From the NCBI GenBank assembly GCA_003158855.1, contig PMLJ01000043.1, forward strand, positions 124,001-188,000: DNA of 64,000 bases, in the 5' to 3' direction. Positions 1 to 64,000 of this stretch are shown one piece after another. The translations under genes and the position numbers were made by a program. The notes below the pieces were generated by a model. The model saw nothing but the letters and a program-made list of their open reading frames with translations, was not told the DNA's origin and did no database searches. The stretch comes from Acidimicrobiaceae bacterium. GTDB lineage: Bacteria > Actinomycetota > Acidimicrobiia > Acidimicrobiales > RAAP-2. The number at the start of each line of letters is the position of its first letter. The stretch's first letter is position 1.

Positions 1-987
1 GTGGGCGAGACGATCCTGAAGATGACCGCTCGGCTTTGGTACGTGCACCGCGGCATCGAGCGCATGTTCCAAGGGGCCGACATCGACCGGGGACTCGAGA
101 TCGCCGAGCGGATCTCGGGCGATACGGCGGTGGGCCATACGCTCGCGTACTGCATGGCGGTGGAAGAGGCGCTGGGGCTGGAAGTCTCCGACGAGGCGTG
201 GGCGCTTCGCTCGATGCTGCTCGAACTCGAGCGGATGTACAACCACGTTGGCGACGTGGGCGCCCTCTGCAACGACGTCAGTTTCGGAGTCGCCAATGCC
301 CGGGCGCTGTCGATTCGCGAGCAGCTCCTTCGGCTCAATGACGAAGTCACGGGTCATCGACTGCTCCGAGGTTCGATTCGAGTCGGCGCCACCAGCGTTC
401 GAACCCTTCCGACGGGCTCGGAACTCGCGCAGGTCGGCGAAGCGTTCGATGCGCTCGTGGCGTTGGCCCGGTCGAACACCGTGGTCGTGGACCGATTCGA
501 AGGCACCGCCGTGCTCGCCGCCGCTGACGCCGCCGCCATCGGCACCGTCGGCGTCGTGGGTCGCGCATCAGGACTCGCAATCGACGCTCGAGCGTCGCAC
601 CCCTTCTACGAAACAAGCCGGGGATTCGTCCCAGCGGTCCAGAGCGGTGGCGACGTCATGGCCCGCTTCGACCAACGTGTGGACGAGTTCCACGCTTCGC
701 TCGAAATTGTGCGCCGGTTGAACGACCTGGCGACCGGACTAAGCGCCGGCAGTGCGTCGTCCGTTGACGCGCCCCGTTCGGGCCTCGGCATCGCGGAGGG
801 TTGGCGAGGCACCATTGTTCATCGCGTTGAACTCGACGCCAGCGGCAGGATTTCGCGGGCCCGGACAGTCGATCCTTCGTTCCTGAATTGGCCCGCCCTG
901 TCGGTTGCTCTTAGCGACACCATTGTGCCGGACTTCCCTCTGGCGAACAAGAGCTTCAACCTCTCCTACGCGGGCAACGACCTCTGA
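1..987 (+). CDS. Ni,Fe-hydrogenase III / complex I 49-kDa-like large subunit (5'-truncated by window edge), lacking CxxC ligand motifs
   Basis: ORF open from position 1; HycE/HyfG-like C-terminus ending IVPDFPLANKSFNLSYAGNDL; ERISGDTAVGHTLAYC where hydrogenases carry CGxC. Confidence 0.75.
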   Translation: MGETILKMTARLWYVHRGIERMFQGADIDRGLEIAERISGDTAVGHTLAYCMAVEEALGLEVSDEAWALRSMLLELERMYNHVGDVGALCNDVSFGVANARALSIREQLLRLNDEVTGHRLLRGSIRVGATSVRTLPTGSELAQVGEAFDALVALARSNTVVVDRFEGTAVLAAADAAAIGTVGVVGRASGLAIDARASHPFYETSRGFVPAVQSGGDVMARFDQRVDEFHASLEIVRRLNDLATGLSAGSASSVDAPRSGLGIAEGWRGTIVHRVELDASGRISRARTVDPSFLNWPALSVALSDTIVPDFPLANKSFNLSYAGNDL

Positions 988-1034
988 GGACATCACCCGC
1001 CTATGGGGGGCCGCCGGCTCCGCGTGCACGTTCC

Positions 1035-1556
1035 CTAGGAGAGTCGCCGGAGGAGAATCTGAGTGGCGCTTCCCTCGACGAAGAGGTCTCCGGCCCTGTC
1101 GAGCTTCTCGATGTACGCCGCGTCGCTCGACTGCTTGGCCTCGGCGGCGTCGAGCTCTTCGAGCGAGTCGTAGAGGGCGATCCAAGAGACGCGTCCCCAA
1201 TCGCCGAAGAGGCTTCGTACGAAGGATCCGCCGACGCCGGTGACCGAGGTGACGTGGTTCAGGATGTCGATCCCCCAACCCATCGACTCGGCGATCTTTC
1301 CTCCGGCGGCTTGCGCGCTGACGATCCCAGCGTATTTTCCAGCGAGGTTGGGCTCACCGCTCATCGCGACGAATTGAGCCGCCGTGTCTTGAATCGGACC
1401 GACCAGCTGGCCGGCGGCCGTTGCGACGACATCAATGTACGCCTTGTCGGCCGCGAGGTCGGCGTCGAGCTTGCCCATCGCTGCGAGTGAGTCGACACGG
1501 CAACTGAACGTGACGATGCCGAGAGGAGCGCCGTAGACAGTGGTCCACGGGGTCAC
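1035..1556 (-). CDS. Hypothetical protein
   Basis: 173-aa ORF with plausible composition; coding-like frame continues upstream (VSVEIAGYISKNHGVAV) to an in-frame TAA, so the 5' end is uncertain. Confidence 0.45.
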   Translation of the reverse strand: MTPWTTVYGAPLGIVTFSCRVDSLAAMGKLDADLAADKAYIDVVATAAGQLVGPIQDTAAQFVAMSGEPNLAGKYAGIVSAQAAGGKIAESMGWGIDILNHVTSVTGVGGSFVRSLFGDWGRVSWIALYDSLEELDAAEAKQSSDAAYIEKLDRAGDLFVEGSATQILLRRLS

Positions 1557-1802
1557 CGCGACACCATGGTTCTTGGAGATGTACCCGGCGATCTCGACGC
1601 TTACGGCTTAACCCCCATCTGCGTTCTCGGGACTGACGGCTAGTGATCTTGAAATTAGGTTCATGCGCTCTCTTTCATCGTGAATACCGGTCGTGGGACG
1701 GCTTCCGTGATATTTCCAGTGTCCCGTTACAGTTGCGCATCACTTGGCAATCTGGACATTTGGCACATATCATGCGATATCGCGACGCACGGGGGAGGGG
1801 CA

Positions 1803-2510
1803 ATGCAGTTCTTGGTGCTTGGGCCCACATAGGTCGCCCCTGACGAAGGGCCGGAGGTTCGTCTGGGGAGCGTCGAACAGCGTCGCCTCATGAGCCTGCT
1901 CGTCCTTCATGCGGGCTCCGTCGTGATGGCGGATCTGCTCGCGGATAAGTTGGGTCTCTCGCACGGGGCGCTTCGCACCTCGATAAGTCGCCTTCGTCGG
2001 GTGTTGGGTTCGGACGTACTTGTGACGGCATCTCCGGGTTACCTGCTTCGAACCAAGGAGGTCGACGCGCGAAAATTCGAAGAGCTGATCCGGACAGCTC
2101 GGGCAACTGACGCCCGGGCCGCGCTCTCTCTTTACCGGAGCGCTCTCTCGCTCTGGCGTGGGGAGGCCTATGCCGAGTTCTCGCACGAGCTCTGGGCCAT
2201 CGCCGAGTCACGGCGGCTCGAGGAGTTGCGTTCGGGCGCCGTCGAGAACTTGGCCGAGTTGTTCTTGGCAGAGCACGAGTTCGCCGATGCCATTTCGTAC
2301 CTGGAGCCGTTGATCGCGGCTCATCCATTTCGGGACCGACCTCGATCCTTGTTGATGCGAACGTTGGCCGAGTCGGGACGGCGCGTTGAAGCCCTTCGCG
2401 CGTTTCAGGAGTACCGGGCGTTTCTCGCCGATGAGGTCGGCACTGAGCCGTCTTCGGAGTTCGTCGAGCTCGAGCATCAGATCGTCTACACGTCAGGGCC
2501 GGGTCGCTGA
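1803..2510 (+). pseudogene. SARP/BTAD-family transcriptional regulator with in-frame TAG at codon 10
   Basis: ATG at 1803 gives MQFLVLGPT-TAG-VAPDEGPEVRLGSVEQRRLMSLLVLHAG...; the SARP N-terminal motif lies upstream of the amber codon and the rest of the HTH-BTAD protein is intact to 2510. Confidence 0.6.
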
Positions 2511-2731
2511 AGGGACTTCTTGCTGGTCTGGTGTCGCGGTCGGTCCTCGGGCTTGATTCGCTCTTCGTCGCCTGGGTGTCGCCAAGTACTCAGGAGGTCA
2601 AAGAGGTAGGGAATACGGAGGAGTACCTGGCTTCTGGCTGGTTCGTTTGCGAACAGTTCGGCCGTATGGGAGCGGTCACCCCATCGATCTCCCTCGAAAT
2701 GCTGACGCTAGTGCGGGAACGGAACTTGCCC

Positions 2732-2766
2732 TTGACAATTGAAGATTCACGATATATCGTTATAGA
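2732..2766 (+). promoter_or_regulatory. Candidate promoter and operator of the padR-like gene
   Basis: TTGACA at 2732-2737; perfect 12-bp palindrome ACGATATATCGT at 2749-2760; TATAGA at 2761-2766. Confidence 0.5.
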
Positions 2767-2804
2767 ACGTAATAGTCATGAAGACAGATCTTAGGAGAAG
2801 CACA

Positions 2805-3395
2805 GTGTTCAACGAAAACAACAACAATCAATGGGGAACCCGACCAGACCGTTCACAGGGTCGCCGCCGTCGCGGTCCGGGACACGACCACGGGAGCCGT
2901 GACGGTTCTCCCCGAGGGGGTCCCTTCCGCCGTGAAGGACGCCGTCAGCGTCGTGGCGATGTTCGAGCGGCCGTGCTGGTCCTGCTTGAAGAGCAGCCTC
3001 GCAACGGCTACCAACTCATTCAAGAGTTGACGGTGCGCTCGAATGAATCGTGGCGTCCGAGTCCCGGCTCGATCTACCCGGTGCTCCAGCAACTGGAGGA
3101 CGAGGGACTGGTCGAAGTGAGCGCGACCGGAACCGGCCGTACCTACGGACTCACCGCAGCCGGCAAGACAATGGTCGCCGAGCAGCGCGAGAAGCTCGGA
3201 AAGCCGTGGGAGAGTGCGGACTTGGGCGCGAGCGCTCCCGCCCGCGAACTCATGGGCACCGCTCGCCAGGTGGGCATGGCCGCCCGCCAGGTGTTGATGG
3301 CCGGCTCGGAGACTCAGGTCTCGAGGGCTACGGAGATCCTGGTGGAGACGCGTCGGGCGCTCTACGGGATCCTGGCCGAAGGCGATCAGGCGTAA
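2805..3395 (+). CDS. PadR-family transcriptional regulator
   Basis: AVLVLLEEQPRNGYQLIQEL...WRPSPGSIYPVLQQLEDEGLVE typical of PadR winged helix; Arg/Gly-rich N-terminus; AGGAG before GTG at 2805. Confidence 0.85.
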   Translation: MFNENNNNQWGTRPDRSQGRRRRGPGHDHGSRDGSPRGGPFRREGRRQRRGDVRAAVLVLLEEQPRNGYQLIQELTVRSNESWRPSPGSIYPVLQQLEDEGLVEVSATGTGRTYGLTAAGKTMVAEQREKLGKPWESADLGASAPARELMGTARQVGMAARQVLMAGSETQVSRATEILVETRRALYGILAEGDQA

Positions 3396-3425
3396 CGGTC
3401 GAATCCACCCATTTCGCCCCGCCTC

Positions 3426-3449
3426 GCCCCTCAATGAGTGAGGAGGGGC
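3426..3449 (+). terminator. Candidate hairpin after the padR-like gene
   Basis: GCCCCTC (3426-3432) pairs with GAGGGGC (3443-3449), followed by TTCTTCG. Confidence 0.35.
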
Positions 3450-3639
3450 TTCTTCGTCGCCTGCGACGAGTTCGAAGATGAGGGGACATCCAGCAAGTGG
3501 GAGAAGCCTCCCTCGACCTTGGCCTTTCGTACCGTTGTGCTGACGGCAGGCTTCGTCCTTCAATCGCCCGGCGGAGGTGCTGCGAGGGGCCGAGGTAGTA
3601 TCGATAGTGACGTCACGATTTCGTGCAATGGAGGGGTCC

Positions 3640-4419
3640 ATGGCTCTTCGTAGTACTGCGTATCGCTTCTACGAGCACCGGCTGGCCAACGCTCTGCCCG
3701 CCGAGAACCTCCCTCGCCACATCGGCGTCATTCTCGACGGACATCGACGTTTCGCCCGAGAGGTCACTGACGGCGAGTACCGCGCCAGTTACGAAGCGGG
3801 CATGGCCAAGCTCGAGGAGCTGCTCCAGTGGTGCGCGGAGCTCGATATCAAGGCCGTGACTGCGTGGGTGCTCTCGACGGAGAACCTGCGCCGCCCCGCC
3901 GCCGAGCTGGACCCTTACTTCGAAGTGTTGACCGAGCTCTTCAACAGGCTTCCCAAGTTGGCCGAACGTCTGCACTTCTCGCTGTCAGTGAGCGGGAGCC
4001 TTGATCTTCTTCCTCCCGAACTCGCGCTGGCTGCGAAGCAGGCGGTCGATCGGATAGCCCAGGTCAGCGCGCCGCGGATGGCAGTCAACATCGCCCTCTG
4101 TTACGGAGGACGTCAAGAAGTCGTTGACGCATGCCGCTCCCTGGTCACCGACCTCCTCGCGGGCGGAGTGGAGCCGGACGAACTCGCCGAGTCGATCGAC
4201 GCGCAGGGTCTGGCGCGCAACCTCTACGCCGCCGAACTGCCTGACATCGACCTCGTGATTCGCACGAGCGGCGAGGCCCGTCTCTCGGGATTCCTGCTGT
4301 GGCAGTCGGCCTTCGCCGAGTTCGCCTTCGTCGATCCCTACTGGCCAGCGTTTCGAAAAGTAGACCTCCTGCGCGCCTTGCGCGACTTCACGCGCCGAGA
4401 GCGGCGCTTCGGCGCGTAG
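3640..4419 (+). CDS. uppS: Polyprenyl (cis-isoprenyl) diphosphate synthase, UppS family
   Basis: HIGVILDGHRRFAR, STENLRRP, DLVIRTSGEARLSGFLLWQSAFAEF motifs of cis-prenyltransferases. Confidence 0.85.
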   Translation: MALRSTAYRFYEHRLANALPAENLPRHIGVILDGHRRFAREVTDGEYRASYEAGMAKLEELLQWCAELDIKAVTAWVLSTENLRRPAAELDPYFEVLTELFNRLPKLAERLHFSLSVSGSLDLLPPELALAAKQAVDRIAQVSAPRMAVNIALCYGGRQEVVDACRSLVTDLLAGGVEPDELAESIDAQGLARNLYAAELPDIDLVIRTSGEARLSGFLLWQSAFAEFAFVDPYWPAFRKVDLLRALRDFTRRERRFGA

Positions 4420-4544
4420 GAAACTCGACTGGCGGACTCTGTCGAAGGCTGGCCCGTCCAACGCCAACGTCTCCGTTCGCCGGGTGAATTGGGTTCGATC
4501 TGTGCCCTGGAGGACTCGCAAGAGAATCGTCAACCTTCTAGTCC

Positions 4545-5032
4545 ATGCCAGATCGAGAACGACTGACTTACGACGACTTCGGTCGCGCAACCCGCGAACT
4601 CGCCCAGCAGGTGTGCGATTCGAGTTTCGTCCCCGGCATGGTGCTCCCAATCGAGAGGGGAGGGTTCTTCCCCGGTGCGGGACTCGGTTACGCCCTCGGT
4701 GTCAAGAACGCCTTCTTGATGAGCGTCGAGTTCTACACCGGCATCAATGAACGGCTGGCCCTGCCCGTCGTCCTGCCACCGGTGCCGAACAAGGTCGACC
4801 TCTCCGGGGCGGTCGTGCTCATCGCCAATGACGTTGCGGACTCCGGTCAAACCTTGAAGATGGTGACCGAATTCTGCGCGGAGTCGGTGCGAGAAGTCCG
4901 CTCGGTCGTTCTCTACAAAAGCCTCGCCCGGTGATCGTGCCTGACTACTCGCGGAAGAAGACCGAGTTGTGGATTGATTTCCCCTGGTCCTATGAGGGGC
5001 CGGTCACGAAGAATGATGGTCTCGCTCGTTGA
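4545..5032 (+). pseudogene. Phosphoribosyltransferase-domain protein, disrupted by a frameshift near 4917-4920
   Basis: Frame of 4545-4934 has PRTase motif VVLIANDVADSGQTL; after CTCTACAAAA the coding signal moves to another frame (KPRPVIVPDYSRKKTELWIDFPWSYEGP...) ending at TGA 5030-5032. Confidence 0.6.
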
Positions 5033-5220
5033 GCTTCTCACTCCGTGGACGAGTTCGCCATGCCAGGCTTCACGAGTTCGTGGTTACTCGCGGTCGAATG
5101 CTTCAGAGTCGACACGTGAGGTGGGCGGTGATCATTCGAATCGGATCCTCAAGATCGCCAGTCACCCTCCACGATGGACCTTCGTCGCAGACTCGCCATT
5201 CCGCCGGGTCCAACTCAGGC

Positions 5221-6177
5221 CTAGTCCGTTGGGAAGGGGTGCACTTCGAGATGGCTCAACAGTTGCGCCAGACTCGCCGTCGCCACGCAAACGACGCTGT
5301 CTGCGGCACCGTAGTAGAGATGCAGGGTGTCGCCGTCGTCGCGCAGGATCCAGCCGCACGGAAAGACGACGTCGGGTACGTCACCCGACTGCTCGTAGGG
5401 TGCCTGGGGCCCGAAGATCCACTCGTTTCCCCGCGCGAGAACTTTGGAGGGGTCGTCGCGATCGAGCAGCGCCAATCCAAGGCGATAGATCGACCCCGAG
5501 GCGGTCACCCGTACCCCGTGGTAACAGATGAGCCAGCCATCCTTCGTGAGCAGGGGCGGGGGACCGAGGCCAACCTTGTTGGCGTCCCACCAGCCGCCAC
5601 GACGCGCGGTAAGCAGCATCTGCGACTCACCCCAGTAGTGCAGGTCGGGGCTGAACGACAACCAGATGTGAGCGCCCAAGCCAGCGGCGGCCGGGACCGG
5701 ACGGTGAATGAGCGCCCAGCGCCCGTCGAAGGTTACGGGAAAGATCGCCGCATCCTTGTCCTCGGGTGCCTGGAGGACGCCGCAGCGTTCCCACTGCACG
5801 AAGTCACGGGTCTTAGCCAGACTCACGAGCGGCCCATATGCCGAGTAACCGACGTAGACGACGAAGTATTCGTCGTCGATGCGAGTGATCCTCGGGTCTT
5901 CGATCCCCCAGCACTCCTCTCGGAGGTCCGGATCGGGTTCCAACCCCTTGACCGGGTCGATTTCCCACCCGGTGAGCCCATCGTCGCTGGTCGCGACGGC
6001 CAGGGAGGAGAGGCCGGTGCGGTGCTCGACCCGAAGCAGCAGGAGGGTGCGGCCTTCGAATTCGGTAGCCCCGGGGTTGAACACCGCGTTCACCATCTTG
6101 GGAAAGTCGGCGGCACCGATGATTGGGTTGCCCGCGAAGCGCTCAAACAACTCTCGTGGATCGGTCTGCGAACTCAT
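5221..6177 (-). CDS. GH130-family glycoside phosphorylase/hydrolase
   Basis: NPIIGA...NAVFNPGA, WGIEDPRITRIDDEYFVVY, KDAAIFP, IHRP and YYGAADSVVCVA characteristic of GH130 five-bladed propellers. Confidence 0.85.
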   Translation of the reverse strand: MSSQTDPRELFERFAGNPIIGAADFPKMVNAVFNPGATEFEGRTLLLLRVEHRTGLSSLAVATSDDGLTGWEIDPVKGLEPDPDLREECWGIEDPRITRIDDEYFVVYVGYSAYGPLVSLAKTRDFVQWERCGVLQAPEDKDAAIFPVTFDGRWALIHRPVPAAAGLGAHIWLSFSPDLHYWGESQMLLTARRGGWWDANKVGLGPPPLLTKDGWLICYHGVRVTASGSIYRLGLALLDRDDPSKVLARGNEWIFGPQAPYEQSGDVPDVVFPCGWILRDDGDTLHLYYGAADSVVCVATASLAQLLSHLEVHPFPTD

Positions 6178-6286
6178 AGGTATCCCTCACTAGAAACTAG
6201 TTCACTTCTACACTTTGCGTACTTGTGCGCGCCAATGCACGGTAATGTCATTCGTTCGTCAGCGAGAAGTGTCGGGGGAAGAAATT

Positions 6287-7285
6287 ATGGAGATGGTTTC
6301 CGGTCGCGTGCCACGCGTCAGTCGATTGCACGATCGGCCAATTGTTGAAGCGGGATCGGTGCCGGGCTACGGAGCGGTGTTCAACGCCGGGTTGCTGTAC
6401 CACGAGGGCACCTATCACCTCTTCGCCCGGGGCGTTCGCGACGGCTACCGGCGCAACAAAGGGTCGGGTCCGCGGTTCCTTGACTACATTTCGGACGTCC
6501 TGGTGCTGACGTCGACCGACGGACGGTCCTACGAGTTCGGGTACGTGCTGGCTCGCGCGGGCTCGTCGGGAGTCCACTGCTTCGAGGATCCGCGCGTGCA
6601 GCGCGTTCAGGGTGCCGATGGCGAACACATCATCATGACGTACACCTCGCTTCCGCCGCACGAGAGCGGGCGGCCCTGGCGCATCGGGGCCCACAGACTG
6701 ACCTGGGAGGCTGGCAGATTCCATCTTGACGAGTCGACCGGCCGACTTCTCGGACCCGACGATGTGGCGAACAAGGACGCCATCGTGTTCACACTGGCCG
6801 ACAAGCGCGTGGCGCTGGTTCACCGCATCCACCCCGATATGCAACTGGCGATCTTCGACGATCTCGACCACTTGTGGCACGCGGGTCCGGAGTACTGGGA
6901 CGCCTACATGTCCGACCTCGATTCGCACACCCTGATCCGACCGACGCCGGGAGCCCTCGGCATCGGTGCGGGAGCGCCTCCGGTGGAGACCGACGAGGGC
7001 CTGCTGCTGTTCTTCCATGAGCGTCGCGCCGATGGCACCTACACGGTCAACCTGGCGCTCCTGGACAAGGCCACGGGAGAACTGGTGAGCCAGCTTGACG
7101 GACCACTCCTCGAGCCCGAACTCGAATGGGAGCGTCGAGGTGACATGGAGAACGTCGTGTTCGTCCAGGGGGCGCACCGTGAAGGCGACATCGTGTACCT
7201 CACGTACGGCGCCGCCGACAGCTGCGTCGGCGTCGCGACTGCGCACGTTGGTCACTTGCTTGAAGCGCTGCTCGACGCCGCCTGA
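6287..7285 (+). CDS. Second GH130-family protein
   Basis: RPIVEAG...AVFNAGLLYHEGTYHLFAR, CFEDPRVQR, NKDAIVF, YGAADSCVGVATAHV. Confidence 0.82.
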   Translation: MEMVSGRVPRVSRLHDRPIVEAGSVPGYGAVFNAGLLYHEGTYHLFARGVRDGYRRNKGSGPRFLDYISDVLVLTSTDGRSYEFGYVLARAGSSGVHCFEDPRVQRVQGADGEHIIMTYTSLPPHESGRPWRIGAHRLTWEAGRFHLDESTGRLLGPDDVANKDAIVFTLADKRVALVHRIHPDMQLAIFDDLDHLWHAGPEYWDAYMSDLDSHTLIRPTPGALGIGAGAPPVETDEGLLLFFHERRADGTYTVNLALLDKATGELVSQLDGPLLEPELEWERRGDMENVVFVQGAHREGDIVYLTYGAADSCVGVATAHVGHLLEALLDAA

Positions 7286-7314
7286 GACACGACTTCGTCG
7301 TGCGACGATGGAGA

Positions 7315-8349
7315 CTAGCGCGACGACGCTTCGAGCTCCAGCGTCAGATCGTGCAGCTGGAGCATCGTTCCAACGAAGGACATGCTCGACTCGGCTCCTT
7401 CGTTGCGATTCACCCCGTTGGGTTCCAGCCCATCGAAGCCACCACCGGTAACGGGGTCGAAGACTACGACTCCGACGTCATTGTCGCCGAGGAACCACGC
7501 CGCCGCGCGCTGCACCGCTTCCGCCCATCGACGGTCCCGTGTATAGGCGAAGGCCCTCGCGCAGGCGCTCGCCATGGCCCACGCATCGATTGGTTGCTGG
7601 TCGAACATCGGCTGTGTCGTCGTCGCGTCGCGACCACCGACCGGCGTGAAACTGAAGTGACCGCCGAGCGTCTCTCGGGCGACGAGCCAGTCCAACTGGT
7701 GCAGGGCATTCGTGGCCCCCCGCCGATCCGCCATCACGATGGCCGCCGAGAGGGAGGCTTCGGGGATGATCGCGTTCGCGTAGCTCAGTCGGGGCTCGGG
7801 CCACGGCCATGCTTCGCTCGCCCCCGCGCCGCCCAGGAGGATTCGGGCCTCGTGTATCAAGCGGCGAGCACCCGCGTTCGCGGGCTCGGCCCGCACCAGC
7901 TCCACGGCTCCCAGGGTCGCGTAGGCGACGGCGCGAACGTGTTCGGAGCGAAAACCCGAAGCTTCGTCAAAGAGAGCGAGCGCTCGCTCTCGCAGGCCCG
8001 GCCACGGGGCCCAGGCGACAGCCGCCCCGAGGCCGAGGAGCGCTCGACCAGTTGCGTCGTCGCTCGGGTGATCCTCGGTCCAAGTACCGTCACCCCTCTG
8101 ACGCAGGCGAAACTCAGCCCCGCCAAGGTGGGCACGCTCGAGGAAACCCAGGGCAACGGTGGCGAGGTGCAGCGCATCCGGGTCGCCGGGGAGCCGAGAC
8201 GCGAGACCCAGCAGCCGCCCAGCGTCATCGGTGCAGTAGCCATACTCGCGCCGGGGCTGGTCGAACTGCGCGTGCTCAACGATTCCGTTGTCGTCGCACA
8301 GTCGCGCGAGGTAGGCCAGACTGGGCAGCGGCGCCGCCCGCTTGATCAC
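7315..8349 (-). CDS. Glycosidase/alpha-alpha toroid-like conserved protein linked to the glycosyltransferase
   Basis: Helical repeat-rich ORF; GTG start at 8349 overlaps the GT4 stop codon by 4 bp (GTGA). Confidence 0.65.
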   Translation of the reverse strand: MIKRAAPLPSLAYLARLCDDNGIVEHAQFDQPRREYGYCTDDAGRLLGLASRLPGDPDALHLATVALGFLERAHLGGAEFRLRQRGDGTWTEDHPSDDATGRALLGLGAAVAWAPWPGLRERALALFDEASGFRSEHVRAVAYATLGAVELVRAEPANAGARRLIHEARILLGGAGASEAWPWPEPRLSYANAIIPEASLSAAIVMADRRGATNALHQLDWLVARETLGGHFSFTPVGGRDATTTQPMFDQQPIDAWAMASACARAFAYTRDRRWAEAVQRAAAWFLGDNDVGVVVFDPVTGGGFDGLEPNGVNRNEGAESSMSFVGTMLQLHDLTLELEASSR

Positions 8350-9554
8350 GCCACTTCCCGGCGAGCCATGATTTGCGAGATGAGCCGACGATACGTCGCG
8401 CCGACGGTCGGCCACAGCAGAACGGTCGCTTCCCGGCGTGCGCACGCCTTCATGGTCTCGGCGAGACCCGGCTCGTAGAGCACCCGTTCGAGGGCGTCGG
8501 TCATGGCTTGGGAGTCGCCTTGGGGGACCAGCAGCCCGGCACCCCGGGAAAGCAGTTCCAGGGCGTGCGGGAACTTCGTCGCCACGACCGGCTTGCCCGA
8601 CGCGATGGCCTCGACGAGGACGCCCGAACTCTCCTGATCGAGCGAGTCGTAGGGCAGCAACACGACGTCCGCGCTGCGGACCAGGGCGCGAAGCGACTCC
8701 CAGTCGTGGTAACCGTCGTCAAAGTGCACGCTTTGCGTGACGCCAAGGTCCCGGCACTGTTGCTGCAGTTTTCGGCGGTAACTCTCGCCTTTGACGGCGC
8801 GGACCTTCGGATGGGTCTGGCCGGCGATGATGTACGTCGGCGCCGATGAACGATCCTGCAGATGTGCGACCGCGGAGATCGCGTACTCGATCCCCTTGCC
8901 CGGGCCCAGCAGGCCCCAGGTGAGAATGCAGGGATGCACCGCGCCTGGTTGCGCCGGTCCGGTGAAGTTCTCCTCGGCGCCGTGGGGCACGACCGCGATC
9001 CGATCGGGATCTGCGTCGTAGATCGTTACGAGACGACGGCGAGCGTCCTTGCTCTGCACGACAACCAATGTCGCAGCCTCAATCAATCGGTCGAGTATGA
9101 AACGTTGATGGGCGCGTGGATGCGACAGCACCGTGTGCAGCACCGCGACAAGGGGCTTTCGCACGCCCTCGACGAACTCCAGGACGTCCTCACCGTCCAA
9201 CCCGCCGAACAGTCCGAACTCGTGCTGGAGCACGACCACGTCGGACGACTCGGTGACGGCGAGCGAGCGAGCGAGCGAATCACGATCTCCCGAGATCCAC
9301 TGGACGACGACCTCCGCGTGTGTTTCGACTTCGGGTCGGTCGAGCACCCTGACGACGATGACTCGCCAGTGCGACTCGGGGGTGCCAATGGCGGCCGCTA
9401 GGTTGCTCGTGAAGGTGGCTAGCCCGCAGGCCGTCGGAGGGTAGGTGCCAACCATCGCGACCGTTCGAGGGTGTTCAATCACGCGGGGCGCGACCGTAGG
9501 ACTCGAACTTGTCGGCCTGAGTGCCGGCACCTTCTCGGCGACTTCGATACTCAC
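8346..9554 (-). CDS. Glycosyltransferase family 4 (GT-B fold)
   Basis: VGTYPPTACGLATFTSNLA, VVPHGAEENF, GLLGPGKGIEYAI, VEAIASGKPVVAT. Confidence 0.88.
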   Translation of the reverse strand: MSIEVAEKVPALRPTSSSPTVAPRVIEHPRTVAMVGTYPPTACGLATFTSNLAAAIGTPESHWRVIVVRVLDRPEVETHAEVVVQWISGDRDSLARSLAVTESSDVVVLQHEFGLFGGLDGEDVLEFVEGVRKPLVAVLHTVLSHPRAHQRFILDRLIEAATLVVVQSKDARRRLVTIYDADPDRIAVVPHGAEENFTGPAQPGAVHPCILTWGLLGPGKGIEYAISAVAHLQDRSSAPTYIIAGQTHPKVRAVKGESYRRKLQQQCRDLGVTQSVHFDDGYHDWESLRALVRSADVVLLPYDSLDQESSGVLVEAIASGKPVVATKFPHALELLSRGAGLLVPQGDSQAMTDALERVLYEPGLAETMKACARREATVLLWPTVGATYRRLISQIMARREVA

Positions 9555-9995
9555 ATTGTCAGACTAAGGCCTGAAGGGCGTCAAAGATAGGGCCAATGGT
9601 CACGCCTCTTCCAGAGCATGTTGACGCCAGCAGGGTCCACATGCCCTGAGCACCTTGCGGTTACCCGCTTTCTGCCCGTTTTCGAGTCAGAGACGAGAAC
9701 TCAGAGAACCTTTCAAAACAGCTCTCTGGTCACGATTTCGGAGGGGCGGCTGACGAGACAGGCGAGAATATCCGGGATCATTTGGACTGTTTCTTCGGAG
9801 CTTCGAACGGGTATCGGAGCAACCCCGGCCTCTGGAGCCGCGTAATCGTTTCCCTCATCGAAGATGGCATGACCCGCAAAAAGCACCTCATTCGAGAAAA
9901 GGGGACTTCCGTCGGCTCAGCGTTGAATAGCCCGCTATCTCGCAAAGACACCGCAGAAGTGCAGGTGAGGCGGATTGTGTGTCCATAATGGTCAG

Positions 9996-10775
9996 GTGAC
10001 TTACGGTAACCGGGTACAGAGCTGGCTCTGCGATATGGACGGCGTGCTTATCGTCGATGGTTCGATGATCAAGGGGGCGGACCGGTTCCTGGAGCGGCTT
10101 CGATCGACGGGTCGAACGTTCCTGGTCCTCACGAACAACTCCCTGTTCACGCCTCGCGAGATCTGCGAGCAGCTTTCGTCGATGGGCCTCGAAGTCACTG
10201 AGAAGCAGATATGGACCTCGGCCCTCGCCACCGCCCAGTTCCTCCACACCCAGCGACCTCACGGAACGGCGTTCGTCATCGGCGAGACCAGCCTCCACAT
10301 GGCCCTGAGTGATGTTGGCTACCGCGAAGACTCCCAGAGTCCCGACTACGTGGTTCTCGGTGAGACTCAGAACTACTCCTTCGATGACTTCACCACCGCG
10401 ATCAGGCTCATCGAATGCGGGAGCCATTTCGTGGCCACCAATCCGGAGCCAACCGGCCCGTCGCCGGAGGGATCGCTTCCGGGGTGCGGGGCAATGGCGG
10501 CGATGATCGAGCGTGCGACCGGCGTCACCCCGTACTACGTGGGCAAGCCCAACTCAATGATGATCCGCGAAGCGTTGAACGTCCTCGAAGCGCACTCCAC
10601 GACGACCGTGATGATCGGTGATCGCATGGAGACCGACATGCTGGCCGGAATCGACGCGGGACTCGAGACGATTCTGGTTCTGTCCGGTGTCAACGCTGAA
10701 GGTGACGCCGATCGATTCCCGTACCGGCCGACGAGGGTCGTCGGCTCGGTTGCTGATCTGATCGACGAACTCTAG
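9996..10775 (+). CDS. HAD-IIA family hydrolase (NagD-like)
   Basis: LCDMDGVLIVDG, LTNNS, ATNPEPTGPSPEG, GKPNSMM, MIGDRMETDMLAGIDAG. Confidence 0.88.
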   Translation: MTYGNRVQSWLCDMDGVLIVDGSMIKGADRFLERLRSTGRTFLVLTNNSLFTPREICEQLSSMGLEVTEKQIWTSALATAQFLHTQRPHGTAFVIGETSLHMALSDVGYREDSQSPDYVVLGETQNYSFDDFTTAIRLIECGSHFVATNPEPTGPSPEGSLPGCGAMAAMIERATGVTPYYVGKPNSMMIREALNVLEAHSTTTVMIGDRMETDMLAGIDAGLETILVLSGVNAEGDADRFPYRPTRVVGSVADLIDEL

Positions 10776-10890
10776 GGCGGTCGGGGTCGAGTTCGTCGTC
10801 GAGTGCTCGCTTCTCTCCCCGGTTTCGAGAATCTCTCCGAGGTCGTTTCTGGCCCAGCAACTCTGCTGCACCGATGACGGCAGCTTCCGC

Positions 10891-12351
10891 TCAGGCGGCG
10901 CCTTGTTGCAATGCAGCAAGGAACGAATGGGCCCAGTCGTAGACGTCTCGGCGTAAGGTCTTTCGACGCATGCGCGACATCCGGGCCTTGGCCTCTTTGG
11001 GTCCGGCCTTCAACGCGAGTCTGATTGCCTCCTTGATCCCTTCGAGATCGTGCGGGTTCACCATGAACGCGCCACGCAGCTCGGCGGCGGCCCCGGCGAA
11101 CTCGCTCAGCACCAGTTTCCCGGTCAGGTCGGTCCGACACGCGACATACTCCTTGGCCACCAGGTTCATTCCGTCTCGGAAGGGAGTCACGAGCATGATG
11201 TCGGCCGCCAGGTAGAGCGCCAGCAACTCGTCGAACGGGAGGTTCTGATGAAGGTAGTGGATCACGGGGCTGCCGACGAGACCGTGATCTCCGTTCATCT
11301 CGCTGACGACCTGCTCGAGGTTATGGCGTTCGAGGTCGTAGTGTGCGTCGGATTCGCGGCTGGGAACGGCCACTTGGACCACGACGTGCTTCCCGCCGCT
11401 GAGCGAGCCGTCGGCGTAGAGCTCGGTGAGGGCATTGATTCGCTGCTGAATGCCCTTGGTGTAATCGAGGCGGTCCACCCCAAGGAGCACAACCTCGGGG
11501 TTGCCCAGATCCCGCCTGATTTCGAGCGCCCGCTCGCGAATCCCCGGATCCGACGCCAGCGCGATGATCTGCGCGCTGTCAACAGTGATGGGAAAAGCCC
11601 CGACGCGGATGGTGCGACCCTCGAAGTTGAGTATCGAGTCGGTTCCCGTTGCGCCGACCAGGCGGCGCGCTATGCGAGAGAAGTTCGAAGCGACGTGGGG
11701 AACCTGAAAGCCGATCAGGTCGGCGCCGAGCAGACCGGCCAGGATTTCGCGTCGCCAGGGCAGCTGCATGAAGAGTTCGCTGGGGGGAAAGGGGATATGG
11801 AGAAAGAAACCAATTCGAACGTCCGGCCGGAGCTGGCGGAGCATGTTGGGGACGAGTTGGAGCTGGTAGTCGTGAATCCACACCGTCCCCCCCGGGGCGA
11901 CCGCCTCGGCTGCCGCCGTCGCGAAGCGCATGTTGATGTCCTCGTAGGTATGCCACCAGTGGCGGTGAAACGTCGGGGCGCGAATGGCGTCGTGGTACAA
12001 CGGCCACAAGGTGGCGTTCGAGAATCCGAGGTAGTAGTCGTCGTACTCCTCACGGCTGATGGCGACGGCCTTGAGCGGTATTCCCTCGTAGGTGGCGGGC
12101 GGCTCTCCGTGCTCGGACACGCCGAGCCAGCCGATCCAAAGTCCGTTGCGACTCTGCAGGACCGACGTCAGCGCCGAAACCAGGCCTCCGGGACTGGGTC
12201 GCCACTCCTCGTTGCCCTGGGACATCGAATGCTGGACCGGAAGGCGGTTTGCGACGACGACGAAGTCGGCCCTACTTGGGTCGGACATTGATATCCGACC
12301 TTCTGACAAGGTCGGTTCAACAGGGCTACTGGTTTGTTCCAACGTGGTCAT
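10891..12351 (-). CDS. otsA: Alpha,alpha-trehalose-phosphate synthase
   Basis: VVVANRLPV, GGLVSAL, WIHDYQLQLVPNMLR, GVDRLDYTKGI, TPFRDGMNLVAKEY, SEFAGAA; start chosen at MTTLEQ (ATG complement at 12349-12351). Confidence 0.92.
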   Translation of the reverse strand: MTTLEQTSSPVEPTLSEGRISMSDPSRADFVVVANRLPVQHSMSQGNEEWRPSPGGLVSALTSVLQSRNGLWIGWLGVSEHGEPPATYEGIPLKAVAISREEYDDYYLGFSNATLWPLYHDAIRAPTFHRHWWHTYEDINMRFATAAAEAVAPGGTVWIHDYQLQLVPNMLRQLRPDVRIGFFLHIPFPPSELFMQLPWRREILAGLLGADLIGFQVPHVASNFSRIARRLVGATGTDSILNFEGRTIRVGAFPITVDSAQIIALASDPGIRERALEIRRDLGNPEVVLLGVDRLDYTKGIQQRINALTELYADGSLSGGKHVVVQVAVPSRESDAHYDLERHNLEQVVSEMNGDHGLVGSPVIHYLHQNLPFDELLALYLAADIMLVTPFRDGMNLVAKEYVACRTDLTGKLVLSEFAGAAAELRGAFMVNPHDLEGIKEAIRLALKAGPKEAKARMSRMRRKTLRRDVYDWAHSFLAALQQGAA

Positions 12352-12515
12352 ACTTAAAGTGGAGCCTAACCTTGTCCTTGCGAACTCAGCCAAGGTCACG
12401 CAATTGCGTAGAAACGCGGACGTTTCGGCGTCTCTTCGTAACTGAGATCTCGGACCTCGACGCGAAAGAGGCAATTCTTCCTAGAAGGCCATCGGAGCGT
12501 CCTCCATAGTTCGCT

Positions 12516-14642
12516 CTAGGGGATCGTGTTAGGACGAGCGTCCTTGCCCGCAGCGCTCCACCAACTGGGTGAGCCGGCGGACCCGCGCGACGCCGCGGTC
12601 GTTCGCTGCTCCGCCTCGATCACGTGCAGCACCGCGTTGATGAGCGCCAGGTGCGTCAGCGCCTGGGGGAAGTTGCCGAGGTGTCGAGCGGTCGTCGGAT
12701 CGATCTCTTCGCCGTAGAGCCCAAGCGCGCTCGCGGCGCCGATCAGTTTTTCGCACTGGGTTCGCGCTCGCTCGAGCTCGCCGATTTCGACCAACGCCGA
12801 AACGAGCCAGAAGGAGCACGCGGTGAAGCTTCCCTCGGGCTGACCGCCCAGTCCATCGTCGGTTGCATCGGTACGGTAGCGGTAGACGAAGGCACCATCG
12901 CTCAGCTCGCTCGCGATGGCCAGGACGGTCGCTCGGATTCGCTCGTCCTCGGCCGGCAAGAAGCCGAGCATCGGCAGAAGCAGGAGCGACGCGTCAAGTT
13001 CATCCGATCCGTACGACTGGGCGAAATAGCCCTTCTCGCTGAGAGCGTTGTCGCAGATATCGGCGTGGATCTCCTGGGCGGCGCTCCACCAGAGATCCGC
13101 CCGCTCCTTCTCACCCCGCAGCGCCGCGAGGCGCGCGCCGCGATCGGCGGCGACCCAGCACATGACCTTTGAGAACGTGAAGTGCTTGGGTTCACCGCGC
13201 ACTTCCCAGATGCCCCGATCGGTTCCGCTCCAACACTGCAGCGTCGTCTCAACGGCCTGAACGACGATGCGCCACGAGCGCTCGCTGAGAGAATCCCGTG
13301 ATCGCGTGTGCTCGAAGACGCAGTCGACGATCGCTCCGAGTATGTCGAACTGGGTCTGGTTGTAGGCGGCGTTCCCGATTCGCACGGGTCGGCTCCCGAC
13401 GTAGCCGGTGAGGTGGTCGAGTTCGGTCTCGAAGAGAGCGGTCGCGCCGTCAACGGGGTAGAGCACCTGGAGGTTTCCCCTCGATTGCGCGGTTCCGCCG
13501 ATGCTGCGACCTCTTGGTTCGAGCACGTCGCCGAGAAAGGCCAGGAAATCATCCGCCTCGGTGTCGAACCCGAGGACGTGCAGCGCGCGAAGGGTGAATG
13601 CCGCGTCGCGAATCCACGTGTACCGGTAGTCCCAATTGCGCTGCCCTCCGGGTTGTTCGGGCAGCGAGGCGGTGGGTGCCGCGAGCATCGCTCCGGTGGG
13701 CGCGTAGGTGAGGCCCTTCAAAGTCAGGGCGCTGCGTTGGAGGAGCTCCCGCCACGGATGGTCGGGAAATTTGCCGCCGTCGATCCAGTCCCGCCAGAAG
13801 CGACTTGTCTCGGCCCGGTACGTGTCAACCTGGGCGCGGGTCGACGGGGGAGCTTCGTCGGTCCAACTCAACACGACGAACGACGACTCGCCTTCAGTCA
13901 GACGGTGGCGCGCACGAACAGAACGGCCTTCGATGCCGAACCTCATGTCCCCGGTCAGGGTCAAGCGGTCGAAGTCAGTGTTGGTCGTCGCGACTTGGTC
14001 GTACGCGGGACCCGTGTACTCCCACTGGGCGTCGGAGCGGCCGTAGTCGAACGATGGCTCGCAGTTGAGCAGAATGTCGACAGTGCCGTGCAGGCACACC
14101 GCAGATCGCACGAGAATGTGTCGGGCGTCGAAGTCGCCGGGGGTTCGTCGATGGAGATCGGATCGGTCGCCCGTGCGGTACCAGGGACTTACCGCCAAGA
14201 AGTCGGTCACCACCAACCAGCCGCTGCGGGTCTGCCAGGTGGTGGCGAGCACCATCGTTCCCGGCACGTACTGACGGTGAGCGGGGACGGCGCTGTCGAC
14301 GGGCGCCAATCGGAACGATCCGGCGGCGCGGTCGAGAATGGTGCCGAAGATGCTGGGGTCGTGCGGCTTGGGAAGGCAGAGCCATTCAATGGCGCCCGTG
14401 GGTGCGACCAGACAGCTGTTCTCGCAATCCGAGAGAAACGCGTAGTCGGCAATGGGAGGAAAGATCGTCGCCAGGGCGTCCTGACTTGGCGGACCCAGCC
14501 ACCCAGCTTCTCCGAGGCGTGAGGCGATGAAGGGCTGGGGTCGAGCGGCCCGCCCGCCGACTTTGTTCTCCGATGGATCTGAAATGTGCTTCGATTCTGG
14601 CGTCACGTAACCACCTTTTTCGTAACGATCGGGCACGTTCAA
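12516..14642 (-). CDS. GH15-family glucoamylase/trehalase-like protein
   Basis: IADYAFLSDCENSCLVAPTGAIEWLCLP, GGQRNWDYRYTWIRDAAFTLRAL, HFTFSKVMCWVAADRG. Confidence 0.88.
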   Translation of the reverse strand: MNVPDRYEKGGYVTPESKHISDPSENKVGGRAARPQPFIASRLGEAGWLGPPSQDALATIFPPIADYAFLSDCENSCLVAPTGAIEWLCLPKPHDPSIFGTILDRAAGSFRLAPVDSAVPAHRQYVPGTMVLATTWQTRSGWLVVTDFLAVSPWYRTGDRSDLHRRTPGDFDARHILVRSAVCLHGTVDILLNCEPSFDYGRSDAQWEYTGPAYDQVATTNTDFDRLTLTGDMRFGIEGRSVRARHRLTEGESSFVVLSWTDEAPPSTRAQVDTYRAETSRFWRDWIDGGKFPDHPWRELLQRSALTLKGLTYAPTGAMLAAPTASLPEQPGGQRNWDYRYTWIRDAAFTLRALHVLGFDTEADDFLAFLGDVLEPRGRSIGGTAQSRGNLQVLYPVDGATALFETELDHLTGYVGSRPVRIGNAAYNQTQFDILGAIVDCVFEHTRSRDSLSERSWRIVVQAVETTLQCWSGTDRGIWEVRGEPKHFTFSKVMCWVAADRGARLAALRGEKERADLWWSAAQEIHADICDNALSEKGYFAQSYGSDELDASLLLLPMLGFLPAEDERIRATVLAIASELSDGAFVYRYRTDATDDGLGGQPEGSFTACSFWLVSALVEIGELERARTQCEKLIGAASALGLYGEEIDPTTARHLGNFPQALTHLALINAVLHVIEAEQRTTAASRGSAGSPSWWSAAGKDARPNTIP

Positions 14643-14981
14643 CCCACGCAGAATCTCAACCTGGTGCTGAACGTGCCTCTGTTGTCACCTTAACCACGCT
14701 CTATGAAAATGGGTTCGATGCAAGTGGACGATTACTGGGTGATTTCGGTCTCGTAGCGCCTCGCCCCGAACTCGTCGTGAAGGCAAACGTAGTGGACCGT
14801 TGCAGAACTGCGAGTCGTCGCCGCTGCGAGGGCGCCATCTTACGATTGCGTGAAGGTTTGAGTCGGTGAACTCTGCCTGGTGAATAAACGCGTTGCGACG
14901 GTGCACCGCGTTGGCGAATCGCCTCTCTAAGGAGATTCTAAGTCTTGCGCCCTTTCACGGGGCGAGGCAATCGACCTAGGG

Positions 14982-16601
14982 TTGAAGGACGTGTTCAATC
15001 AACTAACCAAGGGCTTGTTCGCCGCCGTCTTGGTCGCGTCGGGGCTTCTCGGCGCGACTGCTTTCGCCGCCGGTGCCACGACGCCGGTGTCTGCGCTGAC
15101 TGGTTATGACGTCAGTTATCCGCAGTGCGGTGCAACCCTGCCGACCTCAACAGGTCTTGGCATCGTGGGCGTCAATGACGGTCACCCGTTCTCGGCGAAC
15201 CCCTGCTTGTCTGGCGAGCTTCGTTGGGCCGAGACCACGGTGAGTGGGGCACCGGCCTTCTACATGAACACCGGGAACCCCGGACCGTCGTATTCGTCGA
15301 ACTGGCCAACCAATCAGCAGAGCCCTCGGGTCTGTCACGGAGCGAACTCGCCCGCGTGTTCCTACGACTTCGGATGGAACACGGCACGAATCTCGTTCAC
15401 TAACGCCGTGAACGCCGAGACGGCGGACGGTTCATTGTCAGCGGCGTCCTCGGCGAGGGTCGCGCACTGGTGGCTCGACGTGGAAACTGGCAATACGTGG
15501 GAGACCCTGGAGCCGGGCTATGGGAAAACGGCGACGTCGAAAGCGAATGACCAGCAGATGTTGGAGGGATCGATCGCCTCGCTGACGAACATCGGCGTGA
15601 CCTCGATCGGGGCCTATTCGACGCCGTCGCAGTGGCACACGATCACGGGAGGAACGGACTCGACGTTTCCGGCGGTGCCGGTGTGGGTGCCCGGATACGC
15701 GACGTTGTCGTCGGCGCAAGTCGCTTGCACGTCGCCGTCATTCACCGGCGGGCGAGTAGCCATGATTCAGTACCCCTCGAACGGGCTCGACGGAGATTAC
15801 GTCTGCGGCCTGCTGAGCTCACCTGCCGCTGCATCGGTGGCGGCGGCTGGATCGTCGACGTTCACCGACCAGTTGGTGGTGAGCGGGAACGATGGCGCGG
15901 TCACCTACGTCCAGACCACGGGAGCCCCGGCGCTGACCGTCAGCGCGAGCGGGCTGGTGACGACGAGCGGTGCGCTCGCGGTTGGCAGCTACACGGCGTC
16001 GGGCACGACGAGCGACCCCAACGGTGACATCGGGACGTTCGCGTTCGCTCTGGTTGTTGGCGCGATCACCCAGAATGCGCCAACCTCGAACTCAGTGGTG
16101 ACCACGGCGCTGTCCGCCTTCACCGACCAGCTCAGCGTGAGCCACAACGACGGGGCAGTCACGTTCGCGCAAACGTCGGGTACCGCGAATCTCACGGTCT
16201 CGGCCAGTGGCCTCGTCACGCCGGGCGCCACGTTGGCGTTCGGTACATACGTCGCGAGGGGCAGCACGAGTGACACGCACGGTGATGCCGGGACGTTCAC
16301 CTACAGGCTGCAAGTGACGCACCCTGCTCCGCCCCCATCCTTCGCGGCCCCTGGTCCGATTCACGTCGCTGGTTACGCCGTCGCCGGGAGGTCGGTGACG
16401 CTGAGCGTCGTCGGCGCTGGATTTTACGGCCGGCCGTCCGTCGCCAGCCATCGCGGCACGACCGCACTGGTCACGCGCGATAGCGGCACGTTACTTTCCT
16501 TGAGGGTCACGGTGAAGCCCGGATCGCCAAATGGTGTGTTCACGTTCACCATCACCTTGGCAAATGGCCAGTCGCGTCGGGTGAAGTACAACCAGAGGTA
16601 G
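14982..16601 (+). CDS. Secreted protein with GH25/DUF1906-like N-terminal domain and two tandem Ig/cadherin-like repeats
   Basis: Signal peptide LFAAVLVASGLLGATAFAAGA; GYDVSYPQC...; two ~66-aa repeats starting FTDQL. TTG (14982) or GTG (14991) start. Confidence 0.6.
   Translation: MKDVFNQLTKGLFAAVLVASGLLGATAFAAGATTPVSALTGYDVSYPQCGATLPTSTGLGIVGVNDGHPFSANPCLSGELRWAETTVSGAPAFYMNTGNPGPSYSSNWPTNQQSPRVCHGANSPACSYDFGWNTARISFTNAVNAETADGSLSAASSARVAHWWLDVETGNTWETLEPGYGKTATSKANDQQMLEGSIASLTNIGVTSIGAYSTPSQWHTITGGTDSTFPAVPVWVPGYATLSSAQVACTSPSFTGGRVAMIQYPSNGLDGDYVCGLLSSPAAASVAAAGSSTFTDQLVVSGNDGAVTYVQTTGAPALTVSASGLVTTSGALAVGSYTASGTTSDPNGDIGTFAFALVVGAITQNAPTSNSVVTTALSAFTDQLSVSHNDGAVTFAQTSGTANLTVSASGLVTPGATLAFGTYVARGSTSDTHGDAGTFTYRLQVTHPAPPPSFAAPGPIHVAGYAVAGRSVTLSVVGAGFYGRPSVASHRGTTALVTRDSGTLLSLRVTVKPGSPNGVFTFTITLANGQSRRVKYNQR
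15861..16316 (+). repeat. Two tandem protein-level repeats within the secreted protein
   Basis: FTDQLVVSGNDGAVTYVQTTGAPALTVSASGLVT... (from 15861) and FTDQLSVSHNDGAVTFAQTSGTANLTVSASGLVT... (from 16119). Confidence 0.85.
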
Positions 16602-16931
16602 CCCAGGTCCTCGAGGGGGTTGGCACATGTCCCCTTCAGCTCGAAGCAACGTCGTGAGCTCGGGGGACTTGCCGGTCATCGCTGAGCGCGCCCTTGAGCC
16701 TGCGTCACTTCGGACTGGAAACCCGTGGGGACCTGGACTCCGGCACCGTGGTATTGCGGACCTGCGGCTTCATGTGGTGGCCGAAACGTCACAACCCCCT
16801 TCTCTTAGTGTTGGTCTTGGGGACGACTGACTTTCGCATCTCTGGAGGATTCGCAGTTCCACTCGTTGGTTCTCGAATCCCTTACGAGCGTCATTGCCTT
16901 GCCTGTGGTGTCACTGAGGAGGAGTCTTTTC

Positions 16932-18149
16932 ATGGAGGTCTTGTTCATTGGCGGCACCGGAATCATCAGTAGCGCCTGCGTGGCCGCTGCCCTCGAAGCG
17001 GGTCACGAAGTCTCGACGCTCAACCGGGGTCTCTCGAGACTGCCGAGCCAGGTGATGGCTGACCGTACGCTGATCGCCGATGCATCGGACGAGTTGCAAG
17101 TCCTAGAAGCACTGGGCAATCGGCATTTTGACGTCGTCGTTCAATTCACCGCCTACGTTCCAGCTCAAGTCGAGCTGGATGTTCGTTTGTATTCAGGTGC
17201 GGGCCAGTACGTCTTCATCAGTTCGGCTTCGGCGTATGAGAAGCCACCGGCGCATTGGCTCATCACCGAGTCGACCCCTCTGAAGAACCCCTTCTGGCAG
17301 TATTCCCGGGACAAGATCGCCTGCGAGGAAGTCCTGGTTCGGGCCCATCAGAGGACCGGTTTTCCGGTGACGATTATCCGTCCTTCGCTGACCTACGGCC
17401 TTTCACAGATACCGGTCTGCATTGGAAGTTGGACCAAGCCCTTCACCATCATCGAGCGAATGCGCCGGGGCGCCAAGATACTGGTGCCGGGCGACGGAAC
17501 CAGTATCTGGACCATCACGCACAACAGTGACTTCGCGAGAGGACTCATCCCGCTTCTTGGTAGGGCCGAGGCGATTGGGGAGGACTTCCACATCACGTCT
17601 GACGAAGCGTTGACCTGGAACCAGATCTATCTCCTGGTAGGCAAGGCCGCAGGCGTCGAGCCGGATCTGCTGCACGTTCCTTCCGATGGAGTTGTCGCTG
17701 CTGATCCCGAGCAGCTGGGCACCTTGTGGGGCGACAAGGCTCACTCGTCGGTGTTCGACAATTCGAAACTACGGAGGCTGGTGCCGGGGTTCAACGCCGT
17801 TGTGCCGTTTGCCGACGGTATTCGCCAGACCGTGGACTGGTTCGACAGTGACCCCAGCCGGCAAGAAATTGATGAACCCGCAAATGCTGCGTGGGATCGG
17901 TTGGCTGCGATCTACGTTGAGGCTCTCGCCAAAGCTGCGGAGTGTATCGCCGCGGGAATCGCGCGGATCAAGGCCCTTCAGCGGTCCAATCCCTCATCTG
18001 GAAGATGCCGTTCGACCGTTGAACGGGCTCAAGGGTGGATGTTGAGGCGTTTGATGTTCACTCCGCCAGCTTGCATCTCCGCGATTGCCGCCGCGGTCGT
18101 TTCTGGCGCCACTCCTGCGCAGAACTCCAAGTCCAAGGTGGTGCTGTAG
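16932..18149 (+). CDS. NAD-dependent epimerase/dehydratase family protein
   Basis: MEVLFIGGTGIISSACV Rossmann motif; YVFISSASAYEK; YSRDKIACE; the 3' ~120 bp overlaps pncA antisense. Confidence 0.8.
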   Translation: MEVLFIGGTGIISSACVAAALEAGHEVSTLNRGLSRLPSQVMADRTLIADASDELQVLEALGNRHFDVVVQFTAYVPAQVELDVRLYSGAGQYVFISSASAYEKPPAHWLITESTPLKNPFWQYSRDKIACEEVLVRAHQRTGFPVTIIRPSLTYGLSQIPVCIGSWTKPFTIIERMRRGAKILVPGDGTSIWTITHNSDFARGLIPLLGRAEAIGEDFHITSDEALTWNQIYLLVGKAAGVEPDLLHVPSDGVVAADPEQLGTLWGDKAHSSVFDNSKLRRLVPGFNAVVPFADGIRQTVDWFDSDPSRQEIDEPANAAWDRLAAIYVEALAKAAECIAAGIARIKALQRSNPSSGRCRSTVERAQGWMLRRLMFTPPACISAIAAAVVSGATPAQNSKSKVVL

Positions 18150-18598
18150 CCAAGGCGGACGGCGTCGAGCGCAGTGGCTTTCACGCAGTAATCCGTAGCG
18201 AGGCCGACGACTGTCACATCGGTGACGTCCATTGACTTCAGGTAGGCGTCGAGGGATTCGTGGTTGGGGTTGGTGCCCTCGAAGCCCGAGTAGGCAGCAG
18301 CGAGTGCACCCTTGTAGAAGACCTGGCCAACACCGGCTGCGGCACCGATTGCCGGATGAAACTGAGCTCCCCACGTGGAGGCAACGCAGTGGACTGGCCA
18401 CACTTTGAAGTGATCGCCGGGATGGTCACCATGCCAGTCCTTGGTGGCGACGACGAAATCGGCATCACCCGGTGGGCTCTTGTGATCCAGGGCGGCGGCC
18501 AGCTTTGTTGCGATGCCTTCGCCACCCGGCACGTAGAGCGATCCGGACGGGTCGGCGAAGTCGTTCTGCACATCGACCACGATGAGAGCAGTCTTCAC
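18029..18598 (-). CDS. pncA: Nicotinamidase
   Basis: ALIVVDVQNDF, ATKDWHGDHPGDHF, FYKG, VVGLATDYCVKATALDA. Confidence 0.9.
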   Translation of the reverse strand: MKTALIVVDVQNDFADPSGSLYVPGGEGIATKLAAALDHKSPPGDADFVVATKDWHGDHPGDHFKVWPVHCVASTWGAQFHPAIGAAAGVGQVFYKGALAAAYSGFEGTNPNHESLDAYLKSMDVTDVTVVGLATDYCVKATALDAVRLGYSTTLDLEFCAGVAPETTAAAIAEMQAGGVNIKRLNIHP

Positions 18599-18848
18599 TG
18601 CTTACGATCTCGTGCGGTAGAAGTCTTTGCGCAGCACGCTCGCCGTGGCGACATTTTGCGCGCTTCAGAGACCCTGGCCGTCATCAGATGAACTGTGCTC
18701 TCTCCCCTCGGAGACTGTCCGAAACGAAAGCGAGCAAGGGCAACGAGATCCGCCGAGGTTCGCCTCAACTCAAAGACGGCGTGCGAATGCGCACGCTCGC
18801 GTCGGGGCGCCGGAAACTGACTATCGCCGACGACGTTCTCGACCATCG

Positions 18849-20192
18849 CTATGGTGGCCCAACTCCGAGGCCCGCCCGTTGGCGGGCTGTGGCTCGGACC
18901 TGCTCGGTGAGCCGCGATAGCCCCGCCGTGATTTCGCAGACCGGCGCGACCGGATGGGTGAGCTCGCGCGCGGCGTCCGCCAGCTCGCGCAGGTCGGCCT
19001 CGAAGCGTTCGCGCGCGGCGGATAGCGAGTCCGGACTCCCGAGCCGCCGACCGGACCGCATCATCTCCTCGAGCAGACCGACCGTGCCGGCCGGGGCCGC
19101 CTCGTCCCGACAGCCGATCGCATCTCGGAGTTCAGCACCGCGGAAGACCTGCTTCGGGCCGGGAAGGGTGGCCTTTGCCTCCGAGAGCTTGGCTACCGGG
19201 CGACCGTTGTAGGCGACGAGCTTGTAGGCCGAGTCGAGGTACGGGGCATCCGCCGAGACGCCGAGACGGGTCCCGAGGCCCGCCGCGTTGATCGGGGCGC
19301 CAGCGGCGACGAAACGCGCGAGGTCGTACTCGTCGAGTCCCCCAGAGACGAAGATGCGGACGTCGAATAGGCCCGCTGCGTCGAGGAGGCTTCGCGCAGC
19401 GACGGCGAGTTGCGCGAGGTCACCGCTGTCGAGACGGATGCCGGAGCGCTGCGCAAGGCCGCGGCTTTCGATGACCTCGATCGCGCGGGCGACGCCGGCG
19501 AGGGTGTCGTAAGTGTCGACCAGGAATGTCGTCTGCTCGGGAAAGTCGCTCGCGAAGGTCGAGAAGGCGTCGACTTCATGCTCGAAGGCCTCGATGTAGG
19601 AGTGCGCCATGGTCCCGGTTGCGGTGAGTCCGTAGCGTCGAGCGGCCTCGACGTTGCTCGTCGCCGAGAACCCCACCATCGCCGTAAGGCGTGCCACGGC
19701 GATTCCCGCCTCGACGCCCTGGGTCCGGCGGAACCCGAACTCGACGAGGTCGATCTTGCCCGCTGCGGCCAGGCGGCAGCGGGCTGCCTTCGTGGCGAGC
19801 ATCGTCTCCAGGCTGACCTTGTTGAGCAGGTAGGTCTCGACGAGCTGCGCCTCGGCGATGGGGGCGGTGACCTCGAGGATCGGCTCGTTGGCGAAAACGA
19901 TCCGACCCTCGGGAACGGCAACGACGTCCCCGGTGAAGCGGAGCTCGGAGAACGACGCGAGTGTTGCGTCATCGAAGCCGAGAGAAGCGAGGAACGTGAG
20001 GTCTTCGTCCTCGAAACTGAACTGCTCCAGCCACTCACAACAACTCTCCACTCCTGCGGCGACGAGAAAGCCACGACTCGGCGGCAGGTTGCGGACAAAG
20101 AGGCTGAACGTGGCGGGCGCATCCATGCCGTGGCGCAGGTAACTCGCCGCCATCCTGAGCTCGTAGAGGTCGGTCAGCAGCGCCCCGGGCAT
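18849..20192 (-). CDS. pncB: Nicotinate phosphoribosyltransferase
   Basis: LLTDLYELRMAASYLRHG, FGFRRTQG, GTMAHSYIEAFEHE, FLVDTYDT, IRLDSGDL, FVSGGLDEYDL. Confidence 0.92.
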   Translation of the reverse strand: MPGALLTDLYELRMAASYLRHGMDAPATFSLFVRNLPPSRGFLVAAGVESCCEWLEQFSFEDEDLTFLASLGFDDATLASFSELRFTGDVVAVPEGRIVFANEPILEVTAPIAEAQLVETYLLNKVSLETMLATKAARCRLAAAGKIDLVEFGFRRTQGVEAGIAVARLTAMVGFSATSNVEAARRYGLTATGTMAHSYIEAFEHEVDAFSTFASDFPEQTTFLVDTYDTLAGVARAIEVIESRGLAQRSGIRLDSGDLAQLAVAARSLLDAAGLFDVRIFVSGGLDEYDLARFVAAGAPINAAGLGTRLGVSADAPYLDSAYKLVAYNGRPVAKLSEAKATLPGPKQVFRGAELRDAIGCRDEAAPAGTVGLLEEMMRSGRRLGSPDSLSAARERFEADLRELADAARELTHPVAPVCEITAGLSRLTEQVRATARQRAGLGVGPP

Positions 20193-20561
20193 TGCCGAAC
20201 ACCTCCCGCTCGCTTGGCGTAGCGTGCGCCGCGATCTTTACCCGTCACGGAGCCATTCTGTCATCCCATGAGTTGGCCAGTTGGGCTGAAGGTTACGGGC
20301 TGATCAGCGACGTGACGTGAAGTCTTGGACCCGAGGGTCTGCGACGGTGATGTTCACGGCGACGGAAGTCCCTGGGTGGAATCACTCGACAGAATCATTG
20401 GTCGCGGCGTTGCTACGGTGGGTACTGACTGTCGTCTGCTGATGGCAATTGCGGAAAATCGAACGTGAAGATCCGGGTTATGGCCGACAGTTCCCCTGGG
20501 GTCAGAGAATCCGGAGATGACCCAGGAGAACCATGGATCACCGGCTGGGCGTGATTGGCAC

Positions 20562-21092
20562 ATGACGAGATCTCTCTACGTCTTGCGACATGGAAAGTCG
20601 AGTTGGGCTGATTCCAGTTTGCCCGACTTCGAACGGCCACTCGCCCCTCGTGGGGAGAAGGCCGCTCGGAGGATGGCCAAGCGGCTGGCGCAGTCGTCGC
20701 CACCACCGAAACTCGTCCTTTGCTCGACCGCGACTCGTGCCGTCCAGACGTATCAGCCGATGGCCAAGCTGCTCCCTAAATCGGTCGAGGTGCATCTGGA
20801 AGACGGGCTCTACGGCGCGAGTGGTGCGACGTTGCTAATGCGGCTACGCGCGCTGCCCGACGAAATAAAGTCGGTGCTGCTCATCGGCCACAATCCCGGC
20901 GTCCAGGATCTGTTGATCGAACTTGCCAGCGGACGGGATCCGGCTCGAATGGAGGAAGTCCGTGCCAGCTTTCCCACCTGCGCGTTGGCGACGATACGTG
21001 TGAGGGGTAGTTGGTCCGAGCTCGGCCCGAGCACAGCTTCGGTGGAGGAGATTGCAATGCCGAGGGCTCTTGCCGACGAGCTCGAAGGCTGA
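20562..21092 (+). CDS. SixA-like histidine phosphatase
   Basis: LYVLRHGKSSW (RHG), LAPRGEKAARRM, STATRAVQT, LLIGHNPGVQDL. Confidence 0.88.
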   Translation: MTRSLYVLRHGKSSWADSSLPDFERPLAPRGEKAARRMAKRLAQSSPPPKLVLCSTATRAVQTYQPMAKLLPKSVEVHLEDGLYGASGATLLMRLRALPDEIKSVLLIGHNPGVQDLLIELASGRDPARMEEVRASFPTCALATIRVRGSWSELGPSTASVEEIAMPRALADELEG

Positions 21093-21485
21093 AAGATGGG
21101 TCCCGATCCCGGCACCTTGGGACCACCACGCGGGCCAATCGGAGAGCAGGGGGGTCAAGCGGCTCGAAGAGATGGGGAGACCGATTCGTCCTCCAGGGCC
21201 CGGAGCAGCGAATTGAAGTTGAGCCCGTGGGCGCTTGGGTCCCCCTTGCACTGCTTCCGGATTCACCTTGGGGGCGATATTCAACAAGACCAGACCGCTC
21301 GAGACGTTACGATCACCCGTGCCTTCAGCAACTTGATCGCCGCTCGACAGGCCGTCCCATGTGAGCCGACAGAACCGAACCGTCCCTAAGCGAGATCTAG
21401 AGTTGGCGACGTGGCACGGAGAACTTGCCAACCAAGTTCTTCGATGCGGGTCAGGAAGTGATCAAGCGACCGCGACCACCGGTTG

Positions 21486-22319
21486 TCACTGCTGGTCGCC
21501 TAGCAATTCAATGTTCATCCAGATCGCTTCGACAGGAATGTCGCCAACGTTGGCCAAACGGTGGGGACGACTCGAGTCAAACGAGATGGAGTCTCCCGCG
21601 GTAAGACGGTTGGTTTCGAAACCCACCGTAATCTCAAGGGTCCCACTGAGGATGAATCCGTACTCGGTGCCGACGTGTCGGATCAGGCGTCCTTCCATCG
21701 TCGAGCTGCCCCCGACGTCGTATCGGACGAACATGAAGTCGGTCTTGTCGCTTCGCGTCGCCGTCAGCGACTCCCACGTGACGCCCGAGTCGAGCACGAG
21801 GATCTTACGATCGCGCGGGTGCACGACCGAAGAGGACGACCTCGACCCCGGTCCGTCGTGGAGAGGGGGTGACATCGCCGGGAGGCTGCCGAAGCTCGAC
21901 TCCGTGCGCCATGCATTGTTGGCCGCATCGGTCGCGCCACCAAGATGCTCAGGGAAGTTGCTAGTGCCGGAATTCGCGGAGGCGGCCTCGTTTTCGAAGA
22001 GTTCGTCGGTCGTGATGTCGAGCGCCGAACAGATTGCGAAGAGGGTGGCGACCGAAGGCTGCGCCTTGCCGGTCTCGAGTTGTGAGATGAAAGAAGCCGA
22101 GACGTCCAAGTCCCTGGCAAACTGTCGCAACGAAATACCACGAGCCAGTCGTTGGGCACGTAGACGTGCGCCCATCAGCCCCGGCGTCATCCCGTCGCCG
22201 TTTGTGTTCGCAGGGCTGGTCATTGGCAATACCTTTTCCTCGCGAGCGGGTGTGCCGGAATCCTTCGGGGCCGTGGTTCGTCGGTTGGTCGCTGAGCCCT
22301 TTGGAACCGGCATCGTCAC
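21486..22319 (-). CDS. XRE-family regulator with C-terminal cupin sensor domain
   Basis: LRAQRLARGISLRQFARDLDVSASFISQLETGKAQPSVATLF HTH; cupin-like C-terminal half (HVGTEYGFILSGTLEITVGFE). Confidence 0.88.
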   Translation of the reverse strand: MTMPVPKGSATNRRTTAPKDSGTPAREEKVLPMTSPANTNGDGMTPGLMGARLRAQRLARGISLRQFARDLDVSASFISQLETGKAQPSVATLFAICSALDITTDELFENEAASANSGTSNFPEHLGGATDAANNAWRTESSFGSLPAMSPPLHDGPGSRSSSSVVHPRDRKILVLDSGVTWESLTATRSDKTDFMFVRYDVGGSSTMEGRLIRHVGTEYGFILSGTLEITVGFETNRLTAGDSISFDSSRPHRLANVGDIPVEAIWMNIELLGDQQ

Positions 22320-22415
22320 CTCTCACCAAACCTCGTTGAGTGCAACGGCTTTCATGATCTGAGCCCGTTGCACCACACTGAACTGCATGAATACCAAATT
22401 CTAGTGAACCGAAAT

Positions 22416-23321
22416 CTATTCCCGATGTTCCAGCTTGGCGGCGAGGTGCTCCCACTCGCGGCTGAACCGATACGAGTGGCGGGCCGGAGGTTGCGGAGCC
22501 TGCACTTCAATCCAGCGAACGAGTCCCGACCCGCGATTCTCGAAGCCGTGATCGGCGCCCACGCCCGCCCAGAGGACGTCACCTGGGTGGAACACCATCA
22601 ACTCGCCGTCGACCAGCGCGTGCACTTCGCCTTCCACGAAGACGTAGGCCTCTTCGAAAGGGTGGTCGTGCGGATGGGCGATGGCGGTCGGCTGGTAGTC
22701 GACGACGAACATCGTGTGAAGTTGCGCACCCAGCTGCTGGTCGATGAGCATCTTCACGCCGATGCCGCTGTACGCGAGCAGGGCCGTTGCCATGCTGGGA
22801 GAGACCGTCGGAGCGTTGACGTTCGATCCCCCCGCCAGTTTGTGCAGGTCCATGGAGTCTGGGTCGAAGCGGACGGCATTGCGGTTGCGGGGGTCGCGCA
22901 TGTCGGGCAGTGTGGGCTCCGATTCGACCAATGGCTCGCCCGTGAAGAAGGTGTCCTGGCGTCGTCCGTCATCGAGCTCCGCCGGTGACGCGATCTGCAG
23001 CCACTTGGCGGGTCCCTCAACCGATCGCAGCGAATAGGCGGTACCGATCGGCACGGTGATGCAGTGGTTCGCCTCGAGAAGCGTTGATTCGCCGAGCGTC
23101 GTGACGGCGAGGCTGCCGGAGAAGACGTAGATGCTGAACTCGAAGGAGTGAAGGGCCGTTTCGACACGACCTTCTGGCGCCAGATGCCCGATGGTCAGCG
23201 TCATGTGGGGCGAACCTGTCGCACGGGTCACGAGGACCTGTTGGCGGAATCCGGACGAATGCCCCTCGTAGGGTGCGGGGGTGGTCGCCTTGCTGTCGTC
23301 AATCTTTGTCGCGTAGTACAT
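22416..23321 (-). CDS. Bicupin protein resembling (S)-ureidoglycine aminohydrolase
   Basis: Two cupin modules; HPHDHPFEEAYVFVEGEVHALVDGELMVFHPGDVLWAGVGADHGFEN. Confidence 0.7.
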   Translation of the reverse strand: MYYATKIDDSKATTPAPYEGHSSGFRQQVLVTRATGSPHMTLTIGHLAPEGRVETALHSFEFSIYVFSGSLAVTTLGESTLLEANHCITVPIGTAYSLRSVEGPAKWLQIASPAELDDGRRQDTFFTGEPLVESEPTLPDMRDPRNRNAVRFDPDSMDLHKLAGGSNVNAPTVSPSMATALLAYSGIGVKMLIDQQLGAQLHTMFVVDYQPTAIAHPHDHPFEEAYVFVEGEVHALVDGELMVFHPGDVLWAGVGADHGFENRGSGLVRWIEVQAPQPPARHSYRFSREWEHLAAKLEHRE

Positions 23322-23359
23322 ACTCTCTCCAGTCCACTAATTCGTAATCGGTCGACCGC

Positions 23360-24073
23360 CTACTTGAGGAGCCAACCACCATCCATCGCAAGGTTCACGC
23401 CGTTCACACCTGAATTATCGAGCAAGAACTCGACCGAGTGAACGATCTCCTGCATCGTCACGAGTCGGCCGAGCGGCGTGCGCGAGATGATGTGACTGTT
23501 GTCCTTGTTCTCCCAGAACGGGCTGTCGCCGATGATGCCGGGGTGGACAGCGTTGATGCGCACTGGTGCGAGTTCGGCTGCCAGGCTGTTGACGATGCCG
23601 ACGACTCCTCCGTTCACGGTCGACACGGTCGTCGATCCGGGATAGGGACGCTGCAAGGCCAAGCCGCCAAACAGGACAATGGAGGCGTCAGGGGTGAAGC
23701 GATCGCGTAGGACATGGATAGCCTCCGTGTAGCCGACGAGCTTGAGCGTGACGAGGCGGATTGCCCGGGCGACGTTGTAGTCGGCGATCGTGTTGGAGTC
23801 ACGCTCGATCGCCGGGATTACCAGGTAGTCGACGGAACCAATGCCGGCGAGCGAGTCGGCGATGGACTCGGGCTGGGAGAGGTCGACGGCGATGCCGATC
23901 GTGCCGAGTCCGATCTCCGCTGCCGCCTTGTGCGCCGTTTCCGTCGTTCGGCCCGATAGGTGAACAGTCGTGCCCTTGGCCGCCAGCGATTTGACGATCT
24001 CCCTGCCGATACCCGACGTGCCACCCAGGACGACGGCGGTGCGTGCGGCACCTCCTGCTGATTGTGTTGTCAT
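23360..24073 (-). CDS. SDR-family oxidoreductase
   Basis: VVLGGTSGIGREIVKSLA; NGGVVGIVNSLAAELAPVRINAVHPG; ATG complement at 24071-24073. Confidence 0.82.
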   Translation of the reverse strand: MTTQSAGGAARTAVVLGGTSGIGREIVKSLAAKGTTVHLSGRTTETAHKAAAEIGLGTIGIAVDLSQPESIADSLAGIGSVDYLVIPAIERDSNTIADYNVARAIRLVTLKLVGYTEAIHVLRDRFTPDASIVLFGGLALQRPYPGSTTVSTVNGGVVGIVNSLAAELAPVRINAVHPGIIGDSPFWENKDNSHIISRTPLGRLVTMQEIVHSVEFLLDNSGVNGVNLAMDGGWLLK

Positions 24074-24312
24074 CGTTCCCCCCTTGTTGTTCAGTAGCAA
24101 TAAACATATCCGAAGTTCCTGCCGAGTGAGAAGTTTGTTCAGCATCTGCAACGAGCGCCCCGTTGGCGCCGAGGATCAATGACACCATTTGATCATCCGA
24201 ATCAAACTGGCCATCTTTCAACGACCTTTGACACAATATCGGTGGCGTGACGCCCCAGGCAAGGGCGAGGATGGCCTCACTCGTCGAGACCTGAGGGCAT
24301 GTGAAGTAGTTC

Positions 24313-24340
24313 TTGACAGAACTGAACACGGTGATACACT
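24313..24340 (+). promoter_or_regulatory. Sigma70-type promoter of the amidohydrolase gene
   Basis: TTGACA (24313-24318), 16-bp spacer, TACACT (24335-24340). Confidence 0.55.
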
Positions 24341-24376
24341 CCCTGGGAATCTGAACCATTTCACCAAGGGGGGGGA

Positions 24377-25816
24377 ATGAACAAGCCCATCAGCACGTCC
24401 GGCGAGTCACTCGAACACGGGCGTTCCATCGTCTTTCGAAACGGAATCGTCCTCACCATGGACAACGCGCACCACGTCGTGAAGGACTGCGACGTGCTCG
24501 TCGTGGGTGGAGTGATTCGCGAGGTCGGTCCCAGCATAAGGGCACCTGAAGATGCCCTCGAGATCGACGCCCGCGGGGGAATCATCATGCCGGGCATGAT
24601 CGACACGCACCGCCACATGTGGCAGACGGCGATGCGAGCGTACGGTGCGGACTGGACCCTGTCGCAGTATTTCGTGTGGTACTACCTGGAGCACGGCCGG
24701 AACTTCCGACCCCAGGACATCTTCGCCGGCAATCTGCTCTCGGCCATCGAGGCCGTCGACGCGGGTGTGACGACCTCGGTCGACTGGTCGCACGGCCTGC
24801 AGACGATCGAACACGCGGACGCGGCCGTCGATGCCCTCGAGACGGTTCCCGCGCGCTTCGTCCTGGCCTATGGGAACATCCAGCGTCCACCGTGGGAGTG
24901 GACCACCGATAAGGAGTTCCGGGACTTCTACAATCGGCGCATCGACGGCAAGGGAGACATGCTGGGCTTCCAGATCGCCTTTGACGTCGTCGCGGGTCCG
25001 GAGTTCCCGGAGCGCGCCGCGTTCGAGGCGGCCCGCGACCTTGGCGTCTCCGTCAATACGCACGCGGGCGTTCTCGGGGCGAACGGCGACGACAGCGTCC
25101 GCCTGATGCACGAGAACGGATTCATGAATCCGGACACTGTTCTCGTTCACTGTTCAACGCTTTCGGACGACTCCTACCACCGGATCGCCGCGTGCGGCAG
25201 TTCGGTGTCGGTGTCCACCGAGAGCGAGCAGAGCGCGGGCCAGGGCTACCCCTCGTCGTGGAAGCTGCGCCAGTTCGATATTCCGATCACCCTCTCGCAC
25301 GACACCTCGGTGTGGTGGAGCGCGGACCTGTTCACCGCCATGCGCACGACGCTCGGCGCGGATCGCTCCCGCCAGCACTTCGAGGCTCACCTGAAGGGCG
25401 AAACGGTGACGCAGCTCGATCTTCGTTCTGAGGAAGTCGTCGACTGGGCGACCCGAGGCGGGAGCAAGGCCTTGGGACTCGACAGCAAGATTGGCAGCAT
25501 TGAGGTCGGCAAGCGAGCCGATATCGTCCTCATCAAGAACGACGAGTCGCCGGTGATGTTCCCGATCCTGCACCCCTACGGGCACGTGGCCATGCAGGCG
25601 CAGCGCGCCGACGTCCACACTGTGGTGATCGACGGCAACATCGTCAAGCACGAGCACCGATTGATCAACATCGACCTGGCGAAGGCGAAGAGTGCGGTGG
25701 AAGAGACCGTGGGCTTCCTCGCCGACACCTTGGGCGAGGAAGCGTGGAATGCGGGTATGCACCCGGATCTGGCCGAGAAGGAAATCATCGACAACCCCTA
25801 CCACTACAACAAGTAG
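24377..25816 (+). CDS. TRZ/ATZ-type amidohydrolase (deaminase/aminohydrolase)
   Basis: GGIIMPGMIDTHRHMWQ metal site, VNTHAG, LVHCS, LSHDTSVWWS; C-terminal GSIEVGKRADIVLI. Confidence 0.87.
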   Translation: MNKPISTSGESLEHGRSIVFRNGIVLTMDNAHHVVKDCDVLVVGGVIREVGPSIRAPEDALEIDARGGIIMPGMIDTHRHMWQTAMRAYGADWTLSQYFVWYYLEHGRNFRPQDIFAGNLLSAIEAVDAGVTTSVDWSHGLQTIEHADAAVDALETVPARFVLAYGNIQRPPWEWTTDKEFRDFYNRRIDGKGDMLGFQIAFDVVAGPEFPERAAFEAARDLGVSVNTHAGVLGANGDDSVRLMHENGFMNPDTVLVHCSTLSDDSYHRIAACGSSVSVSTESEQSAGQGYPSSWKLRQFDIPITLSHDTSVWWSADLFTAMRTTLGADRSRQHFEAHLKGETVTQLDLRSEEVVDWATRGGSKALGLDSKIGSIEVGKRADIVLIKNDESPVMFPILHPYGHVAMQAQRADVHTVVIDGNIVKHEHRLINIDLAKAKSAVEETVGFLADTLGEEAWNAGMHPDLAEKEIIDNPYHYNK

Positions 25817-25844
25817 CGCCGAGGCCCGGAAGGGCACGTGCGTG

Positions 25845-25876
25845 AAGATGCCGGCCGCGCGAGCGGCCGGCATCTT
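25845..25876. terminator. Strong hairpin terminator
   Basis: Perfect 14-bp stem AAGATGCCGGCCGC-GCGA-GCGGCCGGCATCTT just after the amidohydrolase stop. Confidence 0.75.
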
Positions 25877-25911
25877 CGTTCCCACGGCGTTGCGGGAATG
25901 TTCGGTATGAC

Positions 25912-25940
25912 TTGACATGTTAAGTGAACATCGCTAATGT
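25912..25940 (+). promoter_or_regulatory. Promoter/operator of the ABC transporter operon
   Basis: TTGACA (25912-25917), 17-bp spacer, TAATGT (25935-25940); ATGTT-AAGTG-AACAT inverted repeat inside the spacer. Confidence 0.55.
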
Positions 25941-26032
25941 CGTCGAAGTTGACCGTGAAACGACCCAGAGGGGGGCGGCGGTCGACAGCGGTCGTACGAA
26001 GGTGTGCGTCCGAATTCTCAAGGGGGGGACAA

Positions 26033-27046
26033 ATGGTGAAAACCAAGATGCGTTGGCTCGTCGGTCTGGCTGCAGGGGCAACGCTGCTGTCGTCGGCGGT
26101 GATGGGTATGGGCGTCGCGCAGGCGGCGACCAAGCACAAGCACTACACGGTGGCGTACATGTCGTACGGGGTGGCGAACAGTTATGACGCCCCGATGTTG
26201 GCGGCTGCCAAGGCGGTCGCGGGGGCCAGCGGCGTCAGGGTCGTCGTGTTCGACTCCCAGAGTTCGTACACCACGCAGGCGGCCCAGTTGCAGAACGTCA
26301 TCAACTCCGGTCAGTACCAGGGCATCATCGTCCAGCCGATCTACGGCGCGGCTCTGATTTCGACGGTCCAGAAGGCCATCAAGAAGGGCATCAAGGTCGT
26401 CAATATCGACCAGATCCTTGGTACGAAGTACACCACCGACCAGATCCAGGTCAAGGGGCTCTCGGGCAACGTGGTGTTCTTCCCGTCGAAGATCGGCACG
26501 CAGTTGGCCACGCTTACGCACCAGGCATGCGCCGGTGCCAATCCCTGCAAGATCGGCCTGGTCCACAACTACACGGGCTATGAGCCCGACGGCGCCATCA
26601 CGGCGGCCTTCGACGCGCAGCTTGCCAAGAACTCCGGTGACTCAGTCGTCGCCCAGGCTGATGGCCTTTACCAGGCCGGCGTGGCGTTGACGCAGGTGCA
26701 GAACATGCTTACCGCTCACTCCGACATCAACGTGATCGTTGGGTCGGACCAGGACTGCGAAGGCGCTCAGTCGGCCTTGGCAGCAGCCAAGAACACGACG
26801 GTGAAGCTGGTCTGCTACGGGGCGAGCGCTGCCGGGCAAGCACAGCTGAAGTCTGGTTCTGGTCCCTGGTTCGCCGACGTGGCCCAGATGCCGGCAACTG
26901 AAGGCCAGCTTGGAATGAGCATGCTGATCGCGGCCATGAAGACCGGCAAGAGCCAGGGTTCGAAGAACCCGGTCGCGGGCTTGGCGAACAACGGCATCCT
27001 CACTCCGGCCAACGCCGGCAAGTTCACCGCCGAGTGGCCGGGTTGA
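26033..27046 (+). CDS. CUT2-type (ribose-like) ABC transporter substrate-binding protein
   Basis: Signal peptide; periplasmic binding protein pattern (AAQLQNVINSGQYQGIIVQPI, GSDQDCEGAQSAL). Confidence 0.88.
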   Translation: MVKTKMRWLVGLAAGATLLSSAVMGMGVAQAATKHKHYTVAYMSYGVANSYDAPMLAAAKAVAGASGVRVVVFDSQSSYTTQAAQLQNVINSGQYQGIIVQPIYGAALISTVQKAIKKGIKVVNIDQILGTKYTTDQIQVKGLSGNVVFFPSKIGTQLATLTHQACAGANPCKIGLVHNYTGYEPDGAITAAFDAQLAKNSGDSVVAQADGLYQAGVALTQVQNMLTAHSDINVIVGSDQDCEGAQSALAAAKNTTVKLVCYGASAAGQAQLKSGSGPWFADVAQMPATEGQLGMSMLIAAMKTGKSQGSKNPVAGLANNGILTPANAGKFTAEWPG

Positions 27047-27104
27047 TCCCAGCGTCACGAGATAATCAAGAGTCCGCACACTAGGAAATTGGTTCTAACC
27101 CAAC

Positions 27105-28649
27105 ATGTCTGAACGGACGTTTGAAGAACATCCCCACCGCACCGCGGACACTCCCGGCGGCGACTTGGTCGTCGCCGGGGTGTCGAAGCGGTTCGGTGGG
27201 GTGCCAGCCCTGAGGGACGTCTCGCTGACCATCGAGCCGGGTAAGGTCCACGCGCTGATCGGTGAGAATGGCGCCGGCAAGTCGACGCTCGGCAAGATCA
27301 TCTCGGGAGTGATTGAACCCGACGAGGGGACGTTGAGCCTCGGGGGAAGGCCGCTTGTGCTGCGCTCGCCGCGAGAGGCGATTGCGAACGGCATCATCAC
27401 GATCGCCCAGGAGCTCGCCATCGTCCCCGGCCTGACCGTGGTGGACAACGTCTACCTCGGCTCCGAGGTCGCCACGGCGGGTTTCGTGCGTCGGCGCGAA
27501 GCGAGGCGCCGTTTCCGCGAACTGGCCCATCGCGTGGGCTTCGAGCTCTCTCCCGACGTTCGTGCCGGGAGCCTCTCCATCGCCGATCAACAGAAGGTGG
27601 AGATCATGCGGGCGCTGTCGCGTAATGCGTCGATCGTCGTGATGGACGAGCCTACGGCGGCTCTCTCCGACAACGAGACCGCAGCGCTCCACGAAATCGT
27701 CCGCTCCCTGGCGCGTAGGGGCAGCGCGGTCGTGCTCATCTCGCACTTCCTTTCCGAGGTCCTGTCCCTCTCCGACACGATCACGACCCTGCGCGACGGT
27801 CACCTCGTTCGTACCGTCGAGGCGGCAGGCGCCACCGAGGGGTCGCTAATCGAGGGGATGCTTGGACGATCACTGTCGTCGGCATTCCCCGAGAAGGTTG
27901 TCGTCGACCCCGACGCACCGGTTGCTCTCGAAGTCGACCACTTGAGCGCGCCAGGCGTGGAGGACTGCTCCTTCGTCCTGCGCCGTGGAGAGATCCTAGG
28001 GATCGCCGGATTGGTCGGCGCTGGCCGCTCCGAGCTCGCTCGGGCCGTCTACCGCGACGCCAAGGTCTCAGCGGGAACCGTACAGTTGGCTGGTTCCGAT
28101 CTCGCCGGACACAGTCCGCACCGTTCGATCAGGCGAGGTCTCGTTCTCATCCCGGAGTCGCGCAAAGAGATGGGCCTGCTGATGGGCCGCTCGGTGAAAG
28201 AGAACGTCTCGCTCTCCCGGCTCGACCTCGTGAGCCGCTTGGGATGGATAGCGGCCATTCGCGAGCGCCGAGCGGTGTCCCAGTTGATGCAGAAGACCAC
28301 TGTCAAGGCGGCGAGCATGGGACTGCCGGCGAACATGCTGTCGGGCGGCAACCAGCAAAAGCTGCTCTTCGCCCGTTCAATGATGTGCTCGCCTTCCGTG
28401 CTGATAGCCGACGAGCCGACCCGCGGTGTCGACGTCGGCTCGAAGCGCGCTATCTACGATCTCCTGGTGGAGATGGCCAAAGACGGGATGGGCATCATCG
28501 TCATCTCCTCCGAGCTCGAGGAGATCCTCGGACTCGCCCACCGCACCCTCGTGATGCGTCGTGGACGTATTGTCGCCGAGCTCGCCGGTGACCACATGAA
28601 CGAACAGGCCGTGCTCGCTGCCGCCTTCGCCGAGACAAACGCCACCTGA
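27105..28649 (+). CDS. CUT2-type ABC transporter ATP-binding protein (RbsA-like, two ABC domains)
   Basis: GENGAGKST, LSIADQQKVEIMRAL, VMDEPTAALS; second domain LSGGNQQKLLFARSM, IADEPTRGVDVGSK. Confidence 0.93.
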   Translation: MSERTFEEHPHRTADTPGGDLVVAGVSKRFGGVPALRDVSLTIEPGKVHALIGENGAGKSTLGKIISGVIEPDEGTLSLGGRPLVLRSPREAIANGIITIAQELAIVPGLTVVDNVYLGSEVATAGFVRRREARRRFRELAHRVGFELSPDVRAGSLSIADQQKVEIMRALSRNASIVVMDEPTAALSDNETAALHEIVRSLARRGSAVVLISHFLSEVLSLSDTITTLRDGHLVRTVEAAGATEGSLIEGMLGRSLSSAFPEKVVVDPDAPVALEVDHLSAPGVEDCSFVLRRGEILGIAGLVGAGRSELARAVYRDAKVSAGTVQLAGSDLAGHSPHRSIRRGLVLIPESRKEMGLLMGRSVKENVSLSRLDLVSRLGWIAAIRERRAVSQLMQKTTVKAASMGLPANMLSGGNQQKLLFARSMMCSPSVLIADEPTRGVDVGSKRAIYDLLVEMAKDGMGIIVISSELEEILGLAHRTLVMRRGRIVAELAGDHMNEQAVLAAAFAETNAT

Positions 28650-28658
28650 GGAGAACAG

Positions 28659-29675
28659 ATGACGCACCAGACCACTGAACAGACTGACACGCTCGAGGGC
28701 AGCGACGGTTCGCCGTTGGGAGTACTTTCCGGCACCTCGAGGTTCCTGCACTCCTGGCGTACCGCCGGGATCGCCATTCCCTTCCTCATCTTGTTCGTGA
28801 CCCTTTCCATCGCGAGCCAACCGTTCCTTCACACATCGAACCTCATCAACATCCTCGACCAACAGGCAGCGACCCTCTGCATCGCTGCCGCCGGAACGCT
28901 GGTACTTGTCGCCGGAGGAATCGACCTCTCCGTCGGGGCGACCTACGGGCTCGCCACCGTGGTGGCGGGCGAGATCGCCGCTCACCACTCGCCGGTGCTC
29001 GCCATTGGCGCGGGCATCCTGGTGGGTCTGTTCGTCGGCTTAGTGAACGGACTTATCGTCACGGTCTTCAAGATCAATGCTCTGATCACTACTCTCGCGA
29101 TGTCGTTCGTCATCGGTGGATTGGCCCTCAAGGTGTCTGGCGGGAATCTCATCGTCCTCTCGGCCAACTCCGGGTTCTTCAAGTTCGCCAATGCGCAGTT
29201 CCTCACGGTCCCCAGCGCTGTGTGGATGACGCTCGTCTTCGTCGTCATCCTCGGCCTGCTGCTCTCGGGCTCCACGTTCGGCCGCTACATGGTCGCCTCG
29301 GGGGGCAACGCCGAGGCCGCACGACTGGCCGGGGTGCGGGTGAACTTGATCCGCGTCGTGGCCTTCACCCTGAGCGGAGGCGCGGCGGGTCTGGGCGGGG
29401 TCATTGACATCTCGCGCCTGCTCAGTGCCCAGGCCGCGAGTGGCGGCAGCGCCCTCGCCTTCACGGTCCTGGCGGGTATCGTGGTCGGTGGTACCTCGAT
29501 CGCCGGTGGTGAGGGGTCGGTCTGGCGCACGGCCATCGGCGTGCTCTTCATCGCGCTCATCGGCAACGGCATTGACCTGCTCGGTGTCGACCCGCTCTAC
29601 CAGCAGATCGTCCTCGGGGTGATTCTGCTGATTGCGGTGGGCCTGGACGCATGGGCCCGCCAGCGTCGGCGCTAA
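28659..29675 (+). CDS. CUT2-type ABC transporter permease (RbsC-like)
   Basis: Multi-TM; VAGGIDLSVGATYGLATVVAGEIAA; GLVNGLIVTVFKINALITTLAMS. Confidence 0.92.
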   Translation: MTHQTTEQTDTLEGSDGSPLGVLSGTSRFLHSWRTAGIAIPFLILFVTLSIASQPFLHTSNLINILDQQAATLCIAAAGTLVLVAGGIDLSVGATYGLATVVAGEIAAHHSPVLAIGAGILVGLFVGLVNGLIVTVFKINALITTLAMSFVIGGLALKVSGGNLIVLSANSGFFKFANAQFLTVPSAVWMTLVFVVILGLLLSGSTFGRYMVASGGNAEAARLAGVRVNLIRVVAFTLSGGAAGLGGVIDISRLLSAQAASGGSALAFTVLAGIVVGGTSIAGGEGSVWRTAIGVLFIALIGNGIDLLGVDPLYQQIVLGVILLIAVGLDAWARQRRR

Positions 29676-29711
29676 AGCCTGCGATATTCGAGTTCGAAAT
29701 GAGGAGGAACA

Positions 29712-31055
29712 ATGGGAGTTCACACTTACGGAAGTAATGCCGTTGACTGGGAGAGCCGCGTCGATATGCCCCGGCTGCGCGAAGAGCGCCTCGCTAAGTT
29801 GCAGGCGGAATTAGAGCGCTCGGACCTGGGCGCACTGCTGACCTTCGATTTCCACAACATTCGCTACATGACCGGCACCCACATCGGCACGTGGGCAATG
29901 GACAAGCTCATTCGATTCGCACTGCTGCCTCGCGGTGGTAAGCCCATCGTCTGGGACTTCGGTTCCGCTGCCAAGCATCATCAGATCTACAACCCCTGGC
30001 TGAGTGGTGTGCAGGTCCTGCCCGACGGTTCACAGGTCCCTTATGAAGGTGCCCGCGCGGGCCTGTCGACGCTGCGCGGTGCGATTCCCCCTGGCGCCGA
30101 CCGGGCGGGTTCTGTCGTCGAGAAGATCAAGGAAGTCCTACATCAGTTCGGGCTCCAGAACGAGGCCGTCGGTGTCGACGTCGTGGAAATGCCCATCCTG
30201 GCCGCATTCGCGAAGGAGGGGATCAGGCTGGTCGACGGTCAACAGGTCTTCCTCGAGGCTCGTCGGCTCAAGACCACCGACGAGATCTCTCTCCTCACGC
30301 ACGCCGCGTCGATGGTCGACGCCGCCTACGAGGAACTGTATTCATTCCTGCGTCCGGGCGTGAAGGAGAACGAGTGCGTGGCGTTGGTCAACAAGACCCT
30401 GTACGACCTTGGTTCCGAGCACGTCGAGGGCGTGAATGCCATCTCCGGCGAGCGCTGTTCGCCGCACCCCCACGTCTTCAGCGACCGACTCATTCGCCCC
30501 GGCGATCCGGCGTTCTTCGACATCCTCCACAGCTTCAACGGCTACCGGACCTGCTATTACCGGACGTTCGCCGTCGGCAGCGCCTCGGTCGCCCAGCGCG
30601 ACGCGTACACCAAGTGTCGCGAGCTGATCGACACCGCCATTGCCTTGGTGAAGCCCGGCGCGACCACGGCCGACATCGTCTCGATCTGGCCCAAGGCCGA
30701 GGACTTCGGCTTCGCAAACGAAGAGGCGGCATTTGGCCTGCAGTATGGACACGGCCTCGGCCTGTCGATCTGGGAACGGCCGATCTTCAGTCGAATGATC
30801 TCCTTCGATCACCCCGAGGTGCTCGAAGAGGGGATGGTGTTCGCCCTCGAGACCTACTGGCCGGCGAAGGACGGTTGGTCGGCCGCTCGAATCGAGGAGG
30901 AGGTCGTTGTGACCGCCACTGGTTGCGAGGTGATCACGAAGTTCCCCGCCGAGGAACTCCTCGTTGCGGGCAAGAGGTACTACGCAGCCGGGGGAGCGCT
31001 CACGGACCTTCGAGAGTCGCAGTCGAACCTGAACACGCCATGGGGGACGAGGTGA
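29712..31055 (+). CDS. M24-family (creatinase/aminopeptidase P fold) protein with altered metal-ligand set
   Basis: FDFHNIRYMTGTH, GERCSPHPHVFSDRLIRPGDPAFFDILHSFNGYRTCYYRTF, YGHGLGLSIWERP, FALETYWP, RIEEEVVVT. Confidence 0.85.
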   Translation: MGVHTYGSNAVDWESRVDMPRLREERLAKLQAELERSDLGALLTFDFHNIRYMTGTHIGTWAMDKLIRFALLPRGGKPIVWDFGSAAKHHQIYNPWLSGVQVLPDGSQVPYEGARAGLSTLRGAIPPGADRAGSVVEKIKEVLHQFGLQNEAVGVDVVEMPILAAFAKEGIRLVDGQQVFLEARRLKTTDEISLLTHAASMVDAAYEELYSFLRPGVKENECVALVNKTLYDLGSEHVEGVNAISGERCSPHPHVFSDRLIRPGDPAFFDILHSFNGYRTCYYRTFAVGSASVAQRDAYTKCRELIDTAIALVKPGATTADIVSIWPKAEDFGFANEEAAFGLQYGHGLGLSIWERPIFSRMISFDHPEVLEEGMVFALETYWPAKDGWSAARIEEEVVVTATGCEVITKFPAEELLVAGKRYYAAGGALTDLRESQSNLNTPWGTR

Positions 31056-31148
31056 GTCCAAGTAGCTGCAGTCCAAGGTCTTGACGACATTCGAGGCAAG
31101 GACCTTCTCTTCCATTTCTGTAGTTCGATCGCCTCGCAAGGCCAATGC

Positions 31149-31361
31149 GTGAGCATCGATCAGCGAGTGTCGCGACTATCGAGCGCGGCCCCGGACAACG
31201 CGCTCGTCGAGTCGTTCAACACGAAGATTCTCCTCATGACTCATGACTCGAGGGGGCCTTCGGATTCCGCAACGTGGCGTCGAACGAACCTCAAGAACTG
31301 GTCGTCTTGCTTTACAAACGCGAGCCCAGCGTTCTAGTATGTTAAGCAGTTATTAACAACG
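31149..31361 (+). pseudogene. Degraded ISL3-like transposase C-terminal fragment
   Basis: PDNALVESFNTKILLMTHDS in one frame, continuing as EGAFGFRNVASNEPQELVVLLYKREPSVLVC in the -1 frame; resembles ISL3 ...ARVESTNTKIRLLTRxAFGFRS.... Confidence 0.5.
31340..31358. promoter_or_regulatory. Inverted repeat upstream of the NmrA-like gene
   Basis: TGTTAA-GCAGTTA-TTAACA. Confidence 0.4.
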
Positions 31362-31428
31362 GTCAAATTGCAGTCCATTGCCAGGCACTCGCAAGACGTT
31401 GTCCGGCCCAACCAACGAATAGGACCCC

Positions 31429-32385
31429 ATGAACCAAGCTGCTACCAAGATCATCGCCGTCACCGGCGCCACTGGAGCCCAAGGAGGCGGCCTCATTCGG
31501 GCGATCCTCGCTCATCCCGAGGGTGGCTTCAGCGCCAGGGCCATTACCCGTGACCCCGGCTCCGAGAAAGCCCAGGCACTCGCCGCTCTCGGCGTGGAAG
31601 TGGTCCAGGCAGATCTCGACGATGAGGCGAGCTTGGCCGCCGCGTTCGCCGGCGCCTACGGCGCCTTCTGCGTCACAAACTTCTGGGAGCACTTCTCGCC
31701 GGCGAAGGAAGTCGCCCAGGCCGCGAACATGGCCAGAGCGGCAAAGTCGGCCGGAGTGTCACACGTAATCTGGTCGACACTCGAAGACGTTCGCAATTGG
31801 GTTCCGTTGAGTGACGACCGAATGCCCACACTCATGGAGCACTACAAAGTCCCGCACTTTGACGCCAAGGGTGAGTCCAACCATCTCTTCACCGACGCCG
31901 GCGTGCCCACCACGTTCCTCAACACGTCCTTCTATTGGGACAACTTGATCTACTTCGGGATGGGTCCCAAGCCGGGCGAAGACGGAACCCTGGCCATCAC
32001 CTTTCCACTCGGCGACGCGAAGCTCGCCGGTATCGCCGCCGGCGACATCGGCGGTTGCGCCTATGGCATCTTCGACGCGGGCAGCGAGATGATCGGCAAG
32101 ACGGTTGGGATCGCCGGTGGGCACCTCAGTGGCGTGGAGATGGCTGCCAGCCTCAGTAAGGCACTGGGCAAGGAGGTACGCTACAACGCCGTTAGCCCGG
32201 CCGTGTACCGGGCCTTCGGGTTTCCCGGAGCCGAGGACCTTGGCAACATGTTCCAGTTCAACGCCGAGTTCTCGGACGAGTACTGCGCAGCACGTGACCT
32301 CGACGCGACTCGGAGGCTCAACCCTGATCTGCACACTTTCGACAGCTGGCTCGAGGAGAACATCACCAAGATCCCGCTCGACTAG
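31429..32385 (+). CDS. NmrA/HSCARG-family NAD(P)-binding protein
   Basis: IIAVTGATGAQGGGLIRAIL; AFCVTNFWEH; VSHVIWSTLEDV; YKVPHFDAKGESNHLFTDAGVPTTFLNTSFYWDN. Confidence 0.87.
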   Translation: MNQAATKIIAVTGATGAQGGGLIRAILAHPEGGFSARAITRDPGSEKAQALAALGVEVVQADLDDEASLAAAFAGAYGAFCVTNFWEHFSPAKEVAQAANMARAAKSAGVSHVIWSTLEDVRNWVPLSDDRMPTLMEHYKVPHFDAKGESNHLFTDAGVPTTFLNTSFYWDNLIYFGMGPKPGEDGTLAITFPLGDAKLAGIAAGDIGGCAYGIFDAGSEMIGKTVGIAGGHLSGVEMAASLSKALGKEVRYNAVSPAVYRAFGFPGAEDLGNMFQFNAEFSDEYCAARDLDATRRLNPDLHTFDSWLEENITKIPLD

Positions 32386-32559
32386 ATGTAGGTCCAAGAG
32401 ATGTTGCTGGCAAGGAGGGGTTCTTCTGGCTCGCGTTGGTGTTGCGATACACCAACCGACGAGGAGATCCCTCCTTGTTTGACGCCAAAGCGAAACTCAA
32501 CCGCGTCGGAGGATTCCGATCGTCGAGCAGGTCACCGTGATCCCTGATCGCCCGCAAAC

Positions 32560-32700
32560 GCGGTCGTCATGACGGGCGTATTTCGCCAAGCCTTTCGGAA
32601 GTGGCTCCGTCACAATCGCGACGAAGTTCTCGCGGGCCTTGAAGACCGTGGGTCGCGACCTCGACGCCGGGGGATGTCGTCGATCTCATTGACGAGATGG
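32560..32700 (+). pseudogene. IS481-like transposase N-terminal HTH fragment
   Basis: AVVMTGVFRQAFRKWLRHNRDEVLAGLEDRGSRPRR resembles the IS481 N-terminus (VSRQTVYKWLRRYRDEGLAGLEDRSSRP). Confidence 0.5.
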
Positions 32701-32922
32701 CACCCAACCTTCATGAATCTCGATGGCAAGGTCGGCTCGCCTCAAGGTTGTGGCATCGTCGCCTGGGTCGCAGCACCACTGGCACCAACAAGGTGCCCCA
32801 GTTGCGCGAACCCGACTTGGCGACATCCGCCGCATTCGGGTACGTAGTCAAGCAACGAATTCCTGATGTCCACAAAGCGTGTTTACGACAGCCCCTATCA
32901 TTCGTCGGGTGGTCCTAGGAGG

Positions 32923-33114
32923 ATGATGACGAGAGGTCTCAAGTGGGGCGTGCTGGCCGGGCTGATCGCCGGGGTGATCGCAATCATCCTTGTTGGCATT
33001 TCCGGCGTACGTGGATCTGTTGGTGGACTCGTGGCAGCGGGCGTGACGGGCGTCACCATTTGGATAGTGAGCCATCGTATTGACCAGCCTCGCGACGGTT
33101 CGCGACGCCGCTAG
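32923..33114 (+). CDS. Small membrane protein
   Basis: AGGAGG-like RBS then ATG at 32923; MMTRGLKWGVLAGLIAGVIAIILVGISGVRGSVGGLVAAGVTGVTIWIVSH, two hydrophobic segments. Confidence 0.5.
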   Translation: MMTRGLKWGVLAGLIAGVIAIILVGISGVRGSVGGLVAAGVTGVTIWIVSHRIDQPRDGSRRR

Positions 33115-33258
33115 CGCTGGCGGAGGGGTGACGTGTTCGCCGCCGATGAGTTCAGGTAGGCCGGTGCTACCATCCGAATGAAGGCGAGGTATGCGTCCTT
33201 TCAACCGCATGCGTGCTGACGATCTCCGTTCAAGTTAAAGGAAGATGAGGGGCTCCAT

Positions 33259-33603
33259 ATGCTGATGATTCTCAACAGGGCCAACGACATCAAGCCCGAG
33301 CCCCTTGACGTGGGAGAGGGGAAGTTTCATCTCGTTGATCTCGTGTCCCAGGCCCAGGGCGCCCCAGTTTCGTCAGGAGTAGCCGAGATCTGGAAGTCCG
33401 CGCCGGTCGATTTTGACTACGACAACGACTGCGCGGTGTGCTACATGATCGAGGGCGAGATAACGCTCACCGAGGGTGACGAAAAGGTCAGCTTCCTGCC
33501 CGGTGACGTCGTCTACATACCCCAGGCCGAGGGGCTCGTGGTGCTGTGGGAGACCGACTCGTACGGGAAGTTCTTCTACGTCACCTATCCCCACTGGCGC
33601 TGA
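33259..33603 (+). CDS. Cupin-domain protein (EutQ/DUF861-like)
   Basis: MIEGEITLTEGDEKVSFLPGDVVYIPQAEGLVVLWET. Confidence 0.72.
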   Translation: MLMILNRANDIKPEPLDVGEGKFHLVDLVSQAQGAPVSSGVAEIWKSAPVDFDYDNDCAVCYMIEGEITLTEGDEKVSFLPGDVVYIPQAEGLVVLWETDSYGKFFYVTYPHWR

Positions 33604-33820
33604 GTTGGTGCGGTCGGCCAAGAGCGCGCCGGCCAAGTGACACGGGATCCTGACGAGAGGATCGAATGGTGCCGCCCAAGGCCCACCTCACTGCCGTGCC
33701 CGGGTTGGTTGGGGGCTTCGTTGGCTTCGGTCTTCGCCGCAGTACATTCCCACAAGATTGCTCATCAACTTGTATATTCCTTACGAAGGACTTCATTGGA
33801 AGTTCGCACCAGGGGGAAAT

Positions 33821-35395
33821 ATGACTAACAACGAAGTTAGCGACGTGAGCGACGCCAGCCACGGCGAAGACGCGCGAATGATTGCGCTTGGTTACCGTGA
33901 AGAACTGAAGAGAGTGTTGTCATTCTTCGACAACTTCTCGGTGGCCTTCAGTTACCTGAGCCCAATGGTTGGGATCTACTCGCTGTACACGCTGGGTCTC
34001 GGCACCGGAGGACCACGCTACATCTGGACGATTCCCATCGTCGTTGCTTTCATGACTCTGGTGGCTCTGGTCTTTGGCGAACTGGCGAGCGAATACCCGC
34101 TCTCGGGCGCGCTCTACCAGTACGGCAAGTACAACGTCGGACCACGCTTCGGCTGGTACGTGGGCTGGATCTACGGGTTTGCGCTGCTGGCCACCGTCGC
34201 ATCGGTTGATTCGGGCGCAGTGCTGTACATCGTGGATCTGATCAACCTCTGGTTCAAGACCCATCTCAACCCTTCCAATCACCTCACCATCTTCGTGATT
34301 GTCGGGCTGTTCTTCATCCTCTCCGGGCTCCTGAACGGGGTGGGCGCCAAGATCATGGGTCGGGTCGCCAATCTCGGTGTCTACGTCGAAACGATCGGCA
34401 CCTTCGGCGTCTTCCTGGCCCTCGCGATTCACGGATTCCATCAGGGATTTGGCTTCCTGTTCACCAGCCAGCACGTGCAAGTCGCCTCCCAAAACGGGTT
34501 CGGCGTCAACTTGGCAGGCAACTGGTGGGTGGGAGCCGCTCTCGTCGCCGTCCTTGCCAATGCGTACATCTTCTACGGCTTCGAGTCTGCGGGTGACATC
34601 TCGGAAGAGACCATTGACGCGCACCGAGAGGTGCCCCGGGCGATGCGAAGCGCCATTCTGTACGGGGGGATCGCTTCCTTCGTCTTGGTGATGGGTCTGC
34701 TGCTCGCGACGCCGAAGGCCGGCATCGCGGGCGTGGTCTCGGGAGGCATTCCGGTGGTCCTCGGGCAGCTGCCGAGTTACATCACGGACTTCTTCCTCGT
34801 CATGGTCGTCATTGCCTTCTTCAGCTGTGGCACGGCGGTTCAGGGAGCGGGAGCGCGCGTCGCCTACGCGTTGGCTCGTGACGGCGCACTGCCCGCGAGC
34901 AACTGGGTGAAGAAGGTGTCGCCGAAGTTCAAGACGCCGGCGAACGCGGTCCTGATCGGAGTCATTGTTCCGTTCCTCTTCATGCTGCTGGTTCTGGTCA
35001 ACCCGACCAAGCCAGTCCACATCCTCTGGTTCTACTATCCGGCCAACGTCAACGCCCTGTACGCGCTGGTGTCGTTCGGGGTGTCGGGGATCTACCTCTC
35101 GTTCTTCCTCACGGTGCTTGGATCATTCATCGCCCGCCGGCGCGGCTGGAAGCCGAGCGGGTCCTTCACGCTCGGCAAGTGGGGCATGCCCGTCACGGTC
35201 ACCGGCATGACGTACTTGCTGGTGATGTTCGTCAACATCTGTTGGCCGAGCTCTCTGGCGAGCGGTCGCGCGCTCTTCAACTACGGATGGATCACGCTGC
35301 TCGTCATGGCGATCATCGTAATAGTCGGAGCACTGTACGAGGTCATCGTGCGTCCGGATCGCAAGATTGCCAAACATCGCATTGAGCAAAGTTAG
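33821..35395 (+). CDS. APC-superfamily amino acid/amine permease
   Basis: Twelve-TM-like pattern; FSYLSPMVGIYSLYTLGLGTGGPRYIWTIPIV; GFESAGDISEETIDAHREVPRAM; RBS AGGGGG before ATG 33821. Confidence 0.9.
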   Translation: MTNNEVSDVSDASHGEDARMIALGYREELKRVLSFFDNFSVAFSYLSPMVGIYSLYTLGLGTGGPRYIWTIPIVVAFMTLVALVFGELASEYPLSGALYQYGKYNVGPRFGWYVGWIYGFALLATVASVDSGAVLYIVDLINLWFKTHLNPSNHLTIFVIVGLFFILSGLLNGVGAKIMGRVANLGVYVETIGTFGVFLALAIHGFHQGFGFLFTSQHVQVASQNGFGVNLAGNWWVGAALVAVLANAYIFYGFESAGDISEETIDAHREVPRAMRSAILYGGIASFVLVMGLLLATPKAGIAGVVSGGIPVVLGQLPSYITDFFLVMVVIAFFSCGTAVQGAGARVAYALARDGALPASNWVKKVSPKFKTPANAVLIGVIVPFLFMLLVLVNPTKPVHILWFYYPANVNALYALVSFGVSGIYLSFFLTVLGSFIARRRGWKPSGSFTLGKWGMPVTVTGMTYLLVMFVNICWPSSLASGRALFNYGWITLLVMAIIVIVGALYEVIVRPDRKIAKHRIEQS

Positions 35396-35399
35396 GTGC

Positions 35400-35436
35400 A
35401 GCCGGTAGTCCGGGGCGGCGCCTCGGACTACCGGCT
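35400..35436. terminator. Convergent-gene hairpin terminator
   Basis: Perfect 13-bp stem AGCCGGTAGTCCG ... CGGACTACCGGCT right after the permease stop. Confidence 0.65.
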
Positions 35437-35502
35437 GGTAGAAGTTGGAAGGTGCCTCGTCGTGGGCTCTACGGCAAGGAACCTTCTCATTTCGAGGGTG
35501 GC

Positions 35503-36846
35503 TTACCGCGGCCCCCAAGTCGGGGCTGCCAACGAGGCATCGCGAAGATTCGATGCCAGTTCTTCGAAATCCCGGTTCACCGAAGACACCGTGACCCGCA
35601 GATGGTCCGCGCCATCGACCTTGGTCGCAAACGGACCTCCGGCGGCAACTGCCACGCCCCTGCTCGCCAGGGACAACATTGCGGCAGTCTCGTGTTCCAC
35701 GGGCAACCAAATATTCAAGCCGTCGGCTCCAATCGTGGTGACGTGAAGTCGGTTGAGTTCGGCTACGACGCTCGCGCGACGCTCGGCATAGATGCCCTTG
35801 GCGCGCGAGACTTGGGCGATGGTCTCTGGTCTCTTCAACAGATCGAGCAAGAGTGACTGCAGAAGCCGGCTGGTCCAACCCTGGCCAAGCATTCGTCGCT
35901 CGATGATTGCGTCCATGAGACCGGCCGGTCCACTCACCGCCGCCAACCGCAGATCAGGGCCATGCGATTTTGAGAAGCTTCGAATATGCACGGCGCGATC
36001 GGGAAGCCACTGACCCAAGCTGATTGGTGCCCTTAGGGAGATCGATCCCGCCGAGTCGTCCTCGATGATCCAGCCCGACCAAGGCGAGAGCACGGCCGAG
36101 AGGGCCTTCGCGCGACGCGTGCTCATGGACACGCCGGTCGGATTGTGGCTGCGGGGTTGCAGCAAGAGGGTCTTCGCTCCCGACGCCAGGGCCGCGTCGA
36201 GCTGCTCGGGAAGGATCCCCTCGTCATCAACATCGACACCGATCGTGCGTGCACCGAGGGCATCCAGGAGATCAAGAAACGGAGGGAATGTGGGGTGCTC
36301 GACAATGACGGCGTCGCCAATTCGTATCAAATGGCTGGCCACCTGGTCGATGGCGTCCATCGCGCCGTCAACGATCGTGAGTCGATCTGGCTGATAGGGC
36401 CAGTCCGCTAGCAGAACGTCCTTCAGCTCCGGCAACATCGGATCGTCCAGGTAGTTCTGTTGCCACGACGGGCGCAGGTTGCGAAGAGCCGCGCTGAGGT
36501 CCGGCAGCAGTGCCGCGTCGGGAATCCCCGACGACAGGTCCAGCCCCGTCGAACTCTCGTGTTGCAGGGCTCGTCGATAGCGGGTCGGACCGGGGTTGGC
36601 GAGACTTGAGACCGTCGTCCCTCTTCGTCCGTCCGTTCTGATGACGCCCGCTCGAAGCAGCAGGTTCCACGCAGTGCTCACCGTGCTCGGCGACATCTCG
36701 AGCGATGCGGCGACCGTTCGAATCGGCGGCAACTTGGTGTCTGGTTTCAGAAGGCCACCGCCGATCGCGCCGCTCACGGCTTCGGCGAGGGCGCGACCCG
36801 TTCGAGCCTTGAGCTGTGCTCCGATGACTTCGACTGCATTGACCAT
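35503..36846 (-). CDS. MocR-type GntR regulator with aminotransferase domain
   Basis: GntR HTH (LPPIRTVAASLEMSPSTVSTAWNLLLRAGVIRTDGRRGTTV) plus fold-type I PLP domain (SHNPTGVSMS, IIEDDSAG, SFSKSHGPDLRLA). Confidence 0.88.
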   Translation of the reverse strand: MVNAVEVIGAQLKARTGRALAEAVSGAIGGGLLKPDTKLPPIRTVAASLEMSPSTVSTAWNLLLRAGVIRTDGRRGTTVSSLANPGPTRYRRALQHESSTGLDLSSGIPDAALLPDLSAALRNLRPSWQQNYLDDPMLPELKDVLLADWPYQPDRLTIVDGAMDAIDQVASHLIRIGDAVIVEHPTFPPFLDLLDALGARTIGVDVDDEGILPEQLDAALASGAKTLLLQPRSHNPTGVSMSTRRAKALSAVLSPWSGWIIEDDSAGSISLRAPISLGQWLPDRAVHIRSFSKSHGPDLRLAAVSGPAGLMDAIIERRMLGQGWTSRLLQSLLLDLLKRPETIAQVSRAKGIYAERRASVVAELNRLHVTTIGADGLNIWLPVEHETAAMLSLASRGVAVAAGGPFATKVDGADHLRVTVSSVNRDFEELASNLRDASLAAPTWGPR

Positions 36847-36847
36847 T

Positions 36848-36881
36848 TTGTAACAATACAATAAGTGACTTGACTGGTCAA
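36848..36881. promoter_or_regulatory. Operator-like repeats between divergent mocR-like and mmsA genes
   Basis: TTGTAACAATACAA (36848-36861) and TTGAC-TG-GTCAA (36870-36881). Confidence 0.45.
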
Positions 36882-36904
36882 CTATTGGTACGTAATGTTG
36901 CGGC

Positions 36905-38395
36905 ATGACCTATCGAATCTCACACTGGATCAACGGGCAACACGTTCAAGGAATCTCTGGTTCCACATCGCCGGTATTCAATCCTGCAACCGGTGAGCAC
37001 ATCGGCGATGTTGACTTGGCCGCGGCGTCTGAAGTCAACACGTTGATTGCCAGCGCCCGAGCCGCGGCGGAGTCATGGAAGGAGAGTTCCCTCTCGCAGC
37101 GAGCGAGCGTGCTGTTCGCCTTTCGTGAACTGCTCCATCGCCGGAGCGACGACCTCGCTCAAATAGTGACGAGAGAGCACGGCAAGGTATTGAGTGATGC
37201 TGCTGGAGAGATCGCTCGGGGACTCGAGAACATCGAGTTCGCCACGTCAGTTCCCCAGCTCCTGAAGGGTGGCCACTCCGCCCAAGCCTCGCGTGGCGTG
37301 GACGTGTATTCCATTCGCCATCCGCTCGGGGTGGTAGCGGGAATCACTCCCTTCAACTTTCCCGTCATGGTTCCGCTCTGGATGTGCGGCACCGCGATCG
37401 CGTGCGGCAATGCCTTCGTCCTGAAGCCCAGCGAGAAGGACCCCTCGGCGTCCTTGTTCCTCGCCGAGTTGTGGAAGGAAGCTGGACTTCCCGACGGTAT
37501 CTTCTCGGTCCTTCAAGGTGACAAGTCCGCGGTGGACGCATTGATAGACCATAAGGACGTGGCGGCGCTCAGTTTCGTTGGTTCCACGCCGGTCGCCAAG
37601 TACATCTACGAGGCGGGCACGGCGCGAGGCAAGCGCGTCCAGGCCTTGGGCGGTGCCAAGAATCACATGCTGGTCCTGCCCGACGCCGACGTGGAGATGG
37701 CAGCGGACGCCGCGGTCTCGGCCGGCTACGGCGCCGCCGGAGAACGATGCATGGCGATCTCGGTGGTCGTCGCGGTGGGCGACATCGGTGACGCACTCGT
37801 TGAGGCGATCGCGAGCCGTCTCCCGCATCTGACCACCGGCCCGGGCATCGATCCCTCGAGCGAGATGGGCCCGCTCATCACCGAACAGCACCGTGACCGC
37901 GTAGCCGGGTACATTGACGCCGGTTCTCGCGAGGGTGCTGAAGTTGTCGTCGACGGTCGCGATGCGAAATTCCCGGACGTCGGCTTCTTCCTGGGCGCGA
38001 CACTGCTCGACAAGGTTGAGCCCGGAATGACGGTGTACCAGGATGAAATCTTCGGCCCGGTCCTCTCGGTGGTTCGACGTGAAACCTTCAACGAAGCGAT
38101 CGAGCTCGTGAATTCGAATCCCTTCGCCAACGGAACGGCGATCTTCACCCGCGACGGAGGGGCGGCGCGCAAGTTCGAGCAGGCAGTTGAGGTGGGCATG
38201 GTGGGGATCAACGTGGCCATCCCGGTTCCCGTCGCCTACTACTCCTTTGGCGGCTGGAAGGGCTCGCTCTTCGGTGACAATCACATGTACGGACCCGAAG
38301 GGGTCGCATTCTTTAGTCGAGGAAAAGTCGTGACGTCGCGCTGGCCCGATCCGGCAACCTCGACGATCGACCTCGGCTTTCCCCGCACCCGCTAG
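36905..38395 (+). CDS. mmsA: CoA-acylating methylmalonate-/malonate-semialdehyde dehydrogenase
   Basis: ALDH fold; INGQHVQGISGSTSPVFNPATG, GITPFNFPVMVPLWM, GYGAAGERCMAISVVVAVG catalytic Cys. Confidence 0.9.
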   Translation: MTYRISHWINGQHVQGISGSTSPVFNPATGEHIGDVDLAAASEVNTLIASARAAAESWKESSLSQRASVLFAFRELLHRRSDDLAQIVTREHGKVLSDAAGEIARGLENIEFATSVPQLLKGGHSAQASRGVDVYSIRHPLGVVAGITPFNFPVMVPLWMCGTAIACGNAFVLKPSEKDPSASLFLAELWKEAGLPDGIFSVLQGDKSAVDALIDHKDVAALSFVGSTPVAKYIYEAGTARGKRVQALGGAKNHMLVLPDADVEMAADAAVSAGYGAAGERCMAISVVVAVGDIGDALVEAIASRLPHLTTGPGIDPSSEMGPLITEQHRDRVAGYIDAGSREGAEVVVDGRDAKFPDVGFFLGATLLDKVEPGMTVYQDEIFGPVLSVVRRETFNEAIELVNSNPFANGTAIFTRDGGAARKFEQAVEVGMVGINVAIPVPVAYYSFGGWKGSLFGDNHMYGPEGVAFFSRGKVVTSRWPDPATSTIDLGFPRTR

Positions 38396-38423
38396 CAGTT
38401 CAAGACTTGATCGGAGAATTGAG

Positions 38424-39794
38424 ATGACGCAAACAGTGCCAGGTTTCGCTTCGCACGACGAAGAGACCGTCCGCAGTGACGATCGGGCCCACGTGTTCCA
38501 TTCGTGGTCGGCCCAGGATCTGATCGATCCGCTCCCCATCGCGTCGGCGCTGGGCTCCTACTTCACCGACTACGCCGGGAAGAGATACCTCGACTTCTCG
38601 TCGCAACTGGTGAACGTGAACATCGGCTACCAGCACCCCAAGCTCGTCGCCGCCATCGCGGAACAGGCGGGTCGACTCTGCACCATTCAGCCTTCGTTCG
38701 CCAACGACGCCCGTAGCGAGGCGGCCCGCCTGATCGCCGAAGTCGCGCCGCCGGGCCTGGAGAAGGTCTTCTTCACCAACGGCGGCGCCGAAGCCATCGA
38801 GAATGCGGTTCGCATGGCCCGTCTTCACACCGGTCGCAACAAGGTATTCGCGGCGTATCGCAGTTATCACGGCGCGACCGCCGGCGCGATCTCGCTGACG
38901 GGCGACCCGCGACGGTGGCCGTCGGAACCGGCGATACCCGGAGTCGTTCACTATTGGGGACCGTATCTCTATCGCTCGGCTTTCTACTCACAGAGCGAAG
39001 AGGAGGAGTCCGTCCGGTCCCTGCAGCATCTGCGCGACCTCATCATGGTCGAAGGGCCGAAGTCCGTCGCCGCGATTCTCCTGGAGACGGTCGTTGGCAC
39101 CAACGGGATTCTGGTTCCCCCGGATGGCTACCTGCAGGGTGTGCGTGAGATCTGCGACGAGTTCGGCATCGTGATGATTGCCGACGAGGTGATGGCTGGT
39201 TTTGGTCGGTGCGGTGAGTGGTTCGCCATCGACCGATGGGGCGTGCGACCCGACTTGATCACCTTCGCCAAGGGGGTGAACTCGGGCTACGTGCCGCTGG
39301 GCGGCGTCATAATCTCCGACGACATCGCCTCGACGTTCTCGAAGAGAGTCTTTCCGGGCGGACTGACCTACTCCGGTCATCCGCTGGCGTGCGCTTCGGC
39401 GGTGGCCTCCATCAACATCTTCAAGGAGGAGGGCATTGTCGAGCACGCCCGCTCACTGGGCGCCGACACCATCGGGCCGGGTTTGGAGAAGCTCGCACTC
39501 AAGCACCCTTCCGTTGGTGAGGTGAGGGGGCTCGGAGTGTTCTGGGCCATCGAACTGGTCCGCAATCGTGAAACCCGCGAGCCGCTGGTTCCGTTCAACG
39601 CCGCCGGCCCCGAGGCCCTTCCAATGCAGGAGTTCGCGTCATCGTGCAAGGAATCCGGTCTCTGGCCATTCGTGCATTTCAACCGGACTCACGTCGTGCC
39701 GCCGTGCACGACTTCGGTGGAGGACGTTCAAAAGGGTCTGGACATCCTCGACGACGCACTCGACGTCGCCGATCGCTATTACGAGGGAGAGTAG
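38424..39794 (+). CDS. Class III aminotransferase
   Basis: FFTNGGAEAIENAVRMARLHTGRNKVFAAYRSYHG, IMIADEVMAGFGRCGEWFA, LITFAKGVNSGYVPLGGV. Confidence 0.92.
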   Translation: MTQTVPGFASHDEETVRSDDRAHVFHSWSAQDLIDPLPIASALGSYFTDYAGKRYLDFSSQLVNVNIGYQHPKLVAAIAEQAGRLCTIQPSFANDARSEAARLIAEVAPPGLEKVFFTNGGAEAIENAVRMARLHTGRNKVFAAYRSYHGATAGAISLTGDPRRWPSEPAIPGVVHYWGPYLYRSAFYSQSEEEESVRSLQHLRDLIMVEGPKSVAAILLETVVGTNGILVPPDGYLQGVREICDEFGIVMIADEVMAGFGRCGEWFAIDRWGVRPDLITFAKGVNSGYVPLGGVIISDDIASTFSKRVFPGGLTYSGHPLACASAVASINIFKEEGIVEHARSLGADTIGPGLEKLALKHPSVGEVRGLGVFWAIELVRNRETREPLVPFNAAGPEALPMQEFASSCKESGLWPFVHFNRTHVVPPCTTSVEDVQKGLDILDDALDVADRYYEGE

Positions 39795-39992
39795 AGGAGA
39801 AACCGCGACCTCTCCTGCCGTAGAGGGGCGCCTTGACCGTGCGCAGTGAGTGTGACGTGGAGGGTGGTCGTGCGAATGCGTTTCGATGGATCGAGGCATT
39901 CGCCGGTTCACGAACGGGCGCCGAGACGTCTCGCGGCAGCCGCCGCTGCGCTCGGCCCGTCCGTATCAGCTTCCGAGAAAGGGAAGACCAAT

Positions 39993-41300
39993 ATGACATC
40001 ACCACACTCCGAACTCCTGAGCCGTCATCGCAAGGTGATGCCGAGCTGGCTCTCGTTGTACTACGACGAACCGCTTGAACTGGTCAGCGGCGAGGGTCGC
40101 CACGTCTGCGACGGGCAAGGAACGAGTTACCTCGATTTCTTCGGCGGAATCCTCACGACCAGCACCGGCTACAACGTGCCCGAAGTCGTCGACGCCATCC
40201 GGGAGCAGGCCGGGAAGATGTTGCATACGTCGACTCTGTATCTCATCAGACCAATGATCGAACTGGCTGAACGCATCGCCGAGCTGTCAACCATTCCAGA
40301 TGCGAAGGTCTTCTTCGTCAGTTCGGGAACCGAAGCGGTGGAGACGGCCCTCATGCTTTCGTGCTCCGCACGCGAATCGAATCAGGTACTGGCACTACGC
40401 AACAGCTACCACGGTCGCTCACTCACCGCGATGTCGGTGACTGGCAACCGGTCGTGGTCGCCGTCCAGCTTGAGCCCGCTCAACGTGAGCTTCGTGCAAA
40501 ATGGGAGCCGGCTGCGCAGTCCCTTCGGCCATCTCTCGGATGAGGAGTTCACCAACGCGTGCGTTCGCGACCTGCGTGACGTCATCGAGACCACCACGTC
40601 GGGTGATGTGGCCTGCATGATCGCCGAACCTATCCAGGGAGTCGGGGGATTCGTGGTACCGCCCGACGGGTTCTTCGCCGCAATGAAGGCAGTGCTCGAC
40701 GAGTACGGCATCCTCTTCATCTCCGATGAGGTCCAGACCGGTTGGGGTCGGACCGGAGAGCACTTCTGGGGCTTCCAGGCCCACGACATCCGACCCGACC
40801 TCCTCACCTTCGCCAAGGGCCTGGGCAACGGACTCGCCATCGGTGGCGTGGTCGGGCGGGCCGAGTTGGTCGATTCTGTGCGGGCGAGTTCGATTTCAAC
40901 GTTTGGAGGGAACCCGCTCTCGAGCGCCGGAGCGCTGGCCAACCTCGACTACATCCTCTCGCATGACCTTCAGGCCAACGCGTTGAAGGTGGGCAATTAT
41001 CTCCGAGGCCAGATCCGGGCTAACTGCGACGAACTGGGAGTGGTCGCAGAGATACGAGGGAAAGGCCTGATGATCGGGGTTGAACTGGTCGGACCCGGGA
41101 CGCTCGTTCCGAACCCGCAGGCCGCCCAGTTGGTGCTCGAGACATGCCGACTCGGCGGGCTCTTGATTGGCAAGGGCGGCCTCCACAACAACGTGTTGCG
41201 TATTGCTCCGCCCATGAGCGTCACGATGGAAGAGGCGGACACCGCTCTTGACGTGCTCACCCAGGCGCTGCACGACGCCGATCGAACCGCCCAGGGATAG
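39993..41300 (+). CDS. Class III aminotransferase (paralogue)
   Basis: FFVSSGTEAVETALMLS, NSYHGRS, ISDEVQTGWGRTGEHFWGF, LTFAKGLGNGLAIGG; GAAAGGGAAG RBS before ATG 39993. Confidence 0.92.
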   Translation: MTSPHSELLSRHRKVMPSWLSLYYDEPLELVSGEGRHVCDGQGTSYLDFFGGILTTSTGYNVPEVVDAIREQAGKMLHTSTLYLIRPMIELAERIAELSTIPDAKVFFVSSGTEAVETALMLSCSARESNQVLALRNSYHGRSLTAMSVTGNRSWSPSSLSPLNVSFVQNGSRLRSPFGHLSDEEFTNACVRDLRDVIETTTSGDVACMIAEPIQGVGGFVVPPDGFFAAMKAVLDEYGILFISDEVQTGWGRTGEHFWGFQAHDIRPDLLTFAKGLGNGLAIGGVVGRAELVDSVRASSISTFGGNPLSSAGALANLDYILSHDLQANALKVGNYLRGQIRANCDELGVVAEIRGKGLMIGVELVGPGTLVPNPQAAQLVLETCRLGGLLIGKGGLHNNVLRIAPPMSVTMEEADTALDVLTQALHDADRTAQG

Positions 41301-41462
41301 AGAGCTGAGCCAGCGGGCGGCTCGTGAATTGCATCAGCCACTGGAGCGACGCCAAGGGCCGGTGTCCACCACCTCTTCGGTGGTTGGGACAGTTCGTTCT
41401 TCGCCGACCTGACGTTCGCGGACATGCCGGCGTGCGGCTCGACACCGCAGGCAAGGCGACGA

Positions 41463-43046
41463 CTACTGATTGGTGGAAGAGTGTTCGCCAGCACCAAGCG
41501 GACGGCGGAGCAATCCTGTTTCGTCGATGTGCAAGATCGCGTAGGCCGACAACGCCAACCAGAGGATTGCCAGGTCCGACGTCTCGGACAGTTTTCGTTC
41601 GGTGAGCTGCTCGATGCGTCGCATGCGGTAGATAACGGTTTGGCGATGAACATTGAGCGCCTCGGCACACCTCTGCCACGACCGGCGCGTTTCCAAGAAT
41701 ACGGAGAGTGAATGAACGAGGTCGCTGCCGTTGACCGTGTCGTACTCGATCAGGGAACCGAGCACGCGGCTGACGAGAGCCTGTGCTTCTTCCTGGCTCT
41801 TGAGCGCGGGAAGTGGTGAAGCCTCTTCGTACGTCATGGTCGGGGCATCCGTAGAAGCGCCGGCGAGCGCCCAGAGTGCCTCGCGCGCAGCGGCCGGGGC
41901 TCGCGAGCAATCGATCAGCGGGTTGCTGACTCCTATCGTCCGATTGCGACTGAGGCGGTCGAGCAGCGACTCCACCGTTGGCGAGAGTGCGTGGTGTTCG
42001 ATGTCGCTCGGTTTCTCTTCCAGCAGGAGGAAGAGCACCCTGTCTCGACGCAGGAGCAGATGAGCGATGCCGCGACGTCGAAGGCCAATGTGGAGACGGC
42101 GTTCCTCGGCGGCGTCGGCTCCATCGATGGCGAGGAGGTTTGCTGTGGCGGGCGTAATGGCGTGCTGGTGAAGTTGGGTCGCCCCGGATTGCGAGTCGAG
42201 ACGTCCGTCGAGGAGTTGTGACAGCAGGTCAGTGCCGAGTTGACGCTGGTAATCGGCGCGAAGCGAAGCATGGGCAACTTCAACGGCTACCGCGGTCGCC
42301 GCGTGTTGGAGCAGTACGAGATCGAGCGGCGGCTTGTTGGGGTAGAAGGCTATGAGGAAGGTGGGCTCTTCGTAGGGGACCTCGACGACGACGACTTCGC
42401 CCTTTCTCTGTCCGGCGAAGCGCAGCGTTCCCGGAACGACTCCGCCTCGAGCCGCAATCTCCTCGCGAAGTCTGTCGCGCAGCGCGTCGGGCGGTGACGG
42501 CGTGCCGTCGAGGATGGGATTGAGTGTTTCGGAGTCGACGATGTACAGCTCGCACGACAGTTCGGCTTTGAGCCGCCGCACGAACACGCCGGGGTCGTCA
42601 CCGGCAACTGCTGCGTGGATGGTGTCGTAGATCTTCTCGGTACGGGTAGCGCGAGAGGCCTCCTCGTTGAGCAGAGCATCGGCAACGGTACGACTCAGCA
42701 CGATGAAACTCATCGAATAGGGGACCCTGAGTACCGGCATACCCAGATCGTCGGCTCGTCGCAGCGCGCGTTCGCCAATGGGCGGCGATTCCGGATCCGA
42801 TCCAATGACCAGCGCACTGGTGTGCGCTGAGACAAGACCCTCGATGAAGTCAACCTGCTCGTCAGGGTTGCGCGGGAGCGTCCGGCCATTCTTCATTAGG
42901 AGTTCTCCGCCCGAGAGCCATGCCCAGGGCTGCTCGAGATCGGAAGAGTGCGCCCACGTCACCATGTGATCGAGCCCGAATGACCCCGCGACAACCTCCA
43001 TGCGCAGGTGCGGAAGCTCCGTGAGTTCCCTGACCGTGATTGCCAT
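41463..43046 (-). CDS. PucR-family transcriptional regulator
   Basis: PucR N-terminal domain (MAITVRELTELPHLRMEVVAGSFGLDHMVTWAHSSDLEQPWAWLSGGELLM) and C-terminal HTH (WQRCAEALNVHRQTVIYRMRRIEQL). Confidence 0.92.
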   Translation of the reverse strand: MAITVRELTELPHLRMEVVAGSFGLDHMVTWAHSSDLEQPWAWLSGGELLMKNGRTLPRNPDEQVDFIEGLVSAHTSALVIGSDPESPPIGERALRRADDLGMPVLRVPYSMSFIVLSRTVADALLNEEASRATRTEKIYDTIHAAVAGDDPGVFVRRLKAELSCELYIVDSETLNPILDGTPSPPDALRDRLREEIAARGGVVPGTLRFAGQRKGEVVVVEVPYEEPTFLIAFYPNKPPLDLVLLQHAATAVAVEVAHASLRADYQRQLGTDLLSQLLDGRLDSQSGATQLHQHAITPATANLLAIDGADAAEERRLHIGLRRRGIAHLLLRRDRVLFLLLEEKPSDIEHHALSPTVESLLDRLSRNRTIGVSNPLIDCSRAPAAAREALWALAGASTDAPTMTYEEASPLPALKSQEEAQALVSRVLGSLIEYDTVNGSDLVHSLSVFLETRRSWQRCAEALNVHRQTVIYRMRRIEQLTERKLSETSDLAILWLALSAYAILHIDETGLLRRPLGAGEHSSTNQ

Positions 43047-43064
43047 GTTCCCCCAGACGCGCCA

Positions 43065-43084
43065 GTTTAGACATTTGTCTAAAC
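43065..43084. promoter_or_regulatory. 20-bp inverted-repeat operator in the pucR-like/permease divergent region
   Basis: GTTTAGACA-TT-TGTCTAAAC, 9-bp perfect arms. Confidence 0.6.
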
Positions 43085-43177
43085 CAACCTTTCAATTTGT
43101 ATCAATTAGTCACTGTACAGGGAGGGTTGGTGTTCGTACACTTTCGCCAAGTTCATTTCGATGAGGGGGATCTTGTC

Positions 43178-44680
43178 ATGGCGGATAGTCCAAGAGTTCA
43201 CGGGGTTGAGACGGCGGAGGAGATCGCCGAAGACCTAATCGACAACAAGTTGACACTGAAACGGGGGTTCACGCTTCCCTCGGTGTTCGCCCTGGCGTTC
43301 TCGGACATGGCGCCAATCGTCTCGATCTACACGGTCTTCGGCATCATTGTCGCCGTCTGCGGAGCGGGATTCTGGTTGGCGATGCCAATCGTGCTCGTGG
43401 GGCAGTTGTTGATCGCTGCGGTGTTTGGCGACGTTGCATCGCGCTTTCCGTTGGCCGGTTCGGTGTACCAGTGGTCCCGCCAGCTAGTGGGTCCTCGCTA
43501 TGGGTGGTTCACGGCGTGGGCATATATCTGGGGCCTGACTATTGCCTTGGCCACCTTGACCTACGGGGGCGCAGGCTTCTTGCTCGGCGTCCTAGGCGTG
43601 AGCGCTCCGTCACACAACACGCAGGCCCTCGTCGCGGTCTGTCTTGTGGTCTTCAGCTCCGGGGTCAATGTCGCCGGTCGAAAGATCCTCAAGTACTTCT
43701 TCTACTTCAGCATCGCAGCCGAAGTTCTGAGTTCGGTGGTCCTTGCAACCATCCTGTTGATCAGCTACCGCGTGAACCCCATCAGCGCAATCGTCCACAG
43801 CGCCGGTGCTCTTCACGGGAGCGCCTATTTGGCCGGTCCGTTCCTCGCAGCCATGGCCGTTGCCGGTTGGTCGTTTCTGGGATTTGAGTCGGCTGGATCG
43901 GTTGCCGAGGAAGTGGAAGAGCCCGGACGGGCCGTACCGAAGGCAATCTTCTTCTCGCTGCTCACCGTGGGTATCGTTGTTCTCTACACGAGTCTGTGCC
44001 TCATAATGGCCGTACCCAACATCGGCGCGGTGATGTCCGGACAAGTCCTTGACCCAATCGGCACCACCTTGCGGGCGCACCTCGGCGCCGGCACGGCGCG
44101 GGGATTCCAGTTCCTGTTCCTCATTGGGTTCCTGGCCAGTTTCATGGCGGTTCAGGCTGCGGTGACGCGTTGCATGTGGGCGCAGGCTCGTGACCGGGTG
44201 CTTCCGGCGCACAGTTTCTTGATCAAATTGACCAAGCACGAGAAGCTTCCGTACAACGCGGTCATCTTCACCGGCGTTATCGCTGCGGCGCTTCCGTTCA
44301 TCAACTCTCCCAAGGTCTACGGCATGCTCATCAACTTCACCAGCGCCGGCTTCTTCATCGCGTACGCGTTGCCGGTCTTTGGCGTGGCGTGGGTTCGCGC
44401 ACGGGGCAAGTGGGAAGCGGGGCCGTGGACGCTCGGCAAGTGGGGTCCGCTCGTTGCCTATGCGGCCTCCATCTGGGTCGCGTTCGAGGTCATCAACATC
44501 CTGTGGCCGCGAGCCGAACTCTACGGTGCAGGATTCTTGGCGTGGAGCGTGATCATCATGGTGGCAGGCCTTGGGGTGCTGGGCGTGGCCCTGCACCTGT
44601 GGATCTTCCGTGACGGGGGCGTACATGTGCGCCAGGGTGAGCTCGAAGGTATCGAGGGCTTTGAATCGGCGAGGGCATGA
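43178..44680 (+). CDS. APC-superfamily permease
   Basis: TLPSVFALAFSDMAPIVSIYTVFGIIV; GFESAGSVAEEVEEPGRAVPKAI; start MADSPRV at 43178. Confidence 0.9.
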   Translation: MADSPRVHGVETAEEIAEDLIDNKLTLKRGFTLPSVFALAFSDMAPIVSIYTVFGIIVAVCGAGFWLAMPIVLVGQLLIAAVFGDVASRFPLAGSVYQWSRQLVGPRYGWFTAWAYIWGLTIALATLTYGGAGFLLGVLGVSAPSHNTQALVAVCLVVFSSGVNVAGRKILKYFFYFSIAAEVLSSVVLATILLISYRVNPISAIVHSAGALHGSAYLAGPFLAAMAVAGWSFLGFESAGSVAEEVEEPGRAVPKAIFFSLLTVGIVVLYTSLCLIMAVPNIGAVMSGQVLDPIGTTLRAHLGAGTARGFQFLFLIGFLASFMAVQAAVTRCMWAQARDRVLPAHSFLIKLTKHEKLPYNAVIFTGVIAAALPFINSPKVYGMLINFTSAGFFIAYALPVFGVAWVRARGKWEAGPWTLGKWGPLVAYAASIWVAFEVINILWPRAELYGAGFLAWSVIIMVAGLGVLGVALHLWIFRDGGVHVRQGELEGIEGFESARA

Positions 44681-45381
44681 CGTCACCTGCGTCAAGGCGG
44701 GTCGCGATTGTCACCGGGGCGGCGAGCGGCATCGGCGCAAGTGTGGCCGCGTCGCTTCGCTCCTCGGGTTACAGGGTCGCCGGGATTGACCTAGTCGAGT
44801 CCGACACGGACCTGTCGTGCATCGGTGATGTCACCGATGTCGGTGCAGTCAACGATGCCGTCGCTCGAGCCACCGAGGAGCTTGGCCCCATCGATACGGT
44901 GGTCAGCGTCGCTGGCTACTACGAGATGGTCCCTTTTTCCGAGATCACCGAAGCCCAGTGGACTCGAATGTTGCGAGTGCACTTGGGGGGCCTCACCAAC
45001 GTCGTGCGGGCCACGTTGCCCGGCATGCTCGAGCGCAGTCAGGGAACCATTGTGGCCGTCTCCTCGGAGTTGGCGATCGGCGGGGGTGACACTGATGCTC
45101 ACTACGCCGCGGCGAAAGGGGCCATCATCGGCTTCGTTCGCAGTCTGGCGGTTGAGGTTGCGCCGAAGGGCATCCGAGTGAACTCGGTGGCGCCCGGACC
45201 ATGCGACACGCCGCTGCTGGCGCCCGATTCCCCGTGGCGTGAGCGCGAGTACCTGGACACGTTGCCCGCTCGCCGACTCGCTAGTCCCGATGAGGTCGCC
45301 ACGGCGGTTCAGTTCCTGGTCGACGACGGCAGCTTCGTGGTCGGCGAAGTGATCTCGGTCAATAGCGGAGCGGTGATCTGA
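44677..45381 (+). CDS. SDR-family oxidoreductase
   Basis: VTGAASGIGASVAASL; YAAAKGAIIGFVRSLAVEVAPKGIRVNSVAPG; ATGA overlap with upstream gene. Confidence 0.9.
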   Translation: MTSPASRRVAIVTGAASGIGASVAASLRSSGYRVAGIDLVESDTDLSCIGDVTDVGAVNDAVARATEELGPIDTVVSVAGYYEMVPFSEITEAQWTRMLRVHLGGLTNVVRATLPGMLERSQGTIVAVSSELAIGGGDTDAHYAAAKGAIIGFVRSLAVEVAPKGIRVNSVAPGPCDTPLLAPDSPWREREYLDTLPARRLASPDEVATAVQFLVDDGSFVVGEVISVNSGAVI

Positions 45382-46151
45382 TGAACGGGGCCGTGCTCGA
45401 TACCGACTCGACAACTTTGATTACGGGGGCTACGCAGGGCATCGGCGCCGCTATCGCGCGCCGTTTCGCCCAGGCTGGCGCCAAGCTCGCCATCAACGAC
45501 CGAGTTGCGAGTCCGGCGATGGACGCCATGGTCAAGGAGGTGGGTGGCGTTGGCGCCCCCGCTGATGTCGCCGACCGGGCGCAGGTCAATCGGATGGTTT
45601 CTTCCTTGGTCGAGACCTCGGGCCCGATCGGAACCCTGATCTGCAATGCGGCCTACATGACGATGGCTCCATTTACCGATCACCCGATCGATGACTGGTG
45701 GAAGGTCGTCGACACCAACCTGACCGGCGCGTTCCACCTGGTCCAAGAGGTGCTGCCATCGATGCGCGCTCTGGGAACGGGTCGCATTGTCATTGTGTCC
45801 TCCTACTGGGGTGTGATCGGGTGGCCCAATGCCACGGCGTACGCCGCTTCCAAGGCGGGACTTGTGGCACTCATCAAGACCTTGGGTCGCGAGTTGGCAC
45901 CCGAAGGGATTATCGTTAACGGCATCGCTCCTGGTGTGACCTCGACGCCACAGCTTGAGGTCGACGCCGGGGCCGCCGGGGTCAGCGTGTCCGAAATCGA
46001 AGCGGTCTATGCCGAGAACATTCCAGCGGGCCGTGTGGCTCAGCCAGACGAGATTGCGGCCGGGGTCGCGTTCTTGGCGGATCGGCGGATGGGGGCCATG
46101 GTGGGAACGATCTTGCAGGTGAACGGCGGAGAGGTGCGGGGCCGAGTGTGA
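45381..46151 (+). CDS. SDR-family oxidoreductase
   Basis: [59 protein letters not shown]. Confidence 0.9.
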
Positions 46152-47104
46152 GTGATTCACGGGAAATCATTGGTCAGACGAATGGTCTTGAAGTCCCTCG
46201 CTACGCCGGACTCACGACCTTTGCCCGTCTGCCGCGACGCGAAGACGTTGAGCGCTATGACGTTGCCGTGGTTGGCGTCCCCTTTGACTCCGGGGTGACC
46301 TACCGGCCCGGGGCTCGCTTCGGCCCATCCCACATCCGCCAGTCATCACGGCTGCTGCGGCCCTATAACCCGTCAGTCGACGTCGAACCATTCCGGTTCC
46401 AACAAGTGGTCGATGCTGGCGACATTGCCTGTAATCCGTTTGATCTTGTCGAGGCTATCGACCAGATCGAGGCGGGGGCGCTGGCGTTGATGGGGGAGGG
46501 TCAAGGTCTCGTTACATTGGGCGGTGATCACACCATCGCGCTTCCGATTCTTCGCGCCATGAACAAGGTGCACGGACCAGTCGCGCTGGTGCACTTCGAC
46601 GCCCACCTGGACACCTGGCCCACCTACTTCGGCGCTCCCTTCACCCACGGGACTCCCTTTCGCAGGGCTGCCGAAGAGGGCTTGTTCGTCCCCGGCCAGA
46701 GCGCTCACGTTGGGATTCGCGGCTCGCTCTACGGGACGAGTGATCTGGCCGAGGATGCCGAGATGGGTTTTCAGATGATCAACTGCTTGGAGGTTGACCG
46801 TGTCGGCGTGCCCGCAATCATCGAGCGGCTTCGAGACCAGGTGGGGGATCTGCCTACCTACCTGTCGATTGATGTCGACGTGCTGGACCCCGCGTTTGCT
46901 CCGGGCACCGGAACGCCCGAATCTGCGGGCCTGACCAGCCGTGAGTTGGTGGCGATGGTGCGTGGGTTTGTCGGCGCCAATATTGTCGGTGCCGACGTTG
47001 TCGAAGTGTCTCCTGCCTATGATCACGCTGAGATCACCGGGATTGCTGCGGCGAATCTGGCCTATGAGTTCGTGTCGCTTTTTGAAGCAGCCCGCAGGCG
47101 ATGA
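46148..47104 (+). CDS. Agmatinase/guanidino-acid ureohydrolase family protein
   Basis: [48 protein letters not shown]. Confidence 0.92.
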
Positions 47105-47964
47105 CGGATTCCTTTTGCACCACGTGGCCGCACGGCAAGACAGCGGCGGCCTCGTTTTGCTTTGATCTTGACGCGGAATCGGCTGTCTTGTCCTTCGCCC
47201 CTCAGGCAGCGTCACGGATGAGCGTGATGTCGCATCAGTCCTACGGACCGTTGACGGGTGTTCCTCGCCTGTTGCGTTTGCTCGAACAGCACGGGATCAA
47301 GGCGACCTTCTTCGTTCCGGGCTATACGGCGTATCGCTACCCGGACACCGTACGAGCTATCGCGTCGGCGGGCCACGAGATCGCTCACCACGGCTATCTT
47401 CACGAACCTCTTGGCGAAGCCGACGAGGCCTCGGAGATCGAGTATCTCGAGCGAGGCATCGCCGCGCTTCAAGAGGTCGCGGGGATCACGCCGGTTGGTT
47501 ATCGCGCGCCGATGTGGGAGTTGAACTATCGCTCGGCCGCCCTGCTCCACGAGCGGGGCTTCCTCTACGACTCAAGCCTTATGGACGCCGACAATCCCTA
47601 TGAGCTCGCCACCGGCAACGGCGTCGATAGCATCGTGGAGATTCCGATTCACTGGGCTCTTGATGATTGGGAGCAGTACTGCTACGTGCCGGACCTGTTC
47701 GGCAGTGGCTTGATCGAGAGTCCCGCGAAGACTCGAGAAATGTGGTCGCTGGAGTTGCAAGCCACGACCACCGAAGGCGGTTGTTTTGTGCTGACCGCTC
47801 ATCCATTCTTGTCTGGTCGTCCGTCTCGGGCCGCGGCATTGTCACAGATCATGGAAGAAGCAGTGGGGGCGCCTGGGGTGTGGGTAGCCACGATGTGCGA
47901 GATTGCCGCTCACGCTCGTGCACAGGCGCTGGTGCCACGACTGCTGACGCAGCCTGAAATTTGA
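47101..47964 (+). CDS. Polysaccharide-deacetylase (CE4/PuuE-like) family protein
   Basis: [71 protein letters not shown]. Confidence 0.88.
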
Positions 47965-48087
47965 GGTTGTTCAAACCAAAGTCGTCGCGGCCGACGTGCA
48001 TGTGCATGAACTCCTAGTCCCAAGAGTCAAGACGGCTTTCGTCGCGCAAACGCTTGAGATGCCCAGGTCTCGAGCTCGAAGGTGGGA

Positions 48088-48714
48088 TCAGATGCGACTC
48101 GCGAGAATCGAAAGACCTTCGCCCGAGAGGTCTTGATGAGATCCCTTGCGCCCCGTCATGGCGAGCACGAGTGACTGCAATGGTCCTGACACTTCTGGAC
48201 CGTCACCGTGAACCCAGGCGACATCGGTGGCGCGGAGCCGCAGCCCCGAGATTCTCCGCTTCGATCCGATGAGGAGGTTCGAGTTCTTCCAACTGTCGGC
48301 GACTGCGACGAGGGCAACCTCTGGTGATCGATGCACGAGCCCGAGGGGCCGACGGATGTCGTCAGCGTGCACCACAATTTCGCCAAGCATCGCCGTTACC
48401 GGAGCCGGAGGGTGGTTGGTCGTTGCAGTTCTTGCTCGAAGACGGCGAATCAACTCGTCGGGGCTAACTCTTGCAAGGCGCGCGGCACCACGTTCGGTGA
48501 AGACGTTGAATTTCAATCCCGCCGAGATCAACCCCTTGTAGAAATTGACAGGTGTCTGCTCGGCAGCAGCCACGACGTGCCCGACGGTCTCATGGACCGT
48601 CCAGCCCTCGCACCATGATGCGGCACCCCATTGCTCCGCAGAAAGCGAATCCAAGGTGTCGGCCATCTGGACTCGCTCCGAATGGATGTACTTCCAAGTC
48701 TCCTGTGACTTCAT
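48088..48714 (-). CDS. Maleylpyruvate isomerase / DinB-like family protein
   Basis: LSAEQWGAASWCEGWTVHETVGHVVAAAEQT; EIVVHADDIRRPLGL. Confidence 0.8.
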   Translation of the reverse strand: MKSQETWKYIHSERVQMADTLDSLSAEQWGAASWCEGWTVHETVGHVVAAAEQTPVNFYKGLISAGLKFNVFTERGAARLARVSPDELIRRLRARTATTNHPPAPVTAMLGEIVVHADDIRRPLGLVHRSPEVALVAVADSWKNSNLLIGSKRRISGLRLRATDVAWVHGDGPEVSGPLQSLVLAMTGRKGSHQDLSGEGLSILASRI

Positions 48715-48745
48715 GCCAGACCTCTTTCAATTGACTCATGGATGG

Positions 48746-49186
48746 TCATTGGCCTAGATCCGCGCTGTCTGGTCCGGGGTCAACACCGTTGATGACCTTT
48801 TCGAGCCGACCAAGGTAATAGTTCCATCCATTCAGGTGGTCGCTGATCGCGTCGTCGGGCAGTCCGCGGTGGATCAGGCGCAGCAGGGTGTGTTCACCCT
48901 CAGGGGTCAGCGTGATTTCCACTTCTGTTGAACCGGCGGGAATCGGATGACCGGGAAGGTCCCATCCGAAGGTGAAGACGACCTTCTGGTCGGGAATGAT
49001 CTCCACGAATTCTCCAGCGCTCGGATTGATTCCTCCGCAAAGAACCCGGAACTCACCGCCTGGAACCGGATTCACGGAGACTTCAGTTCCCATCCACTGC
49101 ACGAACTTCTCAGGATCAACGAGGTAAGGAAAGATTGTTGCGGGTGACGCTTTGATCGTCAACTCCTTGACGGCTTCGGTGCTCAT
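48746..49186 (-). CDS. SRPBCC (AHSA1-like) protein
   Basis: IKASPATIFPYLVDPEKFVQWMGTEVSVNPVPGGEFRV...LTPEGEHTLLRLIHRGLP. Confidence 0.88.
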   Translation of the reverse strand: MSTEAVKELTIKASPATIFPYLVDPEKFVQWMGTEVSVNPVPGGEFRVLCGGINPSAGEFVEIIPDQKVVFTFGWDLPGHPIPAGSTEVEITLTPEGEHTLLRLIHRGLPDDAISDHLNGWNYYLGRLEKVINGVDPGPDSADLGQ

Positions 49187-49506
49187 TCATGACCTTTCAT
49201 TTGTTCATGCGACTCTGCGAGATCGCGGAGCTTCTCGAGATTGTTGGTCCAAAACGAATCGATAAACGCCCTGAGCTTGGCTATCTCACTCCGGTTCACT
49301 GAATAGAGTCGGCGCGTTCCGTCGCGGCGCTCGTTCACGAGTCCCGTGCGGCGAAGGACGCCAAGATGCTGCGAGATCGCCGAACGGGAGACGTCGGGAA
49401 AGTGGCTCGCAATTTCGGTGGCGGGCAGTTCCTGGGACCAGACGAGGCGGACGATCTCGCACCGTCTCGGCTCGCCAAGGGTCTTCAGCATCGTGTCCAC
49501 GCGCAT
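49183..49506 (-). CDS. ArsR-family transcriptional regulator
   Basis: LGEPRRCEIVRLVWSQELPATEIASHFPDVSRSAISQHLGVLRRTGLVNERRDGTRRLYSV. Confidence 0.9.
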   Translation of the reverse strand: MRVDTMLKTLGEPRRCEIVRLVWSQELPATEIASHFPDVSRSAISQHLGVLRRTGLVNERRDGTRRLYSVNRSEIAKLRAFIDSFWTNNLEKLRDLAESHEQMKGHE

Positions 49507-49520
49507 TATGTTAGTCAAGC

Positions 49521-49530
49521 CTTACGTAAG
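49521..49530. promoter_or_regulatory. Candidate ArsR autoregulatory operator
   Basis: Perfect palindrome CTTACGTAAG, flanked by GTTAGT...ACTAAC, just upstream of the arsR-like gene. Confidence 0.4.
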
Positions 49531-49822
49531 AAGCAACTAACTGTTGGAGAAGTGGCCGAGTCGAGAAGAGGTTGAGGCCGCAGTTCCAGGCTCCAATCGA
49601 ATACTCAAAAAGGGAACGACAAGCCATGTCAGATGATTCAGAAGTTCGAGCAGATCCAGTGGCTATCAAGAAGCAGTTCTTCCTACGTTGGAGATAGTGG
49701 CTAGCGGAGCGCCAGTGGAGAGGAACTGCACCCCAGGATGGAGGGGCAGATGAAGAGCGTCGACGCTGAATCCGAGGCGATTCACCATGGGTCTCGTCGA
49801 CTGGCCGGGTTAGCATCCGACC

Positions 49823-52363
49823 ATGGACGGTGACGACGAGACGCACGGCGACGCGCGAAAGGTGACATTGACAGTCAACGGCAGCACCCGTTCGGTGCAA
49901 TCGCCGGCGTCGTTACTGTCGGCCTTGCGCAGCGAGTTGGGCTTGACGGGCGCGAAGCCGGGCTGCGGGGAGGGGGCGTGCGGATCGTGCACGGTGCTTG
50001 TTGACGGTGAACCCGAGCATGCTTGTCGGCGTCAAGTCGCCGATTTGGCGGGCCGCAATATCATGACCATCGAGGCGGTCGCGAACGCCGGCCAGCTGCA
50101 CCATGTCCAACAAGCGTTCGTGGAGGTCGGCGCTGCCCAGTGCGGCTACTGCACGCCCGGCATGGTCTTGTCGGTGGTGGCGCTGTTGGCTCGTGAGCCG
50201 AATCCGGATGACACCGCCATTGACGATGCTCTGGAGGCCAACCTCTGTCGCTGCGGCACCTATCCGCGAATCCGCCGGGCGGTACATCGGGCGGTTGAGC
50301 TGAGCGAGCAGTCTGGCGCCACCGCAATGAATGCCACTCGAGCGGCGGACCGCTGGGAGTTTGGAGATCCACGGACTCCCCAGCGACGCCCCTTGCGCCC
50401 CTGGGACATGACCGAACCTGAGGACCGCGACTGGTTCGAGGTGCTTGGTGACGGGCTGGTAGTCGTGCTCCCGGCACCGCCCCTCGCGCCCGGGAGCTGG
50501 ACGACGGGCGCCGGCGCCTGGCTCCACGTCGGCGGCGACGCCACGGTGACGGCGTTCACCGGCAAGGTTGACGTGGGCCAGGACAACTGCACTGCACTGC
50601 GTCTCTTGGTGGCGGAGGAGCTGCACGTTCCCCTGGCGAAAGTCCGTTTGGCGATGGGCGATACCGATCTCTGCCCCTACGACATGGGCACCTTCGGCAG
50701 CCGGTCAATGCCCGACGCCGGCCACGCCCTGGCCCAGGTGGCAGCTCATGCTCGCACCCTCTTGCCCGTGTCCGCCGGATCGCGGCGAGTCGAGATCGTC
50801 ACTGGCGAACCGGTCGTCATGGCGGGTACCGAGTGGCGCGTGGCCGGAAGGCCCCACGTGCCCGATGGAATGCTCGACATCGTGACCGGAGCGCGCCAGT
50901 TCGTCTCGGACCTCACCCTTCCGGGCTTGCGCTACGGAGCCGTGCTGCGACCCCCCGTATTGGGCGCGACCCTTCGCGAGCTCGACGTCTCCGCCCTCGA
51001 GGATCGCGGCGACGTGGTCGTGGTACGCACGCGCAGGGTGACCGGCGTCGTGGCCGCCGACCCAGTTTCTGCGCGCCTGGCGCTGGCCGGTCTTCGCCCA
51101 GAGTGGGACGTGCCAGATGCTCCGTCGGATGACGGCCTCGAGGAGTTTCTGCGCTCTCATCCATCGTTCGAATCCGACGGCTGGAGCCGGTCGGTCCACG
51201 ATGAGCAAGGCGACCCTGATGAGACCCTGGCGAGGTCGGCGGTGCGGGGTCAGGGCACGTACACCACCGCCTACATCGCGCCCGCGCCTCTCGAAACCCG
51301 AGGCGCGCTGGCCATCTGGGACGACGACGGCCGGCTGACGATTTGGGTCGGGACCCAGACGCCGTTCCCGACGCGCGCCCAGGTCGCGGCGGCACTCGAT
51401 CTCGATGAGCAGCACGTTCGGGTGATTGTGCCGCCCACCGGTGGCGGTTTCGGCGGTAAGCACGGGGCCGGGGTCGCCACCGAGGCGGCCATCATGGCTC
51501 GAGAGGTCGGTGGGCCGGTCAAGGTCATGTGGTCGCGTCACGAGGAGTTCACGGCGGGCACGCTGCGCCCGGCAGCGATCATCGACGTGGCCAGTGCCGC
51601 CACGGCGGGCGGCGAACTTACCGCCTGGACGTTCACCAATATCAATTCGGGCCCGGCCGCGATCGCGAGCCCCTATCGGGTGGCGAACCAGCGGATCGAC
51701 TATCAGCCTGCCACGAGCCCACTCGCCCAGGCGTCGTACCGGGCCCTCGCGGCCAACGCCAACAACTTCGCGCGCGAATCCCAGATGGACGAACTCGCGC
51801 ATCAGCTCGGCCGGGACCCGGTCGAGTTTCGCGTGGCCAACCTCGACGACGAACGGCTCGTCACGGTCCTGCGCGCGGCGGCTGAACGTTTCGGCTGGGT
51901 GAGCGGGCGAGCTGGCGCGGGCCAGGGCATCGCCTGCGGCGTCGAGAAGGGCGGGCGGGTGGCTACCGTGGCCGAGGTCCGCGACGTCGAAGGGAGCCTG
52001 CGGGTCGTTCGGCTGGTCACGGCGTATGAATGCGGGGCCGTCGTGAATCCCGACACGGTGATCAACCAGATTGAAGGTGCCACCGTCATGGCCCTGGGCG
52101 GAGCGCTGTTTGAGGCAATCCACTTCAGCGACGGAGTGATCACGAACGGATCCTTCTCCGACTACCGCGTGCCAAGATTCCGCGACGTCCCCCCGATTGA
52201 AGTGGTTCTCATGGACCGTCCCGACCTGGCTTCGGCCGGAGCAGGCGAGACCCCCATGATCGCAGTTGCGCCGGCCATCGCCAACGCCATTTTTGACGTC
52301 TGCGCACGACGGCTGCGGTCGTTGCCGTTGGACGCGGACGGTCGGATGCATCGCGGACGCTAG
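49823..52363 (+). CDS. Fused 2Fe-2S + molybdopterin-binding hydroxylase (IorA-IorB-like xanthine dehydrogenase family)
   Basis: N-term GCGEGACGSCTVLVDGEPEHAC and QCGYCTPGMVLSVVAL...LCRCGTYPRI; then IorB-like segments GKVDVGQDN, TGARQFVSDLTLPGLRYGAVLRPP, PPTGGGFGGKHG, AGAGETPMIAVAPAIANAIFD. Confidence 0.9.
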   Translation: MDGDDETHGDARKVTLTVNGSTRSVQSPASLLSALRSELGLTGAKPGCGEGACGSCTVLVDGEPEHACRRQVADLAGRNIMTIEAVANAGQLHHVQQAFVEVGAAQCGYCTPGMVLSVVALLAREPNPDDTAIDDALEANLCRCGTYPRIRRAVHRAVELSEQSGATAMNATRAADRWEFGDPRTPQRRPLRPWDMTEPEDRDWFEVLGDGLVVVLPAPPLAPGSWTTGAGAWLHVGGDATVTAFTGKVDVGQDNCTALRLLVAEELHVPLAKVRLAMGDTDLCPYDMGTFGSRSMPDAGHALAQVAAHARTLLPVSAGSRRVEIVTGEPVVMAGTEWRVAGRPHVPDGMLDIVTGARQFVSDLTLPGLRYGAVLRPPVLGATLRELDVSALEDRGDVVVVRTRRVTGVVAADPVSARLALAGLRPEWDVPDAPSDDGLEEFLRSHPSFESDGWSRSVHDEQGDPDETLARSAVRGQGTYTTAYIAPAPLETRGALAIWDDDGRLTIWVGTQTPFPTRAQVAAALDLDEQHVRVIVPPTGGGFGGKHGAGVATEAAIMAREVGGPVKVMWSRHEEFTAGTLRPAAIIDVASAATAGGELTAWTFTNINSGPAAIASPYRVANQRIDYQPATSPLAQASYRALAANANNFARESQMDELAHQLGRDPVEFRVANLDDERLVTVLRAAAERFGWVSGRAGAGQGIACGVEKGGRVATVAEVRDVEGSLRVVRLVTAYECGAVVNPDTVINQIEGATVMALGGALFEAIHFSDGVITNGSFSDYRVPRFRDVPPIEVVLMDRPDLASAGAGETPMIAVAPAIANAIFDVCARRLRSLPLDADGRMHRGR

Positions 52364-52429
52364 CCCGGTCGTACCATGCGCAACGCCAGGGGAGCCGTGC
52401 GGGGGGCTTCAATCACCTACGCTCAGGGA

Positions 52430-52936
52430 ATGGTTCTCGCTGCCAAGATCCTCACGGTATCGGATTCGGTCGATGCCGGACGACGTGAGGACAAGGGCGG
52501 GTCCGTGCTCGCATCGCGTCTCGAAGAGGCCGGGTACCGGATTGTCGATCGGCGCGTGGTGCCCGACGGCATCGAATCAGTCTCGCGCGCTCTGGAGGAA
52601 CTGGCCCTTGACTTCGCTGGCTTGATTGTCACGACCGGCGGAACCGGGTTTTCGCCACGCGACCTGACTCCAGAGGCGACGTTGCTGGTGCTTGATCGGG
52701 AGGCGCCCGGACTGGGCGAGGCCATGCGGTCGGTCAGCCCGCTAGGGCGCTTGTCGAGAGCCCGGGCCGGAACCGCTGGGCAGAGTCTGGTTCTCAATAC
52801 GCCAGGATCGCCCGTGGGGGCGCTCGAGAGTCTCGAGGCCGTGCTCGACATCCTTCCGCACGCCTTGGAACTGCTCTGCGGAGAAGCGAGCCCCCACCCA
52901 TCAGAGAGCGCCGACAGAACCGCGCACTCGTCGTAA
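52430..52936 (+). CDS. Molybdopterin adenylyltransferase MogA/MoaB family
   Basis: AKILTVSDSVDAGRREDKGGSVLASRLEEAGY, IVTTGGTGFSPRDLTPEAT, LNTPGSPVGA. Confidence 0.9.
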   Translation: MVLAAKILTVSDSVDAGRREDKGGSVLASRLEEAGYRIVDRRVVPDGIESVSRALEELALDFAGLIVTTGGTGFSPRDLTPEATLLVLDREAPGLGEAMRSVSPLGRLSRARAGTAGQSLVLNTPGSPVGALESLEAVLDILPHALELLCGEASPHPSESADRTAHSS

Positions 52937-53251
52937 GTCTCGTGAGGTCGGCGACGTCGGAGAACGTTCCTCCGTCGCGGGGTGTTGCCAGCTCGATTCT
53001 TCGAGTTGGCTCGCGCCGGGTCCGGTGGAGAGGTGATCTGGGGAACGTCTGGTTGGCAGCAGTCCCTACTCAACCTCCGTCGCTTTGGTGCGTGACTACG
53101 AGATGATCGAGTTCTCATGAAGATCTCAAATGGAACCCTGTTCAAATCGGTTCGTTTTCGATCTCCTTGTTTGCCATGAAAACTGCCGAGAAACCTTGTA
53201 TATGCTAGTTTGATTCGTTGAAGTGACAGTTTTTGCTAGTTATGGGGGAAG

Positions 53252-54115
53252 ATGAAAACGACACTGAAACGGCAGCTGCATCGACTTGCCTCGACGGGCT
53301 CGGTGGCAGTTCTGTTGGCTGCAGGAGTTGTTTCCAGCTCCTCGCCAGCGGGCGCAACGACCAAGCACACCGGGACGGTTGAAGTCCTTTCGTGCGGTTC
53401 CTTCTCCAACGTCATGACGCTGCTCGAGGCAGCGTTTAAGAAGGACACCGGCTACACCATTCAAGACACCTCAGAGGGTTCATCGGCCATCGCCAGTGGC
53501 ATTGTGGCCAAGACCTTGCAGGGTGACGTCTTTATCAGTGCCTCGACTGCTGCGGACACTTCAATTGAGGGAGCAGCCAGCGGGAACTGGATCAACAGCT
53601 ACACGTTGTTTGGCAGTTCACCTGACGTGCTTGCCTACAACCCAAGGTCATCGTTTGCTTCCGCACTGAAGAAGCGTCCCTGGTACAACGTCGTGCGATC
53701 CTCTGGATTCGAACTTGGACGCACTGATCCAACGGTTGACCCGGGTGGAGTACTTGACGTCGACGCACTTGACGGAATCGGCTACGCCTACAACATCCCC
53801 AACCTGCTCACAATTGCAACTTCAACGGGCAACGTCTACACCGAGGACGCAATCCCTGGTCTCATTCAGTCCGGTCAACTGGACGCTGGTTTCATGTACG
53901 CGATCTCTGCTGATGCGGCGAATCTGCCCTACGCGCCACTGACGGGAACGAAGAACCTCAATGGAAAGTACACCGTCGCCACTTTGAAGGGTGCACCAGA
54001 CCCGGCACCGGCAGCAGCGTTCGTGAAGTGGATGCTCGCCAAGCAGGGCCAAGCAATCTTGATGAAGCAGGGCATTGTCCCGGTTTCACCATTCAAGGTT
54101 GTTCGAGCTTCGTAA
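53252..54115 (+). CDS. Molybdate/tungstate ABC transporter substrate-binding protein (ModA/WtpA-like)
   Basis: Signal peptide; TVEVLSCGSFSNVMTLLEAAFKKDTGY, GDVFISASTAADT, DPGGVLDVDALDGIGYAY; upstream of ModBC. Confidence 0.82.
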   Translation: MKTTLKRQLHRLASTGSVAVLLAAGVVSSSSPAGATTKHTGTVEVLSCGSFSNVMTLLEAAFKKDTGYTIQDTSEGSSAIASGIVAKTLQGDVFISASTAADTSIEGAASGNWINSYTLFGSSPDVLAYNPRSSFASALKKRPWYNVVRSSGFELGRTDPTVDPGGVLDVDALDGIGYAYNIPNLLTIATSTGNVYTEDAIPGLIQSGQLDAGFMYAISADAANLPYAPLTGTKNLNGKYTVATLKGAPDPAPAAAFVKWMLAKQGQAILMKQGIVPVSPFKVVRAS

Positions 54116-54127
54116 GAGAGAGATCCA

Positions 54128-56008
54128 ATGACAAGAAACCCACTCAGGTGGCTGGGTGCGTTGCTCGTCCTCTATTTGGGTCTACCCATTGCGCTGTTTG
54201 TCGTTCGCTTTGTGAGTGCTCGAGAGCGAGGGTTCCATGTCGCAGGACTCTTCTCCTCGCTCTGGATTTCTGTTTCCTGCGCCTCAGTCTCACTCGCCGT
54301 GATTTGCGTCTTGGGCACGCCTCTGGCCTACGTACTCGCTCGCTCCACCAGCAGGGTTGCCCGATTAGTCGAGATAGCCATAACGCTCCCCCTGGCGCTT
54401 CCACCGGTGATGGGCGGAATCATTGTGGTGTACCTGGTTGGTCCCTACAGTTCTCTAGGGAGACTCTTCGACCGACAGTTGACGAATTCGGTCTACGGGA
54501 TTTGCATCGCCATGACGTTCTGTTCGGCCCCGTTCTTGATTCTCGCCGCGAGGGCAGCCTTCGCATCCATTGATCAAGGTCTTCTCGATGTTGCATCAAC
54601 CCTCGGCCACTCTGAAATGTCCCGGTTCTTTCGCGTGGCCGTTCCAGTCGCCGGCCCCGGCATTCGTGCGGGCATGACAATGACGTGGTTGCGAGCCTTT
54701 GGCGAATACGGCGCCGTCACGATCCTCGCTTACAACCCCGCGTCCTTGCCCGTCTATACCGTCAACCAATTCATGGCTCGCGGAATTGCGCCCACCTTGG
54801 CGCCAACCATGCTCGCCCTCATTGTCGCCGGTGGAATCGTCCTCGTGAGTCGAGCACGACTTCCCAAGCTCGCTCACGTGGATCTGAGTGAAATCACCCC
54901 GGTTCCTCCGACTCTCAAGCCATCGTCGCGACTTCGATTCGACATCTCAAAACAGCTGGGGTCATTCCAGTTGAAGATCAAGCACGTGACGCAAAGTGAC
55001 AACCTCGCAGTTCTCGGACCATCTGGTTCGGGAAAGTCGGCGCTCCTACGCTCCTTGGCCGGCCTCTACGGACCAGGGGCGGGCGAGGTCTCGTACGGCA
55101 ACGATGTGGTGAGCAACGTCAAGCCCGAGAGACGGCCAGTCGGTTATGTCTCGCAAGGGTTCTCTCTGTTTCCACACCTCACGGTCTGGCAGAATCTGAA
55201 CTTCCCGAAGAATGCCACGCGAGGGATCGCTGCGTACTGGTTGGGCCACCTGCAACTCGACGGATTGGAGAATCGCTACCCATCGGAGATCTCCGGCGGA
55301 CAACGCCAGCGCGTCGCATTGGCCCAGGCTCTTTGTCACTCGCCGGAGGTCCTCCTGCTTGACGAACCGTTCTCGGCTCTCGACATGCCCATCCGTCGAG
55401 AGCTGCACCGCGAACTTCGTCGTCTGCAGCAAGAGACGGGACTCGCAACCGTCATCGTCACTCACGATCCTCAAGAGGCCGCCTTCCTGTCACAAGAGGT
55501 GATCGTCATCAGTGATGGAGCGTCGCTGCAGTCAGGGACGAACCGCCAGGTCTTCTCCCGCCCAGCCTCGCCCGAGGTAGCCCGGTTGCTCGGCATCTCG
55601 AACCTGCACCACGCGCTGGTCGTGGCCCCCGGGAGCATCGACTCGGGGGGCACGGCAATCGCGGTTGACACCGACGGCATGGCGCCGGGCGCGCAGGTGC
55701 TGTGGAGCATCCGACCCGAGCACGTCATCGTGCGCACGGTGGACGACCAGGCGTCTCTCGTCGCAGCCGACCCGGCCGACGAGGGCCTCGTGGGAACGCT
55801 GAGCGACATCGCCGACGTCGGCACGGCCGTCGACCTCTTCGTGACGCTCAACGACGAGCTCGAACTCCACGCACGCGTGGTGGATCCCGTTGACCTGAGC
55901 GTGGGCCAGCGTTGTCGCGTGGTGATGGACCGCAGCGCGATTTCGCTGTGGGCCAATCCCAATGTTGCGCTGGCGGCCGCACCAACGAAGGTGCCGGCGC
56001 CCCAGTAG
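54128..56008 (+). CDS. Fused molybdate ABC transporter permease and ATP-binding protein (ModB-ModC)
   Basis: N-terminal permease (TLGHSEMSRFFRVAVPVAGPGIRAGMTMTWLRAFGEYGAVTIL) then ABC domain (LGPSGSGKSALLRSLAGL, ISGGQRQRVALAQAL, LLLDEPFSALD) and TOBE C-terminus, in one 626-aa ORF. Confidence 0.92.
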   Translation: MTRNPLRWLGALLVLYLGLPIALFVVRFVSARERGFHVAGLFSSLWISVSCASVSLAVICVLGTPLAYVLARSTSRVARLVEIAITLPLALPPVMGGIIVVYLVGPYSSLGRLFDRQLTNSVYGICIAMTFCSAPFLILAARAAFASIDQGLLDVASTLGHSEMSRFFRVAVPVAGPGIRAGMTMTWLRAFGEYGAVTILAYNPASLPVYTVNQFMARGIAPTLAPTMLALIVAGGIVLVSRARLPKLAHVDLSEITPVPPTLKPSSRLRFDISKQLGSFQLKIKHVTQSDNLAVLGPSGSGKSALLRSLAGLYGPGAGEVSYGNDVVSNVKPERRPVGYVSQGFSLFPHLTVWQNLNFPKNATRGIAAYWLGHLQLDGLENRYPSEISGGQRQRVALAQALCHSPEVLLLDEPFSALDMPIRRELHRELRRLQQETGLATVIVTHDPQEAAFLSQEVIVISDGASLQSGTNRQVFSRPASPEVARLLGISNLHHALVVAPGSIDSGGTAIAVDTDGMAPGAQVLWSIRPEHVIVRTVDDQASLVAADPADEGLVGTLSDIADVGTAVDLFVTLNDELELHARVVDPVDLSVGQRCRVVMDRSAISLWANPNVALAAAPTKVPAPQ

Positions 56009-56023
56009 GCCCTCGCGGCGGGT

Positions 56024-56425
56024 TCAGAACTGAGCGGGAATCTCCACGCCGACGTTGGTGGCCTTCACGACGGCATCAACCACCATCCCCGGAACGAGCT
56101 GAAGTTCGTCAACCGCTTCGCGGGTGATCAATGAGACGAAACGATGGGGACCGGCCTGGATCTCGACCTGCGCGGCCACCTTGTCCTTCACCACCTTGGT
56201 CACGATGCCGACGAAGCGATTACGGGCTGACTGCGCACGGGGATGCTCAGTTGTCTGGTCACCGGCGATCTCGATGGCGAACTTGGCCAAATCGACGCCG
56301 TCGAAGTAGCGCCGCCCACCCGATCCCACCGTGGCCTTGATCCTTCCGGCGTCCACCCATCGGCGCACCGTGTCGGTGCTCACCCCCAACAGCTCGGCGA
56401 CCTGGCCAATGCGGTACTGCGTCAC
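56024..56425 (-). CDS. HTH (MerR/excisionase-type) + TOBE/Mop-domain molybdate-responsive regulator
   Basis: YRIGQVAELLGVSTDTVRRWVDAGRIKA plus SARNRFVGIVTKVVKDKVAAQVEIQAGPHRFVSLITREAVDELQLVPGMVVDAVVKATNVGVEI; GTG start at 56425. Confidence 0.85.
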   Translation of the reverse strand: MTQYRIGQVAELLGVSTDTVRRWVDAGRIKATVGSGGRRYFDGVDLAKFAIEIAGDQTTEHPRAQSARNRFVGIVTKVVKDKVAAQVEIQAGPHRFVSLITREAVDELQLVPGMVVDAVVKATNVGVEIPAQF

Positions 56426-56543
56426 GTCCAAAGGATAGCGATCGCAACGCAACTGTCCCGTCCGGCGTGTTCGGCTACTCGTAGTCCCGCCGCCGGGCCC
56501 GACTCTCTGACTGCACCGGTCGCTACGTCGGCAGCATTGCGCC

Positions 56544-57059
56544 GTGGACGATATGCACCAACTCAACAGAACGCCTCGTGAGGGGACCTTCCCGCGCGAC
56601 CTTGGTCCCTCGGAGGTCAGTCCTCGTCGCGCGGTGGCGCGCTGTCGTATCACGATGTTGGCGTCCACCACGGCGAGTGTGGCGACGAACACGATGAACA
56701 AGGGTGACGTGCTGGCGACCGCTCGCGTGGCGGGCACTCAAGCGGCCAAGCAGGCGGCGTCACTCCTGCCCATGTCCCACCTCGTGCTGGTGAGCAACGT
56801 CCACTTGAACTTCACGATCGCCGACACCCACATTGATGTCGATGCGAGCGTCGACGCGGTTGACCGGACTGGTGTCGAGATGGAGGCCCTCACGGCGGTC
56901 ACCGTGGCGGCGCTCACCATCTACGACATGTGCAAGTCCGCCGATCGCACGATGACGATAGGAAACGTGGCGCTGTGGGAAAAGTCCGGGGGCCGCGCGG
57001 GCACCTGGCGGCGCGAAGAGGCGTTGCGCGACTCGAACGACGTCGAAGCCGAGCACTAG
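56544..57059 (+). CDS. MoaC paralogue A (short/divergent N-terminus; retains K51, D128 and K131 equivalents)
   Basis: NKGDVLATARVAGTQAAK; LLPMSHLVLVS; GVEMEALTAVTVAALTIYDMCKSADRTMTIGNVALWEKSGGRAG. Confidence 0.85.
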   Translation: MDDMHQLNRTPREGTFPRDLGPSEVSPRRAVARCRITMLASTTASVATNTMNKGDVLATARVAGTQAAKQAASLLPMSHLVLVSNVHLNFTIADTHIDVDASVDAVDRTGVEMEALTAVTVAALTIYDMCKSADRTMTIGNVALWEKSGGRAGTWRREEALRDSNDVEAEH

Positions 57060-57158
57060 ATCCTCGTGGGCACGAGTGCGGGTCACTCCGTTCGCTTTGG
57101 TCGAAGCGACGCGAGACAGTCGGCCCTGTAGCATCGTGCGGGGGACCGGGGACATGAC

Positions 57159-57680
57159 GTGAGTGACCGGCCCGAAGCGTATCGGAGGGGTGTCGTGACC
57201 GAGCAGCCGTTTTCCCACGTCGATGGCACCGGCAAACTTCGCATGGTCGATGTCACCCACAAGCGCCCCACGCTGAGGCGCGCGTACGCGAGTTGTGTGG
57301 TGCGTACCGTGGCCGACGTGACCGCACCTGGACTGCGTACAAACGAGCTCGACCCGGTGCACGCGGCCCGCTTGGCTGGTATTCAGGCGGCCAAGCAGAC
57401 TGCCAATCTCATACCCCTGTGTCACCCGCTGAATCTCAACGAGATTCACGTTGAGGTCGTCGTGAACGAGGGACGCATCGAGATTTCCGCGACCGTAACG
57501 GCGACGCACCGCACGGGAGTGGAGATGGAGGCCCTGACGGCCTGCGCCATTGCCGCGCTCAGCATCGTCAACTCGCTCGTGGACGTCGATCCCAGGGCCG
57601 AGATCGATGATCTCGTGCTCCTGCGCAAGAGTGGCGGCAAGTCCGGCGAGTGGGGGCGACTGGTGGATGCTCCCCGCTAG
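57159..57680 (+). CDS. MoaC paralogue B (K51, D128 and K131 equivalents replaced)
   Basis: GKLRMVDVTHKRPTLRRAYASCVV; NELDPVHAARLAGIQAAKQTANLIPLCHPLNL; GVEMEALTACAIAALSIVNSLVD; KSGGKSGEW. Confidence 0.87.
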   Translation: MSDRPEAYRRGVVTEQPFSHVDGTGKLRMVDVTHKRPTLRRAYASCVVRTVADVTAPGLRTNELDPVHAARLAGIQAAKQTANLIPLCHPLNLNEIHVEVVVNEGRIEISATVTATHRTGVEMEALTACAIAALSIVNSLVDVDPRAEIDDLVLLRKSGGKSGEWGRLVDAPR

Positions 57681-57908
57681 GGACCCTGTCGCGGCGCCCG
57701 CAACGATCCGGTCACGGGTGGTGGGGCGCTGTCGGGGCTGATCCTCTCGCAGGCTCATGACGGTGCAACCGCTCCAGCTCAGCATTCGCTCTCCACGATC
57801 ACCGGTCGAACACGTCGATCGACGGAGCGACCTCATTTGCGCCTGCGCCACCGCAGGCAGTAGTGCAACTCCTACTGATGGTAGTAATGGTCATCGAAAG
57901 CGAGGGAG

Positions 57909-58925
57909 ATGAGCACTGTGGAACTGCCAGACAGCACCGCGCCATCCGCGGCCGGTGCCTCTCGCGAGTCCGGGTGCGACGAGCATCGAGCGCCGAGGGA
58001 TCTCCAGCGAGCGCTGCTGCTGATCGTGGCCACGCTATGGCTGCTGGACGCCGTGCTGCAGATCCAGCCCTCCATGTTCGCTCCGGGCCCGGGTGGACTG
58101 AGCGGCATGTTGAACTCGTCGGCCGGTGCCAACCCCGGCTGGATTGCCCACTCCATAACGTGGAACGCTTCGATCTTCTATCACCACCCGGTGCTGACCA
58201 ATACGCTTTGCGCTCTTGTTCAGTTCTCGATTGCCTTCGGAATCGTATCGAAACGTACGTGCAGGCCCGCTCTGGCACTCTCTGTCGCCTGGGCGCTCGG
58301 CGTCTGGTGGTTCGGCGAGGGCCTCGGTGCAATCTTCTCCGGTGGCGCCACGCCACTTCGCGGAGGCCCGGGTGGCGCGCTCTTCTACGTTCTGCTCGCG
58401 GTGCTGCTGTGGCCCAGCGAGGGTTCGGACCGGCCGTTCGTGGCGGCTCGAAGCGTTGGACCGAAGGCGGCCAAGGTTCTCTGGATCACGGCGTGGGCCC
58501 TTTTGGCGCTGCTGGCGGTGCTCGGTTCGGGTCGCTCGCCGCGGGCGCTGCACGATCAGGTGGTGCGAATGAGCAGCGGGCAGCCGGGATGGCTCGCCGC
58601 CATCGATCGTCACGTGGCGTTGCTCCTTCTCCATGACGGAACGCCACTGGCGTTTTCATTCGGCGTTGTCTGCGTGGTGGTAGCTGGCGCCATACTTCTC
58701 CCCCCCACGCTCACCCGGGTGGCTCTGGTACTGGCCATTGCGGTGTTTGCGTCCATTTGGGTCGCCACCCAGAACTTTGGCGGCATCCTGGCCGGGGGCG
58801 CGACGGACCCCAACTCGGGGCCGCTGGTCGTGGTACTGGCGTTGACGTACTGGCCCTTGACGGCTGCTCGAGCGACCCCGAACGACACCGCGCCGGACTC
58901 GGTGGTCGTGGCGGAAGCGACCTGA
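57909..58925 (+). CDS. Multi-pass membrane protein, function unknown
   Basis: Repeated hydrophobic segments; HPVLTNTLCALVQFSIAFGI, WWFGEGLGAIFSGGATPL. Confidence 0.75.
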   Translation: MSTVELPDSTAPSAAGASRESGCDEHRAPRDLQRALLLIVATLWLLDAVLQIQPSMFAPGPGGLSGMLNSSAGANPGWIAHSITWNASIFYHHPVLTNTLCALVQFSIAFGIVSKRTCRPALALSVAWALGVWWFGEGLGAIFSGGATPLRGGPGGALFYVLLAVLLWPSEGSDRPFVAARSVGPKAAKVLWITAWALLALLAVLGSGRSPRALHDQVVRMSSGQPGWLAAIDRHVALLLLHDGTPLAFSFGVVCVVVAGAILLPPTLTRVALVLAIAVFASIWVATQNFGGILAGGATDPNSGPLVVVLALTYWPLTAARATPNDTAPDSVVVAEAT

Positions 58926-58931
58926 CGATTC

Positions 58932-59612
58932 ATGACGATGACACCTTCGTGGCTGTACTACCTCTGCGCCGTGCTGACACTCGCCGTCGCCGCGTACTGT
59001 TTGATTTCCCTGATCGTGAAGGTTTGCACCCGCCGTGGCTCTGGTTGGGACATTGACATCGCCCACACCTTCATGGGAGTGTCGATGGCCGGCATGTCCG
59101 TTGCCCGGTGGGCGTTCGGGGCGACGGTCATGTGGGAGATCATCTTCGCGGTGCTGCTCACGTGGTTCTTGGCGCGCACCCTTCAGTCGGTGCGTCACCA
59201 CGGAGTCCACCTCTCTCACTTCTTGGTCCACGCGGCGATGAGCTTGGCGATGCTCTTGATGTACCGGTTCCCCGTGCGGGTACGCGGCGGGTCCCCGACA
59301 GGGCCAATGTCCCTGTCAAGCGCGGCTTCAAGGCTTGATCCGGGGCTCGCCTTCGTTCTGGTGCTGATCTTCTTCGCGTCAGCCATCCTCACGCTCGACT
59401 CTTCTGCCAGGGGCGCCTCTCACCACACGCCTCGTGGATCGACCCCCGCCACGAGCGCATCTGGCGGGCCAGGAAGTCCGCCGATTCGGTTGGAAAGGCG
59501 GTGCGGCCGCGCCGGTGGCGTTCGAGGGCTGGCGGACGCGCCCCGGCTCGAAGACGCGAGCCACGTGCTCTTGTGCGTCCTCATGGGGTTCCTGCTCATC
59601 GTCATGATCTAG
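58932..59612 (+). CDS. DUF5134-like membrane protein
   Basis: DIAHTFMGVSMAGMSVARWAFG; HHGVHLSHFLVHAAMSLAMLLMYRFP. Confidence 0.75.
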   Translation: MTMTPSWLYYLCAVLTLAVAAYCLISLIVKVCTRRGSGWDIDIAHTFMGVSMAGMSVARWAFGATVMWEIIFAVLLTWFLARTLQSVRHHGVHLSHFLVHAAMSLAMLLMYRFPVRVRGGSPTGPMSLSSAASRLDPGLAFVLVLIFFASAILTLDSSARGASHHTPRGSTPATSASGGPGSPPIRLERRCGRAGGVRGLADAPRLEDASHVLLCVLMGFLLIVMI

Positions 59613-59642
59613 CGATTGGGCGTCAATGCGACGCGGCGTCGC

Positions 59643-60107
59643 TCACTGGTCCGAGGGAACCGGTCTCGCCTCACGCTCCTCGAGAGCTCGGCGGAGTATC
59701 GCCGCCTCCACGGGCGACAGGGTCTGGCTGAAGCTGACCAGGGCGGCATCGGGTTCGCGGCTGGCGACCAGGTCCTCGTGCATCAGCGCTGCGGTGTGGG
59801 CGCCCCGGGTTCCGATGACGGCGAACTTGATGGAACGCCCGTCCATCCTGCGGCGCAGCAGTACCTTGTGAACGAGGCGGTCGAGCACGGTGGCGGCCGT
59901 CGTGTAGGCGTGTTCGGGAAACGCGTTGGCCACTGCGCGCCCGGTCAATTCGCGCTCGGGCCTCTCCCAAAGTACGTCCATCACGCGTCGCTCGAGCTCT
60001 CCCAGCCTCGCTGCGCCGCAGTGACAGTCGTCGCACGTGCACGGATCACACGAGCACATCGGGTTATCGCACGTCGATGTTGCCGATCGATCGACGCCTG
60101 GCTCCAT
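59643..60107 (-). CDS. BlaI/MecI/CopY-family regulator with Cys-rich N-terminal extension
   Basis: LGELERRVMDVLWERPERELTGRAVANAFPEHAYTTAATVLDRLVHKVLLRRRMDGRSIKF; N-term CDNPMCSCDPCTCDDCHC; ATG complement at 60105-60107. Confidence 0.88.
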   Translation of the reverse strand: MEPGVDRSATSTCDNPMCSCDPCTCDDCHCGAARLGELERRVMDVLWERPERELTGRAVANAFPEHAYTTAATVLDRLVHKVLLRRRMDGRSIKFAVIGTRGAHTAALMHEDLVASREPDAALVSFSQTLSPVEAAILRRALEEREARPVPSDQ

Positions 60108-60327
60108 GTGCAGAGTGTACGGGTGCGGTCTGCGCGTCGGCGAGTCGACCGTGCCCGGGTCGCGCGGCCACGCCGAGTCCCGCCGCAACGCGGATTCGCC
60201 GAACGCGAGCTCCGTCGCCACGGCTGAGATCCGGATGTGACCGTCGAGGGTGAGACGCGAAGGATGGAATGGAGACCGCGGCCGAGGACGCAATCCGGGA
60301 CGACGAAGTCCTGAGAAGTCGGCGAGG

Positions 60328-60564
60328 TCAGCCGCCAGAGACGGGCGGGATAACGGCAATCTCGTCGTTGTCGTTCACGAGCGCACCCGGCTCCGCGTCG
60401 TCGCCGTTGACCCAGATGCGAGACACCTTGAGGATCTGCGAAAAATCGGGGCCGAAGCGCGCTACGGCCGCCGCCACCACGTCGCCGACGCAGCGGCCGG
60501 GAAGTTGCGCCTCGGCGATACCGGCGGCCTCGCGAGCCGGCCCGAAGAGTCGAAGCCGCGCCAC
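60328..60564 (-). CDS. moaD: MoaD/ThiS-family sulfur carrier
   Basis: LRLFGPAREAAG; C-terminal EIAVIPPVSGG. Confidence 0.87.
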   Translation of the reverse strand: MARLRLFGPAREAAGIAEAQLPGRCVGDVVAAAVARFGPDFSQILKVSRIWVNGDDAEPGALVNDNDEIAVIPPVSGG

Positions 60565-60567
60565 GCC

Positions 60568-61641
60568 CTAGCCGCCGATCATCGACATCGAACGCTGGGG
60601 CGACAAGAAGTCGGGCTCGTTGATGCCGTGCCCGGGGAACTTGCCCCAGACCGACGAGCGAAGGCTGTGCTCGATCGCGTCGTCGGATCCGCCCTGACGC
60701 AAGATGTCGCGCACGGAGGTTTCGGCGTCCGAGAACAGGCAGTTGCGAATGGCGCCGTCGGCGGTGAGTCGAAGGCGGTTGCAAGTGCCGCAGAACGGCT
60801 CGGTGACACTCGAGATCAGGCCGATCTCACCGGCTCCATCGGCGAAGCGGAATCGTTCGGCTGGCGCGGGGCTCGCGGTCGCCTCGATTGGCTCCAGCTC
60901 CCAGCGCGCCGAGATCAGTTCGTAGACTTCGCGACCCGGCACCAACTGCGCGCGATCCCAGTTGCCTTGGGCGTCGAGAGGCATGAATTCAATAAAGCGG
61001 ACCGTGCGACCGGTGGTGCGCGCGAACTGCGCAAACGACAGCACCTCGTCATCGTTCTGACCCCGCAACAGGACCACGTTGATCTTCAACGGCCGCAGTC
61101 CCGCCTGCTCTGCCGCGTCCATGGCATTGAGGACGACGTCGAGTGTGGCTCGCCGGCGAATGGCGGCAAAGCGCTCGGGAATCAGCGAGTCGCAGCTGAT
61201 GTTCACCCGCCGCAGACCGGCCTGAGCGAGTTCGTCTGCGCGTCGCGCCAACTCGGTTCCGTTGGTGGTGAGCGAAAGATCCTCGAATCCCAGATCGTTC
61301 AAGCCTTTCACCAAAGTGACCAGTCCCTTGCGCACGAGCGGCTCACCGCCCGTGAGGCGTACGGCGTCAACCCCGAGGCCCTTGGCCACCCCCGCAAAAC
61401 GAAGGATCTCGTCAAAGCTCAACAGCTCATCATTGGGCAGGAACGTCATGCCCTCTTCGGGCATGCAGTAGACGCAGCGCAGGTTGCATCGATCGGTCAC
61501 CGAGATCCGCAGGTCGCTGTGGACGCGGCCGTAGCGGTCGACGAGGGGACCGCTGGTGGGCATGGTCTGCACCACGCGACCCTCTGGTTCCATGGCGCGC
61601 AGCGACTTCGGTTTGATGCCAACTGGTACTGAAGTAGTCAC
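60568..61641 (-). CDS. moaA: GTP 3',8-cyclase MoaA
   Basis: TDRCNLRCVYCMPEEGM; LTGGEPLVRKGL; FCGTCNRLRLTADGAIRNCLF; C-terminal GG. Confidence 0.95.
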   Translation of the reverse strand: MTTSVPVGIKPKSLRAMEPEGRVVQTMPTSGPLVDRYGRVHSDLRISVTDRCNLRCVYCMPEEGMTFLPNDELLSFDEILRFAGVAKGLGVDAVRLTGGEPLVRKGLVTLVKGLNDLGFEDLSLTTNGTELARRADELAQAGLRRVNISCDSLIPERFAAIRRRATLDVVLNAMDAAEQAGLRPLKINVVLLRGQNDDEVLSFAQFARTTGRTVRFIEFMPLDAQGNWDRAQLVPGREVYELISARWELEPIEATASPAPAERFRFADGAGEIGLISSVTEPFCGTCNRLRLTADGAIRNCLFSDAETSVRDILRQGGSDDAIEHSLRSSVWGKFPGHGINEPDFLSPQRSMSMIGG

Positions 61642-62909
61642 CAGGCCGCCCCTCCGGTAGGTAGATCGTCACTCGGCGCAGCGACGTCGGCTGGGTTCGA
61701 CAGTAGCGCTCGAACCGAACCACCCTGGCCAACGCCCTCACCATCAGGCAGGATCAAGAGGGCGTTGGCGCTCGCCATTGCGCTGAGCTGGTGGGACTCT
61801 TGGCCCTCGAGCGGGTGCGCGAGGTAGCGGCCCCGGTGGTCGAGGGAAACAACGGCGCGCACGAAGTGGACGCGGCCGTCGCGGCTCCTCGCGAGGTCGG
61901 CCGTGGCCGTGGCGCAGACCCAGGGTCGAAACACGGTGGCGTGCCCCGCCATGCGGCGAACGGCGGGACGCACGAGGAGCTCGAAACTCACCATGGCCGA
62001 CACCGGGTTTCCCGGGAGTCCGAAGACGGGCAGGTTGGTATTGGCCAGCGTGCCAAAGGCGAATGGTTTGGCCGGGCGAATGGCGATCTGCATCCAGCGC
62101 ATCGAATCACCGCTGACGTCGTCGAGCACGATGCGCACGATGTCGAAGTCGCCAACACTGACCCCGCCGCTGGTGATGAGGGCGTCGCAGGACTCGCCGG
62201 CCCGGCCAAAGGCGTCGAGCAGGGCTCCGCGGTCATCTGGAACGACACCGAGGTCGACGGGCTCCCAGCCTTCCTGGCGAATGAGCCCCAGCAGCGAGTG
62301 ACGGTTCGCGTCTCGGATCGTGCCGGGAGCCAGTGGCCCGTCCCCGACGAAGAGTTCGTCACCCGTGGAGAGCACGCCGAGGCGAGGACGACGGTGCACC
62401 GCAACGTTCGTGAAGCCCTGCGCTGCGAGGACGCCGAGATGGGCCGGTCGAAGAGGGGTGCCGGCCTCGGCGAGCAACTGGCCGATTGCCACGTCGTGGC
62501 CGGGCCGGCGAATGAAGTTCCCCGGCGGAGTCTCGGTCGTGATGACGACGGTGGCGCCGTCATCACGTGGTTCGCACAGCTCCACCATGGTCACCGCATC
62601 CGCGCCGTCCGGGATCGGTGCGCCCGTCATGATTCGCACGGCCTGGCCCGGTTCAAGCGCGCCGTCAAAGACGTGTCCGGCGCTGAGCGAGCCAACGACC
62701 CGTAGCGTTGCCGGCGCGCCCTTCGTGTCGCTGGCGCGCAGCGCGTAGCCGTCCATCGACGAGTTCGCGAACGAGGGGACGTCGGTTTCGGCGTAGACGC
62801 TTCGTCCCACCACGCAGCCGAGCGCCTCATCGATTGGCGTCTCGGCAACCGGTAGTGGCGCGACGCGTTCGAGTACGAAGTTCTGCGCTTGAGCCAGGGG
62901 AATCACCAC
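61638..62909 (-). CDS. moeA: Molybdopterin molybdenumtransferase MoeA
   Basis: NSSMDGYALRASD, MTGAPIPDGADAVTMVE, STGDEL, DALITSGGVSVGDFDIV, FGLPGNPVSAMVSFELLVRP. Confidence 0.95.
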   Translation of the reverse strand: MVIPLAQAQNFVLERVAPLPVAETPIDEALGCVVGRSVYAETDVPSFANSSMDGYALRASDTKGAPATLRVVGSLSAGHVFDGALEPGQAVRIMTGAPIPDGADAVTMVELCEPRDDGATVVITTETPPGNFIRRPGHDVAIGQLLAEAGTPLRPAHLGVLAAQGFTNVAVHRRPRLGVLSTGDELFVGDGPLAPGTIRDANRHSLLGLIRQEGWEPVDLGVVPDDRGALLDAFGRAGESCDALITSGGVSVGDFDIVRIVLDDVSGDSMRWMQIAIRPAKPFAFGTLANTNLPVFGLPGNPVSAMVSFELLVRPAVRRMAGHATVFRPWVCATATADLARSRDGRVHFVRAVVSLDHRGRYLAHPLEGQESHQLSAMASANALLILPDGEGVGQGGSVRALLSNPADVAAPSDDLPTGGAAW

Positions 62910-62915
62910 GCTGGT

Positions 62916-63428
62916 CTACGAGCTCCGCGCAGGCCGCGCCACCGGGGCGTCGCCGGCGTCAAAGGACGACGCATCGTGGGCACACGTGCTCCAGTCCGAG
63001 CCGCCCTCCCACGTCTCGTGCTTCCAGATGGGCACGGTGTGCTTGAGCGTGTCGATGCAGAACTTCGCTGCCTCGAACGATTCATCGCGATGGGGAGTCG
63101 ACGCCGTGACGACGACCGCAACGTCGCCCACCCTGAGCATGCCCACTCGGTGCAGCAGCACGAGTCGGCCCAGCTCACCCCAGTGCGCGCGCGCCTGGGT
63201 GGCCACCTCGCTCAGGCGGGGCACGACCTGTTCGATGTAGGCCTCGTACTCGAGCGACGTCACGCCGGGTCGATGTTCGGAGTGGTCGCGCACCAGGCCA
63301 CAGAACGTTACGAGTCCGCCGCAGTGGGGCAGGCTGGCCCATTTCCACGCCTCGTCCACGGGCAGGGCATGGTCGGAGACGCCAATCCAGTCACCGGTCT
63401 GCGGCGGAGCCAGAGGCGGGAGCGTCAT
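62916..63428 (-). CDS. moaE: Molybdopterin synthase catalytic subunit MoaE
   Basis: GGLVTFCGLVRDHSEHRPGVTSLEYEAY, LLHRVGMLRVGDVAVVV, HRDESFEAAKFCIDTLKHTVPIWKHE. Confidence 0.92.
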   Translation of the reverse strand: MTLPPLAPPQTGDWIGVSDHALPVDEAWKWASLPHCGGLVTFCGLVRDHSEHRPGVTSLEYEAYIEQVVPRLSEVATQARAHWGELGRLVLLHRVGMLRVGDVAVVVTASTPHRDESFEAAKFCIDTLKHTVPIWKHETWEGGSDWSTCAHDASSFDAGDAPVARPARSS

Positions 63429-64000
63429 GAGGCGACCAGGTGTATGGGACCGGTCTCGTCGCGCAGCGAGCGGACCTCAGCGTTGGCGCGCCGGGCGATG
63501 ATCTCGGCGCAGATCGCCACGGCGGTCTCTTCTGGCGTGCGAGCGCCAATCGCCAGACCGATCGGCGCCATGATCTCGTTCAGAAGGGAAGGCTCGACCC
63601 CGGCATCGATGAGCCGTTCGACGCGCTCGGCGTGGGTCTTGCGTGATCCCATCGCGCCGAGGTATCCCACGCTGGTTGACAGCGCCGCGGCAATGGCGGG
63701 AATGTCGAACTTGTGATCATGGGTCAGGACGCAGACTGCGTCGAGCGCGCCGAGTCGGTCGGCCACCGTTTCCAAATAGACGTGCGGCCACGCCACGACG
63801 ACGTCGTCGGCGTCGGGGAAGCGTCTCTTGGTGGCAAAGACCTCGCGCGCATCACACACTGTGACGTGGTAGCCAAGGACCTTGGCTACCTTGACGAGTG
63901 CCGTAGTGAAATCGACGGCGCCGAAGATGATCATGCGCGGAGGCGGCGCGAAGACGTCAATGAATACCGTGACGTCGTCGAGGCGGGATTCGCCGGCGGA
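63425..64000 (-). CDS. XdhC-family maturation factor (5' end beyond window)
   Basis: VFIDVFAPPPRMIIFGAVDFTTALVKVAKVLGYHVTVCDAR; LTHDHKFDIPAIAAAL; YLGAMGSRKTHAERV; frame open to the window edge. Confidence 0.9.
   Translation of the reverse strand, partial: SAGESRLDDVTVFIDVFAPPPRMIIFGAVDFTTALVKVAKVLGYHVTVCDAREVFATKRRFPDADDVVVAWPHVYLETVADRLGALDAVCVLTHDHKFDIPAIAAALSTSVGYLGAMGSRKTHAERVERLIDAGVEPSLLNEIMAPIGLAIGARTPEETAVAICAEIIARRANAEVRSLRDETGPIHLVAS

What the first reader, a model, noticed from the sequence alone, without database searches (positions are those of the whole stretch)
56544..57680. Tandem MoaC paralogues with complementary losses of conserved residues: possible heteromeric cyclic pyranopterin synthase
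Seen: two adjacent same-strand MoaC-fold ORFs. Copy A keeps NKGDV (K51 equivalent) and IYDMCK (D128/K131), but lacks the N-terminal G..xMVDV strand and has MSHLV in place of LCHPL. Copy B has the normal N-terminus (GKLRMVDVTHK) and LCHPL, but the K51 position reads ELDPV and IYDMCK is replaced by IVNSLV. Established: E. coli MoaC uses K51, H77, D128 and K131, and its active sites lie at subunit interfaces of a hexamer. Inference: A supplies the catalytic residues and B supplies N-terminal/LCHPL elements in an obligate heteromer, or B is a regulatory pseudoenzyme. No canonical moaC is visible in this window.
Basis: partly seen in the sequence, partly recalled or inferred. Interest (0 to 1): 0.85.

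Follow-up and report, generated by a model that had tools for sequence, protein, structure and literature searches.

The report
Split active-site MoaC enzyme pair
Two neighbouring genes make two versions of the enzyme MoaC, which helps build the molybdenum cofactor; gene surveys suggest one version has lost one half of the shared active site and works only when joined to a partner that keeps that half, so a normally six-identical-part enzyme seems to have become a mixed one.

Summary
Copy A (56544-57059) keeps K51, H77, D128 and K131. Copy B (57159/57195-57680) keeps H77, TGVEME and KSGG but lost K51 and the IYDMCK motif. A's 'complementary' losses are weaker than claimed: no known catalytic residue is gone. 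The genome holds four MoaC genes: A, B, a second A (A') and a second B (B').

In 57 distinct B-type sequences K51 is never present, while H77, T109, G110 and E112 are invariant. A third type, C, in related genomes is the mirror image: K51-G-D53 and DMCK in 14/14, H77 in 0/14. In a published model of M. tuberculosis MoaC2, the K51/D128/K131 equivalents contact ligand from one subunit and the H77 equivalent from the other. So B and C each keep one half of an interface site.

Two moaA+ genomes (G131, 96% complete; G132, 91%) hold only such a pair and no intact MoaC. Across 172 family genomes, Moco-linked MoaC lacking K51 co-occurs with moaA (87/3/3/79). At least 32 good genomes keep an intact A-type MoaC but no moaA.

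Best reading: a heteromeric, split-site cPMP synthase. The window shows an early stage (intact A beside half-site B). Binding and activity are untested.

The parts
56544..57059 (+). Copy A: A-type MoaC (171 aa, GTG start), all known catalytic residues kept
   Evidence: Pfam MoaC 151.6 bits; TIGR00581 150.3 bits over cut-off 141.5; dN/dS 0.05 against G016
56700..56702 (+). A: codon of the K51 equivalent (K53 of A, in MNKGDV)
   Evidence: sequence, alignment
56778..56780 (+). A: codon of the H77 equivalent (in MSHLV)
   Evidence: sequence, alignment
56919..56936 (+). A: IYDMCK, with D128 and K131 equivalents
   Evidence: alignment
57159..57680 (+). Copy B: B-type MoaC lacking K51, D128 and K131; likely start GTG 57195 (161 aa), longer ORF from 57159 (173 aa)
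   Evidence: Pfam MoaC 124.4 bits; just below the cPMP-synthase equivalog cut-off, TIGR00581 140.8 against 141.5; start choice from coding score
57345..57353 (+). B: E-L-D in place of K51-G52-D53
   Evidence: alignments
57423..57425 (+). B: codon of the H77 equivalent (in LCHPL)
   Evidence: alignment; H77 in 57/57 B-type sequences
57513..57530 (+). B: TGVEME (E112-M113-E114 equivalents), kept
57564..57581 (+). B: IVNSLV in place of IYDMCK
57627..57638 (+). B: KSGG (K147 equivalent), kept
56024..56431 (-). Divergent MerR-type HTH plus TOBE (molybdate-binding) regulator next to A
   Evidence: Pfam HTH_17/MerR and TOBE; start from coding score
52376..52936 (+). MoaB/Mog-type protein; in other genera this domain is fused to B-type MoaC
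   Evidence: NF002947 MoaB half; fusions in L124, L127, L131
53252..56008 (+). Molybdate uptake: ModA-type binding protein and a fused permease-ATPase (ModBC)
   Evidence: Pfam ABC_tran, BPD_transp_1, TOBE_2 for the permease-ATPase; ModA by sequence and context
60328..63428 (-). Rest of the Moco set: MoaD, MoaA, MoeA, MoaE
   Evidence: Pfam

Best explanation
B is one half-site of a heteromeric MoaC (cyclic pyranopterin monophosphate synthase). MoaC is a hexamer (trimer of dimers) with its active site at the dimer interface. B has given up the K51/D128/K131 side and keeps the H77/E112-M113-E114/K147 side. In an A-B dimer, A's K51/D128/K131 and B's H77 side make one working site; the opposite site (B's K51 side with A's H77 side) is dead. 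In some relatives the partner has become type C, which keeps only the K51/D128/K131 side, so that only a B-C dimer can hold a complete site. In the window the tandem partner A is still intact, which would be an early stage of this path. Shown: the sequences, the reciprocal residue pattern, the gene context and the co-occurrence. Taken from the literature: hexamer and interface site. Inferred: that the proteins bind each other and that the mixed site makes cPMP.
For: Reciprocal pattern: B (57 distinct): K51 0/57, M129 0/57, D128 13/57, K131 5/57, but R26, C76, H77, T109, G110, E112 57/57, E114 56/57, K147 56/56. C (14): K51-G-D53, R59 and D128-M-C-K131 14/14, but H77 0/14, E112 0/14, E114 1/14, K147 0/14. 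Control: about 70 MoaC from other phyla and 29 from other families of the order keep K51, H77, D128 and K131 throughout. Structure: in the GTP-superposed M. tuberculosis MoaC2 model, Lys62, Asp137, Lys140 of chain A and His88 of chain B contact the ligand (PMC3602415); by motif these are E. coli K51, D128, K131 and H77. Only-pair genomes: G131 (96% complete, moaA+, moaE+) has only a K-half protein (H77 to R, K147 to R) beside moaA and a B; G132 (91%) only a K-half protein (H77 to F) and a B. In G131 the usual TldD-TldE-WYL locus is assembled and holds no MoaC. Co-occurrence: MoaC lacking K51 against moaA in 172 genomes 87/3/3/79. C occurs with B in 17 of 19 genomes of the genus. B is one clade and C one clade nested in A in the 90-row tree. 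A, B and C are all under purifying selection.
Against: No experiment and no usable complex model: the fused A-B AlphaFold run was of low confidence (pLDDT 50.6, pTM 0.37). The chain assignment rests on a GTP superposition and docking, not on the true substrate, and covers four residues; that E112-E114 and K147 belong to the H77 side is inferred from the loss pattern. In the window A is complete, so A6 could work alone and B could merely modulate it. The genome holds A' too, and most B-bearing genomes have an intact MoaC somewhere. G018 carries a B-like protein that keeps K51. Type D (g4, g8, g11) lost only K51. Co-occurrence counts are not independent: B and moaA lie in one gene cluster and relatives share history.
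Confidence: 0.64

Rival explanations
1. B is a regulatory or scaffolding pseudoenzyme: it joins A (or binds MoaA) and changes its activity or specificity, without giving catalytic residues to any active site.
For: Catalytic residues lost while the fold and dimer-forming parts are kept; dead paralogues that activate a partner are known (AdoMetDC prozyme PMC5201418, deoxyhypusine synthase PMC3663545); B lies near moaA or other Moco genes in most contexts seen.
Against: A pure scaffold would not need H77, E112, E114 and K147 to stay invariant over a whole family, nor would its partner be expected to lose exactly those residues as type C did. In G131 and G132 no other MoaC is left to be regulated.
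Confidence: 0.18
2. B is a stand-alone enzyme with changed chemistry or a changed way to do the MoaC reaction, acting as B6.
For: B and moaA co-occur almost one to one, while A-type MoaC is kept in Moco-less genomes, so B could be the only Moco-linked MoaC; a few genomes show B and no other MoaC hit (G096, G145, G148, G149, G159, G169).
Against: Nothing conserved replaces K51 or K131 in B (G, E, A, D, S, L and more at 51), which is not how a new active site looks. Type C is unexplained. The B-only genomes are 84-93% complete, and in at least one (G096) the usual A locus is cut by a contig end.
Confidence: 0.1
3. A (with A') is the working MoaC and B is a decaying duplicate kept by linkage.
For: A keeps all catalytic residues; duplicates with lost residues are common in general; one B copy in G016 has an in-frame stop and one in G128 is broken.
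Against: B is under purifying selection (dN/dS 0.11-0.14 in the nearer pairs), has held the same half of the site across the family, and A-only genomes have no moaA.
Confidence: 0.05

Closest known systems
Canonical MoaC (cyclic pyranopterin monophosphate synthase; E. coli MoaC, M. tuberculosis MoaC2, T. thermophilus MoaC)
   Same: Same family by sequence (PF01967), same gene context (moaA, moaE, moaD, moeA, modABC), same residues on each kept half-site
   Different: Canonical MoaC is a homohexamer in which each chain supplies both half-sites; here the two halves are split between paralogues
Bifunctional MoaC/MoaB (NF002947, PRK03604)
   Same: B-type MoaC is fused to a MoaB domain in some related genera (L124, L127, L131)
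   Different: Order is MoaB then MoaC, and the MoaC domain lacks K51; in the window MoaB is a separate gene
Trypanosomatid deoxyhypusine synthase (impaired plus dead paralogue heterotetramer, PMC3663545)
   Same: A homomeric enzyme turned into a heteromer with a catalytically dead paralogue
   Different: Unrelated enzyme, shown by experiment; here inferred from sequences, with a reciprocally dead partner (type C) as well
Multiple moaC genes of Mycobacterium tuberculosis (moaC1, moaC2, moaC3)
   Same: Several MoaC paralogues in one actinobacterial genome (PMC3602415)
   Different: The solved M. tuberculosis MoaC2 keeps the ligand-contacting residues; moaC1 and moaC3 were not examined here

Membership tests
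MoaC family (PF01967) | profile match over the whole domain | tested here: met
   A 151.6 and B 124.4 bits against cut-off 27
cPMP synthase MoaC (equivalog TIGR00581), copy A | score over the curated equivalog cut-off 141.5 | tested here: met
   A 150.3 bits
cPMP synthase MoaC (equivalog TIGR00581), copy B | score over the curated equivalog cut-off 141.5 | tested here: not met
   B 140.8 bits, just below; NF006870 152.5 against 162
Self-sufficient (homomeric) MoaC, copy A | K51, H77, D128, K131 in one chain | tested here: met
   alignment, residue counts
Self-sufficient (homomeric) MoaC, copy B | K51, H77, D128, K131 in one chain | tested here: not met
   only H77 kept
Split-site heteromeric enzyme | reciprocal loss of the two half-sites in paralogues | tested here: met
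   in relatives, B against C and G131/G132; in the window itself only B has lost a half
Split-site heteromeric enzyme | no intact MoaC in at least some genomes that use the pathway | tested here: met
   G131 (96% complete) and G132 (91%), moaA+ and moaE+
Split-site heteromeric enzyme | physical A-B or B-C assembly | tested here: inconclusive
   fused A-B AlphaFold model of low confidence
Split-site heteromeric enzyme | cPMP synthesis needs both subunits | not testable with these tools
   needs an enzyme assay
Bifunctional MoaC/MoaB (NF002947) | one chain with both domains | tested here: not met
   separate genes in the window; fused in L124, L127, L131

The most novel reading that the evidence does not exclude
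MoaC in this Acidimicrobiaceae lineage has been split into obligate, reciprocally dead subunits that share one active site, with living intermediates from intact homomer (A) through A+B to B+C; and the intact A-type MoaC, kept beside TldD/TldE in genomes without moaA and (nearly all) without moaE, has a second function outside molybdenum cofactor synthesis.
Probability: 0.45. Interest if true: 0.85.

Novelty: new variant of a known kind. Interest (0 to 1): 0.74.

Why it matters
MoaC is a textbook homohexamer in a pathway found in all domains of life. A lineage in which its active site has been divided between paralogues gives a series (intact, one-sided loss, two-sided loss) for how a homomer becomes an obligate heteromer, and a natural test of which residues act from which subunit. 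It also warns that annotating every MoaC hit as a cPMP synthase is wrong in both directions here: B alone lacks the catalytic half, and A-type MoaC is kept where no MoaA exists.

Tried and rejected
Fused A-linker-B model (TAG read as Q, 378 aa) with a 7-row alignment: pLDDT 50.6, pTM 0.37, not used. Independent origins of the H77-less partner in g1 and g8: not shown, since a single origin of all C rows is not rejected (AU p 0.61). Moco riboswitch or other Rfam element at the locus: none at gathering threshold. Literature on heteromeric or pseudoenzyme MoaC: no held paper combined MoaC with 'pseudoenzyme' or with Acidimicrobi-, and none of the twelve listed for a wider query mentions MoaC. The PNAS 2015 and Acta Cryst 2010 MoaC structure papers are not held, so the subunit assignment rests on PMC3602415. 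Obligate dependence of A on B: rejected, as A stands alone in many genomes, but those lack moaA. B-type MoaC outside this family: among the 80 best genome-contig hits those that are not near relatives of the window are canonical, and so are 29 order-level loci outside the family, so none was found at that depth.

Full report
WHAT IS THERE. The two ORFs are real, on the + strand, 99 bases apart. Copy A is 56544-57059, copy B 57159-57680 with a likelier start at 57195. Both are MoaC by Pfam. A passes the curated cPMP-synthase cut-off of TIGR00581 and B falls just short of it (150.3 and 140.8 against 141.5). The surroundings form a full molybdenum-cofactor (Moco) locus: a xanthine-dehydrogenase-type molybdoenzyme, MoaB, ModA, fused ModBC, a MerR-type/TOBE regulator, A, B, then MoaD, MoaA, MoeA, MoaE and XdhC on the other strand.

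RESIDUES. Against E. coli MoaC A keeps K51, H77, D128, K131, TGVEME and KSGG. Its MSHLV and PRDLG variants are ordinary in this genus and remove no known catalytic residue. B keeps R26, C76, H77, TGVEME and KSGG, but has E-L-D for K51-G-D53 and IVNSLV for IYDMCK. PDB entries 4PYA and 1EKS are the K51A and D128A variants of E. coli MoaC by sequence, so these positions have been studied as functional ones.

THE REST OF THE GENOME. The window's genome has four MoaC genes: A and B here, a second A-type (A', contig C17) and a second B-type (B', contig C13, beside a second moaA). A' keeps every catalytic residue; B' has the same losses as B. Contigs carrying the nearest relatives match, by exact contig length, Acidimicrobiaceae metagenome-assembled genomes from peat (palsa, bog): PKWY01000033.1, PLHD01000064.1, PKYK01000023.1, PLON01000054.1. 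Four of these relatives (G005, G016, G011, G020) carry the same A-B tandem.

B IS A FAMILY-WIDE HALF. In 57 distinct B-type sequences, K51 is never present and nothing conserved replaces it; M129 is never kept, D128 in 13 and K131 in 5. In the same proteins R26, C76, H77, T109, G110 and E112 are in 57/57, E114 in 56/57 and K147 in 56/56. More B loci from other genera agree, with one exception (G018, L313) that keeps K51 but not D128 or K131. Control sets keep K51, H77, D128 and K131 without exception: about 70 MoaC of other phyla and 29 of other families of the order. B sits in the Moco gene cluster in most contexts seen, often divergent from moaA, and in some genera is fused behind a MoaB domain (L124, L127, L131).

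TYPE C IS THE OTHER HALF. In part of the window's genus a third MoaC lies in the same cluster, 8-10 kb from B where both are on one contig. In 14 distinct sequences it keeps K51-G-D53, R59 and D128-M-C-K131 in 14/14, but H77 in 0/14, E112 in 0/14, E114 in 1/14 and K147 in 0/14. C is found in 19 genomes of the genus (counting the intermediate G018 and a contig-end fragment in G032), 17 of them with B; of the two without, one is 68% complete and in the other the C-like gene is cut by a contig end. In the first tree B is one clade and C is one clade nested within A.

WHY THE TWO SETS FIT. The MoaC hexamer is a trimer of dimers. In the M. tuberculosis MoaC2 paper the superposed GTP is contacted by Lys62, Asp137 and Lys140 of chain A and His88 of chain B (PMC3602415). 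By motif these are E. coli K51, D128, K131 and H77. B has therefore lost exactly the side that one chain supplies, and C exactly the side that the other chain supplies. That E112-E114 and K147 belong with H77 is inferred from the loss pattern, not read from the paper.

GENOMES WITH ONLY THE PAIR. In genus code g8, G131 (96% complete, 2% contamination, moaA+ and moaE+) has two MoaC genes: one beside moaA with K51-G-D and IYDMCK kept but H77 to R and K147 to R, and one B. The locus where A-type MoaC normally sits (TldD-TldE-MoaC-WYL) is assembled in G131 and has no MoaC. G132 (91%) has a B and a MoaC at the TldD/TldE locus with H77 to F and TGVEME largely lost. Neither shows an intact MoaC. If these organisms make Moco, the pair must do the MoaC step.

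CO-OCCURRENCE. Over the 172 family genomes, moaA and a Moco-linked MoaC lacking K51 (B, or a type D that lost K51 but keeps IYDMCK; G018's B-like protein, which keeps K51, is counted with B) go together in 87, neither is present in 79, and each is alone in 3 (Fisher 3e-41; presence lists compiled by hand). The genomes share history and the genes share a cluster, so the p-value is only a description. Fifty-seven genomes, 32 of them good ones, have A-type or canonical MoaC but no moaA, and nearly all of these have no moaE. None of 42 tested such genomes has a xanthine-dehydrogenase-type molybdoenzyme over the cut-off, against 11 of 19 with B. In the TldD/TldE neighbourhood examined A lies between TldE and a WYL-domain protein in Moco-less and Moco-bearing genomes alike.

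EVOLUTION. In the second tree type D is sister to B with moderate support (89-90), consistent with K51 going first and D128/K131 later. C comes from A in the first tree; the second, with more long rows, places C less surely. Copies of A beside or near B in G018 and G020 show T109S and K147R, which looks like the start of the same drift. Whether the H77-less partners of g1 and g8 arose once or more than once is not resolved.

MECHANISM PROPOSED. A-B dimers within a mixed hexamer: the site made of A's K51/D128/K131 and B's H77/E112-E114/K147 works, the opposite one does not. With C as partner the mixed form becomes obligate. Shown: sequences, patterns, context, selection (dN/dS about 0.05 for A, 0.11-0.14 for the nearer B pairs, 0.18-0.41 for C). 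Established elsewhere: hexamer and interface site. Inferred: binding and activity. A fused A-B model was of too low confidence to use.

KNOWN OR NEW. The searches of the held literature gave no heteromeric or pseudoenzyme MoaC; subscription papers are missing from it. The principle is known from trypanosomatid deoxyhypusine synthase and AdoMetDC (PMC3663545, PMC5201418). I rate this a new variant of a known kind.

Noticed in passing
L165-L184 (for example L165:8696-9100, -); window genome A' at L101:8759-9163, -: Intact A-type or canonical MoaC is kept beside TldD/TldE and a WYL-domain protein in genomes that have no moaA and (nearly all) no moaE: a MoaC with a likely Moco-independent role.
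   Followed up: partly
L328, L329, L357, L358, L297: Type D: MoaC in a Moco cluster (with moaA close by in four of the five) with K51 replaced by A or S but IYDMCK kept, in genera g4, g8 and g11; sister to the B clade.
   Followed up: partly
L124:3403-4434, L127:8376-9857, L131:8671-9732: B-type MoaC fused behind a MoaB domain (MoaB-MoaC order, the reverse of the known MoaC/MoaB fusion).
   Followed up: no
L004 and L100 (window genome, contig C13): A second Moco cluster in the same genome with its own moaA, moeA and moaE and a B' but no adjacent A.
   Followed up: partly
L097:8367-8813 (G016); L297:704-1293 (G128): Broken B copies: an in-frame TAG in G016's second B and a frameshifted B directly downstream of a type D MoaC in G128.
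   Followed up: no
L313 and L330 (G018): Odd pair: a B-like protein that keeps K51 but not D128/K131, and a C-like partner that still has H77 but T109S and K147R; looks like an intermediate stage.
   Followed up: partly
window:56024-56431: MerR-type HTH fused to a TOBE molybdate-binding domain, divergent from A; probably the molybdate-sensing regulator of the locus, common to many of the related clusters (cluster 5).
   Followed up: no
window:57909-59612: Two genes downstream of B, one without any Pfam match and one DUF5134; among the context loci they were found only in the nearest relatives.
   Followed up: no
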